DNA of 64,000 nt from Argopecten irradians (lineage: Eukaryota > Mollusca > Bivalvia > Pectinida > Pectinidae). The notes below the pieces were generated by a model, which had not been told where the DNA came from, searched no databases, and saw only the letters and a list, made by a program, of their open reading frames with translations. The position numbers were made by a program, and so were the translations under genes. The stretch is taken from contig NC_091143.1 in assembly GCF_041381155.1 (NCBI RefSeq), positions 34,958,679 to 35,022,678 on the forward strand, written 5' to 3'. Positions 1 to 64,000 of the stretch are shown here, one piece after another (positions within the stretch are counted from its first letter, which is position 1; each line of letters begins with the position of its first letter).

Positions 1-1093
1 TTATTCACAAGAAGTTGTTTAAAGGATTTTAGCCTATTTGACCCCTGAGACTTTAAATGAAGGTCAAGGTCATTCATTTGAAAAAAACTTGGTAGCCCTT
101 CATCCCAGCATGCTTACAGGCCCAATATCAGTACCCTGGGCCATCTGGTTCTTGAGAAGAAGTCGTTTAAAGATTCTAGGTTTTTTTACCCCTGTGACAT
201 TGAATGAAGATCAAGGTCATTCATTTGAACAAACTTTCTTGGTAGCCCTGTTTTCATCACAGCATATTGCAGGCTTTATACAATTTGAACCTTAAGCCAT
301 TTCCCGCTCTTGCCCAAACAAGAAGTCGCTGAGATAATGATTTTAGCCTCTTTGACCCCTGTGACCTTGAATGAAGGATCAAGGTCATTCATTTGAACAA
401 ACTTGATAGCTCATTCATCCCAGCATTCATGCCCAATATCAGGTCTCTGCCCTTATTTATTCACAAGAAGTTTAAAGATTTTAGCCTATTGACCCCTGAG
501 ACTTTAAATGAGGTCAAGGTCATTATTTGAAAAAAACTTGGTAGCCCTTCATCCCACATGCTACAGGCCCAATTACCCTGGGCCTTTTGACCCCTGTGAC
601 CTTGAATGAAGATCAAGGTCATTCATTTGAACAAACTTGATAGCTTCTTCATCCCAGCAAAATTGTCAGGGGCCCAATATCAGGTCATTTGAAACAAACT
701 AGGCCTCTTAGTTATTCACAAGAAGTTGTTTAAAGGATTTTAGCTTATTTGACCCCTGTGACTTTAAATGAAGGTCAAGGTCATTCATTTGAACAAACTT
801 GGTACCCTTCATCCCAACATGCTACAGGCCAAATATCAGTACCCTGGGCCTTCTGGGTCTTGAGAAGAAGTCATTTTAATATTTTAGCCTTTTTGACCCC
901 TGTGACATTGAATGAAGATCAAGGTCATTCATTTGAACAAACTTGCAATGGAAGCCCTTTATCCCAGCAAGCTACAGGCCAAATATCGATTATTGAGAAG
1001 AAGTTGTTTGAATGAAAAGTTTAAGCACGGCGCACGACGATGGACAGTGCATGATGACAATAGGTCATCCTGACCCTTCGGGGCAGATGACCT
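1..1093 (+). repeat. Diverged tandem repeat (about 150-bp units) with terminal hairpin
   Basis: At least six diverged units, each with TGACCTTGAATGAAGGTCAA-type and CATGCTACAGGCCCAATATC-type words. The block ends with a hairpin at 1062-1093 (AGGTCATC...GATGACCT with a CCC-TTCG-GGG tip) followed by TAAAA. It probably continues left of the window. Short frames inside it are not genes. Confidence 0.8.
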
Positions 1094-1229
1094 TAAAATT
1101 GTGTTTATATTTCTAGTATAATTTCTTATGAAATAGATTAATAAAAATTTTACTGTAAGACATGATCCCTGTTAAGATGTTTGTCAAATTATCTTAAAAA
1201 TGGAGTGAAGATAAGGATCTGTATTATAA

Positions 1230-1317
1230 CTCATTCACCCCTGAAATTCTAAAATGGACTGTTCCAGCCATTGAACTGGAAGAACTTAAATACATCTTCA
1301 GGGGTGTATGGGTTAAT
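1230..1317. mobile_element. Short MITE-G copy
   Basis: About 88 bp with ends TCATTCACCCCTGAA and TTCAGGGGTG. Related copies are at 3511-3592 and 4963-5045. Confidence 0.55.
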
Positions 1318-1353
1318 CAAACACAAGACGGCATGGATAAAGGTCATACATAC

Positions 1354-4300
1354 TCTGATGGAACTGCTGATAAACATAGACGTTTTGTCCAGTCCGCTAC
1401 ATCCTGTGTGGTCCAGTTAGTACATAATGATGGCTGGACAGCGGTCAGTTTGGCTACATAGCCAGGTGATGTAATCTCACCTGAAATAAACATAATTTTC
1501 GTTAACTCAGAAGGACATTCAAATATCACAGAATTGAAACTGGTATCCAGATTTTACAATAAAATGCCATTGAAATATGATGATTTATAAGGAGGGGGGT
1601 GGGGGTGGGGGGGAGGGAATTGTAACCCTATGTCTTAACAAGAATTCTGAACTTTCATGATTAGTAGTAAACAAAAGTGGTTCTACCACAACAGTTAAAT
1701 CAAATTTAAATTAGGTCACCTATATATGTACTCCAACAATGTTAGAGGAATAGCAGGATGAGACAGTTTTGAAACATTACATTGCGTCTAAATAAAGTCC
1801 GATAAACAAGAGGCCCAGAGGGTCTGTATCGCTCACCTAGTTATTATAATGCCAATGATGTTCTGAATACAGGATATTGTTTATTTTCTGAAGGAATTTA
1901 TAGATTTTTCTCTAATTTTACTTTTGGGCCCCATTCTTTCTGCTCCAGGGTGTCAGAGCCAAAATTTATACAAACTCTCTTCCCATTCCCCCAAGGATGT
2001 TTTTGGCCAAATTTGGTTATATTCCATGCAGAACTCTATGACGAGTAGCGATTTAAAGGATTTACCTCTATTTCTCCTACTGAGCCCCGCCCATCCTGCC
2101 CCTGGAGGGTCAGAGTCCAAATAAATACAAACTTATTCCCCTTCCCTCATGAATGTTTCTGGCCAAATTTGGTTACATTTCATGCAGAACTCTATGACAA
2201 GGAACAATTTAAAGGATTTGTGATTTGTCTCTTTTTCCCCTATTGGGCCACTCCTGCCCCCGGGGAGCAGAGCCAAAATGTATACAAAATCTGTTCCCCT
2301 TTATCAAAGGATGTTTCTGGCCAAATTTGAATATAATTCCATGCAGAACTCCATGACAAGTAGCGATTTAAAGGATTTACCTCTATTTCCCCTATTGGGC
2401 CCCACCGCCCCCTGGGGGGTTAGAGCCAAAATGAATACAAAATCTGTTCCCCTTCCATCAAGGATGTTTATGGCCAAATTTGGTTACATTCCATGCAGAA
2501 CTGTATGACAAGTAGCGATTTAAAGGAAATGTTAATGGAGGGACGACAGACGGACGGACGGACGGACGGACGGCTTATGGACGACGGACGCCGTGCCATG
2601 ACATAAGCTCACCAGCCCTTCGGGCCAGGTGAGCTAAAAACCTCTGACCAAGGCCAGTCGACTCTCATGTTATGGAAATACTATATATATTGCTGAGGGA
2701 AAACTTCTTCTTGTACAAATAATTTACTGGAAGGAACAAAGGTGACCTAATTTTGATAAGGTTGCCACGTACTAGCCCTCCACCTCTAGATATAATACAT
2801 ATAGTCTACACATGTATACCAGAATGTTGCAAAGTACTGACCATTGCTTGAGGTTTTTTCTGGCTATCCTCCATTTAATTCTTCTACATCTGGCACATAT
2901 CCTAAATAAACCTAGCAGTTAATAAAATAAACGAAACTAAAGGGAAAACAACCCCATAATTATCTATGCCTCCTTAAAAACTACTTTTATACTTAATATT
3001 GATAGTGAAATAAGTAATATAATTTTTATTTATCTCTATCTATTGATGTCTTTTGATGGCCCTGATGTAAGCGTACGAGAGGTCTTGGAGTGGAAAGAAA
3101 CTGATAACATGCATGGAAAACCACCCATCCCCGTGAACGGGCAAGTAACATCTGACCTTTTCACATCCGTACAGAGAATCAAGCCCAGGTAGGTGAAAGG
3201 TGAGTGATTTAACTACACCACTCGATCAACTTTATGCCTTCTTACCATCAGTATTCTGGGTCTGAGTTGACAAGCGACCACGATCACCAATCTCCTTCAT
3301 CAGATTCGGGATCTGCTGATCAAACAGTTGTTCCGTACTAATGTCAAAGTATAGCTTTGTACCAATGAGCATGCCCAGCCAGCCATCAGCCACATATCTT
3401 TCTTGTACACACAGAGGGATAAAACTCTTTCTCAGCTTGTAAGTATACTCTGCCTCTGAAAACCAAAAAGTTTGTTTCAAAAATATTTGTTGGGAGGAGT
3501 GTTTTATCTCACTTACCCCTGCAATTTCATAATGTACTGGTCTGATCTTTGATTAAGACAGTTCTAAATGTATCTTTAGGGGTAAATGATTAATAAAACA
3601 TTGAAAATACATGTACATGTAAGTTAATGAGGGTAAGGCATATTTTCTGCTATCTCTCTCTCTATATAGACATTTTTTTTTAAATCAGCAAGTAGTGTGT
3701 TCTCTTGATAAATGTTTCCTACCACTCCAAAATGATTCTTGAACAATCCAAAAAATTCAAGGACCACTGAAACAACATCACATCATAAGGAGTTTTTTAA
3801 CCTACAGGTAACTTTTAAAAGCTACTATAAACTAACTTTCTTTCGTGGCTACAAAATTTGCAATCTCCATTTCAATACAAGTTTGCAAAAAACATTTAAA
3901 CAAAAATGGAAATTCAATACTATCAATAGAAGTGATGTTTACATTAATCAGCAGAGAAAACATTTGCAAAATTACTTAAATCACAAAATTCGCGAAAATA
4001 AATTACATGCAAAAGAAAATTAATTCACTATTGGGTTTAGAGGACCAGGTTCTGTAACCGGGAAGCTCAAACTGTAGAGCACCTTACTAGGGTTTGGAGG
4101 ACCAGATTTGAACCCGGTCTAGCCGCTACATCTTCTCTGGAATGGGGTCAAAAAACGGTGACCAGAAAGCTCAATTTGTAGCGCAGCTTTATTTGTTACG
4201 ATTGTTTGGAGGCCTGGGTTTGAATCCCCGTTTGGTCGCATCTTCTCTCATCTCCGTTTATGCATGCTATAATTCAGATCACAACTTACCTGATCTACAA

Positions 4301-7300
4301 CTTGGGCTGTCCTTGTATTTCTGCGACATACACACCAACACGACAGCAGATCTTTCCACTGCCAAGGCCATCGCTTCAAGGGTTGATCCAGCTACAAAGT
4401 TAACGATAAAATGGTATAGGAAGGAGGAGGTTTATTTTACAAATTGTGAATGAATTTTTTATCAAGAAAAGCAAGAGGTATTAAAATCATTTGATATTTT
4501 ATTAACTTTATTTCGTGGTTAAAAGATTTTAAATTGTTCTGTGGATTAAAATATTTGGGGTTAGCCAATGGGGCAACAGTGGCAACAAAATTTGTTGTTT
4601 TTTTCTTAATCAATATAGCAACCACGAACATTACGAACGTTTCCACATGACAAACATTTTATGTTATATGGTAATGGTGTGTAAAGTTAAGGAGGTGGAG
4701 AAAATGCAGAGATCCCCAAAGAAAAACCGCCGGCTTGCATTGCAATAATTACCTTACAACTACCACATGTAAGTTTTTACTTCGCGACCCAGAGGTGAAG
4801 TTGTGAGGTAATATATCGGAACATCTTAACCACTCATATGTCAGCCCATTACCATTATAAGGATTAGGATAAAAATGTAATGTTAAATTACACCATTACA
4901 GGACCCTAAAACGCATGAACAAGACAAAAAGCTTCTTCTTAAGTCCCCATGGATCCCAAGTTTCATTCACCCCTGAGAGCACATTTAGGCTCTTCTAAGT
5001 TAAAGACTAGATCAGTCCATTATGTAATTTCAGGGATGAATGAGTGAAGAGTCTTTGATATACATACTCATGTGTTCCACGTCCATCCACACTTTGTACC
5101 CAGCATGCTTCAGTACATCCTTCAGACGAAGCACCAGTGGCTGACTGTTCCATTGGTAGCTGATCATCACATGGGGGCACTGTACCACCAGGCTGGCTAA
5201 TACAGGAACAAACAGGAATATGGGGAACAAGACATGAAAATTTGCATGATTAATGAAGAACAAGAAAAAATTAACGGACAATGAAATGGGAGAAATGGAG
5301 AGCAAAACAGTCAATGCAGTTTGTTACCCACCCCTTCAGGCAGGAATCTGACAACTTATTTAAATACATGTGTACACTAACATTTTATACCTCAACTACT
5401 TTTCGCAGGTATATGTAACTTCTCTTTTTCAATTTGGAAATGTTAAAATTCATGTTTATTACCGTATTTGACCCAATAAGCGCCCAGTGCGTTTAAAAAA
5501 TTGAAAAAAAATGAAAAGGTGCTAATAAGACGCTATTGCTGCAAATCTATACTGTTTTGTGTAGTTTTGGTTTTTATTTATGCTTGGGCAATTGAAATTG
5601 AGGCATCAAAAAGGGGAAGGGGCGCTTATTGGGACATGGGCGCTTATAGGGTCGAATACGGTAAACATTTTTATAATGAACACACTAACAATGAATTCAT
5701 GGATATAATGAAGAACTCTTCATTCCAAATCAAGCATGTTATGTGCATATGAACTATACTTATAAAAATGCAATTTTAATGATCCATGATGTTTTACTGT
5801 ATGTATATATATAATGTTTGGACAGGCAATAGATCTGATAATTGCTCTCATACCTAGATCTGGCCTCAGCTGTAGTTCTGGCACTTCACGCAATTCCCAT
5901 AATGCACCTCTGGCCGCATGTCGAATTACCTCATCTTTGGATCCCTGTAGCGATATCAGTGCTACAATGTAAGAAGAACAGAAACAGATTAAAAGGATTC
6001 TGGTTCATTTCATACAATTAAGTTAGGTGATACAGATGTAAACGGCGAAAAAAAAACCACTGGAAAATATTTTTATCTTTGCATTTAAATGGTGGTGTTG
6101 ACATTTGTCTCAATGATGCATGTTGTGACATGTGTAGCTTGAACTGACGAGGTTGACCATCACTCAGTGAAGGGACTGACCAGGTACGTAGCTATCAGTA
6201 GAGCATCTGACCAGTGTTCCAAGGTCCCGGACTCAAATCCCGGTCTGGCCACTACATTTTCTCCTCTCCTGTTACAAACTATCTTCGAGTTTCTATTTTA
6301 TAAACCATATTTTCCATAATGTAAATATTTTAATCTTTCTGTGCTCATGGTATATTAATCTGTTACAGTAAACATGTATATGCAGGGATGAAAATGTTCA
6401 TCAATTGGCTGATTTCAGCCTTTTTTACTTTCAAAAAATAGGTCCCTGGTACCAGTAATTCCATATAATTTCCGCCCAAAAATTAAATTTCAGCCTTTTT
6501 CCAAATTTTCCATTTTCATCTCTGTATATGTTTTTATCCTTTCAGACACATTCTTATGTCATGATTCTTTTGTAATAGTCTAGCAATTTCATGTAATATG
6601 GGGTACAATGCTGATATTAGAAGCATTTTGTAAAACATTGTTAAATCCACGAGATGGGGGCATTTATACAACTTCAATTCTTCTCAAGAAAAGGGGAGGG
6701 GCGCTTTTAGGGAGAGGGGCCCTAATTACAGCGAATACGGTAAATATATACTCACCTTCTATGCACTGTGGGTGTGAGCGGATACCGGGGCAGTTCTTTT
6801 TATGAAATGCTAATCTCCAAATTCCGCTGACAGCTTGAAACACTTCATCCGTATTGTTATACTCCAAAATGAGGCTAACATATATATGCAAGACTCCAAA
6901 TTTGAATATTGACACCTTATTTTTGTCATTTATTGCTAAATTATTGAGACCATGTAGAGTCTCTTCAACGTTCATCCCAAATTTTGATGAAAAGTGTGTT
7001 TTGGATTGAAACGCATCATTCAAGACTTCTACAATGAATTTCAGTATGTTGTCATCGACACTCAAAACCACGATTTCAGATTCATCTACGATATATGACA
7101 TCACAAACAGAGATTTAGCTTGAACCATAGGAGTTCTGCTCAGAGATAGGATCTTAAGACTGGTCATTACTCCTGTTTCTCTCAAAGTCTCTCGTACGTT
7201 TGTATCACACAAATGTCTACTGACATTATGGAGGATACCCAAAATGGCTTTGACAAGATACCTCGTGACATTGTTTTTCTCAAGGTCACAAGGCTCTGAA

Positions 7301-8370
7301 AGTCTTTTAAGAAGATCCGCCATCATTTTGAGAGCACAATGGGAACATACAAGTTGTTCACAAAGAGTTATGCTTCCATCACTAAGAATCCATATCACAG
7401 TTAATAGTTTCTTCTGTTGTAACCATGGCCACCCTGGCACCATTTTGGAAATGTCAGTGTCGACAAGATGCTTGAAAAGTCTTTCACAAACTACCACAAA
7501 TTCAGCATGAACAATCTCATCCATGACTTGGATTTTCTTCAAAGGATTGTCAGCACACTGTTTTAATTCACAAAGGAGAAGATCAATGTATTTTAAAAGC
7601 TTTCTGTCATTCATATCTATATCTCTATCTTTCAAACATTTCACTGATTCAACCGTTTCATTCACCAGTATGGAGCTACTGAATGATTCTATCAAACTTG
7701 ACGTTTGTGAGGAAGTTGTAGATTCATCAGAGGAGACAAAAGCTGACACATTGTTGGACATTTCACAAGAAGTAATAGTCGATAGACTACTTGTATTGCA
7801 GGTCTGGCCAGATTGTTCCAAATCACCTAAACCGGAGTCACTCACTTGATCCTCTGCCAGTAAGGAAATTGATGAATCTGACATACCCTCTTCTTCTCCT
7901 CTCTCTGATCTTGACCTTTGACCTGAAGATGAACTACGATTCTGCAACTGTGACCTTTGACTTATGTCCCCTGAACTTTGACCTTCTTGAAGTGACCCAG
8001 AATCACTAACTTGATCCTCTGCAAGTAAGGAAATTGATGAATCTGACATGCCCTCTTCTTGTTGTTTTTCTGATCCTGACCTTTGACCTGAAGATGAATT
8101 AAGATTCTGTGACCTTTGACTTGTGCTCCCTGAGCTTTGACATTCTTGATGAAGTGACCCTGATTCATCTGGGCTTTGGCCTGTATGCATGCTAAGGTGT
8201 TCTGAATTCAAACTTTCACATGACTTTGATTCATCAGGCTTTTGATCAGTATCTAAATTTTTCTCAGGAATATTTGAACTTTGACTTCTGTGTGACATTT
8301 CTTCTGTTGAACTTTGACAGGTACTTGACTCTTGACCCATAAGAGTAATATTCCCATTACTTGTAATCAT
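1354..8370 (-). CDS. ARM-TIR-SAM protein, 3' end beyond the window
   Basis: Exons seen on the minus strand: 8370-6756, 5961-5854, 5196-5068, 4391-4290, 3455-3246 and 1480-1354. All five introns between them are GT-AG and phase 1, and the frame stays open for about 763 residues. Residues 1-240 are Ser/Gln/Asp-rich and probably disordered, with a direct repeat of about 45 residues (about 84-182). Residues about 245-570 are helical and armadillo-like (inference). A TIR domain follows: HVMISYQW at 583-590, the BB-loop region DVEHMTGSTLEAMA, and E623 at the position of the SARM1 catalytic glutamate. Exon 6 gives WTTQDVADWTKRLCL, the first helices of a SAM domain, and ends at a GTATGT donor in phase 2, so the gene continues past position 1. 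If the last intron seen is retained, translation stops at 3232-3234 after four extra residues. A candidate AATAAA for that form lies at 3025-3030. The ATG at 8370 follows a likely 5'-UTR splice acceptor near 8390. Family knowledge: TIR domains of this kind can hydrolyse NAD or act in immune signalling. Substrate and partners are not shown here. Confidence 0.8.
1811..2640 (+). mobile_element. AGAGGCCC-family element with internal tandem units and 3' hairpin
   Basis: It starts ACAAGAGGCCCAGAGGGTCT and holds about four units of about 155 bp (CAGAGCCAAAAT ... GGATGTTTTTGGCCAAAT). A (GGAC)n run lies at 2541-2573. It ends in a perfect hairpin at 2606-2635 (AGCTCACC/GGTGAGCT, TTCG loop) followed by AAAAA. 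The 3' hairpin plus CTAA resembles a Helitron-type terminus (inference). It lies in the last intron of the ARM-TIR-SAM gene. Confidence 0.75.
3055..3224 (-). mobile_element. tRNA-derived SINE
   Basis: The minus strand starts GATCGAGTGGTGTAG (A-box-like), has GGGCTTGATTCTC (B-box-like), then a GATGTGAAAAGGTCA body. It lies just after the donor of the TIR exon and the retained-intron stop codon. Confidence 0.65.
3511..3592. mobile_element. Short MITE-G copy
   Basis: Ends CTTACCCCTGCAATTTCAT and TCTTTAGGGGTAAATGA; intronic. Confidence 0.5.
4044..4245 (+). mobile_element. Two adjacent tRNA-like SINE heads
   Basis: Each has an A-box-like GAAGCTCAAACTGTAG or AAAGCTCAATTTGTAG and a B-box-like GATTTGAACCC or GGTTTGAATCC, then GTCGCATCTTCTCTC-type sequence. 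They sit 45 bp from the TIR exon at 4290-4391. Confidence 0.6.
4690..4850 (-). mobile_element. Decayed SINE of the 41.1-kb family
   Basis: Shares GAGGTGGAG, GAAAAACCGCCGG and ATATCGGAACATCTTAACCA with the better copy at 41130-41330. Confidence 0.55.
4963..5045. mobile_element. Short MITE-G copy beside a splice donor
   Basis: Ends TCATTCACCCCTGAGAG and TTTCAGGGATGAATGA. It stops about 22 bp downstream (minus strand) of the donor of exon 5196-5068. Confidence 0.55.
5460..5664. mobile_element. MITE with TACCGTATT ends
   Basis: Inverted ends TACCGTATTTGACCCAATAA and GGGTCGAATACGGTA, each with GCGCC/GGCGC. A decayed relative lies at 6650-6746, abutting the exon 1 donor on the intron side. Confidence 0.65.
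6180..6270 (+). mobile_element. tRNA-like SINE head
   Basis: A-box-like TAGCTATCAGTAGAGCA and B-box-like GGACTCAAATCCC, then GGTCTGGCCACTACATTTT. Same family as 4044-4245. Confidence 0.55.
6650..6746. mobile_element. Decayed MITE with CGAATACGGTAA end
   Basis: Shares GGGGAGGGGCGCTT and GCGAATACGGTAAA with 5460-5664. It makes the unspliced frame of exon 1 look longer than the true exon. Confidence 0.45.
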
Positions 8371-8519
8371 AGGCTGGCAAAAACTTCATCTGTAATATAT
8401 AAAGGGTAAGGATAAAATAATTAGCTATTTGTTTTTTGTTTTGTTTGCTATGATAATTTCATCTTCTTATATGCACTTGTACTCCTAAATGCTGGATAAA
8501 CAAAACTCTTTGACTTCAG

Positions 8520-9850
8520 TAGCAATTTAAAGAAATTATATTATACCTCTATTTTCTAGTATTGGGTCCCACCTCTACTACCCCAGGGGGGTTAATTAAG
8601 CCATGATTTATACAAACCCTGTTTCCTTTCCCCAATGGAGTCAAGAATATATATATGATCGAAAGAGGCCCAGAGGACCTGTATCACTCATAGTAAAAAT
8701 CTCTCAATGTAATGAAATGTACAAGCAAATCTCTCTATTACAAAACCCCCTACCTGCTGTGCTGTGTATGTAAACATGTTTTCCTCCTAGAATCAAATTG
8801 TCTTTATAACAGAATACCTTAACTGGAATAACAATAATCTACCTGCTGAACTGATAACTATGAAAAACATGTGCTTGCATGGGTGATGATTATCTAAGTT
8901 GTTTTGGTGTAGATACAGGATTGTTTGAACTTCTACAAAGAGGTGGTTGTGAAGGCCTAACACACATAAAGCTGTTGCAATATAGTGGCATGAATATTTG
9001 CTTGTTTATATTTCTAATTGTTTGTTGGCCTTTGGGTTGTTTGTTTTTAAATGTTTCTGTAACTATACAGTATGTTTTATAAGTTATTCAAATAAAAAAA
9101 AATTACCTTCATATGTAAAGATAATTTTAATTTTAAATAATTGGTCAACAGTAATAGTGAAAGCAGAGACAAGTACAATAAATCCAGATTTTAATTAATA
9201 AACAATTAATAAAATCTTTATTTTAATTTGAAAACTATTTTAAGAATTTTTTAGTATAAAATTTTGATCAAATAAAAATTAAGATAATTAAAAAATAATT
9301 GTATAAGAATAAATATATTATGTGTTTTGGCTTTTCATATGCTTTAAAATAGTGTTGAAAATGACACTATAAATATATATATATATTGTTACCAACATGA
9401 CCTTTACATAATTTTAACCTTTTGCAGCATAATAAAAATATTTTCAAGATGGGTGATCGTCTCATATTTCCTCACCTGAGAGGTTGGCAATACTTGTTAG
9501 TATGTTAATTCATATTCATTGTTATATACAGTACACAATATTTAGGTTTTAATTATCTTCCTAAGGGACAGGAGGGGGTGTGTCGGAGCCAAGATTCATA
9601 CCCTTTCCCCCCAAGGATTTACATGTGTAAAAGGAGTGGGTCGGTGTGGTTTGTACATAGTGTAAAATACAGTCTCTGTCACTTAGCTAACGGAGCATGC
9701 TTCTTTGGCTCAGTCGGTAGAGTCGTAGATTTCCATGCCGGAGACCCGGGTACGATTTCTGGTCAGTGGGCACTCGACAGGAATGTACTGTACTTTTTCC
9801 CTGTTCTTCTACACATGTACGTCTGGCCAAATTTGCCAGAACCATTTTGA
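8520..9850 (+). repeat. Fragments of the AGAGGCCC family with a SINE inserted
   Basis: One unit lies at 8520-8640, a new 5' end (AGAGGCCCAGAGGACCTGTA) at 8664-8700, and further pieces at 9553-9620 and 9800-9845. A tRNA-derived SINE head (TTTGGCTCAGTCGGTAGAG, then GGGTACGATTTCTGG) splits the last pair at about 9690-9785. Between 8701 and 9550 I see only AT-rich sequence. Confidence 0.55.
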
Positions 9851-10294
9851 GTTTGAGCCAATTGTGCTTAAATTTATATATATTACTTGAAATGAATCTG
9901 AATTTACTGTAGGATCCAATATTGGGAGAAATATTAGCAAACCCTTCAAAAATCTACTTAGTGGTATATAGTTCTGCATAATCCAGATTATATTTTACGG
10001 ACTTGAGCAAGACTACATATACAAAGTATGGATGTTCCTGTTCTGTCATATCATCAGCTGTAGATATTTTGGGATGTAGAATATATGATACATGTAACAC
10101 ATGTAAATAACTAGGGCCTGTCTGTACTAAACGTGACAGTGTATTTGTACTATATGTAGATTGTACGTACTAATGTATTTTGTTCATGCTTACACTGTAT
10201 ATAAATTTTGCATTTGTAGCCCTTTTTTAATTGTTGTTCTTATCATTGATTACTGTTTTCTCACAAACCTCGGTACATGTATCTTTGACCATAG

Positions 10295-10421
10295 TGTGTC
10301 GTACGCTGTCCTGTGGATAAGAATGCATTACATGGTACAAATAGGCGTCGTCTTATCGATGTTGCAGCTGCTGAACCGCTGAAGAGCTACTTCCGGTTCG
10401 ATGCGGACATATATATAATGC
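10295..10421 (+). CDS. Isolated candidate internal exon
   Basis: The stretch sits between an AG acceptor (tttgaccatag) and a strong GTGAGT donor. It gives 42 codons plus one base, with two cysteines and the segment IDVAAAEPLKSYFRFDADIY. It is GC-richer than its surroundings. No family was recognised and no partner exon was found within several kb, so it may be a decayed exon or chance. Confidence 0.22.
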
Positions 10422-10862
10422 GTGAGTTCGAGGATCCAAACTACCACATATATATATATATATATATTTTTTTTTTTACCACATCTAACAGTGACACTTT
10501 TTAGATAGTATCCTTTATTATATAAATCTCTGTTAAGATGAAAAACTGTGTTAAGTAATTTGTTGTTCTAGTAATTTCTATTGATTTTTTAGGGATGATT
10601 AGGCCATATTGATTTTTTAGACCTGACATGACTGTTTCGTCTAACTACACTTGTACATGTAATAATTGATATACCAGAACATCACATATGTGGTACTTTC
10701 TATCCGCGTTCCAATGTCAGTGTGTTTTGTCGATGTCCGCAACTCTTAGGATTCGCGATTAACATACATGTACATGTATATAGAAAAGATGAAACTACAA
10801 TTAACTAACTTTCAAAATGTGTTCATGTTGAATTCTTATTATTATTAGACGCGATTAAAACC

Positions 10863-10992
10863 TCAGGGACCTGTCACGAATTTCTAATCAACAGTATTTA
10901 TATATGCGTATGTTATGATACTGATCTATATATATACTTGTATAAATAAATATATATACTTTTGGTTAGAAATTCGTGCCAAGATCCCTGTG
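10863..10992. mobile_element. MITE-C copy
   Basis: Ends CAGGGACCTGTCACGAATTT and AGAAATTCGTGCCAAGATCC with an AT-rich centre. The same ends are at 46573-46646 and, singly, at 54921-54960. Confidence 0.6.
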
Positions 10993-10999
10993 ATTAAAA

Positions 11000-12595
11000 C
11001 TGTTACGAAAATCCCTCACCATTCACGCGGTGATATTTATAACTTCGTAATATATCAATACAATGTTGTAAGCTAAGTTTACAAATGTAATTTGATTTTG
11101 CGAAAATAAAAATATTTTCGTGTGTTGTATTTCTTTTACCTGAAGGTTGTTTTTACAAAGAATGTCTGCTGGTGTGTATTTTCTTATGAAACTGGTACCA
11201 ACCAAATAGATAAAAATGGTCAATATTTTTCACACTTATTACACTGGTAAGTACTAGCATGCAAATATGCAATTTTCAAAAAGAATTGTAGTGGGATTTC
11301 ATTAGTTAATGCAAAGATATCTTACCAGCATTCTAAAAGAACATCAATCATTTAATAATTTATTTTGATTTAAAGATAATAGGATTACCATGCTATAAGC
11401 CATCATGTTTATTCATTTGCCGTTTGTATGAGCAATAGACTCTAGCGGTAGAACATATTTTCGATGACCACTTGTCACAAGTTTCATTTACATCTTCATT
11501 TCATTTTCATTTAGGCTTTATTTATTTATTTATTTATTTATTTATATCCCTAATATGTATATATCCCTAATACATATATATATCAGCAAAAAATCTATAT
11601 ATAGCTAATAATACAGACAGGTTAGGCGGCCTTGTAAAACACCACACCCGCAAAATTGTAATATATGTTGACGGATTTGGTTTGATTTATGTCTGTGTAT
11701 ATACAATGTAAGCTGCAGTGTCTTCTTCGTTTCTTCGTTTTAAGATTGTTTAATAAATACTATCTTATTCGGTCATATTTTTTCACGGCTTTCTTAAATC
11801 AAGGACGTATATACAATGTATTTCTCACTTATAAATCCTTGCTTAAATCCAGTATTTGAAATCTTATTCATTGAGTGGTGGTGCACCTCCTGATAACCTG
11901 CACTCCAGGTTGGGTGGCTCGCTTGGTTTCACAAAAGGCCTTAGGCCATGTACATGTAAAATATGAAATTTCTATATTTTTATCATTACACGTCCACTAT
12001 ATATAATACCAACAGGCTAACAGTGTTCAAAAGAATGTCATTCTTATTTCAAAATGAAATAATTAATGTACGGATGAGGTAACGAAGTAGAACATAAACG
12101 TCGACATTGCCAATGTAAAACGAGCTAAAGTTCCGCCCGGAATATCTACTAGGGGGCATAATTCCCCCCTTCGCCGTAAGGACAATACTTCCGTTTATGT
12201 ACATGTACTCGTACATGTATATATACATAATACTATTACGAATATTTTAACAGGAAGGTGAACACAACCAAACGAAAGGTATTTACATTAATTAATGTTT
12301 AGTATTTGCTTTGAATGATTTAAGATTGTTTTCTCAACAAAGTTACAATATAAATCTAGCATTGATCGTAAGGTAAGAAAAATACCTTTGGTAAGACAAA
12401 TAGAAACCGAAAGTAGAAAAAGGAACATGGGGATTTGGGCAACTTATTCACTAACGGTTTTTATATTCATCGATTTGATATTTAGAGCGTAACAGGTCCA
12501 ACAACCCAAATCTGATTTGTTTACATGGCCTTGTGTATAGAACAAATGTCCTGTCTTTCACTCCGTTCACAGAGTACTGTTCTTATATTCACCAT
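11000..12595. other. No gene seen
   Basis: AT-rich unique-looking sequence with a (TTTA)n microsatellite at about 11518-11545. No frame with coding character or consistent splice sites was found. Confidence 0.5.
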
Positions 12596-12601
12596 TGGAA
12601 T

Positions 12602-12924
12602 CATCCTCGATACTCCAGGGGTTCCGATCACTTACGATCTCTACACCCCTGGACTATCTTACAGTAATACTGGAGGCAACAGAACAGAACAGGTAATTTA
12701 GTCATTTGATGTACATCAAAAGAGACGTATAACGGTACACTGTGGTTGACTGTGTAGCTTTGATGTTAGGCGTCGCTCTCTCTGTAGTCTTCAAAGTAAA
12801 TCTTTGCTGGCCTGTGATTGGTCAAATGCTTTCCGCTGAGCTGCCTTCAATTTCACTATGAGATACATGTAGTCCAGGGGTGTAGGGATCGTAAGTGATC
12901 GGAACCCCTGGAGTATTGAGGATG
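12602..12924. mobile_element. MITE-A, full-length copy
   Basis: About 320 bp with long inverted ends: CATCCTCGATACTCCAGGGG at the left and CCCCTGGAGTATTGAGGATG at the right. The ends continue through a GATCACTTACGATC stretch. Close relatives are at 46738-47063 and 43911-44192. Confidence 0.8.
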
Positions 12925-13014
12925 CATTGGAATATGTCATTATTATATTCACCATTGGAATATGTCATAGCAAAATAAGGTACTGTATAACGACAGTGAA
13001 AGTAACCCCTGAAC

Positions 13015-13745
13015 TTTCAAGGATGCATCTCTAAAGGTATCCCGGTCTTCAACATAATCTCAAAATATCTGGGCGTAACAATCCAACACGACTTAAAATG
13101 GGACTCCCACATCAGCAACATCACCTGCACAGTCAATAAAAGCCTTAGTTTTATTATACGAAATCTAAATATTAACTCAAAAAAGATCAAAGAACAAGCA
13201 TACAAATCTTTAGTACTTCCCACACTTGAATATGCCTGTACAGTGTGGGACCCATACCAGAAGGGAGACATTAATAAGCTAGAAATGGTCCAACGCAGAG
13301 CTGCTGATATGTCACTTAACAGATTCCATAACACCTCAAGCGTTAGTGACATGCTTGAACACCTAGAGTGGCCTAGCTTATCGGTTAGAAGAAAAAAAAA
13401 CGCACGGCTAAATATGCTTTTCAAAATCACTAACGACATAGTAGCTATTAAAAAGACCAATACTTGACCTCACAGTTACGCCCTACCAAACACTCCTATA
13501 CACTTGCATACCTAATACATTACTGTAGAACTGATTCTCGCAAACAAGACTGGAACTATCTTCCGCCAGATCTTGTAATCTCAAAGTCGCTTGACTCCTT
13601 CAAAACTCATCTTTCATCAGTAATTTAATTATTTTCTTCTCTTCCCCTGTTCATAGCCACACCTTCAACAATATCGACATGATCTTCAATATGATGAAGT
13701 AGCTAGGTCGATTATTAGGCAGATGTAGATGTAGAATCCACATTA
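13015..13745 (+). mobile_element. 5'-truncated non-LTR retrotransposon (LINE), Jockey/CR1-like
   Basis: One frame from about 13020 to 13467 gives the C-terminal part of a reverse transcriptase: KYLGVTIQHDLKW, then LVLPTLEYACTVWDP and KLEMVQRRAA, then SSVSDMLEHLEWPSL. After the TGA at 13465, a second stretch near 13540-13620 reads RKQDWNYLPPDL and SLDSFKTHL in another frame, so the copy carries at least one frameshift. It ends in a GATGTAGATGTAGA tail. The 5' part with the catalytic motifs is missing. Confidence 0.8.
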
Positions 13746-13964
13746 CATGTTCCTGTTGCGATCCATGTCCCGATATATGTGAGGCAGTTTCCATGTACTG
13801 AAAATAGGTCGGTGTATTTTCTCCGATTACTACGGCGTTCATCTACCTTCTAACCCTGGCACGACCCTGGACATTAAGCCAAACAAATCATACCGAAAAC
13901 CTCGGCCTAATCATGATTGATAATCGATATTTTTCTAAGTCAAATCTTAATTATCCTCGATGCT

Positions 13965-14030
13965 CCTTGAGCTACTTGCCCTGATATTTAAATAACGACA
14001 GTATAGTACCATGAAGTATCGAGGATGAAT
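13965..14030. mobile_element. Very short MITE-A-like element
   Basis: TATCCTCGATGCTCC at the left and AAGTATCGAGGATGA at the right, about 60 bp apart. Confidence 0.4.
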
Positions 14031-14542
14031 ATTTATTTTTAACTCGTTATTATTAAACATTTGTTTCTAGTGTGATTTTTTTTAAATATGACGTAAAAAG
14101 TATACTGTCATGTAAAATAAAAATTGTAAATGACGACATCAGCAGCTGGTCAGAAACTTTCACATATGATACTTATATCAATACTTAATAAGGACAATCT
14201 ATTTAGAATTATCTTCATAAATTTTAGTTTTCTATGTATTTAAATTTGCGACTACTAGTACAAGGGCGATATAACACCATCTAGACCGGAATAGTTGTTC
14301 TTTATTTTATAAATATGTCGTTTCTTCAACAAACGTCAAAAACAATTTCTAACGTGCATATTAATTATAAGAAAAGCGTTGGTCAATCAACGGCTCCTTG
14401 AAGAATGCAGGGTTTGTGCAATGAAGTTCGCAAAGGATTTACATAGATTTCTTAGGGGTTTGGACTTCCTACAAACGAAATTAGAAAATTTTCAAAATTA
14501 CAACATTTTATTAGGAAAAGTGTCACAGTGTAAAAACACTTT

Positions 14543-14660
14543 TGTTTTATTTTAAGTAAATATATACAAAATGAATTTTTATTTTAAGTAAATATATACA
14601 AAATGAATTTTAACCTTATTAATAAGGTTAAAATTCATTTTGTATATATTTACTTAAAAT
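14543..14660. repeat. Perfect 80-bp palindrome with duplicated arm
   Basis: 14581-14620 is the exact reverse complement of 14621-14660, with no spacer (centre CCTTATTAATAAGG). Most of the left arm is also repeated directly just upstream, at 14543-14580. Confidence 0.9.
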
Positions 14661-14689
14661 TAAAACAAGAGTGTCATTCCGAAATTGTA

Positions 14690-15125
14690 CTTTTGAATTC
14701 ACTGACAATGTTTATCAACTTCCCTCCACCAACAAAGCTGGCAAGTCCTTACATGACCCTGACTGTTAAACTTATAAAAACCAAAACCGTAAAAAAAAAT
14801 CACCGACCAGCGTTCAGTACTTGGCAACTGTTCAGTGCTCCACAGGGATCTGAGAATTAGTTACGGATTATATAATCATGGCCCCACCAGAGTACCCTAA
14901 GACCATTTTTAGACGTTTTAGAGCTCTTGATAAAAAACGATAAAAATCATATACGAGATAAGACCATGTAGAGTATGCTTTTTATCGGTTTTTTATCTAG
15001 AGCTCTATAACGCCTAAAATGGTCTTAGGACACTCTGGTGCGTCCATGATTATATAATCTATAAGTAATTCTCAGATCCCTGTGAACTGCTCCACATGAG
15101 AAGTAGAGGGCTTATGGGTAATAAA
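14690..15125. mobile_element. SINE pieces split by a MITE-B insertion
   Basis: SINE sequence of the 41.1-kb family is present in two orientations (TGGCAAGTCCTTACATGACC, and CACCGACCAGCG to GGCAACTG). MITE-B (14841-15084, ends CACAGGGATCTGAGAATTAG and CTAATT-like to CAGATCCCTGTG) splits the second piece, which resumes as CTCCACATGAGAAGTAGAGG. Confidence 0.65.
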
Positions 15126-15790
15126 TCATTTGGCTATCGCGGCACCCACATGGAATAGAGTCGTGCTCCAGAATATAAACTGCGTCTATATAATGACATT
15201 TTCTAATATACTTCATTATTTGTAGCACCTGTTTGTTAATGATATACACTTACTTATACTTGATGTGACATACTTGAATATGACGTAAAAGGTATATATG
15301 TAAAAAGCAAACTGTCAATGACGTCAATCGAAGTGTTCGCACCTAAAATACCAATATTAAAGTACTATTTATTTTAAATGACTGTTATACAAGGAAATAA
15401 AGTTTCAAAAATTAGTACCTGTGTTTCGATTCAAATTTAAATAAAATGTGTCATTTGAAAGAAAGAAAGAAAGAAGAAGACGATTGAAGGATGAGATATA
15501 AAATTTTATCCTTCATGTATGTCATCCACGATTCCAAATGGAGTGTAGCTCTCTGAATTCATTTGTGGAAATATTAGATTCTCCTCCATCTAGCTCTTTT
15601 TGAATAAAATTTTTATTATTTTTATGTGCCATGTGGCCGAAGACTGCAGCAACCATTTTACTTGAAAAGACGATGCTGACTTTACTGGTTATTTAAATGT
15701 TACTTTGGAATTATTTGTGTTTGGAGACGATTTTTTTTCTATAACCGATAATTAAGCAATATGCCTTAGTCTTGAAAATCTATAATAAAA
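15126..15790. other. LACC1 upstream region
   Basis: Unique AT-rich sequence, with a small (GAAA)n/(GAAGA)n run near 15458-15482. The non-coding first exon of LACC1 is expected here or further left, but I could not place it. Confidence 0.35.
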
Positions 15791-15893
15791 AATGGCAGAT
15801 TTTCTTCAATCAACTAATACGAAATGTAGAATGAAGTTATATTTATCTTTGTATTGTGCATATCGAACATTGGTGTGCTTCTTTTTCAGTACA

Positions 15894-17141
15894 ATGGCCA
15901 CCGGAACCGGATGTGCGTACATATTGGACATTTGGGCAGACGATCCCCAACAACCTAGTAATATGGTCGATGGTTTGTTACGTACACCTCCTACAGAAAA
16001 CAGCATCATACTGTTATTAGCAGGCGTTTCCTCGAAACAACCAGACACCGTGAAAACAGCATTGGCTGCACAACACCTGGAGCGAGTCATGACATTCGAA
16101 AATGAAGACAAGATGGCGGTATTTTACAAAGCGAAACTATATTTGGACAAACACAACATATCCGTCTTGTTCATGCTTTGTTCGAATAAATGTTCCAGAT
16201 ATTGGCATTTGATTCTATCTTCCATGTTAACGAATGTTTATGAATGGACCATTAAAGCTGTTGACCAGGCGGAAGCGGAAATTCCCCCAGAAGAACAAGT
16301 CACGAATGACGTCACCAGTTTCTTTGGTTCTCTGTCGACCTTCGGTGACATCATCACCCTTAAGTCACCAATCATACCATCCGATTTGTTCTTCCATGGC
16401 TTTAGTTGCCGAACTGGAGGGCTCTCTCATCTTCCAGGAATGAAATCATTAAATCTCGTTTTTTCACACGCAAAACGCGATTCTAAAATTTTGGTGAGCG
16501 AAAATAGAAGGAAACTGGCAAATCATGTCGGGTTCAATCCAGAAAAGTTTTTTGTAGCGAGAGCAGTACATGGAAATTATGTCCACGTGGTTGGGAAAAC
16601 GGAGGCCGAAGGATTCGATGGAATCGTCACGGACCAACCAGGAATAACTATTGGCGCTCCGGGTGCGGACTGCGTCACTTTGGTTTTTGCTGATCCCGTC
16701 AAACGGGCATGCGCAGCACTTCACTCTGGCTGGAAAGGTACCGTGAAACGGGCATGTGTTGAAGTTCTCCGGACAATGACCAAAGAATTCGGATCTAACC
16801 CAAGGGACGTCATTGTAGCCATGGGTCCATCTATTGGGCAGTGTTGTTTCGAATTTGACGTTGACCAAAGTGGTCAGTTTACGGATATAGTAGCGGAAGC
16901 GGTTGAAGTGAGGGATGGTGGAAATAAAGCTTATGTGAACTTGCAGCTGTGCAATCGCGTGCTTCTGGAACAAAATGGCGTCAAGCCTAACAATATTGAT
17001 GATGCCACGTGTACTAAATGCACCAGTTGTAACTCTGATTTATTTTTCTCGTACAGAAGAGATGGTCGACCGTTTGGGAACCAATTAGGATTCATAGGCA
17101 TCGCAATTAAAGATGCTCCACCTCCGACAGAGCATAAATGA
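15894..17141 (+). CDS. LACC1: LACC1/FAMIN-type purine nucleoside enzyme
   Basis: A single coding exon of 415 codons (human LACC1 has 430). The C-terminal two-thirds is the multicopper polyphenol-oxidase/YfiH fold. FHGFSCRTGG opens the domain. The metal/active-site residues are H226 (in AVHGNY), C260 (in GADCVT) and H277 (in HSGWKG), matching human H250, C284 and H301. The end carries CTSC and the RRDGRPFGNQLGFIGI segment. Known family role: purine nucleoside phosphorylase/adenosine deaminase activities in the cytosol that link purine metabolism to macrophage immunometabolism. I chose the ATG at 15894: it has a good context (acaATGG) and lies just after a pyrimidine-rich acceptor (cttctttttcag, ending at 15889), which suggests a non-coding first exon. 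An in-frame ATG at 15792 would add 34 unconserved residues. The last nine residues (DAPPPTEHK) and the TGA lie inside a MITE end that starts at 17111. Human LACC1 ends at about that point. A possible AATAAA is at 17769-17774. Confidence 0.93.
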   Translation: MATGTGCAYILDIWADDPQQPSNMVDGLLRTPPTENSIILLLAGVSSKQPDTVKTALAAQHLERVMTFENEDKMAVFYKAKLYLDKHNISVLFMLCSNKCSRYWHLILSSMLTNVYEWTIKAVDQAEAEIPPEEQVTNDVTSFFGSLSTFGDIITLKSPIIPSDLFFHGFSCRTGGLSHLPGMKSLNLVFSHAKRDSKILVSENRRKLANHVGFNPEKFFVARAVHGNYVHVVGKTEAEGFDGIVTDQPGITIGAPGADCVTLVFADPVKRACAALHSGWKGTVKRACVEVLRTMTKEFGSNPRDVIVAMGPSIGQCCFEFDVDQSGQFTDIVAEAVEVRDGGNKAYVNLQLCNRVLLEQNGVKPNNIDDATCTKCTSCNSDLFFSYRRDGRPFGNQLGFIGIAIKDAPPPTEHK

Positions 17142-17288
17142 TATTCATTATTTGAACAATAATTGGTGTTCAATAGTGTGTATGTATGTCTAATTAACAC
17201 AAAAATATTATATATATTTTTATTTTGCCTTTGGTGCATGCGCAATCAGTACTTCATTCCATATAGGATATAGTGCGTCGGAATTTTT
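17111..17288 (+). mobile_element. MITE end forming the LACC1 C-terminus and 3' UTR
   Basis: It starts right after TTAA (17107-17110) with AGATGCTCCACC and matches, over about 175 bp, the elements at 59501-59856 and 42551-42884 (reverse). It includes the LACC1 stop codon and the CATTCCATATAGGATATAG stretch. Its right half is missing; another repeat follows. It belongs to the family called MITE-E here. Confidence 0.85.
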
Positions 17289-17641
17289 TCTGGCCAGGCG
17301 GCCATCTTGGATTTTGATAGTTAAAGTTTGTTATCGCTATTTCTCAGAAAGTGCTGAAGGGATCTTTCTCAAATTTCATATGTAGGTTCCCCTAGACTCT
17401 AGTTGTGCATATTGCGATTTGGGACCGATGATCAACAAGATGACCACCAAGGAGCCATCTTGGATTTTGATAGATGAAGTTTGTTACTATTTCTCAGAAA
17501 GTACTGAAGCGATCTGTCTCAAATTTTATGTGTAGTATATGTTTGAAAAAGTTTAAAAAGTAGAGAAAAGATCCATCTTTCCATTGTCAGACATAGATCA
17601 TTCTTTGGTGGGCGCCAAGATCCCTATGGGATCTCTTGTTA
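17289..17641 (+). repeat. GGCCATCTTGGATTTTGA repeat, two internal units
   Basis: GGCCATCTTGGATTTTGATA occurs at about 17300 and, as AGCCATCTTGGATTTTGATA, at about 17452. Both are followed by TTTCTCAGAAAGT. The repeat ends GGTGGGCGCCAAGATCCC. A reverse-orientation relative is at 25820-26010. Confidence 0.65.
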
Positions 17642-17768
17642 AAACTTTTTATTTTGCTTTATGCTGACTATCCCTCGATTCTCTCAGACTGTCCAGTTGA
17701 TTTGCCTCTGCAGTTGATTCATGATTTCAATGTATATTGCAAACATTGGAATTTGAAAGTTTACATAG

Positions 17769-17774
17769 AATAAA
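17769..17774 (+). terminator. Possible LACC1 polyadenylation signal
   Basis: AATAAA 628 bp after the LACC1 stop. The intervening sequence is repeat-derived. Confidence 0.3.
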
Positions 17775-17963
17775 CTAGATGTATGGTCTTAAGTAAAGAA
17801 CATAGACACAAAATATTTGATTTTTTATGAAATAATGAGGTGACAGTGTGTGTGGATAATTTTAGTTATTTATGCCCGATTTTCAGTTGCACTTTTTCTT
17901 TAATTAAGCGAGAGAGAGAAAAGAAGAAACAATACATTAAAAGGCCATTGTAGCCATGTACTC

Positions 17964-18292
17964 CGTTCAAAAGAGGATCTGAGAAAATCCGATTAAGGGT
18001 CATGTTCGGATGACCTTTATACCACGTGTAATTCCGATCAAATGCAATTTCTGCACGTTGCTCTGTCAATTGACAATGCCATTTCGCCCCAACATACAAA
18101 TACGATAAGCTTTTATTGTGCTCTTTTGGCGAGATGACTACCTACACGGAAATAATTCTGACTGATTTTCAAATTATTTCGTCCCCTGAAATTCACTGTC
18201 AAAATTTTGCCAGCAGCAATTTGATTGGCCATTTACAAAGGTCACTTGGACATGACCCCTAATGGGATTTTCTCAGATCCTCTTATCGAACG
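17964..18292. mobile_element. MITE-F
   Basis: About 330 bp with long imperfect inverted ends: CGTTCAAAAGAGGATCTGAG and CTCAGATCCTCTTATCGAAC, continuing through AAAATCCGATTAAGGGTCAT. Confidence 0.7.
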
Positions 18293-18639
18293 TAATGATA
18301 AAAAGGATCTGGATTTTAATCAGATTGACAACACGCTTTATTAATCTATTGTATACATGATCTATTTGACAAAATTGTAATTTTTTGTATGGTTGAAAAG
18401 TAATATTGTAAGGGGGTTTACTGCTTTAAAATAATTGAACGGTTACATTAGATTGACGTTTTGCTAATTATTACTTCGATTAAAAGCCAGTACTCATATA
18501 ATTATAATTGTATGGTATACGGGGAGGTAGGTATTACCCCACTTTAAATGTCGGTTAAAACAAGATTAATCTCATATTGGTCACATTAAAATTTAATGTC
18601 ATTTTATACAGACTTCTTTGTTATTCAAAATGACGAGAT

Positions 18640-18775
18640 TTAAAACATGCGTAATACGTATGTTTTGGCCACCATGCGTAAAACGTACGTATGAACAAAA
18701 CATGCGTTAAACGTATGTTTAACATATGTTTTACGTACGTTTGTTTTCCACCACATGTAAAACGGACGTCTGTTA
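18640..18775. repeat. Palindrome-rich ACGTACG cluster 1
   Basis: Repeated ATGCGTAAAACGTACGTATG-type words that pair with each other (CGTATGTTTAACATATG, TTTTACGTACGTTTG). A second cluster lies at 19735-19890. Confidence 0.6.
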
Positions 18776-19734
18776 AAATAGCCCTACTAATTACACGTAA
18801 AATATTAGTTTTATCAATGTTATTGAAGACATGCAATGCTTTGTTTGGGGTTTTTTTCAAAAATGATACTCTCATATGCAAATAAATGTTTAATAGCCTC
18901 ATGGTTTGGTTTCATTTTATCTATATATGTCATCTACCAACTTATAGTGAACCTCATATTAGCCTCATGATAGAATAAAGCAGCTTCAATATCGTATGAT
19001 GATACATGTAGGTCTACAATTATATGTACATCTACTGATTGTGAACAGAAGCAAAACCGCTAATGTGGATTCCGTCTTTTTATATTTAAATTTTAACAGT
19101 TTTGAAGACTAATGCTCTGAATACATATGATCAATATCAGCTGACCAGCGCTTCATGATGTACAATGTAGTAGGTCTACAACTGCTGTTTGATCATCGTC
19201 GATGTCTGCTTCGGGTTTAAAAAAATAATTAACTTCCCTACTATATAGTAGGGGTAGGTTATTGTATGTTTTCATAACCAGAAGCAGACACCTGTGCTAT
19301 AACATGACAGATTCTAATGGCCGGACAAATTTATTTTCCGGAAATCTTTATTTATTGTATATTCATAGAATACGGTTTAAATGTTATTCTGAGATTCTGT
19401 GTAAACATCTGAAGTTTCTTACTTGATTTCTGGACTCTCTGAGCCAGAATTTGAAAACAATTGAACATTGGGCACGACTTCAGTAAAGATTTCAGCCTTT
19501 AAAATATAAGTGATAAAGTGACGTTAAGGACAAATTGATGTAGGAAAAATAAAATCATCCTAAGATTATGAAATTATACAACATACTATGTATGAAATCA
19601 TTGGACAGGAACCGAAAATACAAATAAAATGGAATTAAACTTTACTTTTGAAAATGACAAATATATGGTGCAATTTCAAAGACAATGTAAAGGTACATAA
19701 AAACAAAAAAGGTGGATTTTGTAATAGGATCAAA
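18776..19734. other. No gene seen
   Basis: AT-rich sequence between the two ACGTACG clusters. The two clusters may bound a single element, but no other end structure is clear. Confidence 0.35.
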
Positions 19735-19890
19735 CGGCCGTTTTACATGGGTTTACGTTTTACGTCTGTTTACCATGCGTGTAACGCATGTTTAACACAT
19801 GTATTACATACGTTTCGTACGTACGTTTTACATGCGTGGTCCTCAACATGCGTTTTACATGCGTTTTATAACGTACGTAAAACGTGTAAG
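19735..19890. repeat. Palindrome-rich ACGTACG cluster 2
   Basis: Repeats of ACGTACGTTTTACATGCGT and related words, in both orientations. Confidence 0.6.
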
Positions 19891-19928
19891 CACTTTTTCC
19901 TGTGTATAATTTAAAAAATATCCATATT

Positions 19929-21800
19929 GAATATAACGTCAGTGATTCTAACCCCACGAGTATCGATGATGGTCCAGAGGTGGATATAACGTCAGTGATT
20001 CTAACCCAACGAGTATCGAGGATGGTCCAGGGGTGGATATAATGTCAGTGATTCTAACCCAACGAGTATCGAGGATGGTCCAGGGGTGGATATTACGTCA
20101 GTGATTCCAACCCCACGAGTATCGAGGATGGTCCAGGGGTGGATATTACGTCAGTGATTCTAACCCCACGAGTATCGAGGATGGTCGAGAGGTGGATATA
20201 ATGTCAGTGATAGTTACCCAACGAGTATCGAGGATGGTCCAGGGGTGGATATAATGTCAGTGATTCTAACCCAACGAGTATCGAGGATGGTCCAGGGGTG
20301 GATATAACGTCAGTGATTCTAACCCCACGAGTATCGAGGATGGTCCAGGGGTGGATATAACGTCAGTGATTCTAACCCCACGAGTATCGAGGATGGTCCA
20401 GAGGTGGATATAACGTCAGTGATTCTAACCCTACGAGTATCGAGGATGGTCCAGTGGTGGATATTACGTCAGTGATTCTAACCCTACGAGTATCGAGGAT
20501 GGTCCAGAGGTGGATATAACGTCAGTGATTCTAACCCCACGAGTATCGAGGATGGTCCAGAGGTGGATATAACGTCAGTGATTCTAACCCCACGAGTATC
20601 GAGGATGGTCCAGAGGTGGATATAACGTCAGTGATTCTAACCCAACGAGTATCGAAGATGGTCCAGAGGTGGATATAACGTCAGTGATTCCAACCCCACG
20701 AGTATCGAGGATGGTCCAGAGATGGATATAACGTCAGTGATTCTAACCCTACGAGTATCGAGGATGGTCCAGGGGTGGATATAACGTCAGTGATTCTAAC
20801 CCTACGAGTATCGAGGATGGTCCAGAGGTGGATATAACGTCAGTGATTCTAACCCAACGAGTATCGAGGATGGTCCAGAGGTGGATATAACGTCAGTGAT
20901 TCTAACCCAACGAGTATCGAGGATGGTCCAGAGGTGGATATAACGTCAGTGATTCTAACCCAACGAGTATCGAGGATGGTCCAGGGGTGGATATAATGTC
21001 AGTGATCCTAACCCTACGAGTATCGAGGATGGTCGAGAGGTGGATATAATGTCAGTGATTCTAACCCAACGAGTATCGAGGATGGTCCAGGGGTGGATAT
21101 AATGTCAGTGATAGTTACCCAACGAGTATCGAAGATGGTCGAGAGGTGGATATAATAAACGTCAGTGAGTTGGATATAACGTCAGTGATTCTAACCCCAC
21201 GAGTATCGAGGATGGTCCAGAGGTGGATATAACGTCAGTGATTCTAACCCTACGAGTATCGAGGATGGTCCAGAGGTGGATATAACGTTAGTGATTCTAA
21301 CCCAACGAGTATCGAGGATGGTCCAGAGGTGGATATAACGTCAGTGATTCTAACCCAACGAGTATCGAAGATGGTCCAGAGGTGGATATAACGTCAGTGA
21401 TTCTAACCCCACGAGTATCGAGGATGGTCCAGGGGTGGATATAACGTCAGTGATTCTAACCCAACGAGTATCGAGGATGGTCCAGAGGTGGATATAACGT
21501 CAGTGATTCTAACCCAACGAGTATCGAGGATGGTCCAGGGGTGGATATAACGTCAGTGATTCTAACCCAACGAGTATCGAGGATGGTCCAGAGGTGGATA
21601 TAACGTCAGTGATTCTAACCCAACGAGTATCGAGGATGGTCCAGAGGTGGATATAACGTCAGTGATTCTAACCCAACGAGTATCGAGGATGGTCCAGGGG
21701 TGGATATAACGTCAGTGATTCTAACCACACTAGTATCGAGGATGGTCCAGGGGTGGATATTACGTCAGTGATAGTAACCCCGTGAGTATCTCGGATGCTA
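19929..21800. repeat. 53-bp satellite, about 35 units
   Basis: The unit reads TGGATATAACGTCAGTGATT, then CTAACCCAACGAGTATCGAG, then GATGGTCCAGAGG. Variants at few positions recur (CCCC/CCCA/CCCT, AGAGG/AGGGG). One disturbed unit lies near 21150. The reverse complement aligns with the outer 53 bp of MITE-A. Confidence 0.95.
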
Positions 21801-22089
21801 AAAGAGTAGGTCAAATAGTAAGTAAACTTCGAAGGGTTTAGTAACAGCTTGTATTGGACTCCGAACCCATGACACGTCCACGTTATCTCATCTTGTTGTC
21901 ATAAATTCGGAGTCCGCGGCCATTCAGGTCAGATAGGTTGACTTTCCGGACCTACCCAACCAGATATAGGCATAGCCTATTACATATACCTATAATGTGA
22001 TGTGTTGCCATCATAGTGGTAGGCATAAATTTGCATAAAATGAAGGGAAACAATTACATATAATCATCAGTTCATGATCGTCCATCATG

Positions 22090-22445
22090 TTGAAACATCT
22101 TCGATACTCCAGGGATTACTATCACTGACATTATATCCACTCTTTGTCATATATATAGGATATCTTATATACCATCAACTTCGGTAGCCAATTGTATTCA
22201 GTACTACGATACTTTTCATGAAAAAATAAGTGCTATACACGTATAGTATAATGTAGAATATGATTTTACCGATTTTGATCTAGACCACTCAAACGTCTAA
22301 AAATGATATATGGACACTCTGGTGGGTTCATAATGATATATGTTGTAACTAATTCTCATATACCTGTGCATCCTCGATACTCTAGGGGTGTAGATATCGT
22401 AAGTGATCGGAACCCCTGGAGTATCTCATAGTAAAACTGGAGGCA
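22090..22445. mobile_element. Mosaic of MITE-A and MITE-B ends
   Basis: A MITE-A end at 22096-22150, a MITE-B end (ACGTCTAAAAATGATATATG, ACACTCTGGTGGGTTCATAA) at 22285-22365, then a fused pair of MITE-A ends at 22370-22445. Confidence 0.5.
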
Positions 22446-22914
22446 TTTAGTTCTTTGATGCACATCAAAAGAACCGTTCCTGTATATAACTCATCAACAT
22501 TAAAAATAGATGTATCACATTCTCAAGATATCTCTCAATAAAGTACTCCCAATCTTTCGTGTCTAGAAATTTCTTCAAAATAAAGTTAAATATTAATATG
22601 TTACAGTGATGCAGTTATCTGCAATGTTTAACCTATGACAAGGTGAACCTTTGTCTCCTATGTTCTTTTCCTTGTTTGTTTGATTTCAAATTGTCAAATT
22701 TAATCTGCTTAATTATTCTGTTCATTGTAATATATGAAAATTTTGAGTGTTCTTGACATCACCAGTCTAGAAAATTCCATGTAAAATGACTAGTAATATA
22801 TTTACATGTTCGGAATGTGCCACCATCACTGAAAATCTGCTCTGAGTTTTAAAAAAATATATATATATAAAGAGTTTTCGTAATTTCCCCCCATAATTTT
22901 AAAAGTGATAAGTT

Positions 22915-22998
22915 CTGTCATAAATTTTAACGTCTTAAAATGGTCTATGGGCACTCAGGATAGTGGTGGATTCTCTGGAACTAATTCTCAGATTCGGC
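22915..22998. mobile_element. MITE-B end
   Basis: AACGTCTTAAAATGGTCTAT, then GGGCACTC and AACTAATTCTCAGATTC. Another end is at 24695-24765. Confidence 0.5.
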
Positions 22999-23125
22999 AA
23001 TAGTACATATGTCAAAGATGAAATACATTTAATAGTATTCGTTTGTTTTATTTTGTTCTGTAGACCTTTTGTTTTATTAGGGATTAACTTGAATATATTT
23101 TTATGTTATGGAGATATAACACAAA

Positions 23126-23184
23126 AATCTTAGTGTACTCTAAATAAACCGCACCACGGTTTATGATGAGAGTACACTAAGATT
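23126..23184. repeat. Hairpin, about 26-bp arms
   Basis: AATCTTAGTGTACTCT at the left pairs with AGAGTACACTAAGATT at the right, and AAACCG with CGGTTT at the tip. Confidence 0.7.
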
Positions 23185-23599
23185 CTGAATTAGTTTCTAA
23201 GCATTTGTTACAATATATTTTGGGGTTATGAAGTCATAGACAAGAAAATGGACGGACATTCTTTTTCATAGACAGTATTATTTTTCATCTTTCTTTCAAA
23301 GAGTTTCTTCTAAGCTAAGAACTCATAGGTTCTGGCAAATATTGGCTTGAATTTAAAAAAAATACGGTATAACTTGCGTAGGTATTTAATTTTATCATAT
23401 ATTGATATATACCAAACTTGCTTAGTTTTCATATAGTAATTGTATCTTTGTATTGTTTTGAATTGACAAAAACAAATCTGATAATAAACCTTTCATCGTT
23501 TATTATATAATTAAAAATACATTATGTATTAATTTTGCTTTAGTAAACGTATTTTGAAATAAAAATTATATTAAGTGTTTATTTTATTTTAAATTGAGG

Positions 23600-23848
23600 G
23601 AGATAACTCTTGCCCGTCAGCGATGAGAAGTTACACAGGCTACCAGATCCTAGTTGTTGATACTAAACTTTCTCATCGGTTCTTTACTAGATTATCTCCC
23701 CCTAGTTTGAAACTAGAATATCAAGCAAAATCTTCTTTCCAATATTCATTGGTATTTAGCACGTTGGTAAGTCAAAGACTATTAATAATATCTATATATT
23801 AGTCTATAGTGGGTCTTTGACTTACCAGCTAAATACCTATGCAATATT
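23600..23848. repeat. Two consecutive inverted-repeat elements
   Basis: 23598-23703: GGGAGATAACTC and GATTATCTCCCC, with inner GATGAGAA/TTCTCATC. 23741-23848: AATATTCATTGGTATTTAGC pairs with GCTAAATACCTATGCAATAT, with TGGTAAGTCAAAGAC/GTCTTTGACTTACCA inside. Confidence 0.7.
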
Positions 23849-23941
23849 CTAGAGAATCAGTGGCAAGTCTACACAAGAGTAAAAGCATTGGCCAATTTTA
23901 GACGTTTCCATAAGAGGTCTACAATTGTATATCAAATAAGT

Positions 23942-24061
23942 ATGGTTTTCCCGATTGGTTTTAATTCTCAGATCACTAATTATTCAGTTAATTATTTCAA
24001 CATGGTTTTCCCGATTGGTTTTAATTCTCAGATCACTAATTATTCAGTTAATTATTTCAAC
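23942..24061 (+). repeat. Exact 60-bp direct duplication
   Basis: ATGGTTTTCCCGATTGGTTT and the following 40 bases are repeated without a change. Very recent. Confidence 0.9.
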
Positions 24062-24119
24062 ATGTGTACCTTATGGTTTATAAGGGAATATTGTTAAGAG
24101 CTGAGAAAATAAATTTTGC

Positions 24120-24129
24120 AACCCTCCCC

Positions 24130-24160
<31 letters not shown>

Positions 24161-25520
24161 ACACACCCTCCCCCCACCTCGTAGCATGTTATCGAGATAT
24201 CAGTTTTAAAAAATCGTCCTATTTTTTCTTTTAAAATGATTCAGTCCAGTACGGGTGGTTAGATACGATGCCTATGATTCCGAAAAGTACCGTGGCATTG
24301 ACCTGCCATCACCAGATATCAGCTGAAATTCTGATTTTTTTTTCGTTTTGAAATGCTATAATTCTCGAATCCCTGTCAAACTGGACTTGTGAATGCTACT
24401 AGGTCTTCTGTGGAAATAACTACTTGAAAATGGACATAGATATACTCATATGAAGTACTAAGTAATATCGCCGTCATTGGATTTATTTTGAAACTGAAAT
24501 AATACGGAAGTGAAATGACTCTTCGATGTAACAAAGAAGTTCTCCCATTGATAAGAACTGTAAAGTTCTGTCATAAATTTCATCTAAAACTCAGATTTGT
24601 CAAATTTTAAATATTGTTTTTTTGAAGTTATGTTGACATAAATTATTTTTTTCATACTTTCATACCAAAAGATTTATTTTATCGATGGTTGACCTTTAAA
24701 ACGTCTAAATAATAGTATATGGGTACTCTGGTGGGTCCATATTATAAACTGTAACCAATTCTAATTTTCTCCTCTCTGACAGGTAAGAGTTACCTCCCTC
24801 AAAATTAAATAAAATACACGCTCTAAATGTGGTTAAAATGATATTTTTGTTCGAAAAAGCAAAAACACTAAAATAAGATCTTTTAAAATAGTTTTATTAA
24901 CCAGAAAATAACATTCTAGAATAAAGCTTTTCTTTTGAAATAATAGAATGATACAATTTTATATGTAAACCAAGAAAAAATGAATTATGTCAAAATATAG
25001 TATTTTTTGACGAAATTGGGTTTTAGTGAGAAACTGTTAAATTTCAGTGGAATTTCTGACAGAACTTTTAAAGTTCTCATCAAGAGGAATAAAACTTGCA
25101 GGAAACATCTAGATCTAACTTTCGCATGAGGTTGATGTTTTTTCATATACAAATAAATTTCTTTAGTATATCAATTTAAAAAAATAAATCCAAAGGACGA
25201 TATTACTTCATACGAGTATCCCTGAAAATGTTCAACTACATGTATTTCCACAAGTCCACTTTGACAGAAATTGGAGAATTATAGCATTTCAAAACGAAAA
25301 AATCAGCGGAATTTCAGCTGATATCTGGTGATGGCAGAGGTCAATGTACTTTTCGGAATCACGGCCATCATATATAACCACCCATACATGGCTGAATCAT
25401 CTTAAAAGACTAAAAAAAAAACACAGTTTTTTAAATTGATCTCTCGATAATATTCTACGAGGTGGGGGAGGGGAGTGTGTGTTCGTTTGCAATTTTAGTG
25501 TTACGAGGTGGGGGGGGGGG
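24120..25520. mobile_element. Fold-back element with about 470-bp inverted arms
   Basis: The left arm (24120-24600) and right arm (25045-25520) match in reverse: TGACCTGCCATCACCAGATA against TATCTGGTGATGGCAGAGGT, TTCGTTTTGAAATGCTATAA against TTATAGCATTTCAAAACGAA, and the outer C-rich/CA run against the G-rich/TG run. The roughly 450-bp centre holds a MITE-B end and no gene. Confidence 0.75.
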
Positions 25521-25819
25521 TCGCTTTGAACCGTTGATAAACGTATATGATCCTAGGCCTGGTTTAATCTAGCTTCGATGACGTACGTAGCTCTGAACGA
25601 CCGACGGAAGATTTTTGGCCTGTCGTATTAGTTCCAGGTTTATAATGATTAGCCGTTACATTTTAGTTGTTAATCCATGCATTTATTAAGATAAAAACAA
25701 ATATACGCATTATCAAATTATCGAACTTTTTTGTAGTTTACACGTAATGTGGAATCAATCCAAGAGGAAAGAATTTTACAAGAAACAAGAGTAAACATCT
25801 TTTACTATATCAAAATCCA

Positions 25820-26010
25820 CGATAGCGGCATGTCCAATCGGTACCAAAATGCGACACGCACAACTATAGGGCCCCTGGGGAACCCACATATGGATTTTGA
25901 AAAAAAAACCCAAAAAGATCCCTTCAGTATTGTCTAAAAAAAAACCTGTATCAAACTTCAAAGTCCGAAAATCCAATATGGCGGTAAGTCGGCCATCTTG
26001 GTAACAAATC
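25820..26010 (-). repeat. Reverse copy of the 17.3-kb repeat
   Basis: The minus strand carries ATGGCCGACTTACCGCCATA-type sequence and GTGGGTTCCCCAGGGG. More diverged than the 17289-17641 copy. Confidence 0.5.
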
Positions 26011-26505
26011 AGGAAGATATAAGAATATTCCAAGATGTCATAGATATTGTATAAACTATAATGCATTGGAACTTGAAGATGAATTTCATTTTTACTCGTA
26101 TGTCCAAAATATTCAAATATTAGACGAAAATATATAAAGAAATACTTTTGGAATAAACCGTCTGCTTTCATAGTAATTGAATTATTGAGGACAATTAGTA
26201 AAAAGAATTGAACTTGTTAGGAAAATTTATCAAAGACGCGCTTATTGTAGAATTTTATGATTATTGGCGTGCAATAAAAGTGTAATTATTTCATAATCTC
26301 CTGTGTCCTTCTGTCGTGCTTAACGAAATGGTATTATCTTGCACTTTTCTTTATCTCTCTAACTGATTATTATCAGGATTCCCATAATATTTGTTTGTCG
26401 ACTTGTATCATTCCAATGAATGAGCGCATCATTTAATAAGTCTGTAATGAATGTATAAAAAAATACTAGATATACATCTGTACACGTGTAGAAATAATAA
26501 GTTAA

Positions 26506-26903
26506 AGGCCCACTACCTTTCCTAAACAATTTCTTTATTTTCTTAAAAACATCATTAACATCAGAAAACGTGCATTGATGGCCTAAGATGAGGTTACAAA
26601 ACCAAGTAAATGCAAGATTCCCTCCGTAATCTATGCTAAAAATGAAAAATCATTTCGCTGTTTTGCCGTCTGGCGCAGTGATATTCAACTACCGGGAGGC
26701 ATTTAGGATAACGGCGGGAAACATAAGACGACCCGCGTTATGAAAACTAACATTCTATTTACTTTAATTTTTTTTTCAGAAGATGATGATGATTGTAGTA
26801 TTAACGAAAAGTTAATAACTTTTGCGACTCTACAAAATCATCGATCGCGTTTTACATTCCCATTTTAAAAAATTAGAAGCCGTTTCGGAAAGGTAGTGGG
26901 CCT
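26506..26903. mobile_element. MITE-D copy 1, TTAA flanks
   Basis: A 398-bp element between two TTAA sites. Ends AGGCCCACTACCTTTCC and GGAAAGGTAGTGGGCCT. Confidence 0.9.
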
Positions 26904-27676
26904 TTAACTATATATAACTACTTTTTGCAATCTAAATTAAAGTATGTTATATATAATAATGCTTGTTTTACACGATATGTATACAATAAGTAATTAATAC
27001 TATTAAAGTCTCTGAAACAATGTATATACTTTTGTACTGATAGGTCATTGACCCAAAGTCAGCAAAAGAAATGAATTGAAACGTCAGCTGCCACATGACA
27101 CTAGACAAAGGAACTTTGACATTCTCTTCATATGCATACTTTCAGATTTTTTCTCCCTTTTTTAATAATTTTATTTAGATATGTTTTGACCATTTAGCAT
27201 CACTACAAAAATTACCCCTAAGTGTTTAAGGAATTTCTATAGCTGTGTTATTGAAAGTAAAAAGTGACTGGTAAGGGATATTTGAAAAAGATACTAAGAT
27301 AAGCCAATCATTTGACCATTTTTGTAGAGATTTTTAATCAGCAGAAACAACATGTGTAATATCTCTTCTAAGTGATTGGAAAAATATGTTAATAATGAGT
27401 TGTCGTCAGCAAAGACGACATTGTATAAATAAGGAAAAATAGAGGACCAAGACTTTCCGTACGGTGTGTATAGAGTCCGTTTTTGTACACCATTTAATAT
27501 AGGTAAAACAGCCTTGGTAATCTAGTTTATGAAAAGAAATCGATAAAATGTTGCATTTTTGTATGTCATCAGAAATATAGTTCCATAAATGTTCACTATG
27601 AAGTGTAGATATTTCGTTATTTTTCTTTCCTTTAAGTAAGAGTTTTTAAAGCAAGCAATTCCCAGTATGTTTTGTG

Positions 27677-27995
27677 GGTTAGAATTGGATCTATCAATAA
27701 GGCTATCTATGATTTCGGGGTTGTAATTGGATCTACCAATAAGGCTATCTATGATTTCGGGGTTGTAATTGGATCTATCAATAAGGCTATCTATGTTTTG
27801 GGGGGTTATCTATGATTTCGGGGTTGTAATTGGATCTATCAATAAGGCTATCTATGTTTTGGGGGGTTAGAATTGGATCTATCAATAAGGCTATCTATGA
27901 TTTCGGGGTTGTAATTGGATCTATCAATAAGGCTATCTATGATTTCGGGGTTGTAATTGGATCTATCAATAAGGCTATCTATGTTTTGGGGGTAT
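27677..27995. repeat. 42-bp minisatellite, about 7 units
   Basis: The unit is GGATCTATCAATAAGGCTAT followed by CTATGATTTCGGGGTTGTAA. One variant has ATGTTTTGGGGGG. Confidence 0.85.
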
Positions 27996-28389
27996 CAAAC
28001 CTTGAACACAGTGAAGTTTCTTATTGATAAGTTTGATTGACTGTTGAATTTCGACCCACACATCTTTGTAGAAACGCCTCACAGCAACTATCTGTTTTAG
28101 AAAGAATTGGCTCTTATCTGACGTTGTAAGGTATAAGGTTAATTTAGTGCATTTTATTTTTTTTAACCTTTTTAACTATTGTCGTGTTGTGTGTCATTTT
28201 ACCAGACTGAAAGTGTAAAGAAAATGGAAAAAAAAATCAGGAACGTGCTTAAATCACATTTTATAACTTTCCCGATCTGTTTTACACGTGAAAACTGAAA
28301 GATATGGCTTGTGAAAGTTTTAAAATTGTAATCAAGATGTCACCAGAGTATTTACACGGGATCTAATCGTTTTAAAACAATATTCTTAT

Positions 28390-28720
28390 AATTTCAGAGC
28401 GAAGAGAAAGGCAGAAGTCTGAAGGACAAGATTAGGAATGGGCAGAGATCATTCTATTTTGAGGCATCCCAGGTGTGGAACAGTCTCCCAAATGAATAAA
28501 GGAAAGTTGAAAACTTCAATGTTCAATGAATACAAGAGTCTGGTCCACACCTGGAAGGCCTGATTAACACATGTTCTAAGTGCTTATTTCTTTTTATATA
28601 GTTTTTCTGTTACTTCTACTGTTGCTTCTTTTGATGTGTTTTTGCTCATTGGCCTTGTAACATTATTATTTTAGCTTGTGCTTCTAATCCTAACTGCAAC
28701 TTAGTCATCAGGGAAATTAA
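28390..28720 (+). mobile_element. LINE 3'-end fragment
   Basis: A frame near 28414 gives KDKIRNGQRSFYFEASQVWN then SLPNE, the usual end of a LINE reverse-transcriptase protein; stops and a frame change follow. It differs from the 13-kb LINE. Confidence 0.6.
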
Positions 28721-28959
28721 GCTTTTCACCTTTATATACTATACGATACGCATTAATGCTTTGTTGTCACTAGACATTACCCCACCCGAAAAAAATATCG
28801 TGTAATACTTATATTTACATACTTTAGTCGGCTTTACGTGGGAAAACATATATTTGATATGTTTGAATTTCTGCTTTCAGAGTAAGTATTTAAGTTATTG
28901 TGAGTGTAATGAAATATTCATCTCTCTGTCATTTTAGTTAACATTAGACACACTATAAG

Positions 28960-29180
28960 TGTTCATAGTTCAGTGGTTATTAAAGTTTTTGCGCATTTTT
29001 TCGCAATAGAAAGTTTCTGCTAAAACATGCTTACGCTAAATGCATTTTCTGCATGTCTTTGACAACGCAATTATTGAGAATGCGCGAATTTAACATTGCG
29101 ATAACTTGTTCAAAATTATTTTTACGCTAAACTTTAATTGCGCCAATATAAACATGTTTACTAATAACTACTAATAATTT
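28960..29180. repeat. Probable MITE, poorly bounded
   Basis: TTCAGTGGTTATTAAAGTTT and a distal ATGTTTACTAATAACTACTA, with paired GCGCATTTTTTCGCAAT-like and ATTGCG words inside. Confidence 0.35.
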
Positions 29181-29278
29181 ACCAATACTTATCATTGATA
29201 CGGCCAATGTGAGCTTTGTAACTACCACAGTATGCGTCGGAGTACAATATCAAATTGTTGAGAAAAAAAAACAATTAA

Positions 29279-29677
29279 AGGCCCACTACATTTCCTAAAC
29301 ATTTTTTTATTATTTTCTTTAAAACATCATTAACATCAGAACACGTGCATTGATGGCCTAAGATGAGGTTACAAAACCAAGTAAAGGCAAGATTCCTTAC
29401 GTAATCTATGCTAAAAATGAAAAATTATTTCGCTGTTTAGCCGTCTGGCGCAGTGATATTCAACTACTGGGAGGCATTTAGGATAACGGCGGGAAACATA
29501 AGACGACCCGCGTTATGAAAACTAACATTTTATTTATTTTAATTTTTTTTTTCAGAAGATGATGATGCTTGTAGTATTAACGAAAAGTTAACAACTTTTG
29601 CGCCTCTACAAAATTATCGATCGCGTTTTACACTCCATTAAAAAAATTAGAAGCCGTTTCGGAAAGGTAGTGGGCCT
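29279..29677. mobile_element. MITE-D copy 2, TTAA flanks
   Basis: Same orientation and internal sequence as 26506-26903 and also flanked by TTAA. TTAA target use points to a piggyBac-type transposase (inference). High similarity suggests recent activity. Confidence 0.9.
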
Positions 29678-29679
29678 TT

Positions 29680-30350
29680 AAAATACATCGTCATAAGCTA
29701 GTCCTAACTTACCATGGATGTCACCTAAGCGAATACTGCGCGAATTATTCATTAGACATTACAACACTCCTTTATGAAGCAGTGGGGCGATCGAGGGGGG
29801 TAGGTATCAGTTGGAATTGCTTGTAATAGAATTGGACAATGGTTTATTATGGTGGATAACAAACAAATTATTAATCCCATTAATTATGCATATCAAAACA
29901 GTAACCATACAATAATATCCTGTCAAATGAAAATTCCAAAATACAGCGAGAACATCCGTTTGTTTTGTGTAGTCGCCAACTGAATATTTAACCATGACAA
30001 GAAATCAATACAGTCATCGGCCGTCATTGTTCAATCAAATGTTGTTTATATAATTACTTTATTAAAATTTCAAATCATATTTGTGTGTTAGAAAGACATT
30101 TTTATATATGAGGCTGGTTGTTCAAAGGATGATAAGCTTAATCAAATGATTAGGGAAATTTTGATTTCTCATTTACTGCAATTTGTGAGTATATCCTCAG
30201 TAAAATAGGTCAGGAGCTCGAGGGAATGAGTGGAGTTCAAAAAAAATCTTATAATATGTTTAAAAAATCGTTTTACGAGAAACCATTTTATTTTCATTTG
30301 AAAATTATCGTCAAACTGCGATAAGTCAAATCACCTTTTGAGCAACTGAG
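29680..30350. other. Upstream region of the Cys-loop receptor gene
   Basis: AT-rich, no repeat family recognised and no second gene. It should hold the gene's distal control sequences. Confidence 0.35.
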
Positions 30351-30357
30351 CCCAGCG

Positions 30358-30366
30358 GATATAAGG
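30358..30366 (+). promoter_or_regulatory. Possible TATA box of the Cys-loop receptor gene
   Basis: GATATAAGG about 100 bp upstream of the chosen ATG at 30463. Weak, based on motif and distance only. Confidence 0.3.
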
Positions 30367-30462
30367 TCTACTGGATACGGCTGCTGACACAACAGTACAT
30401 CACGACCTGTGTCAGAACAAACTAAAGCGTCCACTCACTCTTCGTCTAGCTACAAAAGGATA

Positions 30463-31743
30463 ATGGCGTGTAGGAATTTACTGGTGTTCATTTTAGCTTT
30501 GTCATATTTTTGTCAAAACGTCTCTTGCCAGACCGGCGATGACGTCAAACAATTAGTGACGCAATTGTTTACTACCGACGGATACAACAAAATCGTTCGT
30601 CCGAGTTTCAACCAGTCGCTTCCCATGTCTATGTGGGTTAATATGTTCCTGGTCAGTGTAACCGATATTGATGAGGTCAAGGAGAAGATGATATCAGCTG
30701 TTTATCTACATGTGTTCTGGACAGATTACTACCTTACCTGGAACCCTGACGATTATAACGGTATTGACCATCTTTACATTCCTCAGAGTGAAATCTGGAA
30801 ACCTGATATTGCTTTGTTAAATGGACACAGTAAATTGAAAGAGTTAGGAGATAATGTGATTTTGACGTATATTAAAAATGATGGTGCCGTGCAATGGTTT
30901 CCATCGGAAGTATTTGAAACAAAGTGTAGCATCGATATCACTCATTTTCCTTTTGACGAGCAAATTTGTGACATTGAAATAGGAATCTGGACGAGTTTGA
31001 TAGAAGACATTATCGTCCAGATGGGTCAAACAGGCATAACTCTTAAAGAATATCAGGAAAATGGAGAATGGGATTTGCTCAGAACGTCATCTAAAGCTGA
31101 GATAACAGAAGACCATGAGACCATTGTTCGATTCACTGTTCACGTTAGAAGGAAACCAGGGTATGTCATATACAATCTTGTGTTACCCGTACTTCTTCTC
31201 TCAATACTGGCGGTATTTACGTTTATGATTCCGGTCGAAAGTGGTGAGAAGATGGGATTCTGCATAACAATGTTCTTGGCATTTGCAGTGTTTATCACCA
31301 TTGTAAGTGCACAACTTCCGGCGAGTTCGAGTCAATCTTTACTCAGCAAATATTTGATATTCCTGGTTGTAATGGGTACAATTATCACTATGGTAACGGC
31401 TATGGAACTGAGGATCAACTACAGAAGCACAGAAAGTTTTCCAATTCCTAAATGGCTTAAAGCTCTACTGAGGACAAGCAGGGTAATTCTTTGTCGACAG
31501 GGGTGTAGGAAAGCTGGACCTACCACAATCAACGTAAAACCAAAATCTGTAAAAGTTACCGACGTCAGTGCGGAATCAATAGATCCAGAAAAGGACTTAG
31601 AGGACAAAGGTCGGTTTGACAAAAACTCAGACGAAAACATCGAATGGAGCGATGTTGTATCCGCTTTGGACTTTTACTTGATCGCTGACATTGTTGGAAC
31701 TGTTCTTCTGTTGGTCACCGGATATTTACAAAGTAAAAAATAG
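30463..31743 (+). CDS. Cys-loop ligand-gated channel subunit, nicotinic-receptor-like
   Basis: An uninterrupted frame of 426 codons. A signal peptide (about residues 1-22, ending near VSCQ) is followed by an extracellular domain with the family pattern WTDYYLTW, then IWKPDIALLN, then a Cys-loop with 13 residues between its cysteines (CSIDITHFPFDEQIC). Four membrane segments follow, with M4 near the C-terminus and a short charged M3-M4 loop. M2 reads GEKMGFCITMFLAFAVF: Glu at -1' argues for cation selectivity and Leu9' is kept, but position 2' is Gly and 20' is Ala instead of the acidic outer-ring residue. Loop C lacks the vicinal cysteine pair, so this is a non-alpha-type subunit. The ligand cannot be inferred. 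I chose the ATG at 30463; the frame opens earlier at 30409, but with GTG. A GATATAAGG at about 30358 may be a TATA box and AATAAA occurs at 31997-32002. Intronless members of this superfamily may reflect lineage-specific expansion by retrocopying (inference). Confidence 0.9.
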   Translation: MACRNLLVFILALSYFCQNVSCQTGDDVKQLVTQLFTTDGYNKIVRPSFNQSLPMSMWVNMFLVSVTDIDEVKEKMISAVYLHVFWTDYYLTWNPDDYNGIDHLYIPQSEIWKPDIALLNGHSKLKELGDNVILTYIKNDGAVQWFPSEVFETKCSIDITHFPFDEQICDIEIGIWTSLIEDIIVQMGQTGITLKEYQENGEWDLLRTSSKAEITEDHETIVRFTVHVRRKPGYVIYNLVLPVLLLSILAVFTFMIPVESGEKMGFCITMFLAFAVFITIVSAQLPASSSQSLLSKYLIFLVVMGTIITMVTAMELRINYRSTESFPIPKWLKALLRTSRVILCRQGCRKAGPTTINVKPKSVKVTDVSAESIDPEKDLEDKGRFDKNSDENIEWSDVVSALDFYLIADIVGTVLLLVTGYLQSKK

Positions 31744-33130
31744 CTATACTGTATCAGAATTGAGTTAATGCTCACTCCTTTGTGATGTTGCCCAATGTTG
31801 GAAATCTGGAGCACTAATTTTGATCCTTCATTCTGACAGTAAAGAGTTTCCTCTCTCTACTTTATTCTGATAATACAATGTGATGCTCCACTGTAACGGA
31901 TGTGATTGGACTTTTAGCAAATGCTGATCAGGTTGATGCATTGCTTCATAAATAACATGACAGGTAAACTCGAATATTGCCTTCGATCTTCTTTAAAATA
32001 AATTGTATCGCTAGAAATTCTGTGTTTGTATATTATGAAATTATCTACTCCGGTGTGAAGGTATTTATCTTGATTGCATTAGTTTGTTATCTGGGGGAAA
32101 AAATCCGACATTAAAACATGCATGACATAACAAACCTATATTTTCATTTACGCGGGACTGACACTATATAACCTTACCAAACAAAAAAGGAATTTACGAT
32201 ATCATAATTCTTCTGTAAGTCACGTTTGTGTAGTGATGTGTATAACATGTACAACGACATCATGACGTTATGACGCAATGAGCATTTTTGTGCGTACTTG
32301 CGTGCTTCCGGAATGAAAAACCCCTATTGTTCTGTTAATCGCAACAATATTTGTAGTTCTGACTTTAAAATTTTGAATATCCTAAACGCTAAAGATGGAA
32401 CGTAGATTAAAATGTTTTGGAAGTGTACTGATGATTTTATGCTTATTTCCATAGACTTATTTTTTTACCGCGAAAGACGTCAGGATTTCTTTTGACGTCG
32501 GAGATAGTTATGACGTCACAAAAAGAGGCTCCACTGACGGGGGAAGCTGGGAATTTGATTTGGCAATAGCGATTACAGTGTACATTACAGGTTCGACATA
32601 AAAATAACAGAAAACTGCTATTTTTTTGCTAAAAATTGCCTTCTTGGGCTAAGGCGCGTTTTGGTTAATTTTCTGCAATCCTGGGAGAATTATAGGACCA
32701 TAAATCCCCCAAGAAAGCAATTTAAGCCTCACAAGGGCAGATAACTCTGAAATATATAAGCACACAATAACATTATAACTTATAGCGTCTATATATTTTT
32801 TTTCTTGCTGGAAAATTTGAATTAATTTTCACGTTGGTGGTTTTTTTTTCTCTGGTTTTTTTTCTGTCTCCATAATGAAACACAGATGGGACCGCTACCT
32901 TTTCATGATGTTACGTATATTTCCTCCTTTCTGAGGGTGCTTCCATATACTTCAAAATCAATGGAATAATGAACATTTTCATGGGTTTGATAATTTAACT
33001 CATAATGTAAACAAAGACGCAATATTGTTATAAAATTCGTATAATCTTGCAGCTGAAGTCATTTGTTAGTACTGAAATACTTCAAGAAGATTAAAGACAA
33101 AATCAATACTTTATCAATCAACAAAAAATA
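31744..33130. other. 3' flank of the receptor gene, no further gene
   Basis: AT-rich. Three CRE-like cores (GACGTC) lie close together at about 32475-32520. No coding frame or clear repeat was found. Confidence 0.4.
31997..32002 (+). terminator. Possible polyadenylation signal of the Cys-loop receptor gene
   Basis: AATAAA about 255 bp after the stop codon at 31743, a sensible 3'-UTR distance. Confidence 0.45.
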
Positions 33131-33151
33131 TTTTAGAGAAAGAACAAATAA

Positions 33152-33223
33152 TGCCCCGGTGAGAATCGAATTCACAACCTTTAGATCGCTTTATGTACAT
33201 GCATATAGTTATGAGACAAACGC
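33152..33223 (-). repeat. tRNA-like remnant
   Basis: The minus strand carries GGTTGTGAATTCGATTCTCA, a B-box/T-arm-like stretch. The acceptor arm does not pair, so it is a SINE or tRNA-derived remnant and not a working tRNA. Confidence 0.3.
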
Positions 33224-33279
33224 ATTATATATCCTTTCCATTCAAAATATTGATAACCTACTCAACTTTATCCTTCGGT

Positions 33280-33484
33280 AAAACCACCAAAAATTATTCA
33301 ATTGCATCATGAAAAAACCATGGCAATATGCCATATATGGAAATAATTATTGATTGGACAGACAACAAAAATAGAACAAATTTGTTTTATATGTGTTTTT
33401 GTGTCATATACATATACATGTACACGATAAAGCATCAATTATTGTTGATAAATATTGTTTATGCTCTCTCGGTAGTGGTTCATC
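33280..33484 (-). mobile_element. Diverged MITE-E copy
   Basis: The minus strand starts AGATGAACCACTACCGAGAG after TTAA (33485-33488) and keeps GAGCATAAACAATATTTAT and TTTTTTCATGATGCAATT. It aligns with the LACC1 3' end element. Confidence 0.5.
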
Positions 33485-33649
33485 TTAAAATAATTCTATA
33501 ACGTTAAAACTTTGCCAATTTTCACTTAAATGCAATGCAGATGCATCTTTTATATTGACATCTTCATTGCAGCCTTAATATATAATCTTACCAAGTGCAG
33601 TTGGCAGGTATCAGTCAATATTTACATTTTCACTGCCGCCCTACTATGT

Positions 33650-34135
33650 AACCTTACCAAACGTAGTTGGCATTCATCAGTCTATGAACTGCAACCCGCT
33701 TATCATGACGTCACAAATTGGCGTGCCAGCAATCACTGAAGATGGCTGTTTGGACTTTGACGATATTGAATTCTTTATAGATGCAAAATTTCTAGGGATT
33801 TCATCATAAAATTGTTAAAATATGTAATTATAATCATTGAATGTCTTTCAGTTGGCATTCATAGCCAAAATGAATGCTGAAATGAACTGCCATTCGTTTA
33901 TTATGACATCACAATTGTCGTGCCATCGATCACGAAAGACGGCGGTTCCAATTGCATTTGACTTAAAATCTCAAAATTTCATCATAAAATTATTATCAAA
34001 TGTAAATATAAACATTGAACTGCATTTAGTTGGCAATTATGGGAGTATGAATGCCAACTAGACAGCGATAAACCGGGCTTCATTGATTTTGCCGCTGTCC
34101 ATTTGGCATTCATTCTCCCATGATTGCCCACGGAA
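33650..34135. repeat. About 200-bp unit twice, ending in a hairpin
   Basis: AGTTGGCATTCAT, ATGACGTCAC/ATGACATCAC and CGTGCCA recur at about 33663 and 33850. At 34031-34130 GGCAATTATGGGAGTATGAA pairs with TTCATTCTCCCATGATTGCC. Confidence 0.55.
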
Positions 34136-35383
34136 TGAAGTTCAATGCTAAAAATGACTATTTACTACTCCGATCCTGTCTGATCCTGACAGATTTTGTC
34201 CGATTTTCGGTTACGTCATAACAGTGTTCCATCTCTTCTTTGTGATGCGAAGGACTCGTTAATGCTTTTGTAGAGTAGAATCCGGTTAAACAAACGCTCA
34301 TAGCAAACGAAACAACATGGTTATTTGATGATAGAAATGTGTTACGAACCATAGCCTGTGAGATTCTTACTGAAATGTACACTTTTCCTCATATTTTATC
34401 AAAATTTGCAATCTACACAACCATTTATGGATATTAATGATAGTAATATTTAATGATAGTCCTGACGCATGCTCACTTTTTATCAACTTAGTTACGTTCA
34501 AGTAAACCGAAGAAGTGATAAGCTAACGAAATATCACTAGTCACAGTAAAAACATGGTCTAAAACCTTAATAATTATATCATTAAAAAATTATGAATAAT
34601 TATACATTTGGACATTATCTTTTTCCATAATAAAAAGGCACCTATTGATGACAAGGCAAACTGAAATTATGGCTTTCAAATATTGTAAGTTATCGGAAGA
34701 CAGTTTTTCCTGAGTGAAAACGTGAAAGTGAAAGTGACATTTATTTTTTGCACTTAAATTGTTATATCATATATTTATATGGAAAGAGCAAATAAAATTA
34801 TATTCAAATGAAAACAAATATCGCGTGTTTTTTAACGTGGCGATGGTCTGTGGATATTTTGAGGAAATTGTTTGCAAATTATTTTCTCTATTAGAAAATA
34901 TCTTATATGGAAATTACGACAACATTAAGACACGATAGTTATAAAAGGCAATATTGTATTGATAAAAAATGATAAGTTTTCATGATTGATATATCGGAAG
35001 CAAAAACAATTTTCATGTGAATATGCTTCATACGGTATTTTAGCTTGTCTGCTATTTCATAGAGATTTACATGGTATCAAAATAAAATTTAATTCCCCTT
35101 CACTATGATGCTGTCTGTTAAGCTCAGAGCATGTTAGAATGTAATTACATGTCTTATTTGAATTTGATTGCTTGGCTAGCGAAGTTGATTAAATTACATC
35201 TTCTAGGGTTTTGACATTTTTTCCATAATATCTGACATCAAATATATTTTCCAAGTGAATGACACAGCTGATATACAATGCACACACTCCTAAGATGTAT
35301 GCATGTGTGTATATATCGTAATACACCTGATGATAATGGTCATTGAATATGCATTAGAAAAAAACCCTCCGCGGAGATAACGA

Positions 35384-35713
35384 CATGGAACAGTCCAATG
35401 TTTCCCCGTAGACATTAGTGTTAAAACTCGGGCTTTGCTTAAGCAATATGGGTTATCCCACTACCTAAAGGGAAAACAGCATTCAAAGCGTAATCTCATA
35501 AATCCTGCAGTCTTGAATCATATATAGAGGCATGTGTTATTTATTAAAACAAAGAAGAAATTATTGAATTTATTTTTTCCAGTTATCATGCAATTTTGTG
35601 TCATTTTGAGCATATTTTTATGATTTGCTATTTTTAGCGCACCACAACCATTCAAGGCTGTTTGTAATGTTTATTGGTATATTAGACGACTGCTCCTTGT
35701 GACGTCATCATTC
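35384..35713. promoter_or_regulatory. Conserved core 1
   Basis: ATGGAACAGTCC block, TTGCTTAAGCAA palindrome, CTATTTTTAG (MEF2-type) and GTGACGTCATCATTC (CRE). Conserved at both ends, with a divergent middle of about 170 bp. Confidence 0.55.
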
Positions 35714-36418
35714 ACAGACCGATTGCTAAGTTTGTCTTACTAACATCAAATATTGGAAAACAATCCCCTTTTAATCGAAATGTATTCATACTGCAGTTTT
35801 TCACAACATAATAATGTTCAGTATTCAAAATTAATTGTTGCGTTTTATAATTCAGTTGTTATGTATCAAATGTAAATAATTGAAAGAAAATTCAACAATG
35901 AACTTGTAAACATATAGTTTACCTACCGGTATTATACAGTACAAAATACATGTATATTCATTAATTTAAAAAAAATGAATTAATTGAATTATATTTTTAA
36001 TGTGAGCGAAGCTATGACATCCTAACCGTTGGTCCGTTAAGTCTGCCTATATTATCAAGGTTTTTTTTCTTTGCCTGATATTTATATAAGGCAAAAAAAA
36101 AAAAAAAAACAAATAAACAAAATAAAAAAAACTACATACATGTAGGCAGGTCCAGCGGACTACATCCGGTCTAGTTATCACAGTATATTAAAATATAGGT
36201 ATATATATTAATATTAATTAATAATTTAATTCAGTGAAACGAAACATAATTTCATTTCAGAGGTTGGTTTGGCTTTCGTTTTATACTATTTGTTGCTGAT
36301 CACCTGTATATAAACATGGTTCATGTGTACCCAAGTGTTGTTTTCATTCGCCTCTTGTTTTGATCACTTCATTTACTACAAATATATATATCGATAACCA
36401 CCTCAACGTCAATAACAA

Positions 36419-36760
36419 CATGGAACATTCCAAACGTCACCCGTAGACGTCAGTGTTAAAATTATCGCTTTGCTTAAGCAAGATTTTACAGTATGGGCTA
36501 TCCCATTACCTATAGGGGACATTAGCTCTTCTGACGTCACTTTATACATATTTGATTATTAATCTACACATTAGTGTTTATTTCTTCTAAAAATCAACAA
36601 ATATTTTCTATTAGATTATGTCATATTATACTACCTTTATTTCATTTAATATTTGTGTATATTTCTGTTTTGGACTATTTACAGAACATCAAAACCAGTC
36701 AAGGCTAACTGTCATGTGTATTTGTATATCAATATACTGCACCTTGTGACGTCATCATTC
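36419..36760. promoter_or_regulatory. Conserved core 2
   Basis: Same order of sites. The MEF2-type site is changed to CTATTTACAG. GGGCTATCCCATTACCTATA and the CRE are kept, and a further GACGTCAC lies mid-core. Confidence 0.55.
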
Positions 36761-38173
36761 AGACACCGACTTGTGAGCTGGTTGCAGTGATGTCGATAAG
36801 TTCTGTAATGCGGGATGAGTGTTTTGCATAGTAGAAGTGGATGGTACGAGACCACTGGATGAAACCTACTTTTGTTAAAATTGTTTCATTCGTCTAGGAC
36901 TCGCTAGTTTTAATAACTTTAATGTTATCCGATATAATCTAAATTGAAATTCAGTTTTAAAGGATTTTTAACATTTTTCATCAGTTCGTAATTTCAATGC
37001 TTCTTTGTTCGAGTATGGCATAGTGTATTATTTTTTTCTTTACTTTGAATATCATAATATCAAATAGTTTTAAATAGTTCAACGTTATAACTCGAAAAAT
37101 GAAAATGAATAAAATCTTAAGCTGCTGAAGTATTGCTATGATGTATATCATTTATCCGCAAAAAAATATCATTGGCTGGCAAAACAATCTGAGATGTTCC
37201 AAACTGTCTTTGTATAGCGTTTTATTTCGTCCTAATTATGTGTTTGATGACCCGGATAGTATTTCAAATAAACGTGACAAAATGATGATACAACAACGCA
37301 TTATACACTTTTAACTTCAGTAGAGATATAAACATCTATTTCCATATAACCTATATTACATTATTTCTGTTTATCTAAAGTAACTTACAAAAATATGAAT
37401 AATTATACATTTATACATTTTTTTTCATAATGAAAGGGCACCTATTTATGACAAGGCAAACTGAAATTATGGCTTTCAAATATTATAAGTTATCGGAAGG
37501 TAGTTTTTTCCTGAGTGAAAAAGTGAAAGTGACATTTACTATGCACTTAAATTGTAATATCATATATTTATATGGAAAAGGCAAATAAAATTATATTCAA
37601 ATGCAAACAAATATCGTTTTTTTTAACGTGGCGATGGTCTGTGGATATTTTGAGGAAATTGTTTGCAAATTATTTTCTCTATTAGAAAATATCTTATATG
37701 GAAATTACGACAATATTAAGACACGATAGTTATAAAAGGCAATATTGTATTGATAAAAAATGATAAGTTTTCATGATTGATATATCGGGAGCAAAAAACA
37801 ATTTTCATGTGAATATGCTTCATACGGTATTTTAGCTTGTCTGCTATTTCATAGAGATTTACATGGTATCAAAATAAACTTTAATTCCGCTTCACTGTGA
37901 CGCTGTCTGTTAAGCTCAGAGCATGTCAGAGTGGAATTACATGTCTCATTTTAATTTGATTGCCTGGCTAGCGAAGTTGACTAAATTACATCTTCTAGGG
38001 TTTTGACATTTTTTCATAATATCTGACATCAAATATATTTTCCAAGTGAATGACACAGCTGATATACAATGCACACACTCCTAAGATGTATGTATGTGTG
38101 TATATATCGTAATACACCTGATGATCATGGTCATTGAATATGCATTAGGAAAAACCCTCAGCGGAGATAACGA

Positions 38174-38503
38174 CATGGAACAGTCCAATCTTTCACCGTA
38201 GACGTTAGTGTTAAACTGGGGCTTTGCTTAAGCAATATGGGTTATCCCACCACCTAAAGGGAAAACAGCGTTCAAAGCGTAATCTCATAAATACTGCAGT
38301 CTTGAATCATATATAAATACATATGTTAGTTATTAAAACAAAGAAGAAATTATTGTATTTATATTTTTTCAGTTATCATGCAATTTTGTGTCATTTTGAG
38401 CATATTTTTATGATTTGCTATTTTTAGCGCACCACAACCATTCAAGGCTGTTTGTAATGTTTATTGGTATATAAGACGACTGCTCCTTGTGACGTCATCA
38501 TTC
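38174..38503. promoter_or_regulatory. Conserved core 3
   Basis: Duplicate of core 1 with all three palindromic sites present. Confidence 0.55.
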
Positions 38504-39201
38504 ACAGAACGATTGCTAACTTTGTCTTAATAACATCAAATATTGGAAAACAATCCCCTTTTAATCGAAATGTATTCATACTGCAGTTTTTCACAACATA
38601 ATAATGTTCAGTATTCAAAATTAATTGTTGCGTTTTATAATTCAGTTGTTATGTATCAAATGTAAATAATTGAAAGAAAATTCAACAATGAACTTGTAAA
38701 CATATAGTTTACCTACCGGTATTATACAGTACAAAATACATGTATATTCATTTATTTAAAAAAAATGAATTAATTGAATTATATTTTTAATGTGAGCGAA
38801 GCTATGACATCCTAACCGTTGGTCCGTTAAGTCTGCCTATATTATCAAGGTTTTTTTTCTTTGCCTGATATTTATATAAGGCAAAAACAAAAAATAATAA
38901 AATGAAATAAAAAAAACCTACATACATGTAGGCAGGTCCAGCGGATTACATCCGGTCTAGTTATCACAGTATATTAAAATATAGGTATATAAATTTCGGA
39001 AATATTTTAATTCAGTGAAATGAAACATAATTTCATATCAGAGGTTGGTTTGGCTTTCGTTTTATACTATTTGTTGCTGATCACCTGTACATAAACATGG
39101 TTCATGTGTACCCAAGTGTTGTTTTCATTCACCTTTTGTTTTGATCACTTCATTTACTACAAATATATATCTATCGATAACCACCTCGACGTCAATAACA
39201 A

Positions 39202-39544
39202 CATGGAACATTCCAAATGTCACCCGTAGACGTCAGTGTTAAAATTATCGCTTTGCTTAAGCAAGATTTTACAGTATGGGCTATCCCACTACCTATAGGG
39301 GACATTAGCTCTTCTGACGTCACTTTATACATATTTGATTATTAATCAACACATTAGTGTTTATTTCTTCTAGAAAATCAACAAATATTTTCTATTAGAT
39401 TATATCGTATTATACTGCCTTTATTTTATTTCATATTTGTGTATATTTCTGTTTTGGACTATTTATAGAACATCAAAACCAGTCAAGGCTAACTGTCGTG
39501 TGTATTTGTATATCAATATACTGCACCTTGTGACGTCATCATTC
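39202..39544. promoter_or_regulatory. Conserved core 4
   Basis: Duplicate of core 2, but with an intact CTATTTATAG. Confidence 0.55.
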
Positions 39545-40439
39545 AGACACCGACATATGAGCTGGTTGCAGTGATGTCGATAAGTTCTGTGATGCGGGAT
39601 GAGTGTTTTGCATAGGAGAGGTGGATGGTACGAAACCACTGGATAAAACCTACTTTTGTTTAAGTTGTTTCATTCGTCTAGGACTTGCGAGTTATAATAG
39701 TTTTAATGTTATCCGATATAATCTAAATTGAAATTCAGTTCTAAAGGATTTTTAACATTTTTCATCAGTTCGTAATTTCAATGCTTCATTGGTCTGGTGT
39801 GGTATAGTGTATTATATTTTTCTTTACTTTAAATATTATTATATCAAATAGTTTTAAATAGTTCAACGTTATAACTCGAAAAATGAAAATGAATAAAATC
39901 TTAAGCTGCTGAAGTATTGCTATGATGTATATCATTAAACCACAACAAATTATCATTGGCTGGCAAAACAATCTGAGATGTTCGAAACTGTCTTTGTATA
40001 GCGTTTTATTTCGTCCTAATTATGTGTTTGATGACCCGGATTGTATTTCAAATTGAAGTGACAAAATGATGATACAACAACGCATTATATACTTTTAACT
40101 TCAGTAGAGATATATACCTCTATTTTCATATAACCTATATTAGATTATTTCTGTTTTCCCTGATACACCTGTATGTGAACAGAATCTAAAGTAGCTTACA
40201 TACATAACTAATGTAGGTAAACAATAGTATTGACGATGTGCTAGTATAGTGTACAGTTTATGTCATCAATAAAAATCTTCAGTGAACCAGATTGTAACCA
40301 TTTATTTGTTATAGATATTTTCAGTTTGTAGACCTGTATCAAATCGCATTATCAATGATATTACTTTGATTCGTCCTACATTCTATGTGTAGCCAATACA
40401 TTGGGACATATTTTTAGTTTCACCTCTAGTAAACAGCAA

Positions 40440-40776
40440 CATGGAACATTCCCAATCTTTTCCGTAGACGTCAGTGTTAAAATTTTCCAATTGCTTAAGC
40501 TAGATTCACAATATGGGCTATCCCACTACCTATAGGGGATATAGCTATTTGATATACATTTGACTATATATCCACAAATAAAGAATTATTTCTGCTAAAA
40601 ATCAACAGATATTTTCTTTCAAATATTATCATCTTTCAGTAAGTGTGTTTGGTTTGTTTTACATCTTATTGTGTATATTTCTATTTTGGACTATTTATAG
40701 AACAACAAAACCAGTCAAGGCTAACTGTCGTGTGTATTTGTATATCAATATACTGCACCTTGTGACGTCATCATTC
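40440..40776. promoter_or_regulatory. Conserved core 5
   Basis: TTGCTTAAGCTA (one change), CTATTTATAG, GTATATCAATATAC and GTGACGTCATCATTC are present. Flanks are clearly diverged from cores 1-4. Confidence 0.55.
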
Positions 40777-41129
40777 AGAGTAGGATTTGTAAACCTGTCG
40801 CACCGATATTGATGACTGTGATGCGGGTTGTGAAATGAAGCATAAATTTCCTGTTTACCTGGATCTATCACTTTCTGGTGGATGATATTAATACTTGTTG
40901 TTCTTCACTAAACCATAATACAGATGTACCAAGTACAGGGAATGGTACAAAAGAGGCACGTTAGATGTAGTTAGTACAATTGTTAAAACCTGAATGAAAA
41001 TTACAGGTGTTTCATTCGTCTAAAACTCGCCAGTAATGCTAGCTTTAATGGCATTGGAATTTATTTTGAAATGTTTTGTATCATTCTATGATTTTGGACA
41101 GTGTTAAACGTTTGGTTTGTTTAGTTTTA

Positions 41130-41330
41130 TGTCCTATTTAACAGCCATGGTCATGTAAGGACGTGCCAGGTTTGTTGGTGGAGGAAAGCCGGAGTACCCG
41201 GAGAAAAACCACCAGTCAGCGGTCAGTACCTGGCAACTGCCCCACATGGGATTCGAACCCGCATCACAGAGGTGGAGGGCTTGTGGTAATATGTCGGGAC
41301 ATCTTAACCACTCGGCAACCGCCCCAAGTG
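41130..41330 (-). mobile_element. tRNA-derived SINE, good copy
   Basis: The minus strand starts GGCGGTTGCCGAGTGGTTAA (A-box) with GGGTTCGAATCCC (B-box), a long-variable-arm Leu/Ser-like head. The body is GGTGGTTTTTCTCCGGGTAC and the tail ACATGACCATGGCTGTTAAA. Confidence 0.85.
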
Positions 41331-41917
41331 TTAAACGATGCAGGTCTTAACAACACAGTGTTAAACGATGCAGGTGTTAAGAAATACATGTATCACTGCA
41401 TAGTCTTTTTTTGCATTGATGACACAAATAATATTTTCAATATGTGACTAAACTATGATTTTCCAACTCCTTGTTTCCTGTCTTGATTTTTATTGAATGA
41501 AAACATTTAAACTGTAAATATTTTCATATAAACTAAAAGTATATTTCTACTTTCCCTGATGCATCCGAATGGGAACAGAAAGTAGATTGACACAATCTTT
41601 TTGTTATTTACCCATATAATGAACGACAATTGGTAAAGGTGATCTGCTAATTCTTTTTATGGCAACAATAAAAATAGTTAGTGAACAGAATTATCACTAT
41701 TTACATGTGTATTTGCATGAAGATATTTCCCATGTTGTACATCTGTGTATAAGCATAATATTCCTGATATTGTTTCGATATTGTTTGCTCCATCCTCGAT
41801 ATTCCATGGGTTACTAAAACTGACCTTAATATTGCTCATTCCTTACTCTATCTAAATTCTATATATAGCCAATACATTGTTACAATGTTTCTAGTTTCAC
41901 CTCTACTAAAATAGCAA

Positions 41918-42246
41918 CATGGAAAATTCCCAATCTCGTCAGTGTTAAATATTTCCATTGCTTAAGCAAAATTTACATTATGGGCTATCCCACTACCTAT
42001 AGGGGATACAGCTCTATTTTATAGATATTTGACTATATATCCATAAATAAAGAACTATTTCTGCCAAAAAATCAACAGATATTTTCTTTCAAATTTTGTC
42101 ATCTTTCAGTAACTGTGTTTGGTTTGTTTAACATCGTATTGTGTATATTTCTATATCGGACTATTTATAGAACATCAAAGCCAGTCAAGGCTAACTGCTG
42201 TGTGTATTAGTATATCAATCTACTGCACCTTGTGACGTCACCATTC
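41918..42246. promoter_or_regulatory. Conserved core 6
   Basis: TTGCTTAAGCAA, CTATTTATAG and GTGACGTCACCATTC. The first block is slightly shortened. Confidence 0.55.
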
Positions 42247-42550
42247 TCAGTAGGATTTTGTGAGCTGGTTGCACTGATGTTGATAACTGTGCTGTAACCT
42301 AAATCAATCAAATTCTGGTGTATGTAGTAAAATGTATAGTTCTGTACCAAACCTCATACATGCACATGTAGTAATTTAAACACAATTGTTACAAACCTGA
42401 ACGAAACTCACAGGTGTTTTGTTCGTCTAGCACTCGCCATTAATGCTATCTTTCATGTTGTTGAAATTTGTTTTTTAAAATATTATGCATCATTTTACTA
42501 TTTTGGAGATTAAACACTACCAGTGGTAAGAAATATTACTTCTTAATTTT

Positions 42551-42884
42551 AGATGCATTTGATGGACGGATAGTATGGTATTTTTTCACTATCAAAAACA
42601 GGAGCAGACGAAGTTACTTACTTTACACTATTACCTCCATTGAAAAGTTTGAGCTTCTAATTTTACTTCAAGTTAAAAATATGAAAAATAATTAATTGCA
42701 TTCCGAAAAAATTCCGTGCCACTATATCCTATATGGAATGAAGTACTGATTGCCCATGCACCAAAGGAGAAATAAATTATTTTATATTATTTTTGTGTTA
42801 ATTAGACATATATATATACGATTAAACACCAATTATTGTTCAAATGATGAATATCATTTATGCTCTGTCGGCGGTGGAGCATCT
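42551..42884 (-). mobile_element. MITE-E copy, reverse orientation
   Basis: The minus strand begins AGATGCTCCACCGCCGACAG right after TTAA (42885-42888) and runs through GCATAAATGATATTCATC to a decayed far end (AGATGCATTTGATGGACGG on the plus strand). Confidence 0.8.
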
Positions 42885-43243
42885 TTAAATAGAAAGTGAA
42901 AATTTTTTGATACACTAACCAATTTTTCCCTGTTATAGTTTTACATCTATTTTTATTCAAACTAAAATTACTTTTTTCCCCTAGTGCATCTGCATGTGAA
43001 CAGAACGCATATAGTAATTCACACACACACTTCCTACCTGTAGTAGCTAACAAAGATGGACAAATTTTATGTCATAATTAAAAACCTTCGGTAAACCAAA
43101 TTTTTACTAAATTTGCATTTAGTTATTTTCAATTATATAGACATTGATATTGGCATACTCAATTCATGTAAATGATATTTCCAGACTTCATCTAAATTCT
43201 ATATATAAAATAATCGCCACAAACCCCTTTACTAAAATAGCAA

Positions 43244-43554
43244 CATGGAACATTTCTAAAATTTTCCCATTGCTTAAGCAAGATTTACGATATGGGCTAT
43301 TCCACTACCTGTAGGGGATACAGCTCTGTTTTATATATATTTGACTATATATCCATAAATAAAGAATAGATAACAGAAAAAATCAACATATTTTCTTTCG
43401 GATATTGTCATGTTCTGTTCTGCTTGATTTCTTTTTAATTTCATGTTTGTGTAAGTTTCTATTTTTGACTATTTATAGAACAACAAAGCCAGTCACGGCT
43501 AACTGTCGTGTGTATTGGTATATCAATATACTGCACCTTGTGACGTCATCATTC
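43244..43554. promoter_or_regulatory. Conserved core 7
   Basis: TTGCTTAAGCAA, CTATTTATAG, GTATATCAATATAC and GTGACGTCATCATTC. The first block has a deletion. Last recognisable unit of the array. Confidence 0.55.
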
Positions 43555-43910
43555 AGACACCGACATGTGAGCTGGTTGCACTGATCTTGATATCTGTGAT
43601 ACGGGATGTTATATAAAGCATAGAAATGTATCATGTTCACATGCATCAATCAAATTTGGAGTATGATGTTGATTAAAACTGATTGATTGATTGTTCTGTA
43701 CCAAACCACCTGGGAGAATAGGATGATACAAAACACACAATAGATATGTTTAGGTTTTAGACTCTGTTTAAACAGAGATTTAAATAGTATTGAAATCTCT
43801 GGTTTTAAACTAGTGTAGTATTACATACATAGAGAGAAAAATGTCTATAGAGCCAAACGCCTGTGGTATGCCTATACTTACTGTTCAGTATATGTTACCC
43901 CATCCTCGAT

Positions 43911-44192
43911 ATTCCAGGGGTTACTATCACTGAAGTAATATCCACCCTTGGACTATCTCAAAGTAAAATTGGATGCAGTTTAGCGGAAAATAGCTGAACC
44001 AATCAAAGACCTGCAAAGATTTCCTATGGAGACTACAGAGAGAGAGAGCGACGCCCACCAGTACCGTTATACGGCTCTTTTGATGCACATCAAAACGACT
44101 AAATTACTGTTCTGTTCTGTTGCCATCAATGTTACAATGAGTTAGACCAAGGGTGTAGAGATCGTAAGTGGTCGCAAACCCTATCGAGGATA
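43911..44192. mobile_element. MITE-A copy, reverse internal orientation
   Basis: CATCCTCGATATTCCAGGGG at the left, CCCTATCGAGGAT at the right, with CTTTTGATGCACATCAAAA inside. Confidence 0.75.
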
Positions 44193-44336
44193 ATGTTTAC
44201 CTCAACCCCCTAATTTTTAACGACGAGAACACTTCGTTTTCCCGATTTCTGACAGATTAAATGCCTCACAGAAATAAGTTCTTTTTCTAAAACTTTGCAG
44301 TTCAAAAGTTTCTAAAACCAGCATAAAAATAGAGGG

Positions 44337-44395
44337 TTTTGTAACTGGACAGAAATGAAGCACAGTACGTACTTGATTTCTGTCCAGTTACAAAA
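44337..44395. repeat. Perfect hairpin, 20-bp arms
   Basis: TTTTGTAACTGGACAGAAAT and its exact reverse complement, separated by 19 bases. Confidence 0.8.
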
Positions 44396-44672
44396 TTTGT
44401 TATTTTTCAGCATTTTTACTAAAAATTTAAATATTATAAAGTACACAGTTATATCATCAACGGCTTTGCCAGGGAACTTACAAATAACGACATTGCTTTC
44501 ATATATGAACGATAAACAAATAAGTTCTGCGACATCACACGTGCTTCTTATATTTCTGCACGTGATTTTCCACAACAGATATATCCGTAGTTAATTTAAT
44601 ATCAGCTAGACTGCGTATGAATTTGAAATCAGAACAAAGATTTGTATAAGTCGTTTATTCTGTATTTGCATA

Positions 44673-44813
44673 TTACAGAGTTATCTGCCGTAACAATCGA
44701 TACCTACCCGCAAGGGAGCTAACTCTGTAACATGCAAACACGGAATAGCTCATGCGGTTGAGTCTCCGCACTCTGATCCGAAGGTCCAGAGTTTGACTCA
44801 TCGCTATAGCATC
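44673..44813 (+). repeat. Inverted pair and tRNA-like sequence
   Basis: TTACAGAGTTATCTGCC and GGGAGCTAACTCTGTAA form a pair. A tRNA-like stretch follows (ATAGCTCATGCGGTTGAG, AGAGTTTGACTCAT) whose acceptor ends do not pair. Confidence 0.45.
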
Positions 44814-44819
44814 AGTTAA

Positions 44820-46570
44820 TTTTATTTTTAAAAATATTTTGTTTTGTAATGTAAATATATCTTTTCATATTTTGAATTATATGTAATATCAGATAAATCA
44901 ACTAAAAATTTAAGATGAAACAACTTTACCAACGCAAATGTATTATTTTCTGTATCTTTGCAATATACATTATAGACATTGTACAACGACGTCAAGTTCA
45001 ACCCCGGTAGAAAAAGATCAGTTGTATAAAATGCACGTTAATTTTTCCAAGCCACAGGTTGATATATCTTATTGCTTATACATGTACCATAAAGATGATA
45101 TAATACTCTGTATTTGCTGTTTATCAACGGCCAATGGAGTAGATCATGACATTCTATTTTTTTATTATGGAGTAGACCATGACATTCTATTTTTTGACTG
45201 CATTCACCTGTAAAATACTATTCATGATATCTGTTTACTTATTAATACACGTATATCAGAGTAAAACCAACTAATCGAATTTCTATTAGAACTAATTAGT
45301 ATCCGATATATGTGCAAATTTTAATGTACTCTTTGACTGAGTTGTCCCGGGAAAGATCTTTAATAATGTAAAATAACTTGTGCCCAATTTGTCCAATTTA
45401 TATAAATAACATATTTAAATCAAATTAAGAGATAATTTGTTGAGCTGCTTGTAATTTTCACTAAAAATTAGTACCGTATAACAAAAAATGTAGCTAAATT
45501 AAATAATATTTCTGGCACAAAATTCTTTTTGAAATATACCATTACATAAAACTCACATTTTTAACTTATATTTTGTTTTCTATTTGCTTGACCTCATTTA
45601 ATTAAATAGATGTATAAACACTGTCTTCTTAAGTCACTTAAAGGAATGTGAATTATGACGATTGAAAAACACGCAAATATGACATTTAGAAATGTTTTTA
45701 GGTAATCAAAAATGTTTTTCACGCCAACTTCTAGGATCATTAACTGTGAACCTGAAATGAAACTTGTTTGTGAGAAAATGGTTCAGTTGCTGTTTTTAAG
45801 TCCTTATATGATTATGTTCAAGTGTGTTGATATTAACAATATATAGGTACACTCTACATTAATTCTAGGCCAGCAAAATAGCATATTGTTGTTTTGACAC
45901 AACAAATACATTTATTCTGAAGGTTAGAAGCCGTAATAAACTTTCTATTTATCTTGGACTTCGTGATTGAGGAATTACCAATCTGTCATTACACAATTTC
46001 AATCATTAAAAAAATGTTTTGAACTTCAGACGAAACATCATGGATGCAATTATTGTTAGTTTTGAAAACGACTTTTCTGTCTTTCATTATTAATTTGGAG
46101 CAAAGTAATAGTACAAAGTTGTATTAGAATGTATTTGCCTGATGTATCTAAAAATAGACCTTCAAATATTTCGATCTTTTACCCGTTTGAGATTTGTTTT
46201 TTTAAATTCCAATATTCTTTTTTCACATCATATTTCAAAAATGTATAAGTTATGCATTCACAGTCGAAATTAGCAGTAAAATACACGTTTGAGAATATTA
46301 TATTGTTTTGTGAAATAGAACATGTTGATTTGATATAACCGCGGGAGATATTTTTGCGTCTCTTGAAATTCTCCATAGGAAAAACAACAGAGTTTAAAAT
46401 TCAATTTTAATTAAAAAGAATTCATACTAAACTTCTAAAATGGTTTCCTAAGGGAGAAATTTAAGTTAAGAAGTTTACTCAAGCTCAGACGAGGAATGAA
46501 AAAGGATGAAACAGGGCTGCGATATATAATCATTGTACCCTTGGATACCATCAGACAACAGTCTATAGTA
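44820..46570. other. No gene seen
   Basis: AT-rich sequence without coding frames. A short direct duplication (GAGTAGATCATGACATTCTA and near-copy) lies near 45135-45195. Confidence 0.45.
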
Positions 46571-46572
46571 AT

Positions 46573-46646
46573 CACAGGGATCTGGCGCGAATTTCTAACC
46601 AATACTATCATTTCTGTTGGTTAGAAATTCGTGCCAGGTCCCTGTG
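46573..46646. mobile_element. MITE-C, minimal 74-bp form
   Basis: 30-bp arms (CACAGGGATCTGGCGCGAAT... and ...ATTCGTGCCAGGTCCCTGTG) with two mismatches and a 14-base loop. Confidence 0.8.
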
Positions 46647-46737
46647 ATAAATGTCATCGATATTGCTCATCATTTTCGCAATATTTACATTTAATATCAT
46701 TGGATTACCTCGGATACCTCAGGGTTTATATAACTCA

Positions 46738-47063
46738 ATCCTCGATACTCCAGGGCTTCCGATCACTTATATATATAATACGATCTCTACACCCCTGGAC
46801 TCATCCTCGATACTATCTCATAGTAAAACTGGAGGCAACAGAATAGAACAGGTAACTTAGTCCTTTGATGTACATCAAAAGAGCCGTATAACGGTACACT
46901 GTGGTTGACTCTGTGGCTTTGATGTTAGGCGTCGCTCTCTCTGTAGTCTTCAAAGGAAATGATTGGTCAAATATTTTCCGCTGAGCTGCCTTCAATTTCA
47001 CTATGAGATAGTCCAGGGGTGTAGAGATCGTAAGTGATCGGAACCCCTGGAGTATCGAGGATG
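46738..47063. mobile_element. MITE-A copy with partly re-duplicated end
   Basis: Close to 12602-12924. After the left 53-bp end, ending CCCCTGGACT, the element's own start (CATCCTCGATAC) appears again before the interior continues. Confidence 0.8.
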
Positions 47064-47306
47064 ACATAACTCCATTACGTCTCGTTTATAATCTAATAAA
47101 AGAAATCTGATGCAATTTGGACCAATGACGTTTGGCTCTATTGACATTTTTTATCTATACACACAGTATTTCATAAACAGAGAGATAAAAATGTCTATAG
47201 AGATCAGCATTGTTTGTCTAAATGCATACTTCACATTATATTATGATGTCTGTCAATACTCGGGTTTGTAATATATATACCAAATCGACGTGGATAAAGT
47301 ACCGTC

Positions 47307-48265
47307 GATTAGTTCCACCTTTCGGCGATTGAAGCGTCACAAAGTTCACGTCTAAATATGACGTCATAATCACCGGAAGGTGGGACTAACACCCTTATAT
47401 TCCTACGGCCTAATAGTCCGAAGGCCCTTTAGTCCGAAGGCCCAATAGTCCGAAGGCCCGTTAGTCCGAAAATCAGTAAATATTGTAAAATATATAGTTG
47501 TTAAAATTAACGTATAGTTGTATTTTCACGAAAACATTTTTTCTACACTGCTGATCTGACAATTTCTATGGAAGTCAAGTTGTCATTCCTCATGGAGCAT
47601 TGCAAGGTCAAAATTACATCAAAATATAAAAAGATAATAATAAAAAAAGTTGATATGTTGTATTTTATGATATATCTCACAAGCATACGTTCTATGAATT
47701 ATCTTACGAACATACAAGCTTTAAGATGTCCGATTGTAAGCCTTATGTACACTGTAATTTGATTGCATTAGGATTAACGTTGCTCCATGAATAAATTATG
47801 TATATAATCAAATCTTACCTGTAAACGTCGTTATATTGTACAATATGTACATGTATTTAAATACTTATTTTTGCGTTTCCTTCCCCTTTGTTTGACTTGT
47901 TATTTATTCTACCCATAATGACGGAAATGGTCCGCATAATGATATTTTAGGGGGAGATGTTAAACCGATTGCATTGTACATATAAAATGCATATACTTTT
48001 TAATATCAGATACGTTTACGTATTTCAAGATTATGCTCTTTTTTAAATTCGCAACATTTCGTTGTTTATTATCATTTTTCATATCAAATATATAGCGTCA
48101 CATACATGTAATTTGCATCGAAAACCGTAATAAACGTTTGTTTCATTTCGAGTACTGTTCGCATATAAATTCTAGTTATAATATCTGATTTCGGACTGTT
48201 GGGCCTTCGGACTAACGGGCCTTAGGGATATAAGGCGGTCACCGATTAGGTGAGACTAATCGACA
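47307..48265. mobile_element. Nested inverted-repeat elements with AGTCCGAAGGCCC ends
   Basis: The inner element (about 47400-48230) has several AGTCCGAAGGCCC units at the left and GGGCCTTCGGACTAACGGGC at the right. It sits beside CGATTAGTTCCACCTTTCGG, its inverse GAAGGTGGGACTAAC, and a third related copy at 48240-48265. Confidence 0.65.
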
Positions 48266-48269
48266 GTAA

Positions 48270-49555
48270 ATCGAACTTCACCTGCGTCGTTTTTGATATA
48301 TCGAAATCGACATATTGTCCATACAGCCTTACTACTGTCATAAATTCGTCAGAAAGTCGTAAAAGATGAGACTCATTAAAACCTCGTTAACTGGAAGTCG
48401 GCGGAACCATGTTTAAAATTTGAATTATATTCGTGTTAAATGTTCTAGAACCAACAAACAATTAAAATTAACCATGGTTTCGATTTCGAGTTAACGAGGT
48501 CCATATTGTTTCAAGTATGTAAAACACAACCATCATTCCTTTTTGTTTTATAACATTTATTATTCAAATTGCGACATATTAATACTATCAGCGTAGACGT
48601 GTTTTTTTTTTAAATTATGCAAATGTAAAAAGTATTGCACAACGCATTACGTATACGATCAACAATATCAAAATATATTTATGTACAATGTAAATATTTG
48701 AACCACCGGTTAACGTTTCTGAAATCAATTAACTAGTGAATTATATATACATGTAGGTACTACCTCTATTATTCCGAAACGCTACACTTATTTTTTCTCT
48801 CTGTAGGCAAAATGTGTAATACTGTCAGTATTACATATATATATAGCATATGGAGAAAATATCTATAGAGCCAAACGCCTGTGGTTTAACTTTGCACATA
48901 GAGCGGCTTTAGAATTAAAAAAAATATATATTAAAATAAATCGGGCTGAACATACATAACCAAGACAGTCAATATTTTGCTTCCTGAAACTTAAAACAAT
49001 ACCTACAATTACCCGTTTTCAAGCCGTATCAGCATTTCATTCATCAACATAATTATCTACTTATGTACAAAGAGTTCAAATATCCATTAATGTAAGAAAA
49101 ATGAGCTAATTAAAATGTTGAATTAACAGATAAAATGATATTCATGATTTTAACTACTATTCACGCTAGAAAAATATCTTAATCAATCAATAGAATGTCT
49201 AGTAAATGTTAAAACATATTGCGCAAAGATAGAAAATAAGTTCCGTGTATTATTAAAATGTATGATGTAAAAACTGTATAAACTGCATTCGCATCTCCAT
49301 ATAATTATTCATTAATTTAGAAATTCGAAAATCATTTTTTTTTCCAAATAGATATACTTCATTGTATATATGCATTGAACGAAAAAAATGATGACAATAA
49401 GATTTGCATATAATAAATTACATATAAATATAATATATATATTTACAACGTTTAAAAACACTATACATAGCACAAATTCACAGGCAAAATACAATATATG
49501 CATATTTGCTTGTCCGTTAATTTCAATAGCGTAGATCAATTATGATTTGTCCATT
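48270..49555. other. foxQ2 3' flank, no gene seen
   Basis: AT-rich sequence, probably containing the foxQ2 3' UTR. A short repeat piece (ATCTATAGAGCCAAACGCCT) at about 48865 also occurs at about 43845. Confidence 0.4.
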
Positions 49556-49561
49556 TTCCAC

Positions 49562-50350
49562 CTACCACGTGACCATGTTCTGTGACATATATGGGTGCGG
49601 AAGGTGGTGTACTTGATGATGCACTTGGTGGTGCATTTCGGGAGGGGAAGTCTGCTGGAAAAATGACGGCGTTGTCGTCGGCGGAGAAATTCCAACATTA
49701 CTTTGCATGCCACTATTACTAAGTCCGTTATGACCGTAAGGGTACGGCATTTTGTTGTATCCAACCGCTGATGACGTCATGGGAACGTAAACCTTACCGC
49801 CGTTAACCCCGGAAAAGGAATCGCCCACTTCTTTCATGCTCTTTCTAGCTCGCCTCCGTGCTTGCCTGCGCCGGAAGTCGCCACGTGAAAAGTCATCAAT
49901 GCATGCTGGGTGAATGGACCAGTAGTTCCCTTTGCCGTTTTCAGACCGCCCTTTCTTGACGAAACATTCATTCAGAGACAAGTTGTGTCGCACACTGTTC
50001 CTCCAAGCCTTATTTGTATTGTTGTAAAAACTGAAATTGTCCATGAAATATTGGTAAATGTCACAAAGAAGCATTTTCCGAGTCGGACAACTTAGAATTG
50101 CCATAGAAATCAAAGCGATGTAGGACTGCGCTGGTTTCGCATCAGAACAGTCTCCAATGCCTGCCTTCATAGATTTCTCCAAGGATAGAAGCACTTTCGC
50201 CATGGATTCTGGATTTTCCGACTCGGATCCGCTCGAGCTGGGGACTGGAGAATGTCGTAGACTGTCCTCGCTACCAAAGCTGTTGTGTCGTGTTCCGTAA
50301 CCATCTTCCTTGCTTGTCAAGTAATCGATGGAAAATGGTTGAGATATCAT
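49562..50350 (-). CDS. foxQ2: FoxQ2-type forkhead transcription factor, intronless
   Basis: A complete 262-codon frame. The forkhead domain covers about residues 72-163: KPAQSYIALISMAILS, the recognition helix WRNSVRHNLSLNECF, wing 1 (KGRSENGKGNYW), and the basic tail GDFRRRQARRRARK that is typical of FoxQ2. The N-terminus carries FSIDYL at residues 6-11, an EH1-like Groucho-binding motif in the position known for lophotrochozoan FoxQ2 proteins. The rest is Ser-rich before the domain and His/Met/Pro-rich after it (QVHHQVHHLPHPYM). Known role: nuclear DNA-binding regulator of anterior/apical organ patterning in larvae. No neighbouring gene is related. The promoter has a TATA box and two CCAAT boxes (separate entry). 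The nearest downstream AATAAA on this strand is at 48556-48561, about 1 kb away, so the 3' end is unsure. Assignment to FoxQ2 rather than another Fox class rests on the domain tail and the EH1 motif. Confidence 0.88.
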   Translation of the reverse strand: MISQPFSIDYLTSKEDGYGTRHNSFGSEDSLRHSPVPSSSGSESENPESMAKVLLSLEKSMKAGIGDCSDAKPAQSYIALISMAILSCPTRKMLLCDIYQYFMDNFSFYNNTNKAWRNSVRHNLSLNECFVKKGRSENGKGNYWSIHPACIDDFSRGDFRRRQARRRARKSMKEVGDSFSGVNGGKVYVPMTSSAVGYNKMPYPYGHNGLSNSGMQSNVGISPPTTTPSFFQQTSPPEMHHQVHHQVHHLPHPYMSQNMVTW

Positions 50351-50523
50351 TTTGAAGTATTATTTTCGGCAGTACAGCGCGGAATCAAGAAGTCTTATTA
50401 GTCAATAGGCCAAACTCGTAACCTCGCAAAAACAATGCAATCGAGTCTTTGCCAAATAATGCTCTAAGACGTTCTTTCTTGTCAGTTCCGTTAGCGGACT
50501 AAAGTGAGAGCGAATAAAAACAT

Positions 50524-50582
50524 ATTTTATACATATTGTGAGATTGTTCTTATTGGATAAGTTCATGCGGCGTTGTGATTGG
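50524..50582 (-). promoter_or_regulatory. foxQ2 core promoter: TATA box and two CCAAT boxes
   Basis: On the minus strand TATAAAAT lies at 50531-50524, with CCAAT at 50556-50552 and 50582-50578, 21 and 47 bp upstream of it. This predicts a start near 50495 and a 5' UTR of about 145 nt. Order and spacing are those of a standard polymerase II promoter. Confidence 0.55.
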
Positions 50583-50599
50583 CTAAGGATATTCACGAC

Positions 50600-51780
50600 T
50601 GCTGTCTTTCAAAACGATCAGATCCCTTTACTTGTAAATACTTTTCAGACGTGTACGTCGCCGCGACATGGGGTCAAACATGGCAAGTGATAATTAGGCG
50701 CTAATAGTGACCTGTCAAAAAACACTCTCAACTACGCTGACCATCTCGGCAAAGCTTGCCTAGATGTCACGATTTGTGAAGGTATTTCATGCGTAGTTTC
50801 GTGCATGTAGTTAAATATTTTTACATTACAAAAAATATTTGAATTAATATCCATAGCAACCGTTGTGACAGACATGTTTAATTCAATATTAGGGGAGAAA
50901 CCCCGAATTTTGGACACTTTACACCTTACCACACTTATATTGTTAATATCTGGGGAATATCGCTGTCGAGCTGGGCTTGACATACAAGTAGTTCTTCTTA
51001 ACGCTTCATTCATCAGTAGATCGATTCATACGTCATTAATAAGGCTTGCATTTTAAAGTAGAATATTAACGCACACCAAGGATGTGTACGTCATGGTACA
51101 TTTATAAAGGACATGCATCATTGCGCATTATTAGTTAATCACATTTCTTTTTCTTCTTTTCTTTCTGTCTTTTAAAGCAATAATCTAAATATCTCGGAAA
51201 TTGCGAAAATTGTTGGGTACTATGTTTAATTTCGAAAAGTATGATTTTCGATTTGCGGTAATATTTCAAACTTGCTCTATATAAATGTATTTCAATACTC
51301 GCCATTATAAAATAAATGCAAATCATTACATTATTTTTTATCTTTAATAGCCACAGGATATCAGATTGAGTTATAGTATTTCTATATACTAGAATATATC
51401 AAACATATTCTTGTATATGTTTGTCATATTTTCAAACATTTCGTTTTGTGAGAATGAAATTGGATTGAAAGACTTGCTATTTGAGCCGAAAATAGGATGT
51501 ATACCCCCTACAATTTGATTGATTTTGGCTTTTTACAAAAATTGATTTTTTTTTAAACACATATATAATACATAATTTAGGCTTTGTTTTCGTGTTTTCT
51601 CTCTCGCTATTGTCCACTAATGAATGACCATTATATGTTAACGAAGGGTGATTTGAGAAGCCGGTATGGCACAAACTGCGTAAAACAAATAAACAAACAC
51701 ACAAACAAACAATCAAAGTAATAAAAAACATGTAGTGACCTAATCCGAATAAACGATAATCCAATGAATACATGATTTCT
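50600..51780. other. foxQ2 upstream region, no second gene
   Basis: Unique-looking AT-rich sequence with no recognised repeat. It is the likely place for proximal foxQ2 control elements. Confidence 0.4.
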
Positions 51781-51814
51781 GACATTCGTGTTTACGTAAC
51801 GCGTGAGATGAATT

Positions 51815-52740
51815 TTGATCGTTTGGCACTCTCTTTCCTTTGTCAGTTTGTCACCTCTCGTCTTTCTTATTTTCCTTTATCTTTCTATTTGTCACTCTCC
51901 TTTCCCTTTCTTCTTTCCTTTATCTGTTTGTCACCTTACTCTTCCTTATTTTTTTCTTTCCTTTTTCTGTTTTTTCACTGTCCTCTCCCTTTTTTCTTCT
52001 TTCTTTTATCTGTTTGTCACTTTCCTCTTCCTTATTTCTTCTTTCCTTTATTAGTTTGTCACCCTCCTCTCCCTTCTTTCTTCTTTCCTTTTTCAGTTTG
52101 TCACCCTCCTCTACTTTTTTCTTCTTTCCTTTATCTGTTTCTCACCCACCTCTCCTTTCTTTTTTCTTTGAATTATCTGTTTGTCAACCTCCTTTCCCTT
52201 TTTTCTTCTTTCCTTTATCTGTTTGTCACTGTCCTCTTCCTTTTTTCTTCTTTCCTTTATCTGTTTGTCAACCTCATCTCCCTTTTTCTTCTTTACTTTA
52301 TCTGTGTGTCTCTTTCCTCTCCCTTATTTTTTCTTTCCTTTATCTGTTTGTCAACCTCCTCTCCCTCCTTTCTTCTTTACTTTATCTGTGTGTCTCTTTC
52401 CTCTCCCTTATTTTTTCTTTCCTTTATCTGTTTGTCAACCTCCTCTCCCTCCTTTCTTCTTTACTTTATCTGTGTGTCTCTTTCCTCTTCCTTATTTTTT
52501 CTTTCCTTTATCTGTTTGTCAACCTCCTCTCCCTTCTTTCTTCTTTCCTTTATCTGTTTGTCACCTTCCGCTCCCTTCTTTCTTCTTTACCACTTTCCTC
52601 TTCCTTATTTTTTCTTTCCTTTATCTGTGTCTCTTTCCTCTCCCTTCTTTCATCTTTACTATCTTTCTACTTGTCACGCTCCTCTCCCTTCTTTCTTCTT
52701 TTCTTTGTCACATTCCTTTTTCTTTTTTTTTCGTCTTTTC
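51815..52740 (+). repeat. Polypyrimidine minisatellite, about 0.95 kb
   Basis: Units of about 40 bp built from CTTTCCTTTATCTGTTTGTC and CTCCTCTCCC. Almost no purines on the plus strand, so all three forward frames stay open for 200-330 codons. These are not genes. Confidence 0.9.
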
Positions 52741-53074
52741 TTTTCCTTTTTACATATTGTTTATTAGGTATCCTTTCCCTAGCTTTCATTTCCTAACTTT
52801 ACACTATATTTTTTTTGAAAATTTAAATAGGTTTTGTTAATGGTTTTAGCTATATATTATAATATGAGATAGAAAATTAGGAATGCATTCATGGCGATTT
52901 TTAAACGGGGAAGGGGGATATCGCCCCCCTGGCCCATACCAAAATCCGACAATATTGACATCTATAATGTTTGGAATATTTGTAGAGATTTTCTTACTAA
53001 ATTATTTTAGGGGGACTTTCCCTTTTGAATTGGAAAAACAATATATTTCATCTTTCTTGAAATATGTATATATT

Positions 53075-53076
<2 letters not shown>

Positions 53077-53116
<40 letters not shown>
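53077..53116 (+). repeat. Poly-T run of about 40
   Basis: Uninterrupted T run. Length is likely variable and prone to assembly error. Confidence 0.9.
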
Positions 53117-53120
<4 letters not shown>

Positions 53121-53211
53121 ATTTGCATACAAATGAATAAATGCAACAAAATTTCTCCTTTATTCGGCCCCAAACGTACCAAAAATCACTGATTTGAGTA
53201 TACTCCATTGA

Positions 53212-53380
53212 AAACCCATCCTTGATAATCCGTGGCTGCCGTCATATCCACTCCTGCCAGCCTACACAATCAGACAATATTGATGCCTGATTTCTGAATT
53301 ATTTGAGTTACGTCATGCTTAATGTTCCACTAAACCCATCCTCGATATTCCATCACTGCTGATATCGAGGATGGGTTTTT
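53212..53380. mobile_element. MITE-A-like element with AAACCCATCC ends
   Basis: AAAACCCATCCTTGATA at the left and TATCGAGGATGGGTTTT at the right, with a further inner end near 53335. Confidence 0.55.
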
Positions 53381-53439
53381 TAACACACAGGAGACTGAAA
53401 CTTACACACAGGAGTGACTGTTTTTAAACTTAGTTACAG

Positions 53440-53935
53440 TTAATATCAATTTGGACCCACCAGAGTGCACATAGACAGTTTTTAGACGTTTCAGTGCACA
53501 GGGATCTGACAATTAGTTACAGTTTATATAATTATGGACCCACCTGAGTGCACATAGACGGTTTGTAGACGTTTCAGTGCACATGGATCTGAGAATAGTT
53601 ACAGTTTATATAATTATGGACCCACCTGAGTGCACTTGGACGATTTGTAGACGTTTCGGTGCACAGGGATCTGAGAATTAGTTAGTTTATATAATAATGG
53701 ACCCACCAGAGTGCCCATAGACCATTTTAGACGTTTTAAGGATCCGAATTTTGATCTAAACCCCTGAAACGTCTAAAAATGGTCTATTGGCACTCTGGTG
53801 GGTCCATAATTATATAAACTGTAACTATTTATCAGATCCCTGTGCCCTTAAATGTTTACAAATCGTCCATGGGCACTCTGTGGGGCCCATAATTATATAA
53901 AATGTAATTAATTCTCAGATCCATGACTTTCAGGG
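53440..53935. repeat. MITE-B ends, tandem and inverted array
   Basis: Four direct units of about 85 bp (GACCCACCAGAGTGC, TTAGACGTTT, CACAGGGATCTGA, TTAGTTACAGTTTATATAAT) followed by two inverted ones (CACTCTGGTGGGTCCATAAT). Confidence 0.8.
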
Positions 53936-54324
53936 ATCTTGCCAAAAATCGGTAAAATTGGTATTCAATCTAATAATAATAAGCTGACGATACAGAGAGC
54001 GACATAGAAGTTCTAATTTTAATTAGATTGAATTGGTATTCTACATATATCGAGAATGGATCGAGGAAAGCCCGCCGGGACAAATACCTTCAGTTTTGCG
54101 ATGAAATATAACGGAGAATATAACGACTGTGATAGTAGCCTCTAGAGTATCAAAGATGTTGAATATATAGTTATAAAAAAAAAAAAAAAAATAACGTAAA
54201 CATTTATCTTTATTTATCGGTCTCGGGAAATATCTCCTTTCTCAGGTTTAACAATTCCTCGTATTAACCTACAAAAAGTCAATGTTTTTACAATGATACG
54301 ATCTATATTATAAACAGCCAGAAT

Positions 54325-54412
54325 CAACAGATTTAGATGGTGGAGGAAAGCCGGAATGCTCAAAGAAAAACCACCGACCAGCGGCCGTCAGTACCTTCTG
54401 GAAATCACGTGT
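54325..54412 (-). mobile_element. SINE fragment of the 41.1-kb family
   Basis: GATGGTGGAGGAAAGCCGGA and GAAAAACCACCGACCAGCGG on the plus strand. Confidence 0.65.
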
Positions 54413-55129
54413 ATGCTCGCAGAAGATATATAGGGTCGGTAGAAGAAGAGAGGGTCGGAAAAATGAGGTTCACGAGTATTTGAATATAATTATAATTTGC
54501 GAAAATGAATTAACACGATAATGTTTCAACTACAAATACAATAGAAATTTTATATGAAATTGGCGGTATTAAATCGTTATGAAAAAGGTCGTTTTGAATG
54601 GAAAGAAGGAAATAATTCTCCTTGGATATAAGTTCAAAAAAGGAATCCGTGACAAACAAGAAATGTAGCAAAACTCTGTAAACATGTTGCTGTTCGCGTA
54701 GGTTCTCCACATGACGTGGACTCAGGGAGCGTTTAAAAACATATTTACCCTTGTAGGTTTCACAGTTTGAAAATGTATTTGTAATAAACAAATCATAGGA
54801 ATAAATAACCGGTTGTTTACCCCCCAGTAAGGGTCGTGTTTATAGAACTTAAGTGAAATGTCCGTATCCAGAAAATCTGTTATTTCACGTTGAAACTGGA
54901 TGACAAGAATTAAGAACGCCACAGGGACCTGACACGAAAATTCAACCAACAGTCAATATTATATATTCGACCCAAATCAATGTGATAACGCCCATATTAT
55001 AAAGAATTGTTTCAGAAAATCAGTGAATACAAATGATAATTTAAGAATAAACATTGATTTTCGATTTTATTAGATAAGGATCGGTATTCTATGATATCCC
55101 CGATAATAAGGACCCATATTCAATAGACT

Positions 55130-55860
55130 TTAAAATAAGGTAGGCTAAAATAGAAATTTAAATCCTTAGTTAAAATAAGGAATCTTCCAGTCAGAGATTA
55201 CATCAATGTTGAAATAAAGAATATCATGTCTACTAAAATAAGGATGCTATGCAATAGACGTTATATTATAAGTAAAATAAGGAATATCATGTCAGCTAAA
55301 TAAGGATTCTATACCATAGATTACATTACAAGTAAAATAAGGAATATCATGTCAGCTAAATAAGGATGCTATGCCATAGATTACATTACAAGTAAAATAA
55401 GGAATATCATGTCAGCTAAATAAGGATTCTATACCATAGATTACATTACAAGTAAAATAAGGAATATCATGTCAGCTAAATAAGGATGCTATGCCATAGA
55501 TTACATTACAAGTAAAATAAGGAATATCATGTCAGCTAAATAAGGATGCTATGCCATAGATTACATTACAAGTAAAATAAGGAATATCATGTCAGCTAAA
55601 TAAGGATACTATGCCATAGATTACATTACAATTAAAATAAGGAATATCATGTCAGCTAAATAAGGATGCTATGCCATAGATTACATTACAAGTAAAATAA
55701 GGAATAATCATGTCAGCTAAATAAGGATGCTATGCCATAGATTACATTACAAGTAAAATAAGGAATATCATGTCAGCTAAATAAGGATGCTATGACCATA
55801 GATTACATTACAAGTAAAGTAATGAATATCATGTCAGCTAAAAGGGATCCATATTAAATA
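55130..55860 (+). repeat. 60-bp minisatellite
   Basis: About nine near-identical units (AAGTAAAATAAGGAATATCA, TGTCAGCTAAATAAGGATGC, TATGCCATAGATTACATTAC) with decayed units at both sides. GATTCTATACC and GATGCTATGCC variants alternate in part. Confidence 0.9.
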
Positions 55861-56049
55861 GACATAACAGGTTAAATAAGGCAGTTAAAAAAGCAAATAA
55901 GGATTCTTATTCCACTAATTACATCGCCATTAAAATAAGGATTATCATTTTAACTCACGTAAAAATCGGGTTGACGAAAATACAGTTATAGTTATAAGTA
56001 TGATCATTCGATGATAGGAGTGATCGTTTGAAAATTAAAATTCATTATT

Positions 56050-57130
56050 TAAATTCAAATAAAGTATAATCCATGATGTGAAATAAGGTCATTAAAATAA
56101 GTATAATCAATGATGTGAAATAAGGTCATTTAAATAAGTCTAACCCCATGACGTGAAATAAATATAATCAATGATGTGACATAAGGTCATTAAAATAAGT
56201 ATAATCCATGATGTGAAATAAGTATAATCAATTACGTGAAATAAGGTCATTAAAATAAGTATAATCCATGATGTGAAATAAGTATAATCAATGATGTGAC
56301 ATAAGGTCATTAAAATAAGTATAACTCCATGATGTGAAATAAGGTCATTTAAATAAGTCTAACCCCATGACGTGAAATAAATATAATCAATGATGTGACA
56401 TAAGGTCATTAAAATAAGTATAATCCATGATGTGAAATAAGTATAATCAATTACGTGAAATAAGGTCATTAAAATAAGTATAATCCATGATGTGAAATAA
56501 GTATAATCAATGATGTGACATAAGGTCATTAAAATAAGTATAATCCATGATGTGAAATAAGGTCATTAAAATAAGTATAATCCATGATGTGAAATAAGTA
56601 TAATCAATGATGTGACATAAGGTCATTAAAATAAGTATAATCCATGATGTGAAATAAGGTCATTAAAATAAGTATAATCCATGATGTGAAATAAATATAA
56701 TCAATGATGTGACATAAGGTCATTAAAATAAGTATAATCCATGATGTGAAATAAGGTCATTTAAATAAGTATAATCAATGACGTGAAATAAGGTCATTAA
56801 AATAAGTATAATCCATGATGTGAAATAAATATAATCAATGATGTGACATAAGGTCATTAAAATAAGTCTAACCCCATGACGTGAAATAAATATAATCAAT
56901 GATGTGACATAAGGTCATTAAAATAAGTCTAACCCCATGACGTGAAATAAATATAATCAATGATGTGACATAAGGTCATTAAAATAAGTCTAACCCCATG
57001 ACGTGAAATAAGTATAATCAATGATGTGACATAAGGTCATTAAAATAAGTCTAACCCCATGACGTGAAATAAGTATAATCTATGATGTGAAATAAGGTCA
57101 TTAAAATAAGTATAATCAAACACGTGAAAT
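56050..57130 (+). repeat. 37/60-bp composite minisatellite
   Basis: Built from AATAAGTATAATCCATGATG + TGAAATAAGGTCATTAA and shorter pieces such as ATAATCAATGATGTGACATA, in higher-order groups. It shares the AATAAGG word with the 55-kb array, as does the DNA around both. Confidence 0.9.
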
Positions 57131-57139
57131 AAGCTTAGT

Positions 57140-59490
57140 ATAGATAAGAATAAGGCGTTAAACGAATTGAAATACACATAAATCAAGACTTAAATAAGGT
57201 CATTAACAGAAATCTAGATCTCTAAATCTCTAAAGCTAAAATAAGGATCCTATTACTTAGATCATATTAAAATTGAAATGAAGAAAGGTCATCATTCGAG
57301 GGTTAAAATCAGATCGATAAAATAATAATAATTGTTTAAAACAATTAACTCTTTCAATGAAAATATTAATCATGTTTAGAGATGTTCGCTCATGTCATTT
57401 AGAATGAAGATCGTCATTTCATAGGTCAGATTTAGTAAAAGTTTGTATTACCAAAAGCGACAATTAACATTCAGTACGTTTTGAAAGTTCTATGAAATAC
57501 GGCTCGCTTATCAGGGATATCCTTATCGCCATTTTTTAAATTGTTTTTTAAACTCGATTAAATAATACTTGTAGACGTACGTTCATTTCATTTTCTATAA
57601 TGTACTTATCTAATTTGTTCATATTTACGAAATTTGCACAAATATTTACGCATTCAAAATTGCATATTAAGGTGTTTTTAAGAAAAATCAACAAATATCC
57701 TATGTAAATCTTTTAACGCATATTGCTAATAAAGTAAAAAAAAACCTGTTTAAATGTTAAAAAGGTTTTTTATATGCTTATTTAGTATGTGAAATAAAAA
57801 ATATGTAAACTGTTAAAACATTCCATCAACGAAAACAAGTAAAAAGGCCTTGATATTCAACTCGTATAAAGACGTAAACTTTTTGTTTACGACAAACAAA
57901 AATTAAATTTCCTCTTAGCCCGAATGTACGGAGAATATTTTTAGGTTATTTTAATTTGCTGTTTAAAACAAAATGTTAATTAGAATTTTTTTTCATCAAT
58001 TCCTTTTTATTTTATCTTATTTTATTCCATATGCAAATAGTACTTAGGATCACCATAAACATCGCATTCAATGCCATTTTGCTAAAGTTTTTTCCCCTTG
58101 TGAAACATGAAGCATAACTTGCCACACTACGGAAGAAAATATGACAGTAACGGTGCTTTCCACAATTGCATAATTAACGCCAATTCGTTATTCAATTAAA
58201 TGGTGTGAATTGGATCAAGTGACATATCGGGACGATATGGTCAAGCCTGACTCTCTCCGGACAACCTCGGCCACCGGTCCGACGTGCCAGACTAATTTAC
58301 GTCCCTTTAATTAGCTGATTTACAGTAAGGAAGGCTATTCAATATTCGATCAGAAGAAATCAGTTCGCTGTCACCTGCCAAAGCCACAGAAAGCAATTCT
58401 CACCTGTGCTCAGGTGTGTGGGCTAAAGCTGTAGCCTTACTATGCTGCGTTAGGGTATACGCGTTCACATGGCTACTTTGTAATTTTCTGTTACAAACAA
58501 AACACCTTGTAATTAGCGGACTTTTTGTTATCCAGCACGTGCCCTAATTAATGAATAATACACGTGACGTCAGCATACATTTTGAAAAATTAAATGAATT
58601 AGTTATATGATAGGCACAAATCGTCTCGAATGTTACAATTAGTTTGTTTGCCCTCTTAAAACGCAAGTTATTCATATTAATATGTAACAAATGAAATGCT
58701 GTGTACCATTAATATCTAAGCATTAAACTATCTTCCTATGGCATCTTTGGCATCTATGGTCTATATAGATGCCACAGGAAGATATCTTAATGCTTAAATC
58801 GAACGCTAATGATTTTACATATATATTGTAAATATGTTTTCTCTATACATATTTTTAGAAGAAAAAAAAACAAAACAAAGAAGTAAATGAATTTGGATTT
58901 GTAATATCGATGCGATGACACTTACTGATCAAAATCATCAATGGTTTTCCAATAGTTATATATTTCCCCCACCTCACCCCCTCCAAACCCCAACCCATCC
59001 TTCCGGAGTTACTGGTGATACAAGTCCCGTTTCTTTAATTCCAATTTGTCATTTGTTTGAGCCCTCAAGATTCATCACGATATATACACTGCAAAAATCA
59101 ACAAATGTTAAAGTTAAAATATGATAAGGCACGCAGATATATACATTGTACATTTCCGCTATGTTAGTGTAGTGGGAATTTTTTACTTTTGTTTCAAACA
59201 GTATTTCTTCTTTCTTTTTTCCCATGGACGTGACGATAAACTATCCTAAATTAGATAATTCTTTATTATTTCTTGTTTTCACTGGTTGAATAAATTTGGC
59301 CATGATTATATTTGTTTTTGATAGTATGTATATATCAAGAAAGCGGTTTTAATATCTGAATACTGATTACATGCAATTATAAAATGTTATCGTCTACAAT
59401 ATCACCCTTACCACAACGAATACATTATCTATTTTATCTTTCTGTATTTCTATTCTACCAATTTCTAAATCTAAAATATGAAAGGATTAT
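57140..59490. other. No gene seen; one GC-richer island and a hairpin
   Basis: AT-rich. 58205-58480 is GC-richer and unique, with homeodomain-type TTTAATTAG. At 58717-58797 TAAGCATTAAACTATCTTCC pairs with GGAAGATATCTTAATGCTTA. Confidence 0.4.
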
Positions 59491-59500
59491 CTAACCTTAA

Positions 59501-59856
59501 AGATGCTCCACCGCCGACAGAGCATAAATGATTTTCATCATTTGAACAATAATTGGTGTTTAATCGTGTATATAATAGTATAATTAACACAAAAAAACAA
59601 TATATAATAATTTATTTTACATTTGGTGCATGCGCATTCAGTAGTTCATTCCATATAGGATATAGCGGTACGGAATTTTTTCGGGATGCAATTAATTATT
59701 TTTCATATTTTTAACTTGAAGTAAAATTAGATGCTCAAACTTTTCAATGGTGGTAATGGTGTAAAGTAAGTAACTTTTGTAACTGAAGAAAAATACTTAA
59801 TCGTCTGCTCCTGTTTTTAATAGTGAAAAAATACAATTTTTCAGCGTCGGAGCATC
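59501..59856 (+). mobile_element. MITE-E, reference copy
   Basis: 356 bp between TTAA sites (59497-59500 and 59857-59860). Starts AGATGCTCCACCGCCGACAG and ends GCGTCGGAGCATC. No long frame. Confidence 0.85.
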
Positions 59857-60134
59857 TTAACAATTTCTTTGATATGGTGTAGATACTGTTACAAACATAC
59901 TCCGAAACTTGCACCTCTGTGTAATGACAATTTCAATATACTTTGCAGCGTGTATAAAGACCACTTGGCTACAGAGACCACTTTTCGCATTGGTCCTTAT
60001 CGATAGGTTCGACTGTACTCCGAAACTCAGGGAAATATCTTAAGACTTCCGTGGACTGTCGTTTTGCCCTCGCGTTTGTATAAACGTGACTTTTACATAA
60101 TTTAAAGTTTCCAAATTAACACATTTAAATCAAC

Positions 60135-60212
60135 ATGACATTTAGGGCGTGGAAGTTCTCCATAACGTTGCTGTTCATAGTTTTGATAGTTTTGTTGTTA
60201 TTATTTTACTGA
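60135..60212 (+). CDS. Possible 25-codon membrane micropeptide
   Basis: The ATG has a plausible context (aacATGA). The product starts MTFRAWKF, followed by 17 almost purely hydrophobic residues (mostly Leu, Ile, Val, Phe): a basic N-terminus plus one transmembrane helix. An AATAAA lies 37 bp after the stop, at 60249-60254. Length and layout resemble invertebrate sarcolamban-type SERCA regulators, but no sequence family is recognised and a chance frame of this size is common. Confidence 0.18.
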   Translation: MTFRAWKFSITLLFIVLIVLLLLFY

Positions 60213-60349
60213 CAATATCAACTGAAGACATGTGTCGATATGTCGCGAAATAAAGATAAAAAACAACGGATTACGGAGAGCTTCTTGAAACCACAAGTCT
60301 TCTTCGCCCAGTTATGACACCTGGACACATGACGTACCAGATACTTGTT

Positions 60350-60838
60350 TGTTTGTTTGATTAATTAACGTCCTATTTACAGCTATGGTCATGTAAGGAC
60401 GGCCTCCCATGTATGTGGTGTGTTGCGTGTATGTTGTGCGAGGTGCATGTTTTGGGAGACTGCGGTATATTCATGTTGTGTCTTCTTGTATAGTGGAACT
60501 GTTGCCCTTTTTATAGTGCTATATCACTGAAGTATGCCGCCAAAGACACCAAGAAACACACCCCACCCGGTCACATTATACTGACAACGGGCGAACCAGT
60601 CGTCCCACTCCCCGCATGCCGAGCGCCAAGCAGGAGCAGAAACTACCACTTTTATAGACTTTGGTGTGTCTCGGCCAGGGGACAGAACCCAGAGCCTTCC
60701 TCACAGGGGCGAACGCTCAACTCAAGGCCAAAAGTGAGGCGGTGCCAAGGGAGGCATTAGAGAAGATAAAGTCAGTTAGGAAGAAGAGAAAAGATAAGAT
60801 CCTAAATTTTGTCGCCTTTTACGATCAAACGATACCTA
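60350..60838 (-). mobile_element. Long SINE, about 490 bp
   Basis: The minus strand starts near GATCGTAAAAGGCGACAAAA, has a tRNA-like part (GGCTCTGGGTTCTGTCCCC), a body rich in conserved-looking words, and the tail TTACATGACCATAGCTGTAA then ATAGGACGTTAATTAA and (CAAA)n. A tail of the same type ends the 41.1-kb SINE. Confidence 0.75.
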
Positions 60839-61606
60839 GGTCACTCTACCATATCCTCGATACTCCTGGGTACATTTCGTGTCTGGGGAAAAATGAGATA
60901 TACTGGCGTAAATAAAGTAAATTGTAGTAAAATATTCTGGTGCAGTTTTATAACATGTGTTCAAAATTCGCACATTATCGCTTATATCATAAGAAATAAA
61001 CCAAAATGCCATTACCGAAGCGCAGCATTACCGGCCGTTACACTGTTACTGTTACGGTAATGTTTTATTGCCTGAACTATGCCAGATGTACATTTATTTA
61101 TAATCGGCTTATTTTGCTTTTATTTGAATATTCAGACATTTTACAACATTGCTGTCGGAGCCTCTGATACCCTAGAGTAAGTTACCGCAACGACAATGTC
61201 AAATCGAAATTTTTTTCTGTAGCCTACTTCAGATAGAAGACATCTAAAACTCTGTTCGAAATTGTAACATGATTTGAATTGCCAATCAATTAAGTATAAA
61301 GTAATTTTAATGTTGAATAAAGTTTTTCCGCGTGATACATATTTTGTCAGTCATCACCGCAACGCGTTATCTTATTACAGCAACGTCATTTTTCCTTACC
61401 GAAACGCAAATTTTAAAGAATTCTAAAAACTCATTTCGCTATTTTAATCTGATTGTTATTCTGTGTACAAACAATTCTTGCGAAGATACTCATTTCCTAA
61501 AAATAATTTTTCGCTTTGGAAAAAAAAATAATGAATAAATAAATGTATCATTATTACGATTTAAACCATCGCGCCTTTGGCTCAGGACTATCATATCTAT
61601 TTTTAG

Positions 61607-61990
61607 AACAGGGAAACACCGGATGTTCCAATTAAGATCTCGCAACGTGGCTATGACGTCATTTCTGCGACGGGGCCATCTTTCCACAGACGGTAAACAA
61701 GTGTCACTGTTTACTAAAGTTTCTGATTGCATTGTTTGCTATAAAACAACTTGTTTCGATTGGCGTTTTCAGGTATGAACATTAACTAGAGTTTAAAGTT
61801 TTGCATCGATTGGTTCATGAAATATGTTATTGATATTTGTTACAATCAAACTTGAATTTTTAGATCGGCAACCCCAGCATCTGAATCAACATATTCAGGC
61901 GCAAAGATGGAAGATGAGTTCAAAGAATTGAATAAACGAAATCCGATTTTCGTACAGCCATTCCAAGTATCAATGCACAGCGGCTTTTGA
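61607..61990 (+). CDS. Two candidate 3'-terminal exons of an unidentified gene
   Basis: Exon 61607-61692 has an acceptor ctatttttag and ends before GTAAAC in phase 2. Exon 61864-61990 has an acceptor gaatttttag and ends with TGA at 61988. Joined through CG|A, the frame gives about 70 residues, including VPIKISQRGYDVISATGP and then MEDEFKELNKRNPIFVQPF. Composition looks coding (charged, balanced) and the phases agree. I do not recognise a family. Upstream exons were not found. A 42-bp GT-AG segment near 61135 does not join in the same frame. The stop could also be avoided by a weak GTATCA donor inside the second exon. The gene may extend either way. Confidence 0.4.
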
Positions 61991-62459
61991 ATTATTCGAT
62001 TCAAATAAGATAACGGATTGCAAATTGATTTTTTATGCCTTCCAAAATAGATCAAGCGCCCTATGTGTTTTTTTACTCTATTTTTTTCTTTACTCTTATG
62101 TCTAAATTAATCTGAGATCATCTTGAAATCTATTTTTCCAAATTGTGCCAAAATAGACCCACCTGAAAGAAAGAGTCATCAATCAAAATCCATTCAAATC
62201 ATTCGGTTAGGCTTATTAAAAAGGACAATTTGTTTTTGTTTGTCAGCTATAGGCCATGATATATGAGCAAGACTAATATGTTGTTGTTTTTTTGTCTGGC
62301 TTTTACAATAGTTACAGCTGCACATTTGGACATTTGAGCAAATAGATCGATGTCTGGCATAGTGCCATAGTTGTACTCTTTAGCAAGTGTCGCATACAGA
62401 TGTATTTTGAAATTATATTCAATCTGGACCTGAATACTTCACGTCTATAAGGCCATTCA

Positions 62460-62700
62460 GGCTGACGTCACACTGGTCAGAACAAAAGATTAGGCCACGC
62501 CCACTGGTGGTCTAAATTGGCTTGGGTTTAGCAGAGACATATAGTGAGAGAAATATAGGTAAGTATATTACTACCGGCACAGAAATGTCAGCGAAAATTG
62601 CACTGTACAGTAACACAAAGCCAAACCACCAAAGGTAGACCACCACCAGACCACCAGTGGGCGGAGCTTAACTGGCCATTGATTGTGACGTAACTAATTT
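62460..62700. mobile_element. MITE with CACGCCCACTGGTGGTCT ends
   Basis: CACGCCCACTGGTGGTCT at the left pairs with AGACCACCAGTGGGCGGAG at the right; outer TGACGTCAC / GTGACGTAA pair as well. Confidence 0.65.
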
Positions 62701-62983
62701 CTGTATGAATGGGCTTATTCATTAAAGATGAATCTCTGATTAGGCCTAACTAGTATGCATTAACACTTGTTAAAAAAATTATTTATGACATGTCTAAAGC
62801 CCGGTCTGGCCATGCATTATTCATCCTAATACATTTGGTGCCTGTGACCAAACCTTATTTCAATTGTATGTTATACAGGATGTATGTATATGTAGCCTGG
62901 GTTTACCCAAACTGAGAGGGTTGTGTGTTTAGTGGAATAGTGTAAGACTAAAACAGTGCATGTACAGTTAGTCCCTCTTTGCT

Positions 62984-63330
62984 CATCCTTGATACTCCAA
63001 GGGTTACTATCACTGACTTTACTGTGTCCACCCCTGAACTGTCTCATAGTGAAACTGAAGGCACCGGCAGACATGGGTAATATGATCACTTAAACGATAT
63101 TAATTGATTGAATCTTGAGTGGATCTTGATCTTTTAATATACATCAAAGGAAATAAAAGGATTTGTGTAACAGGTACACTGTGGTTGACTGGTGACTGTG
63201 TTGCTTTGAAGTTGGGCATCACTCTCACTGTAATCAGCTAGCTTCAAAGATTTAGTCCCTGCAGGTTTTTGATTGGTCAGTTTGTTTCTACTGAACTGCC
63301 TTAAGTTTTATTATGAGAGGTCCAGTATTA
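62984..63330. mobile_element. MITE-A copy, right end lost
   Basis: CATCCTTGATACTCCAAGGG at the left, with interior as in 12602-12924. It stops near GAGAGGTCCAG without the outer right end. A stray end piece lies at 63548-63580. Confidence 0.65.
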
Positions 63331-63368
63331 GTATTTAATCATAACTCTCAACATGTAAAAAATGTTAG

Positions 63369-63507
63369 GCTACTGCACACTTTAGCTTGGACCTGCCGGA
63401 CGGTCATCATGACCCAATGCCTGTGCTTGCGTATAGTGCGCACCCGACTTTTCACTTGATAATTTATGAAACAAAGTGCGCACTATACGCGCAAAAATGC
63501 AGTAGTA
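63369..63507. mobile_element. MITE with CTACTGCA ends
   Basis: CTACTGCA at the left, TGCAGTAG at the right, and a perfect inner pair GCGTATAGTGCGCAC / GTGCGCACTATACGC. Confidence 0.65.
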
Positions 63508-64000
63508 GTATTAACATCAACTAAGATTTGTTTGTCCTCATTATTTCAGAGGTAACTATCACGGGCGTTACATCATATCCTTCCGTGTAATACATTGTAC
63601 AAAGTATCAAAACTGAAGACTCTGGGTGCAACAACAGATGAGACAAGTAGTTTAATTGGTCTATTGATGTACATAAATACAGTGGTTGAACTGCACTATT
63701 GAATTCTGGAAATAGCGATGGCCAAAGTTTTTTTTCCTCCCAGAGCTTTTTCTCACTCCTTTGGGAATGGGGCCTGTGGCCTTGAATTTGGGAAAATGTG
63801 CGACAAATCCAAGATTTGGGAAAAATTATGAAATATGAAATAAAGCATAACAAGTAAGACTTTTTTTATTTCCAGTGTAGTTTAAACGTAATTTTCTGAA
63901 GCCAATTCACAAATATTTAAAGCCTTAGCCAACTAAGTTCATGTAATAATTTTGGATAGTCTTCAATAAACTTTGATTTCGGGAAATTTAAGGCTTGAAT

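Follow-up and report, generated by a model that had tools for sequence, protein, structure and literature searches.

Seven tandem copies of a non-coding module at a single locus of the Argopecten irradians genome: a possible cis-regulatory array

Results and discussion

Genomic context and organization of the array

The window analyzed here is a stretch of 64,000 nucleotides of Argopecten irradians (contig NC_091143.1), in which a non-coding module is repeated seven times in tandem between a nAChR-like gene and a forkhead gene; in searches of the 846-Mb genome that scored the best candidates, it was detected at this place only. On the left of the array lies a single-exon nicotinic-receptor-like ORF (30388..31743, plus strand; Neur_chan_LBD 5.8e-47, Neur_chan_memb 5.5e-17), whose top PDB match is nAChR alpha-3. 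On the right there is a single-exon forkhead ORF (49562..50359, minus strand; Forkhead 3.2e-31, with PDB matches to forkhead domains), which from its sequence features we take to be FoxQ2-like, a putative label. Both genes are possible targets of the array. Hidden exons were sought between the array and these neighbors, and zero ORFs of at least 110 aa were detected; ORFs of 73-99 aa do occur there.

All seven cores announced in a preliminary description of this DNA were found, spanning positions 35384-43555, with detectable unit homology extending to about 43708. The module (~310-345 bp) is composed of a block A, a diverged middle of 150-156 bp in every core, and a block B, and the cAMP-response elements (CREs) of the cores are spaced 1.04-1.74 kb apart. 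Matches between cores, self excluded, gave E values from 1.8e-188 to 1.6e-10, which excludes chance similarity. Two subtypes can be distinguished, alpha (cores 1 and 3) and beta (the remaining cores), which are ~26% apart in block B.

All blocks are on the plus strand. In core 1 (alpha), block A (35384..35474) carries the palindrome TTGCTTAAGCAA at 35435, and block B (35628..35714) runs from CTATTTTTAG through the CRE (35700) and CATTCA; core 3, also alpha, has its block A at 38174..38263 (palindrome at 38224) and its block B at 38418..38504 (CRE at 38490). Among the beta copies, core 2 comprises block A at 36419..36519 (palindrome at 36470) and block B at 36675..36761 (CRE at 36747), and core 4 comprises block A at 39202..39302 (palindrome at 39253) and block B at 39459..39545 (CRE at 39531). 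Core 5 has block A at 40440..40539, where the palindrome at 40491 is changed to TTGCTTAAGCTA, and block B at 40691..40777 (CRE at 40763). Block A of core 6 lies at 41918..42006 (palindrome at 41958) and its block B, which bears 6 changes unique to this core among the beta copies, at 42161..42247 (CRE at 42233). In core 7 the left part of block A (43244..43318, palindrome at 43270) is shortened by a deletion, and block B is located at 43469..43555 (CRE at 43541).

Cores 1/3 and 2/4 are the two halves of a recent 2.79-kb duplication, copy 1 of which (34582..37384, plus strand) holds cores 1 and 2, while copy 2 (37385..40180, plus strand, the right edge being approximate) holds cores 3 and 4, as seen when both copies were compared; the array thus represents about five independent lineages, not seven.

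Motifs within the cores

The CRE octamer TGACGTCA, the site of CREB/ATF bZIP proteins, is intact in 7/7 cores, as had been described, always at one fixed place in block B, and a second perfect copy is present in cores 2 and 4 (at 36532 and 39315). The other motif counts of the preliminary description were reproduced as well: TTGCTTAAGCAA is exact in 6/7 cores, the version of core 5 ending in GCTA, and a MEF2-type CTA-W4-TAG is present in 6/7, the exception being core 2, which reads CTATTTACAG and breaks the MEF2 consensus (YTAWWWWTAR). Cores 1 and 3 differ from the rest inside this site and nevertheless keep the consensus, both reading CTATTTTTAG. The MEF2-like site starts exactly 72 bp upstream of the CRE in all seven cores, and the palindrome-to-CRE distance is 265-278 bp. 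The conserved words of block A are CATGGAACATTCC, TTGCTTAAGCAA and GGGCTATCCC/CCTATAGGGG; in block B, which is gap-free, CTATTTNNAG stands exactly 72 bp ahead of the extended CRE, CCTTGTGACGTCATCATTC.

Genome-wide searches

Searches of the 846-Mb genome with the complete DNA of core 4 and with that of core 3, in which the best candidates were scored, each returned 7 places, all of them inside the array. A 27-place block A pattern and a 32-place block B pattern, with up to 3 mismatches allowed, hit the same 7 places only (0 for the controls, best candidates scored), so the array is not a dispersed repeat. Scattered copies, which the preliminary description had named as the sign of an ordinary mobile repeat, were therefore not seen among the best candidates, and this option was rejected.

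The octamer TGACGTCA itself is over-represented genome-wide, with 75,543 copies; its mere presence in the cores is for that reason weak evidence, and the importance first given to the intact CRE is not supported. The 16-place extended CRE word, TTGTGACGTCATNATT, has 1,632 copies in the genome versus 3 for a reversed control; these are partly within dispersed repeats and occur in several unrelated sequence contexts and repeat types, behaving as a protein-binding word would. TTGCTTAAGCAA is unenriched (50 copies versus 55 for the control). A literature search of PMC papers found nothing on the array or on an excess of TGACGTCA in molluscs.

Rates of change in blocks, middles and spacers

Over the seven copies, changes per gap-free column were 0.37 in block A (68 columns) and 0.40 in block B (88 columns), against 1.08 in the middle (109 columns). 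Among copies 4, 5, 6 and 7, bins of blocks A and B showed 0.10-0.28 changes per four-way aligned column, those of the middle 0.33-0.75, and most spacer bins 0.8-1.3, the spacers being poorly aligned and a few of their bins, with 12 columns or fewer, giving lower values. Little is conserved past ~40 bp beyond block B. In 20 of the 21 pairs block B was more alike than the middle by at least 3 points, the sole exception being cores 5 and 6 (92 versus 91), a pair with equal rates throughout (8/93 differences in A, 12/129 in the middle, 9/108 in B). Block B has zero indels across the 7 copies, although cores 1 and 3 differ from the others at ~26% of its sites.

Copies 1 and 2 of the recent duplication differ at 10/365 positions in blocks A+B, 15/308 in the middles and 96/2003 in the spacer (within 34600-37300). 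The comparison of A+B with the spacer gave p = 0.018 or 0.007 when ragged ends were kept and was not significant when they were trimmed (p = 0.097), nor was that of A+B with the middle (p = 0.16). The proposal that neutral decay has not been uniform along the array consequently holds for the older comparisons, and does not extend to cores 5 and 6 or to the trimmed recent duplication.

A per-site rate check gave 0.10 changes per column for the three named palindromes (30 columns) and 0.45 for the remainder of the blocks (129 columns); 1 of 156 circular shifts was equally low (3 gapped TTGCTTAAGCAA columns dropped), for motifs that had been picked beforehand for being conserved. As anticipated in the preliminary description, the CRE and TTGCTTAAGCAA rank among the slowest columns. 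All 8 columns of the CRE are unchanged among the 7 copies, with 6.4% of within-block circular shifts equally slow. The MEF2-like site carries less weight than was given to it, having 2 changes in 10 columns, with 28% of circular shifts at least as slow; it does not change more slowly than the block around it, and its broken consensus in core 2 further departs from what a MEF2-bound element should show.

Coding potential and RNA structure

Five of the six frames of block B are stopped in 7/7 copies, and the sixth, a forward frame, is stopped in only one. The earlier statement that no coding frame is present must thus be qualified, since in 6/7 copies this frame crosses block B without a stop; what stands is that coding constraint was not detected, pN (0.225-0.242) being similar to pS (0.175-0.229) in alpha-beta pairs and changes falling on the three codon phases in numbers of 11, 10 and 12, without periodicity.

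A structured RNA or microRNA family, the structured version of the tandem RNA family suggested at first, is not supported by the Rfam, fold and covariation results. Rfam gave 0 matches at gathering level in the window, and a permissive scan of 34400-44000 returned 8 sub-threshold rows, located within 36025-36188 or 38815-38956 and none of them in the cores; a tRNA search found none. The consensus fold of the cores predicted 38 pairs, 2 of them with a double change, with an unfavorable covariation term (+0.76), and the SCI was at most 0.55 across 58 windows.

Possible origins and functions of the array

We tentatively interpret the array, at somewhat less than an even chance, as a single-locus cis-regulatory module that was tandemly amplified and has predicted activity. 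The module would have arisen at this locus and then multiplied, probably by unequal crossing-over, the latest step being the 2.79-kb alpha+beta pair. Each copy would carry two constrained protein-binding blocks, A and B, its CRE end presumably bound by a CREB/ATF-type bZIP protein and its other words by unnamed partners, and the copies may act jointly, with a dosage effect, on a neighboring gene, the likeliest candidates being the forkhead and nAChR-like genes. The cores are non-coding and slower than neighboring DNA in the older comparisons; an enhancer responsive to cAMP or activity, as proposed in the preliminary description, would fit the data. Against the cis-regulatory interpretation are the equal rates of cores 5 and 6, the trimmed recent duplication, the MEF2-like site that is not slow, the commonness of TGACGTCA, the presence of its extended form in dispersed repeats and the absence of a genome-wide enrichment of TTGCTTAAGCAA; moreover, sharp high-identity tracts such as that of cores 4 and 5 could be products of gene conversion.

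The loss of significance upon trimming and the acceptor-like CTATTTNNAG in 7/7 cores led us to lower the weight of the cis-regulatory interpretation and to give more to another, in our judgment somewhat unlikely, in which the cores are a tandem family of transcribed units and serve as promoters or exons, whether for non-coding RNAs that lack structure or for very short frames. CTATTTNNAG could be the 3' splice site opening an exon in block B, with block A as an upstream exon with an ATG; in all seven cores its last three bases are TAG or CAG, preceded by a tract of 65-75% pyrimidines, following the splice-acceptor consensus, and core 2, the only one breaking the MEF2 consensus, reads CAG, the better acceptor. 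Within block A, every core has either CAACATGGA or CGACATGGA, followed by a frame of 4-9 codons, and the forward frame open through most copies of block B also agrees with transcribed units; a matching conserved donor was not found, and conservation is slight past the ~40 bp that follow block B. Alternatively, the minus-strand CTATAAATAG could be a TATA box and the CRE an activator site: cores 4-7 display on that strand the CRE and then, 60-70 bp on, TATAAATAG, although cores 1, 2 and 3 are without the minus-strand TATA box. Both versions have against them the negative Rfam, covariation and SCI results, the similar pN and pS and the even codon phases.

The array may also be an old, functionless tandem duplication, with patches of high identity due to local gene conversion and uneven alignment quality, which we consider unlikely. 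The 98% identity of cores 4 and 5 in block B versus 68% in the middle, with sharp edges, is in line with it, as are the uniform divergence of cores 5 and 6, the lack of significant block constraint in the trimmed recent duplication and the abundance of TGACGTCA and its extended form. Nonetheless, in almost every pair it is these two blocks that change more slowly than the middle, conflict with the tree is seen at 4 two-state gap-free sites of block B and absent from the other 27, and conversion would have to strike the same two stretches repeatedly and yet spare the alpha copies. Remnants of a dispersed mobile element are a highly improbable source: the 19-bp CRE context TTGTGACGTCATCATTCAG is identical to a stretch inside a ~650-bp dispersed repeat family, but the likeness ends at the motif, being limited to 17-33 bp around it, so that homology of the cores to this family was rejected, and neither whole cores nor the block patterns had copies elsewhere among the best candidates scored.

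When compared with known systems, the array resembles tandemly duplicated enhancers and paralogous conserved non-coding elements in its single-locus, non-coding, in-register copies, its two constrained stretches and its clustered candidate binding sites; it differs from them in having two subtypes so divergent in block B. With cAMP-response elements it shares a perfect palindrome in every core, plus the second site of cores 2 and 4, a predicted site whose octamer also stands at tens of thousands of other genome places. Its MEF2 site agrees with the consensus in 6/7 cores; unlike a MEF2 site, it does not evolve more slowly than its block, and in 7/7 it can just as well be taken for a 3' splice site. 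Satellite DNA shares the head-to-tail arrangement, but is made of many near-identical copies, whereas here there are only seven heterogeneous ones, widely and variably spaced, alike mainly in the blocks and with middles down to 46% identity.

If functional, the array would be a compact natural example of copy-number change of a control element beside a forkhead gene, in which internal replicates separate constrained words from decaying spacers. A more specific proposal, decidedly doubtful in our opinion, is that of a locus-specific homotypic bZIP hub, with two functional subtypes generated through unequal crossing-over, that reads TTGTGACGTCATNATT, a word with ~1,600 places in the genome; if so, one bZIP protein would connect repeats with single-locus control DNA. 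The genome-wide extended CRE word may be a more general lead than the array itself.

Organization of the core array

Seven homologous non-coding modules, here cores 1 to 7, are arranged head-to-tail at positions 35384-43555, each consisting of a block A, a middle and a block B. In core 4 block A contains the words CATGGAACATTCC, TTGCTTAAGCAA (a palindrome) and ATGGGCTATCCCACTACCTATAGGGGA, while the 87 bp block B spans from CTATTTATAG to TGACGTCATCATTCA and opens with the MEF2-like site CTATTTNNAG. The counts of the preliminary description were confirmed: an intact CRE octamer (TGACGTCA) in 7/7 cores, the palindrome in 6/7 and the MEF2 consensus in 6/7. Spacing is tightly kept, with 72 bp from the start of the MEF2-like site to that of the CRE in all seven cores, 265-278 bp between palindrome and CRE, no indel in block B across the seven copies, and a middle whose length (150-156 bp) is held despite identity as low as 46% between copies. 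Two subtypes were distinguished, alpha (cores 1 and 3) and beta (cores 2, 4, 5, 6 and 7); block B identity is 72-75% between alpha and beta and 89-98% among beta copies. Positions 34582-37384 and 37385-~40180 represent a recent 2.79-kb duplication, thus cores 1/3 and 2/4 form two pairs and the array comprises about five lineages.

The spacer after core 5 carries a repeat-like insertion (~41120-41350) containing a tRNA-like GATTCGAACC segment, possibly a SINE as judged by eye; a 59-bp stretch of it recurs with 88% identity in L060, one of the genomic loci fetched for exact matches to the extended CRE word TTGTGACGTCATCATTC. Stretches with a ATCCTCGATATTCCA word, similar to the ATAACGTCAGTGAT of the 53-bp-unit arrays at 19931-21780, recur at 41774 and 43884.

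Genome-wide distribution of the cores and their words

Scattered genomic copies, which would have marked the cores as an ordinary mobile repeat, were searched for in the whole genome. Cores 4 and 3, used as DNA queries, each gave seven matches, all within the array; the same seven were recovered with degenerate patterns of block A (27 places) and block B (32 places, CRE excluded) allowing up to 3 mismatches (none for the controls), and again with a block B query at E up to 10, in a search that scores the best candidates only, so that very diverged relatives may escape. On these searches the array is a real, single-locus one, and a dispersed mobile repeat was rejected.

The CRE octamer occurs 19 times in the window (expected 0.68), nine of them in the array, and 75,543 times genome-wide versus 16,482 for the backwards pattern; being so frequent, an intact CRE alone is a weak argument. 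With up to one mismatch TTGTGACGTCATCATTC was found at 184 + 173 places (control 4 + 3). Its 69 exact places comprise 6 in the array, 62 fetched and one on contig C1093 that was left out. Among those fetched, 58 (57 loci) fall in a dispersed family of ~650 bp, 3 in a second repeat type (L052, and L072 twice) and 1 (L060) in neither. From the one-mismatch places, 20 of the 31 listed (~288 overall) were fetched; one belongs clearly to the ~650-bp family and 9 others match it only weakly, around the motif. The cores have only 17-33 bp in common with this family. Its members are all of the 60 loci L019-L078 except L052, L060 and L072, 57 in total; they have a long palindromic stretch close to the right end and, around the centre, the extended CRE. 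Within the window, 44645-44747 resembles the second repeat type, in pieces 75-86% identical.

The other extended word, TTGTGACGTCATNATT, is present at 35697, 36744, 38487, 39528, 40760 and 43538 in the array and at 836 + 796 places (1,632) in the genome versus 2 + 1 (3) for the control, with ~31 expected by our own arithmetic from the base composition of the sequence flanking the 75,543 octamers. It is carried by unrelated repeat types and contexts. This extended CRE resembles a binding word that recurs, a word spread by repeats, or both at once. The palindrome TTGCTTAAGCAA is not enriched genome-wide (50 versus 55 for the control); four copies spaced exactly 150 bp at G000:C8:10807434-10807895, in the source genome, are probably an unrelated tandem repeat.

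Divergence, coding potential and RNA structure

The best-supported reading is that the array is a multiplied cis-regulatory module, presumably of bZIP type. Judged from the aligned copies, blocks A and B remained similar through the earlier history of the array: parsimony changes per gap-free column among the seven copies were 0.37 for A (68 columns), 1.08 for the middle (109) and 0.40 for B (88), and copies 4-7 compared as whole units gave 0.8-1.3 in most spacer bins, values partly due to misalignment. The proposed slow change of the palindromes held for the three jointly, with a mean of 0.10 changes per column versus 0.45 elsewhere in the blocks and 1 of 156 circular shifts equally low (3 gapped columns dropped, motifs selected after conservation was seen). 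Taken singly, shifts as slow amounted to 6.4% for the CRE and 4.5% for TTGCTTAAGCAA, but 28% for the MEF2-like site, which did not stand out.

A neutral array shaped by conversion may instead account for the likeness of the copies. The rates in the older comparisons agree with the proposal that blocks A and B change more slowly than neighboring DNA; cores 5 and 6, however, differ equally in A (8/93), middle (12/129) and B (9/108), and core 6 has 6 private changes in block B, both of which count against constraint. Between the two copies of the duplication, a first count gave 15/459 differences in A+B versus 126/2062 in the spacer (p = 0.018), and exact block edges gave 10/365 versus 131/2133 (p = 0.007), the latter spacer count taking in ragged alignment ends. 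Limiting the spacer to 34600-37300 (96/2003) raised the p value to 0.097, and A+B versus the middle (15/308) yielded p = 0.16; thus the duplication by itself does not reveal constraint.

The cores may also belong to a transcribed family. The MEF2-like site can be read as a 3' splice site in 7/7 cores, even in core 2 with its broken MEF2 consensus, and all seven copies of block A contain an ATG that starts a frame of just 4-9 codons; the cores are thus compatible with a spliced transcript lacking structure. The array itself is without sign of RNA structure or coding. Rfam gave no match at gathering level across the window, and none of 8 sub-threshold rows in 34400-44000 lay inside the cores; RNAalifold on the seven cores proposed 38 pairs, of which 2 showed a double change, and a covariation term of +0.76; 58 windows, each 100 columns wide and taken on both strands, reached at best an SCI of 0.55 and a mean z-score of -1.6. 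The claim that no coding frame is present needs a small correction, since five of the six block B frames have a stop in 7/7 copies but one forward frame is open in 6/7. In that frame alpha versus beta pN (0.225-0.242) is close to pS (0.175-0.229), core 6 being left out because it carries a stop, and changes are even by phase (11, 10, 12), giving no indication of a protein.

Neighboring genes and other features of the window

Two single-exon ORFs point at the array from either side, a nAChR-like one at 30388-31743 (+ strand) and a forkhead one at 49562-50359 (- strand). The latter, which resembles FoxQ2 in its sequence features, has its best other match in the genome at 61% identity. The nAChR-like ORF has at least 97 other genomic matches (98 of 329 candidates scored), and those listed include two full-length ones (79% and 61%) as well as a partial match of 91% located ~1.7 Mb away in the same contig. 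As the array is unique, none of these matches carries it. Intronless nAChR expansions in molluscs are among the matters described in PMC6896357, and FoxQ2 paralogues, with scallop among the species, among those in PMC12828049.

Elsewhere in the window, a 450-aa ORF at 15789-17141 encodes a Cu-oxidase_4 (multi-copper polyphenol oxidoreductase laccase) domain. The 53-bp-unit tandem arrays at 19931-21780 contain ATAACGTCAGTGAT and show ~94-96% matches, and a long 42-bp array rich in pyrimidines and tandem arrays of a 60-bp type occupy 51832-52706 and 55212-57133.
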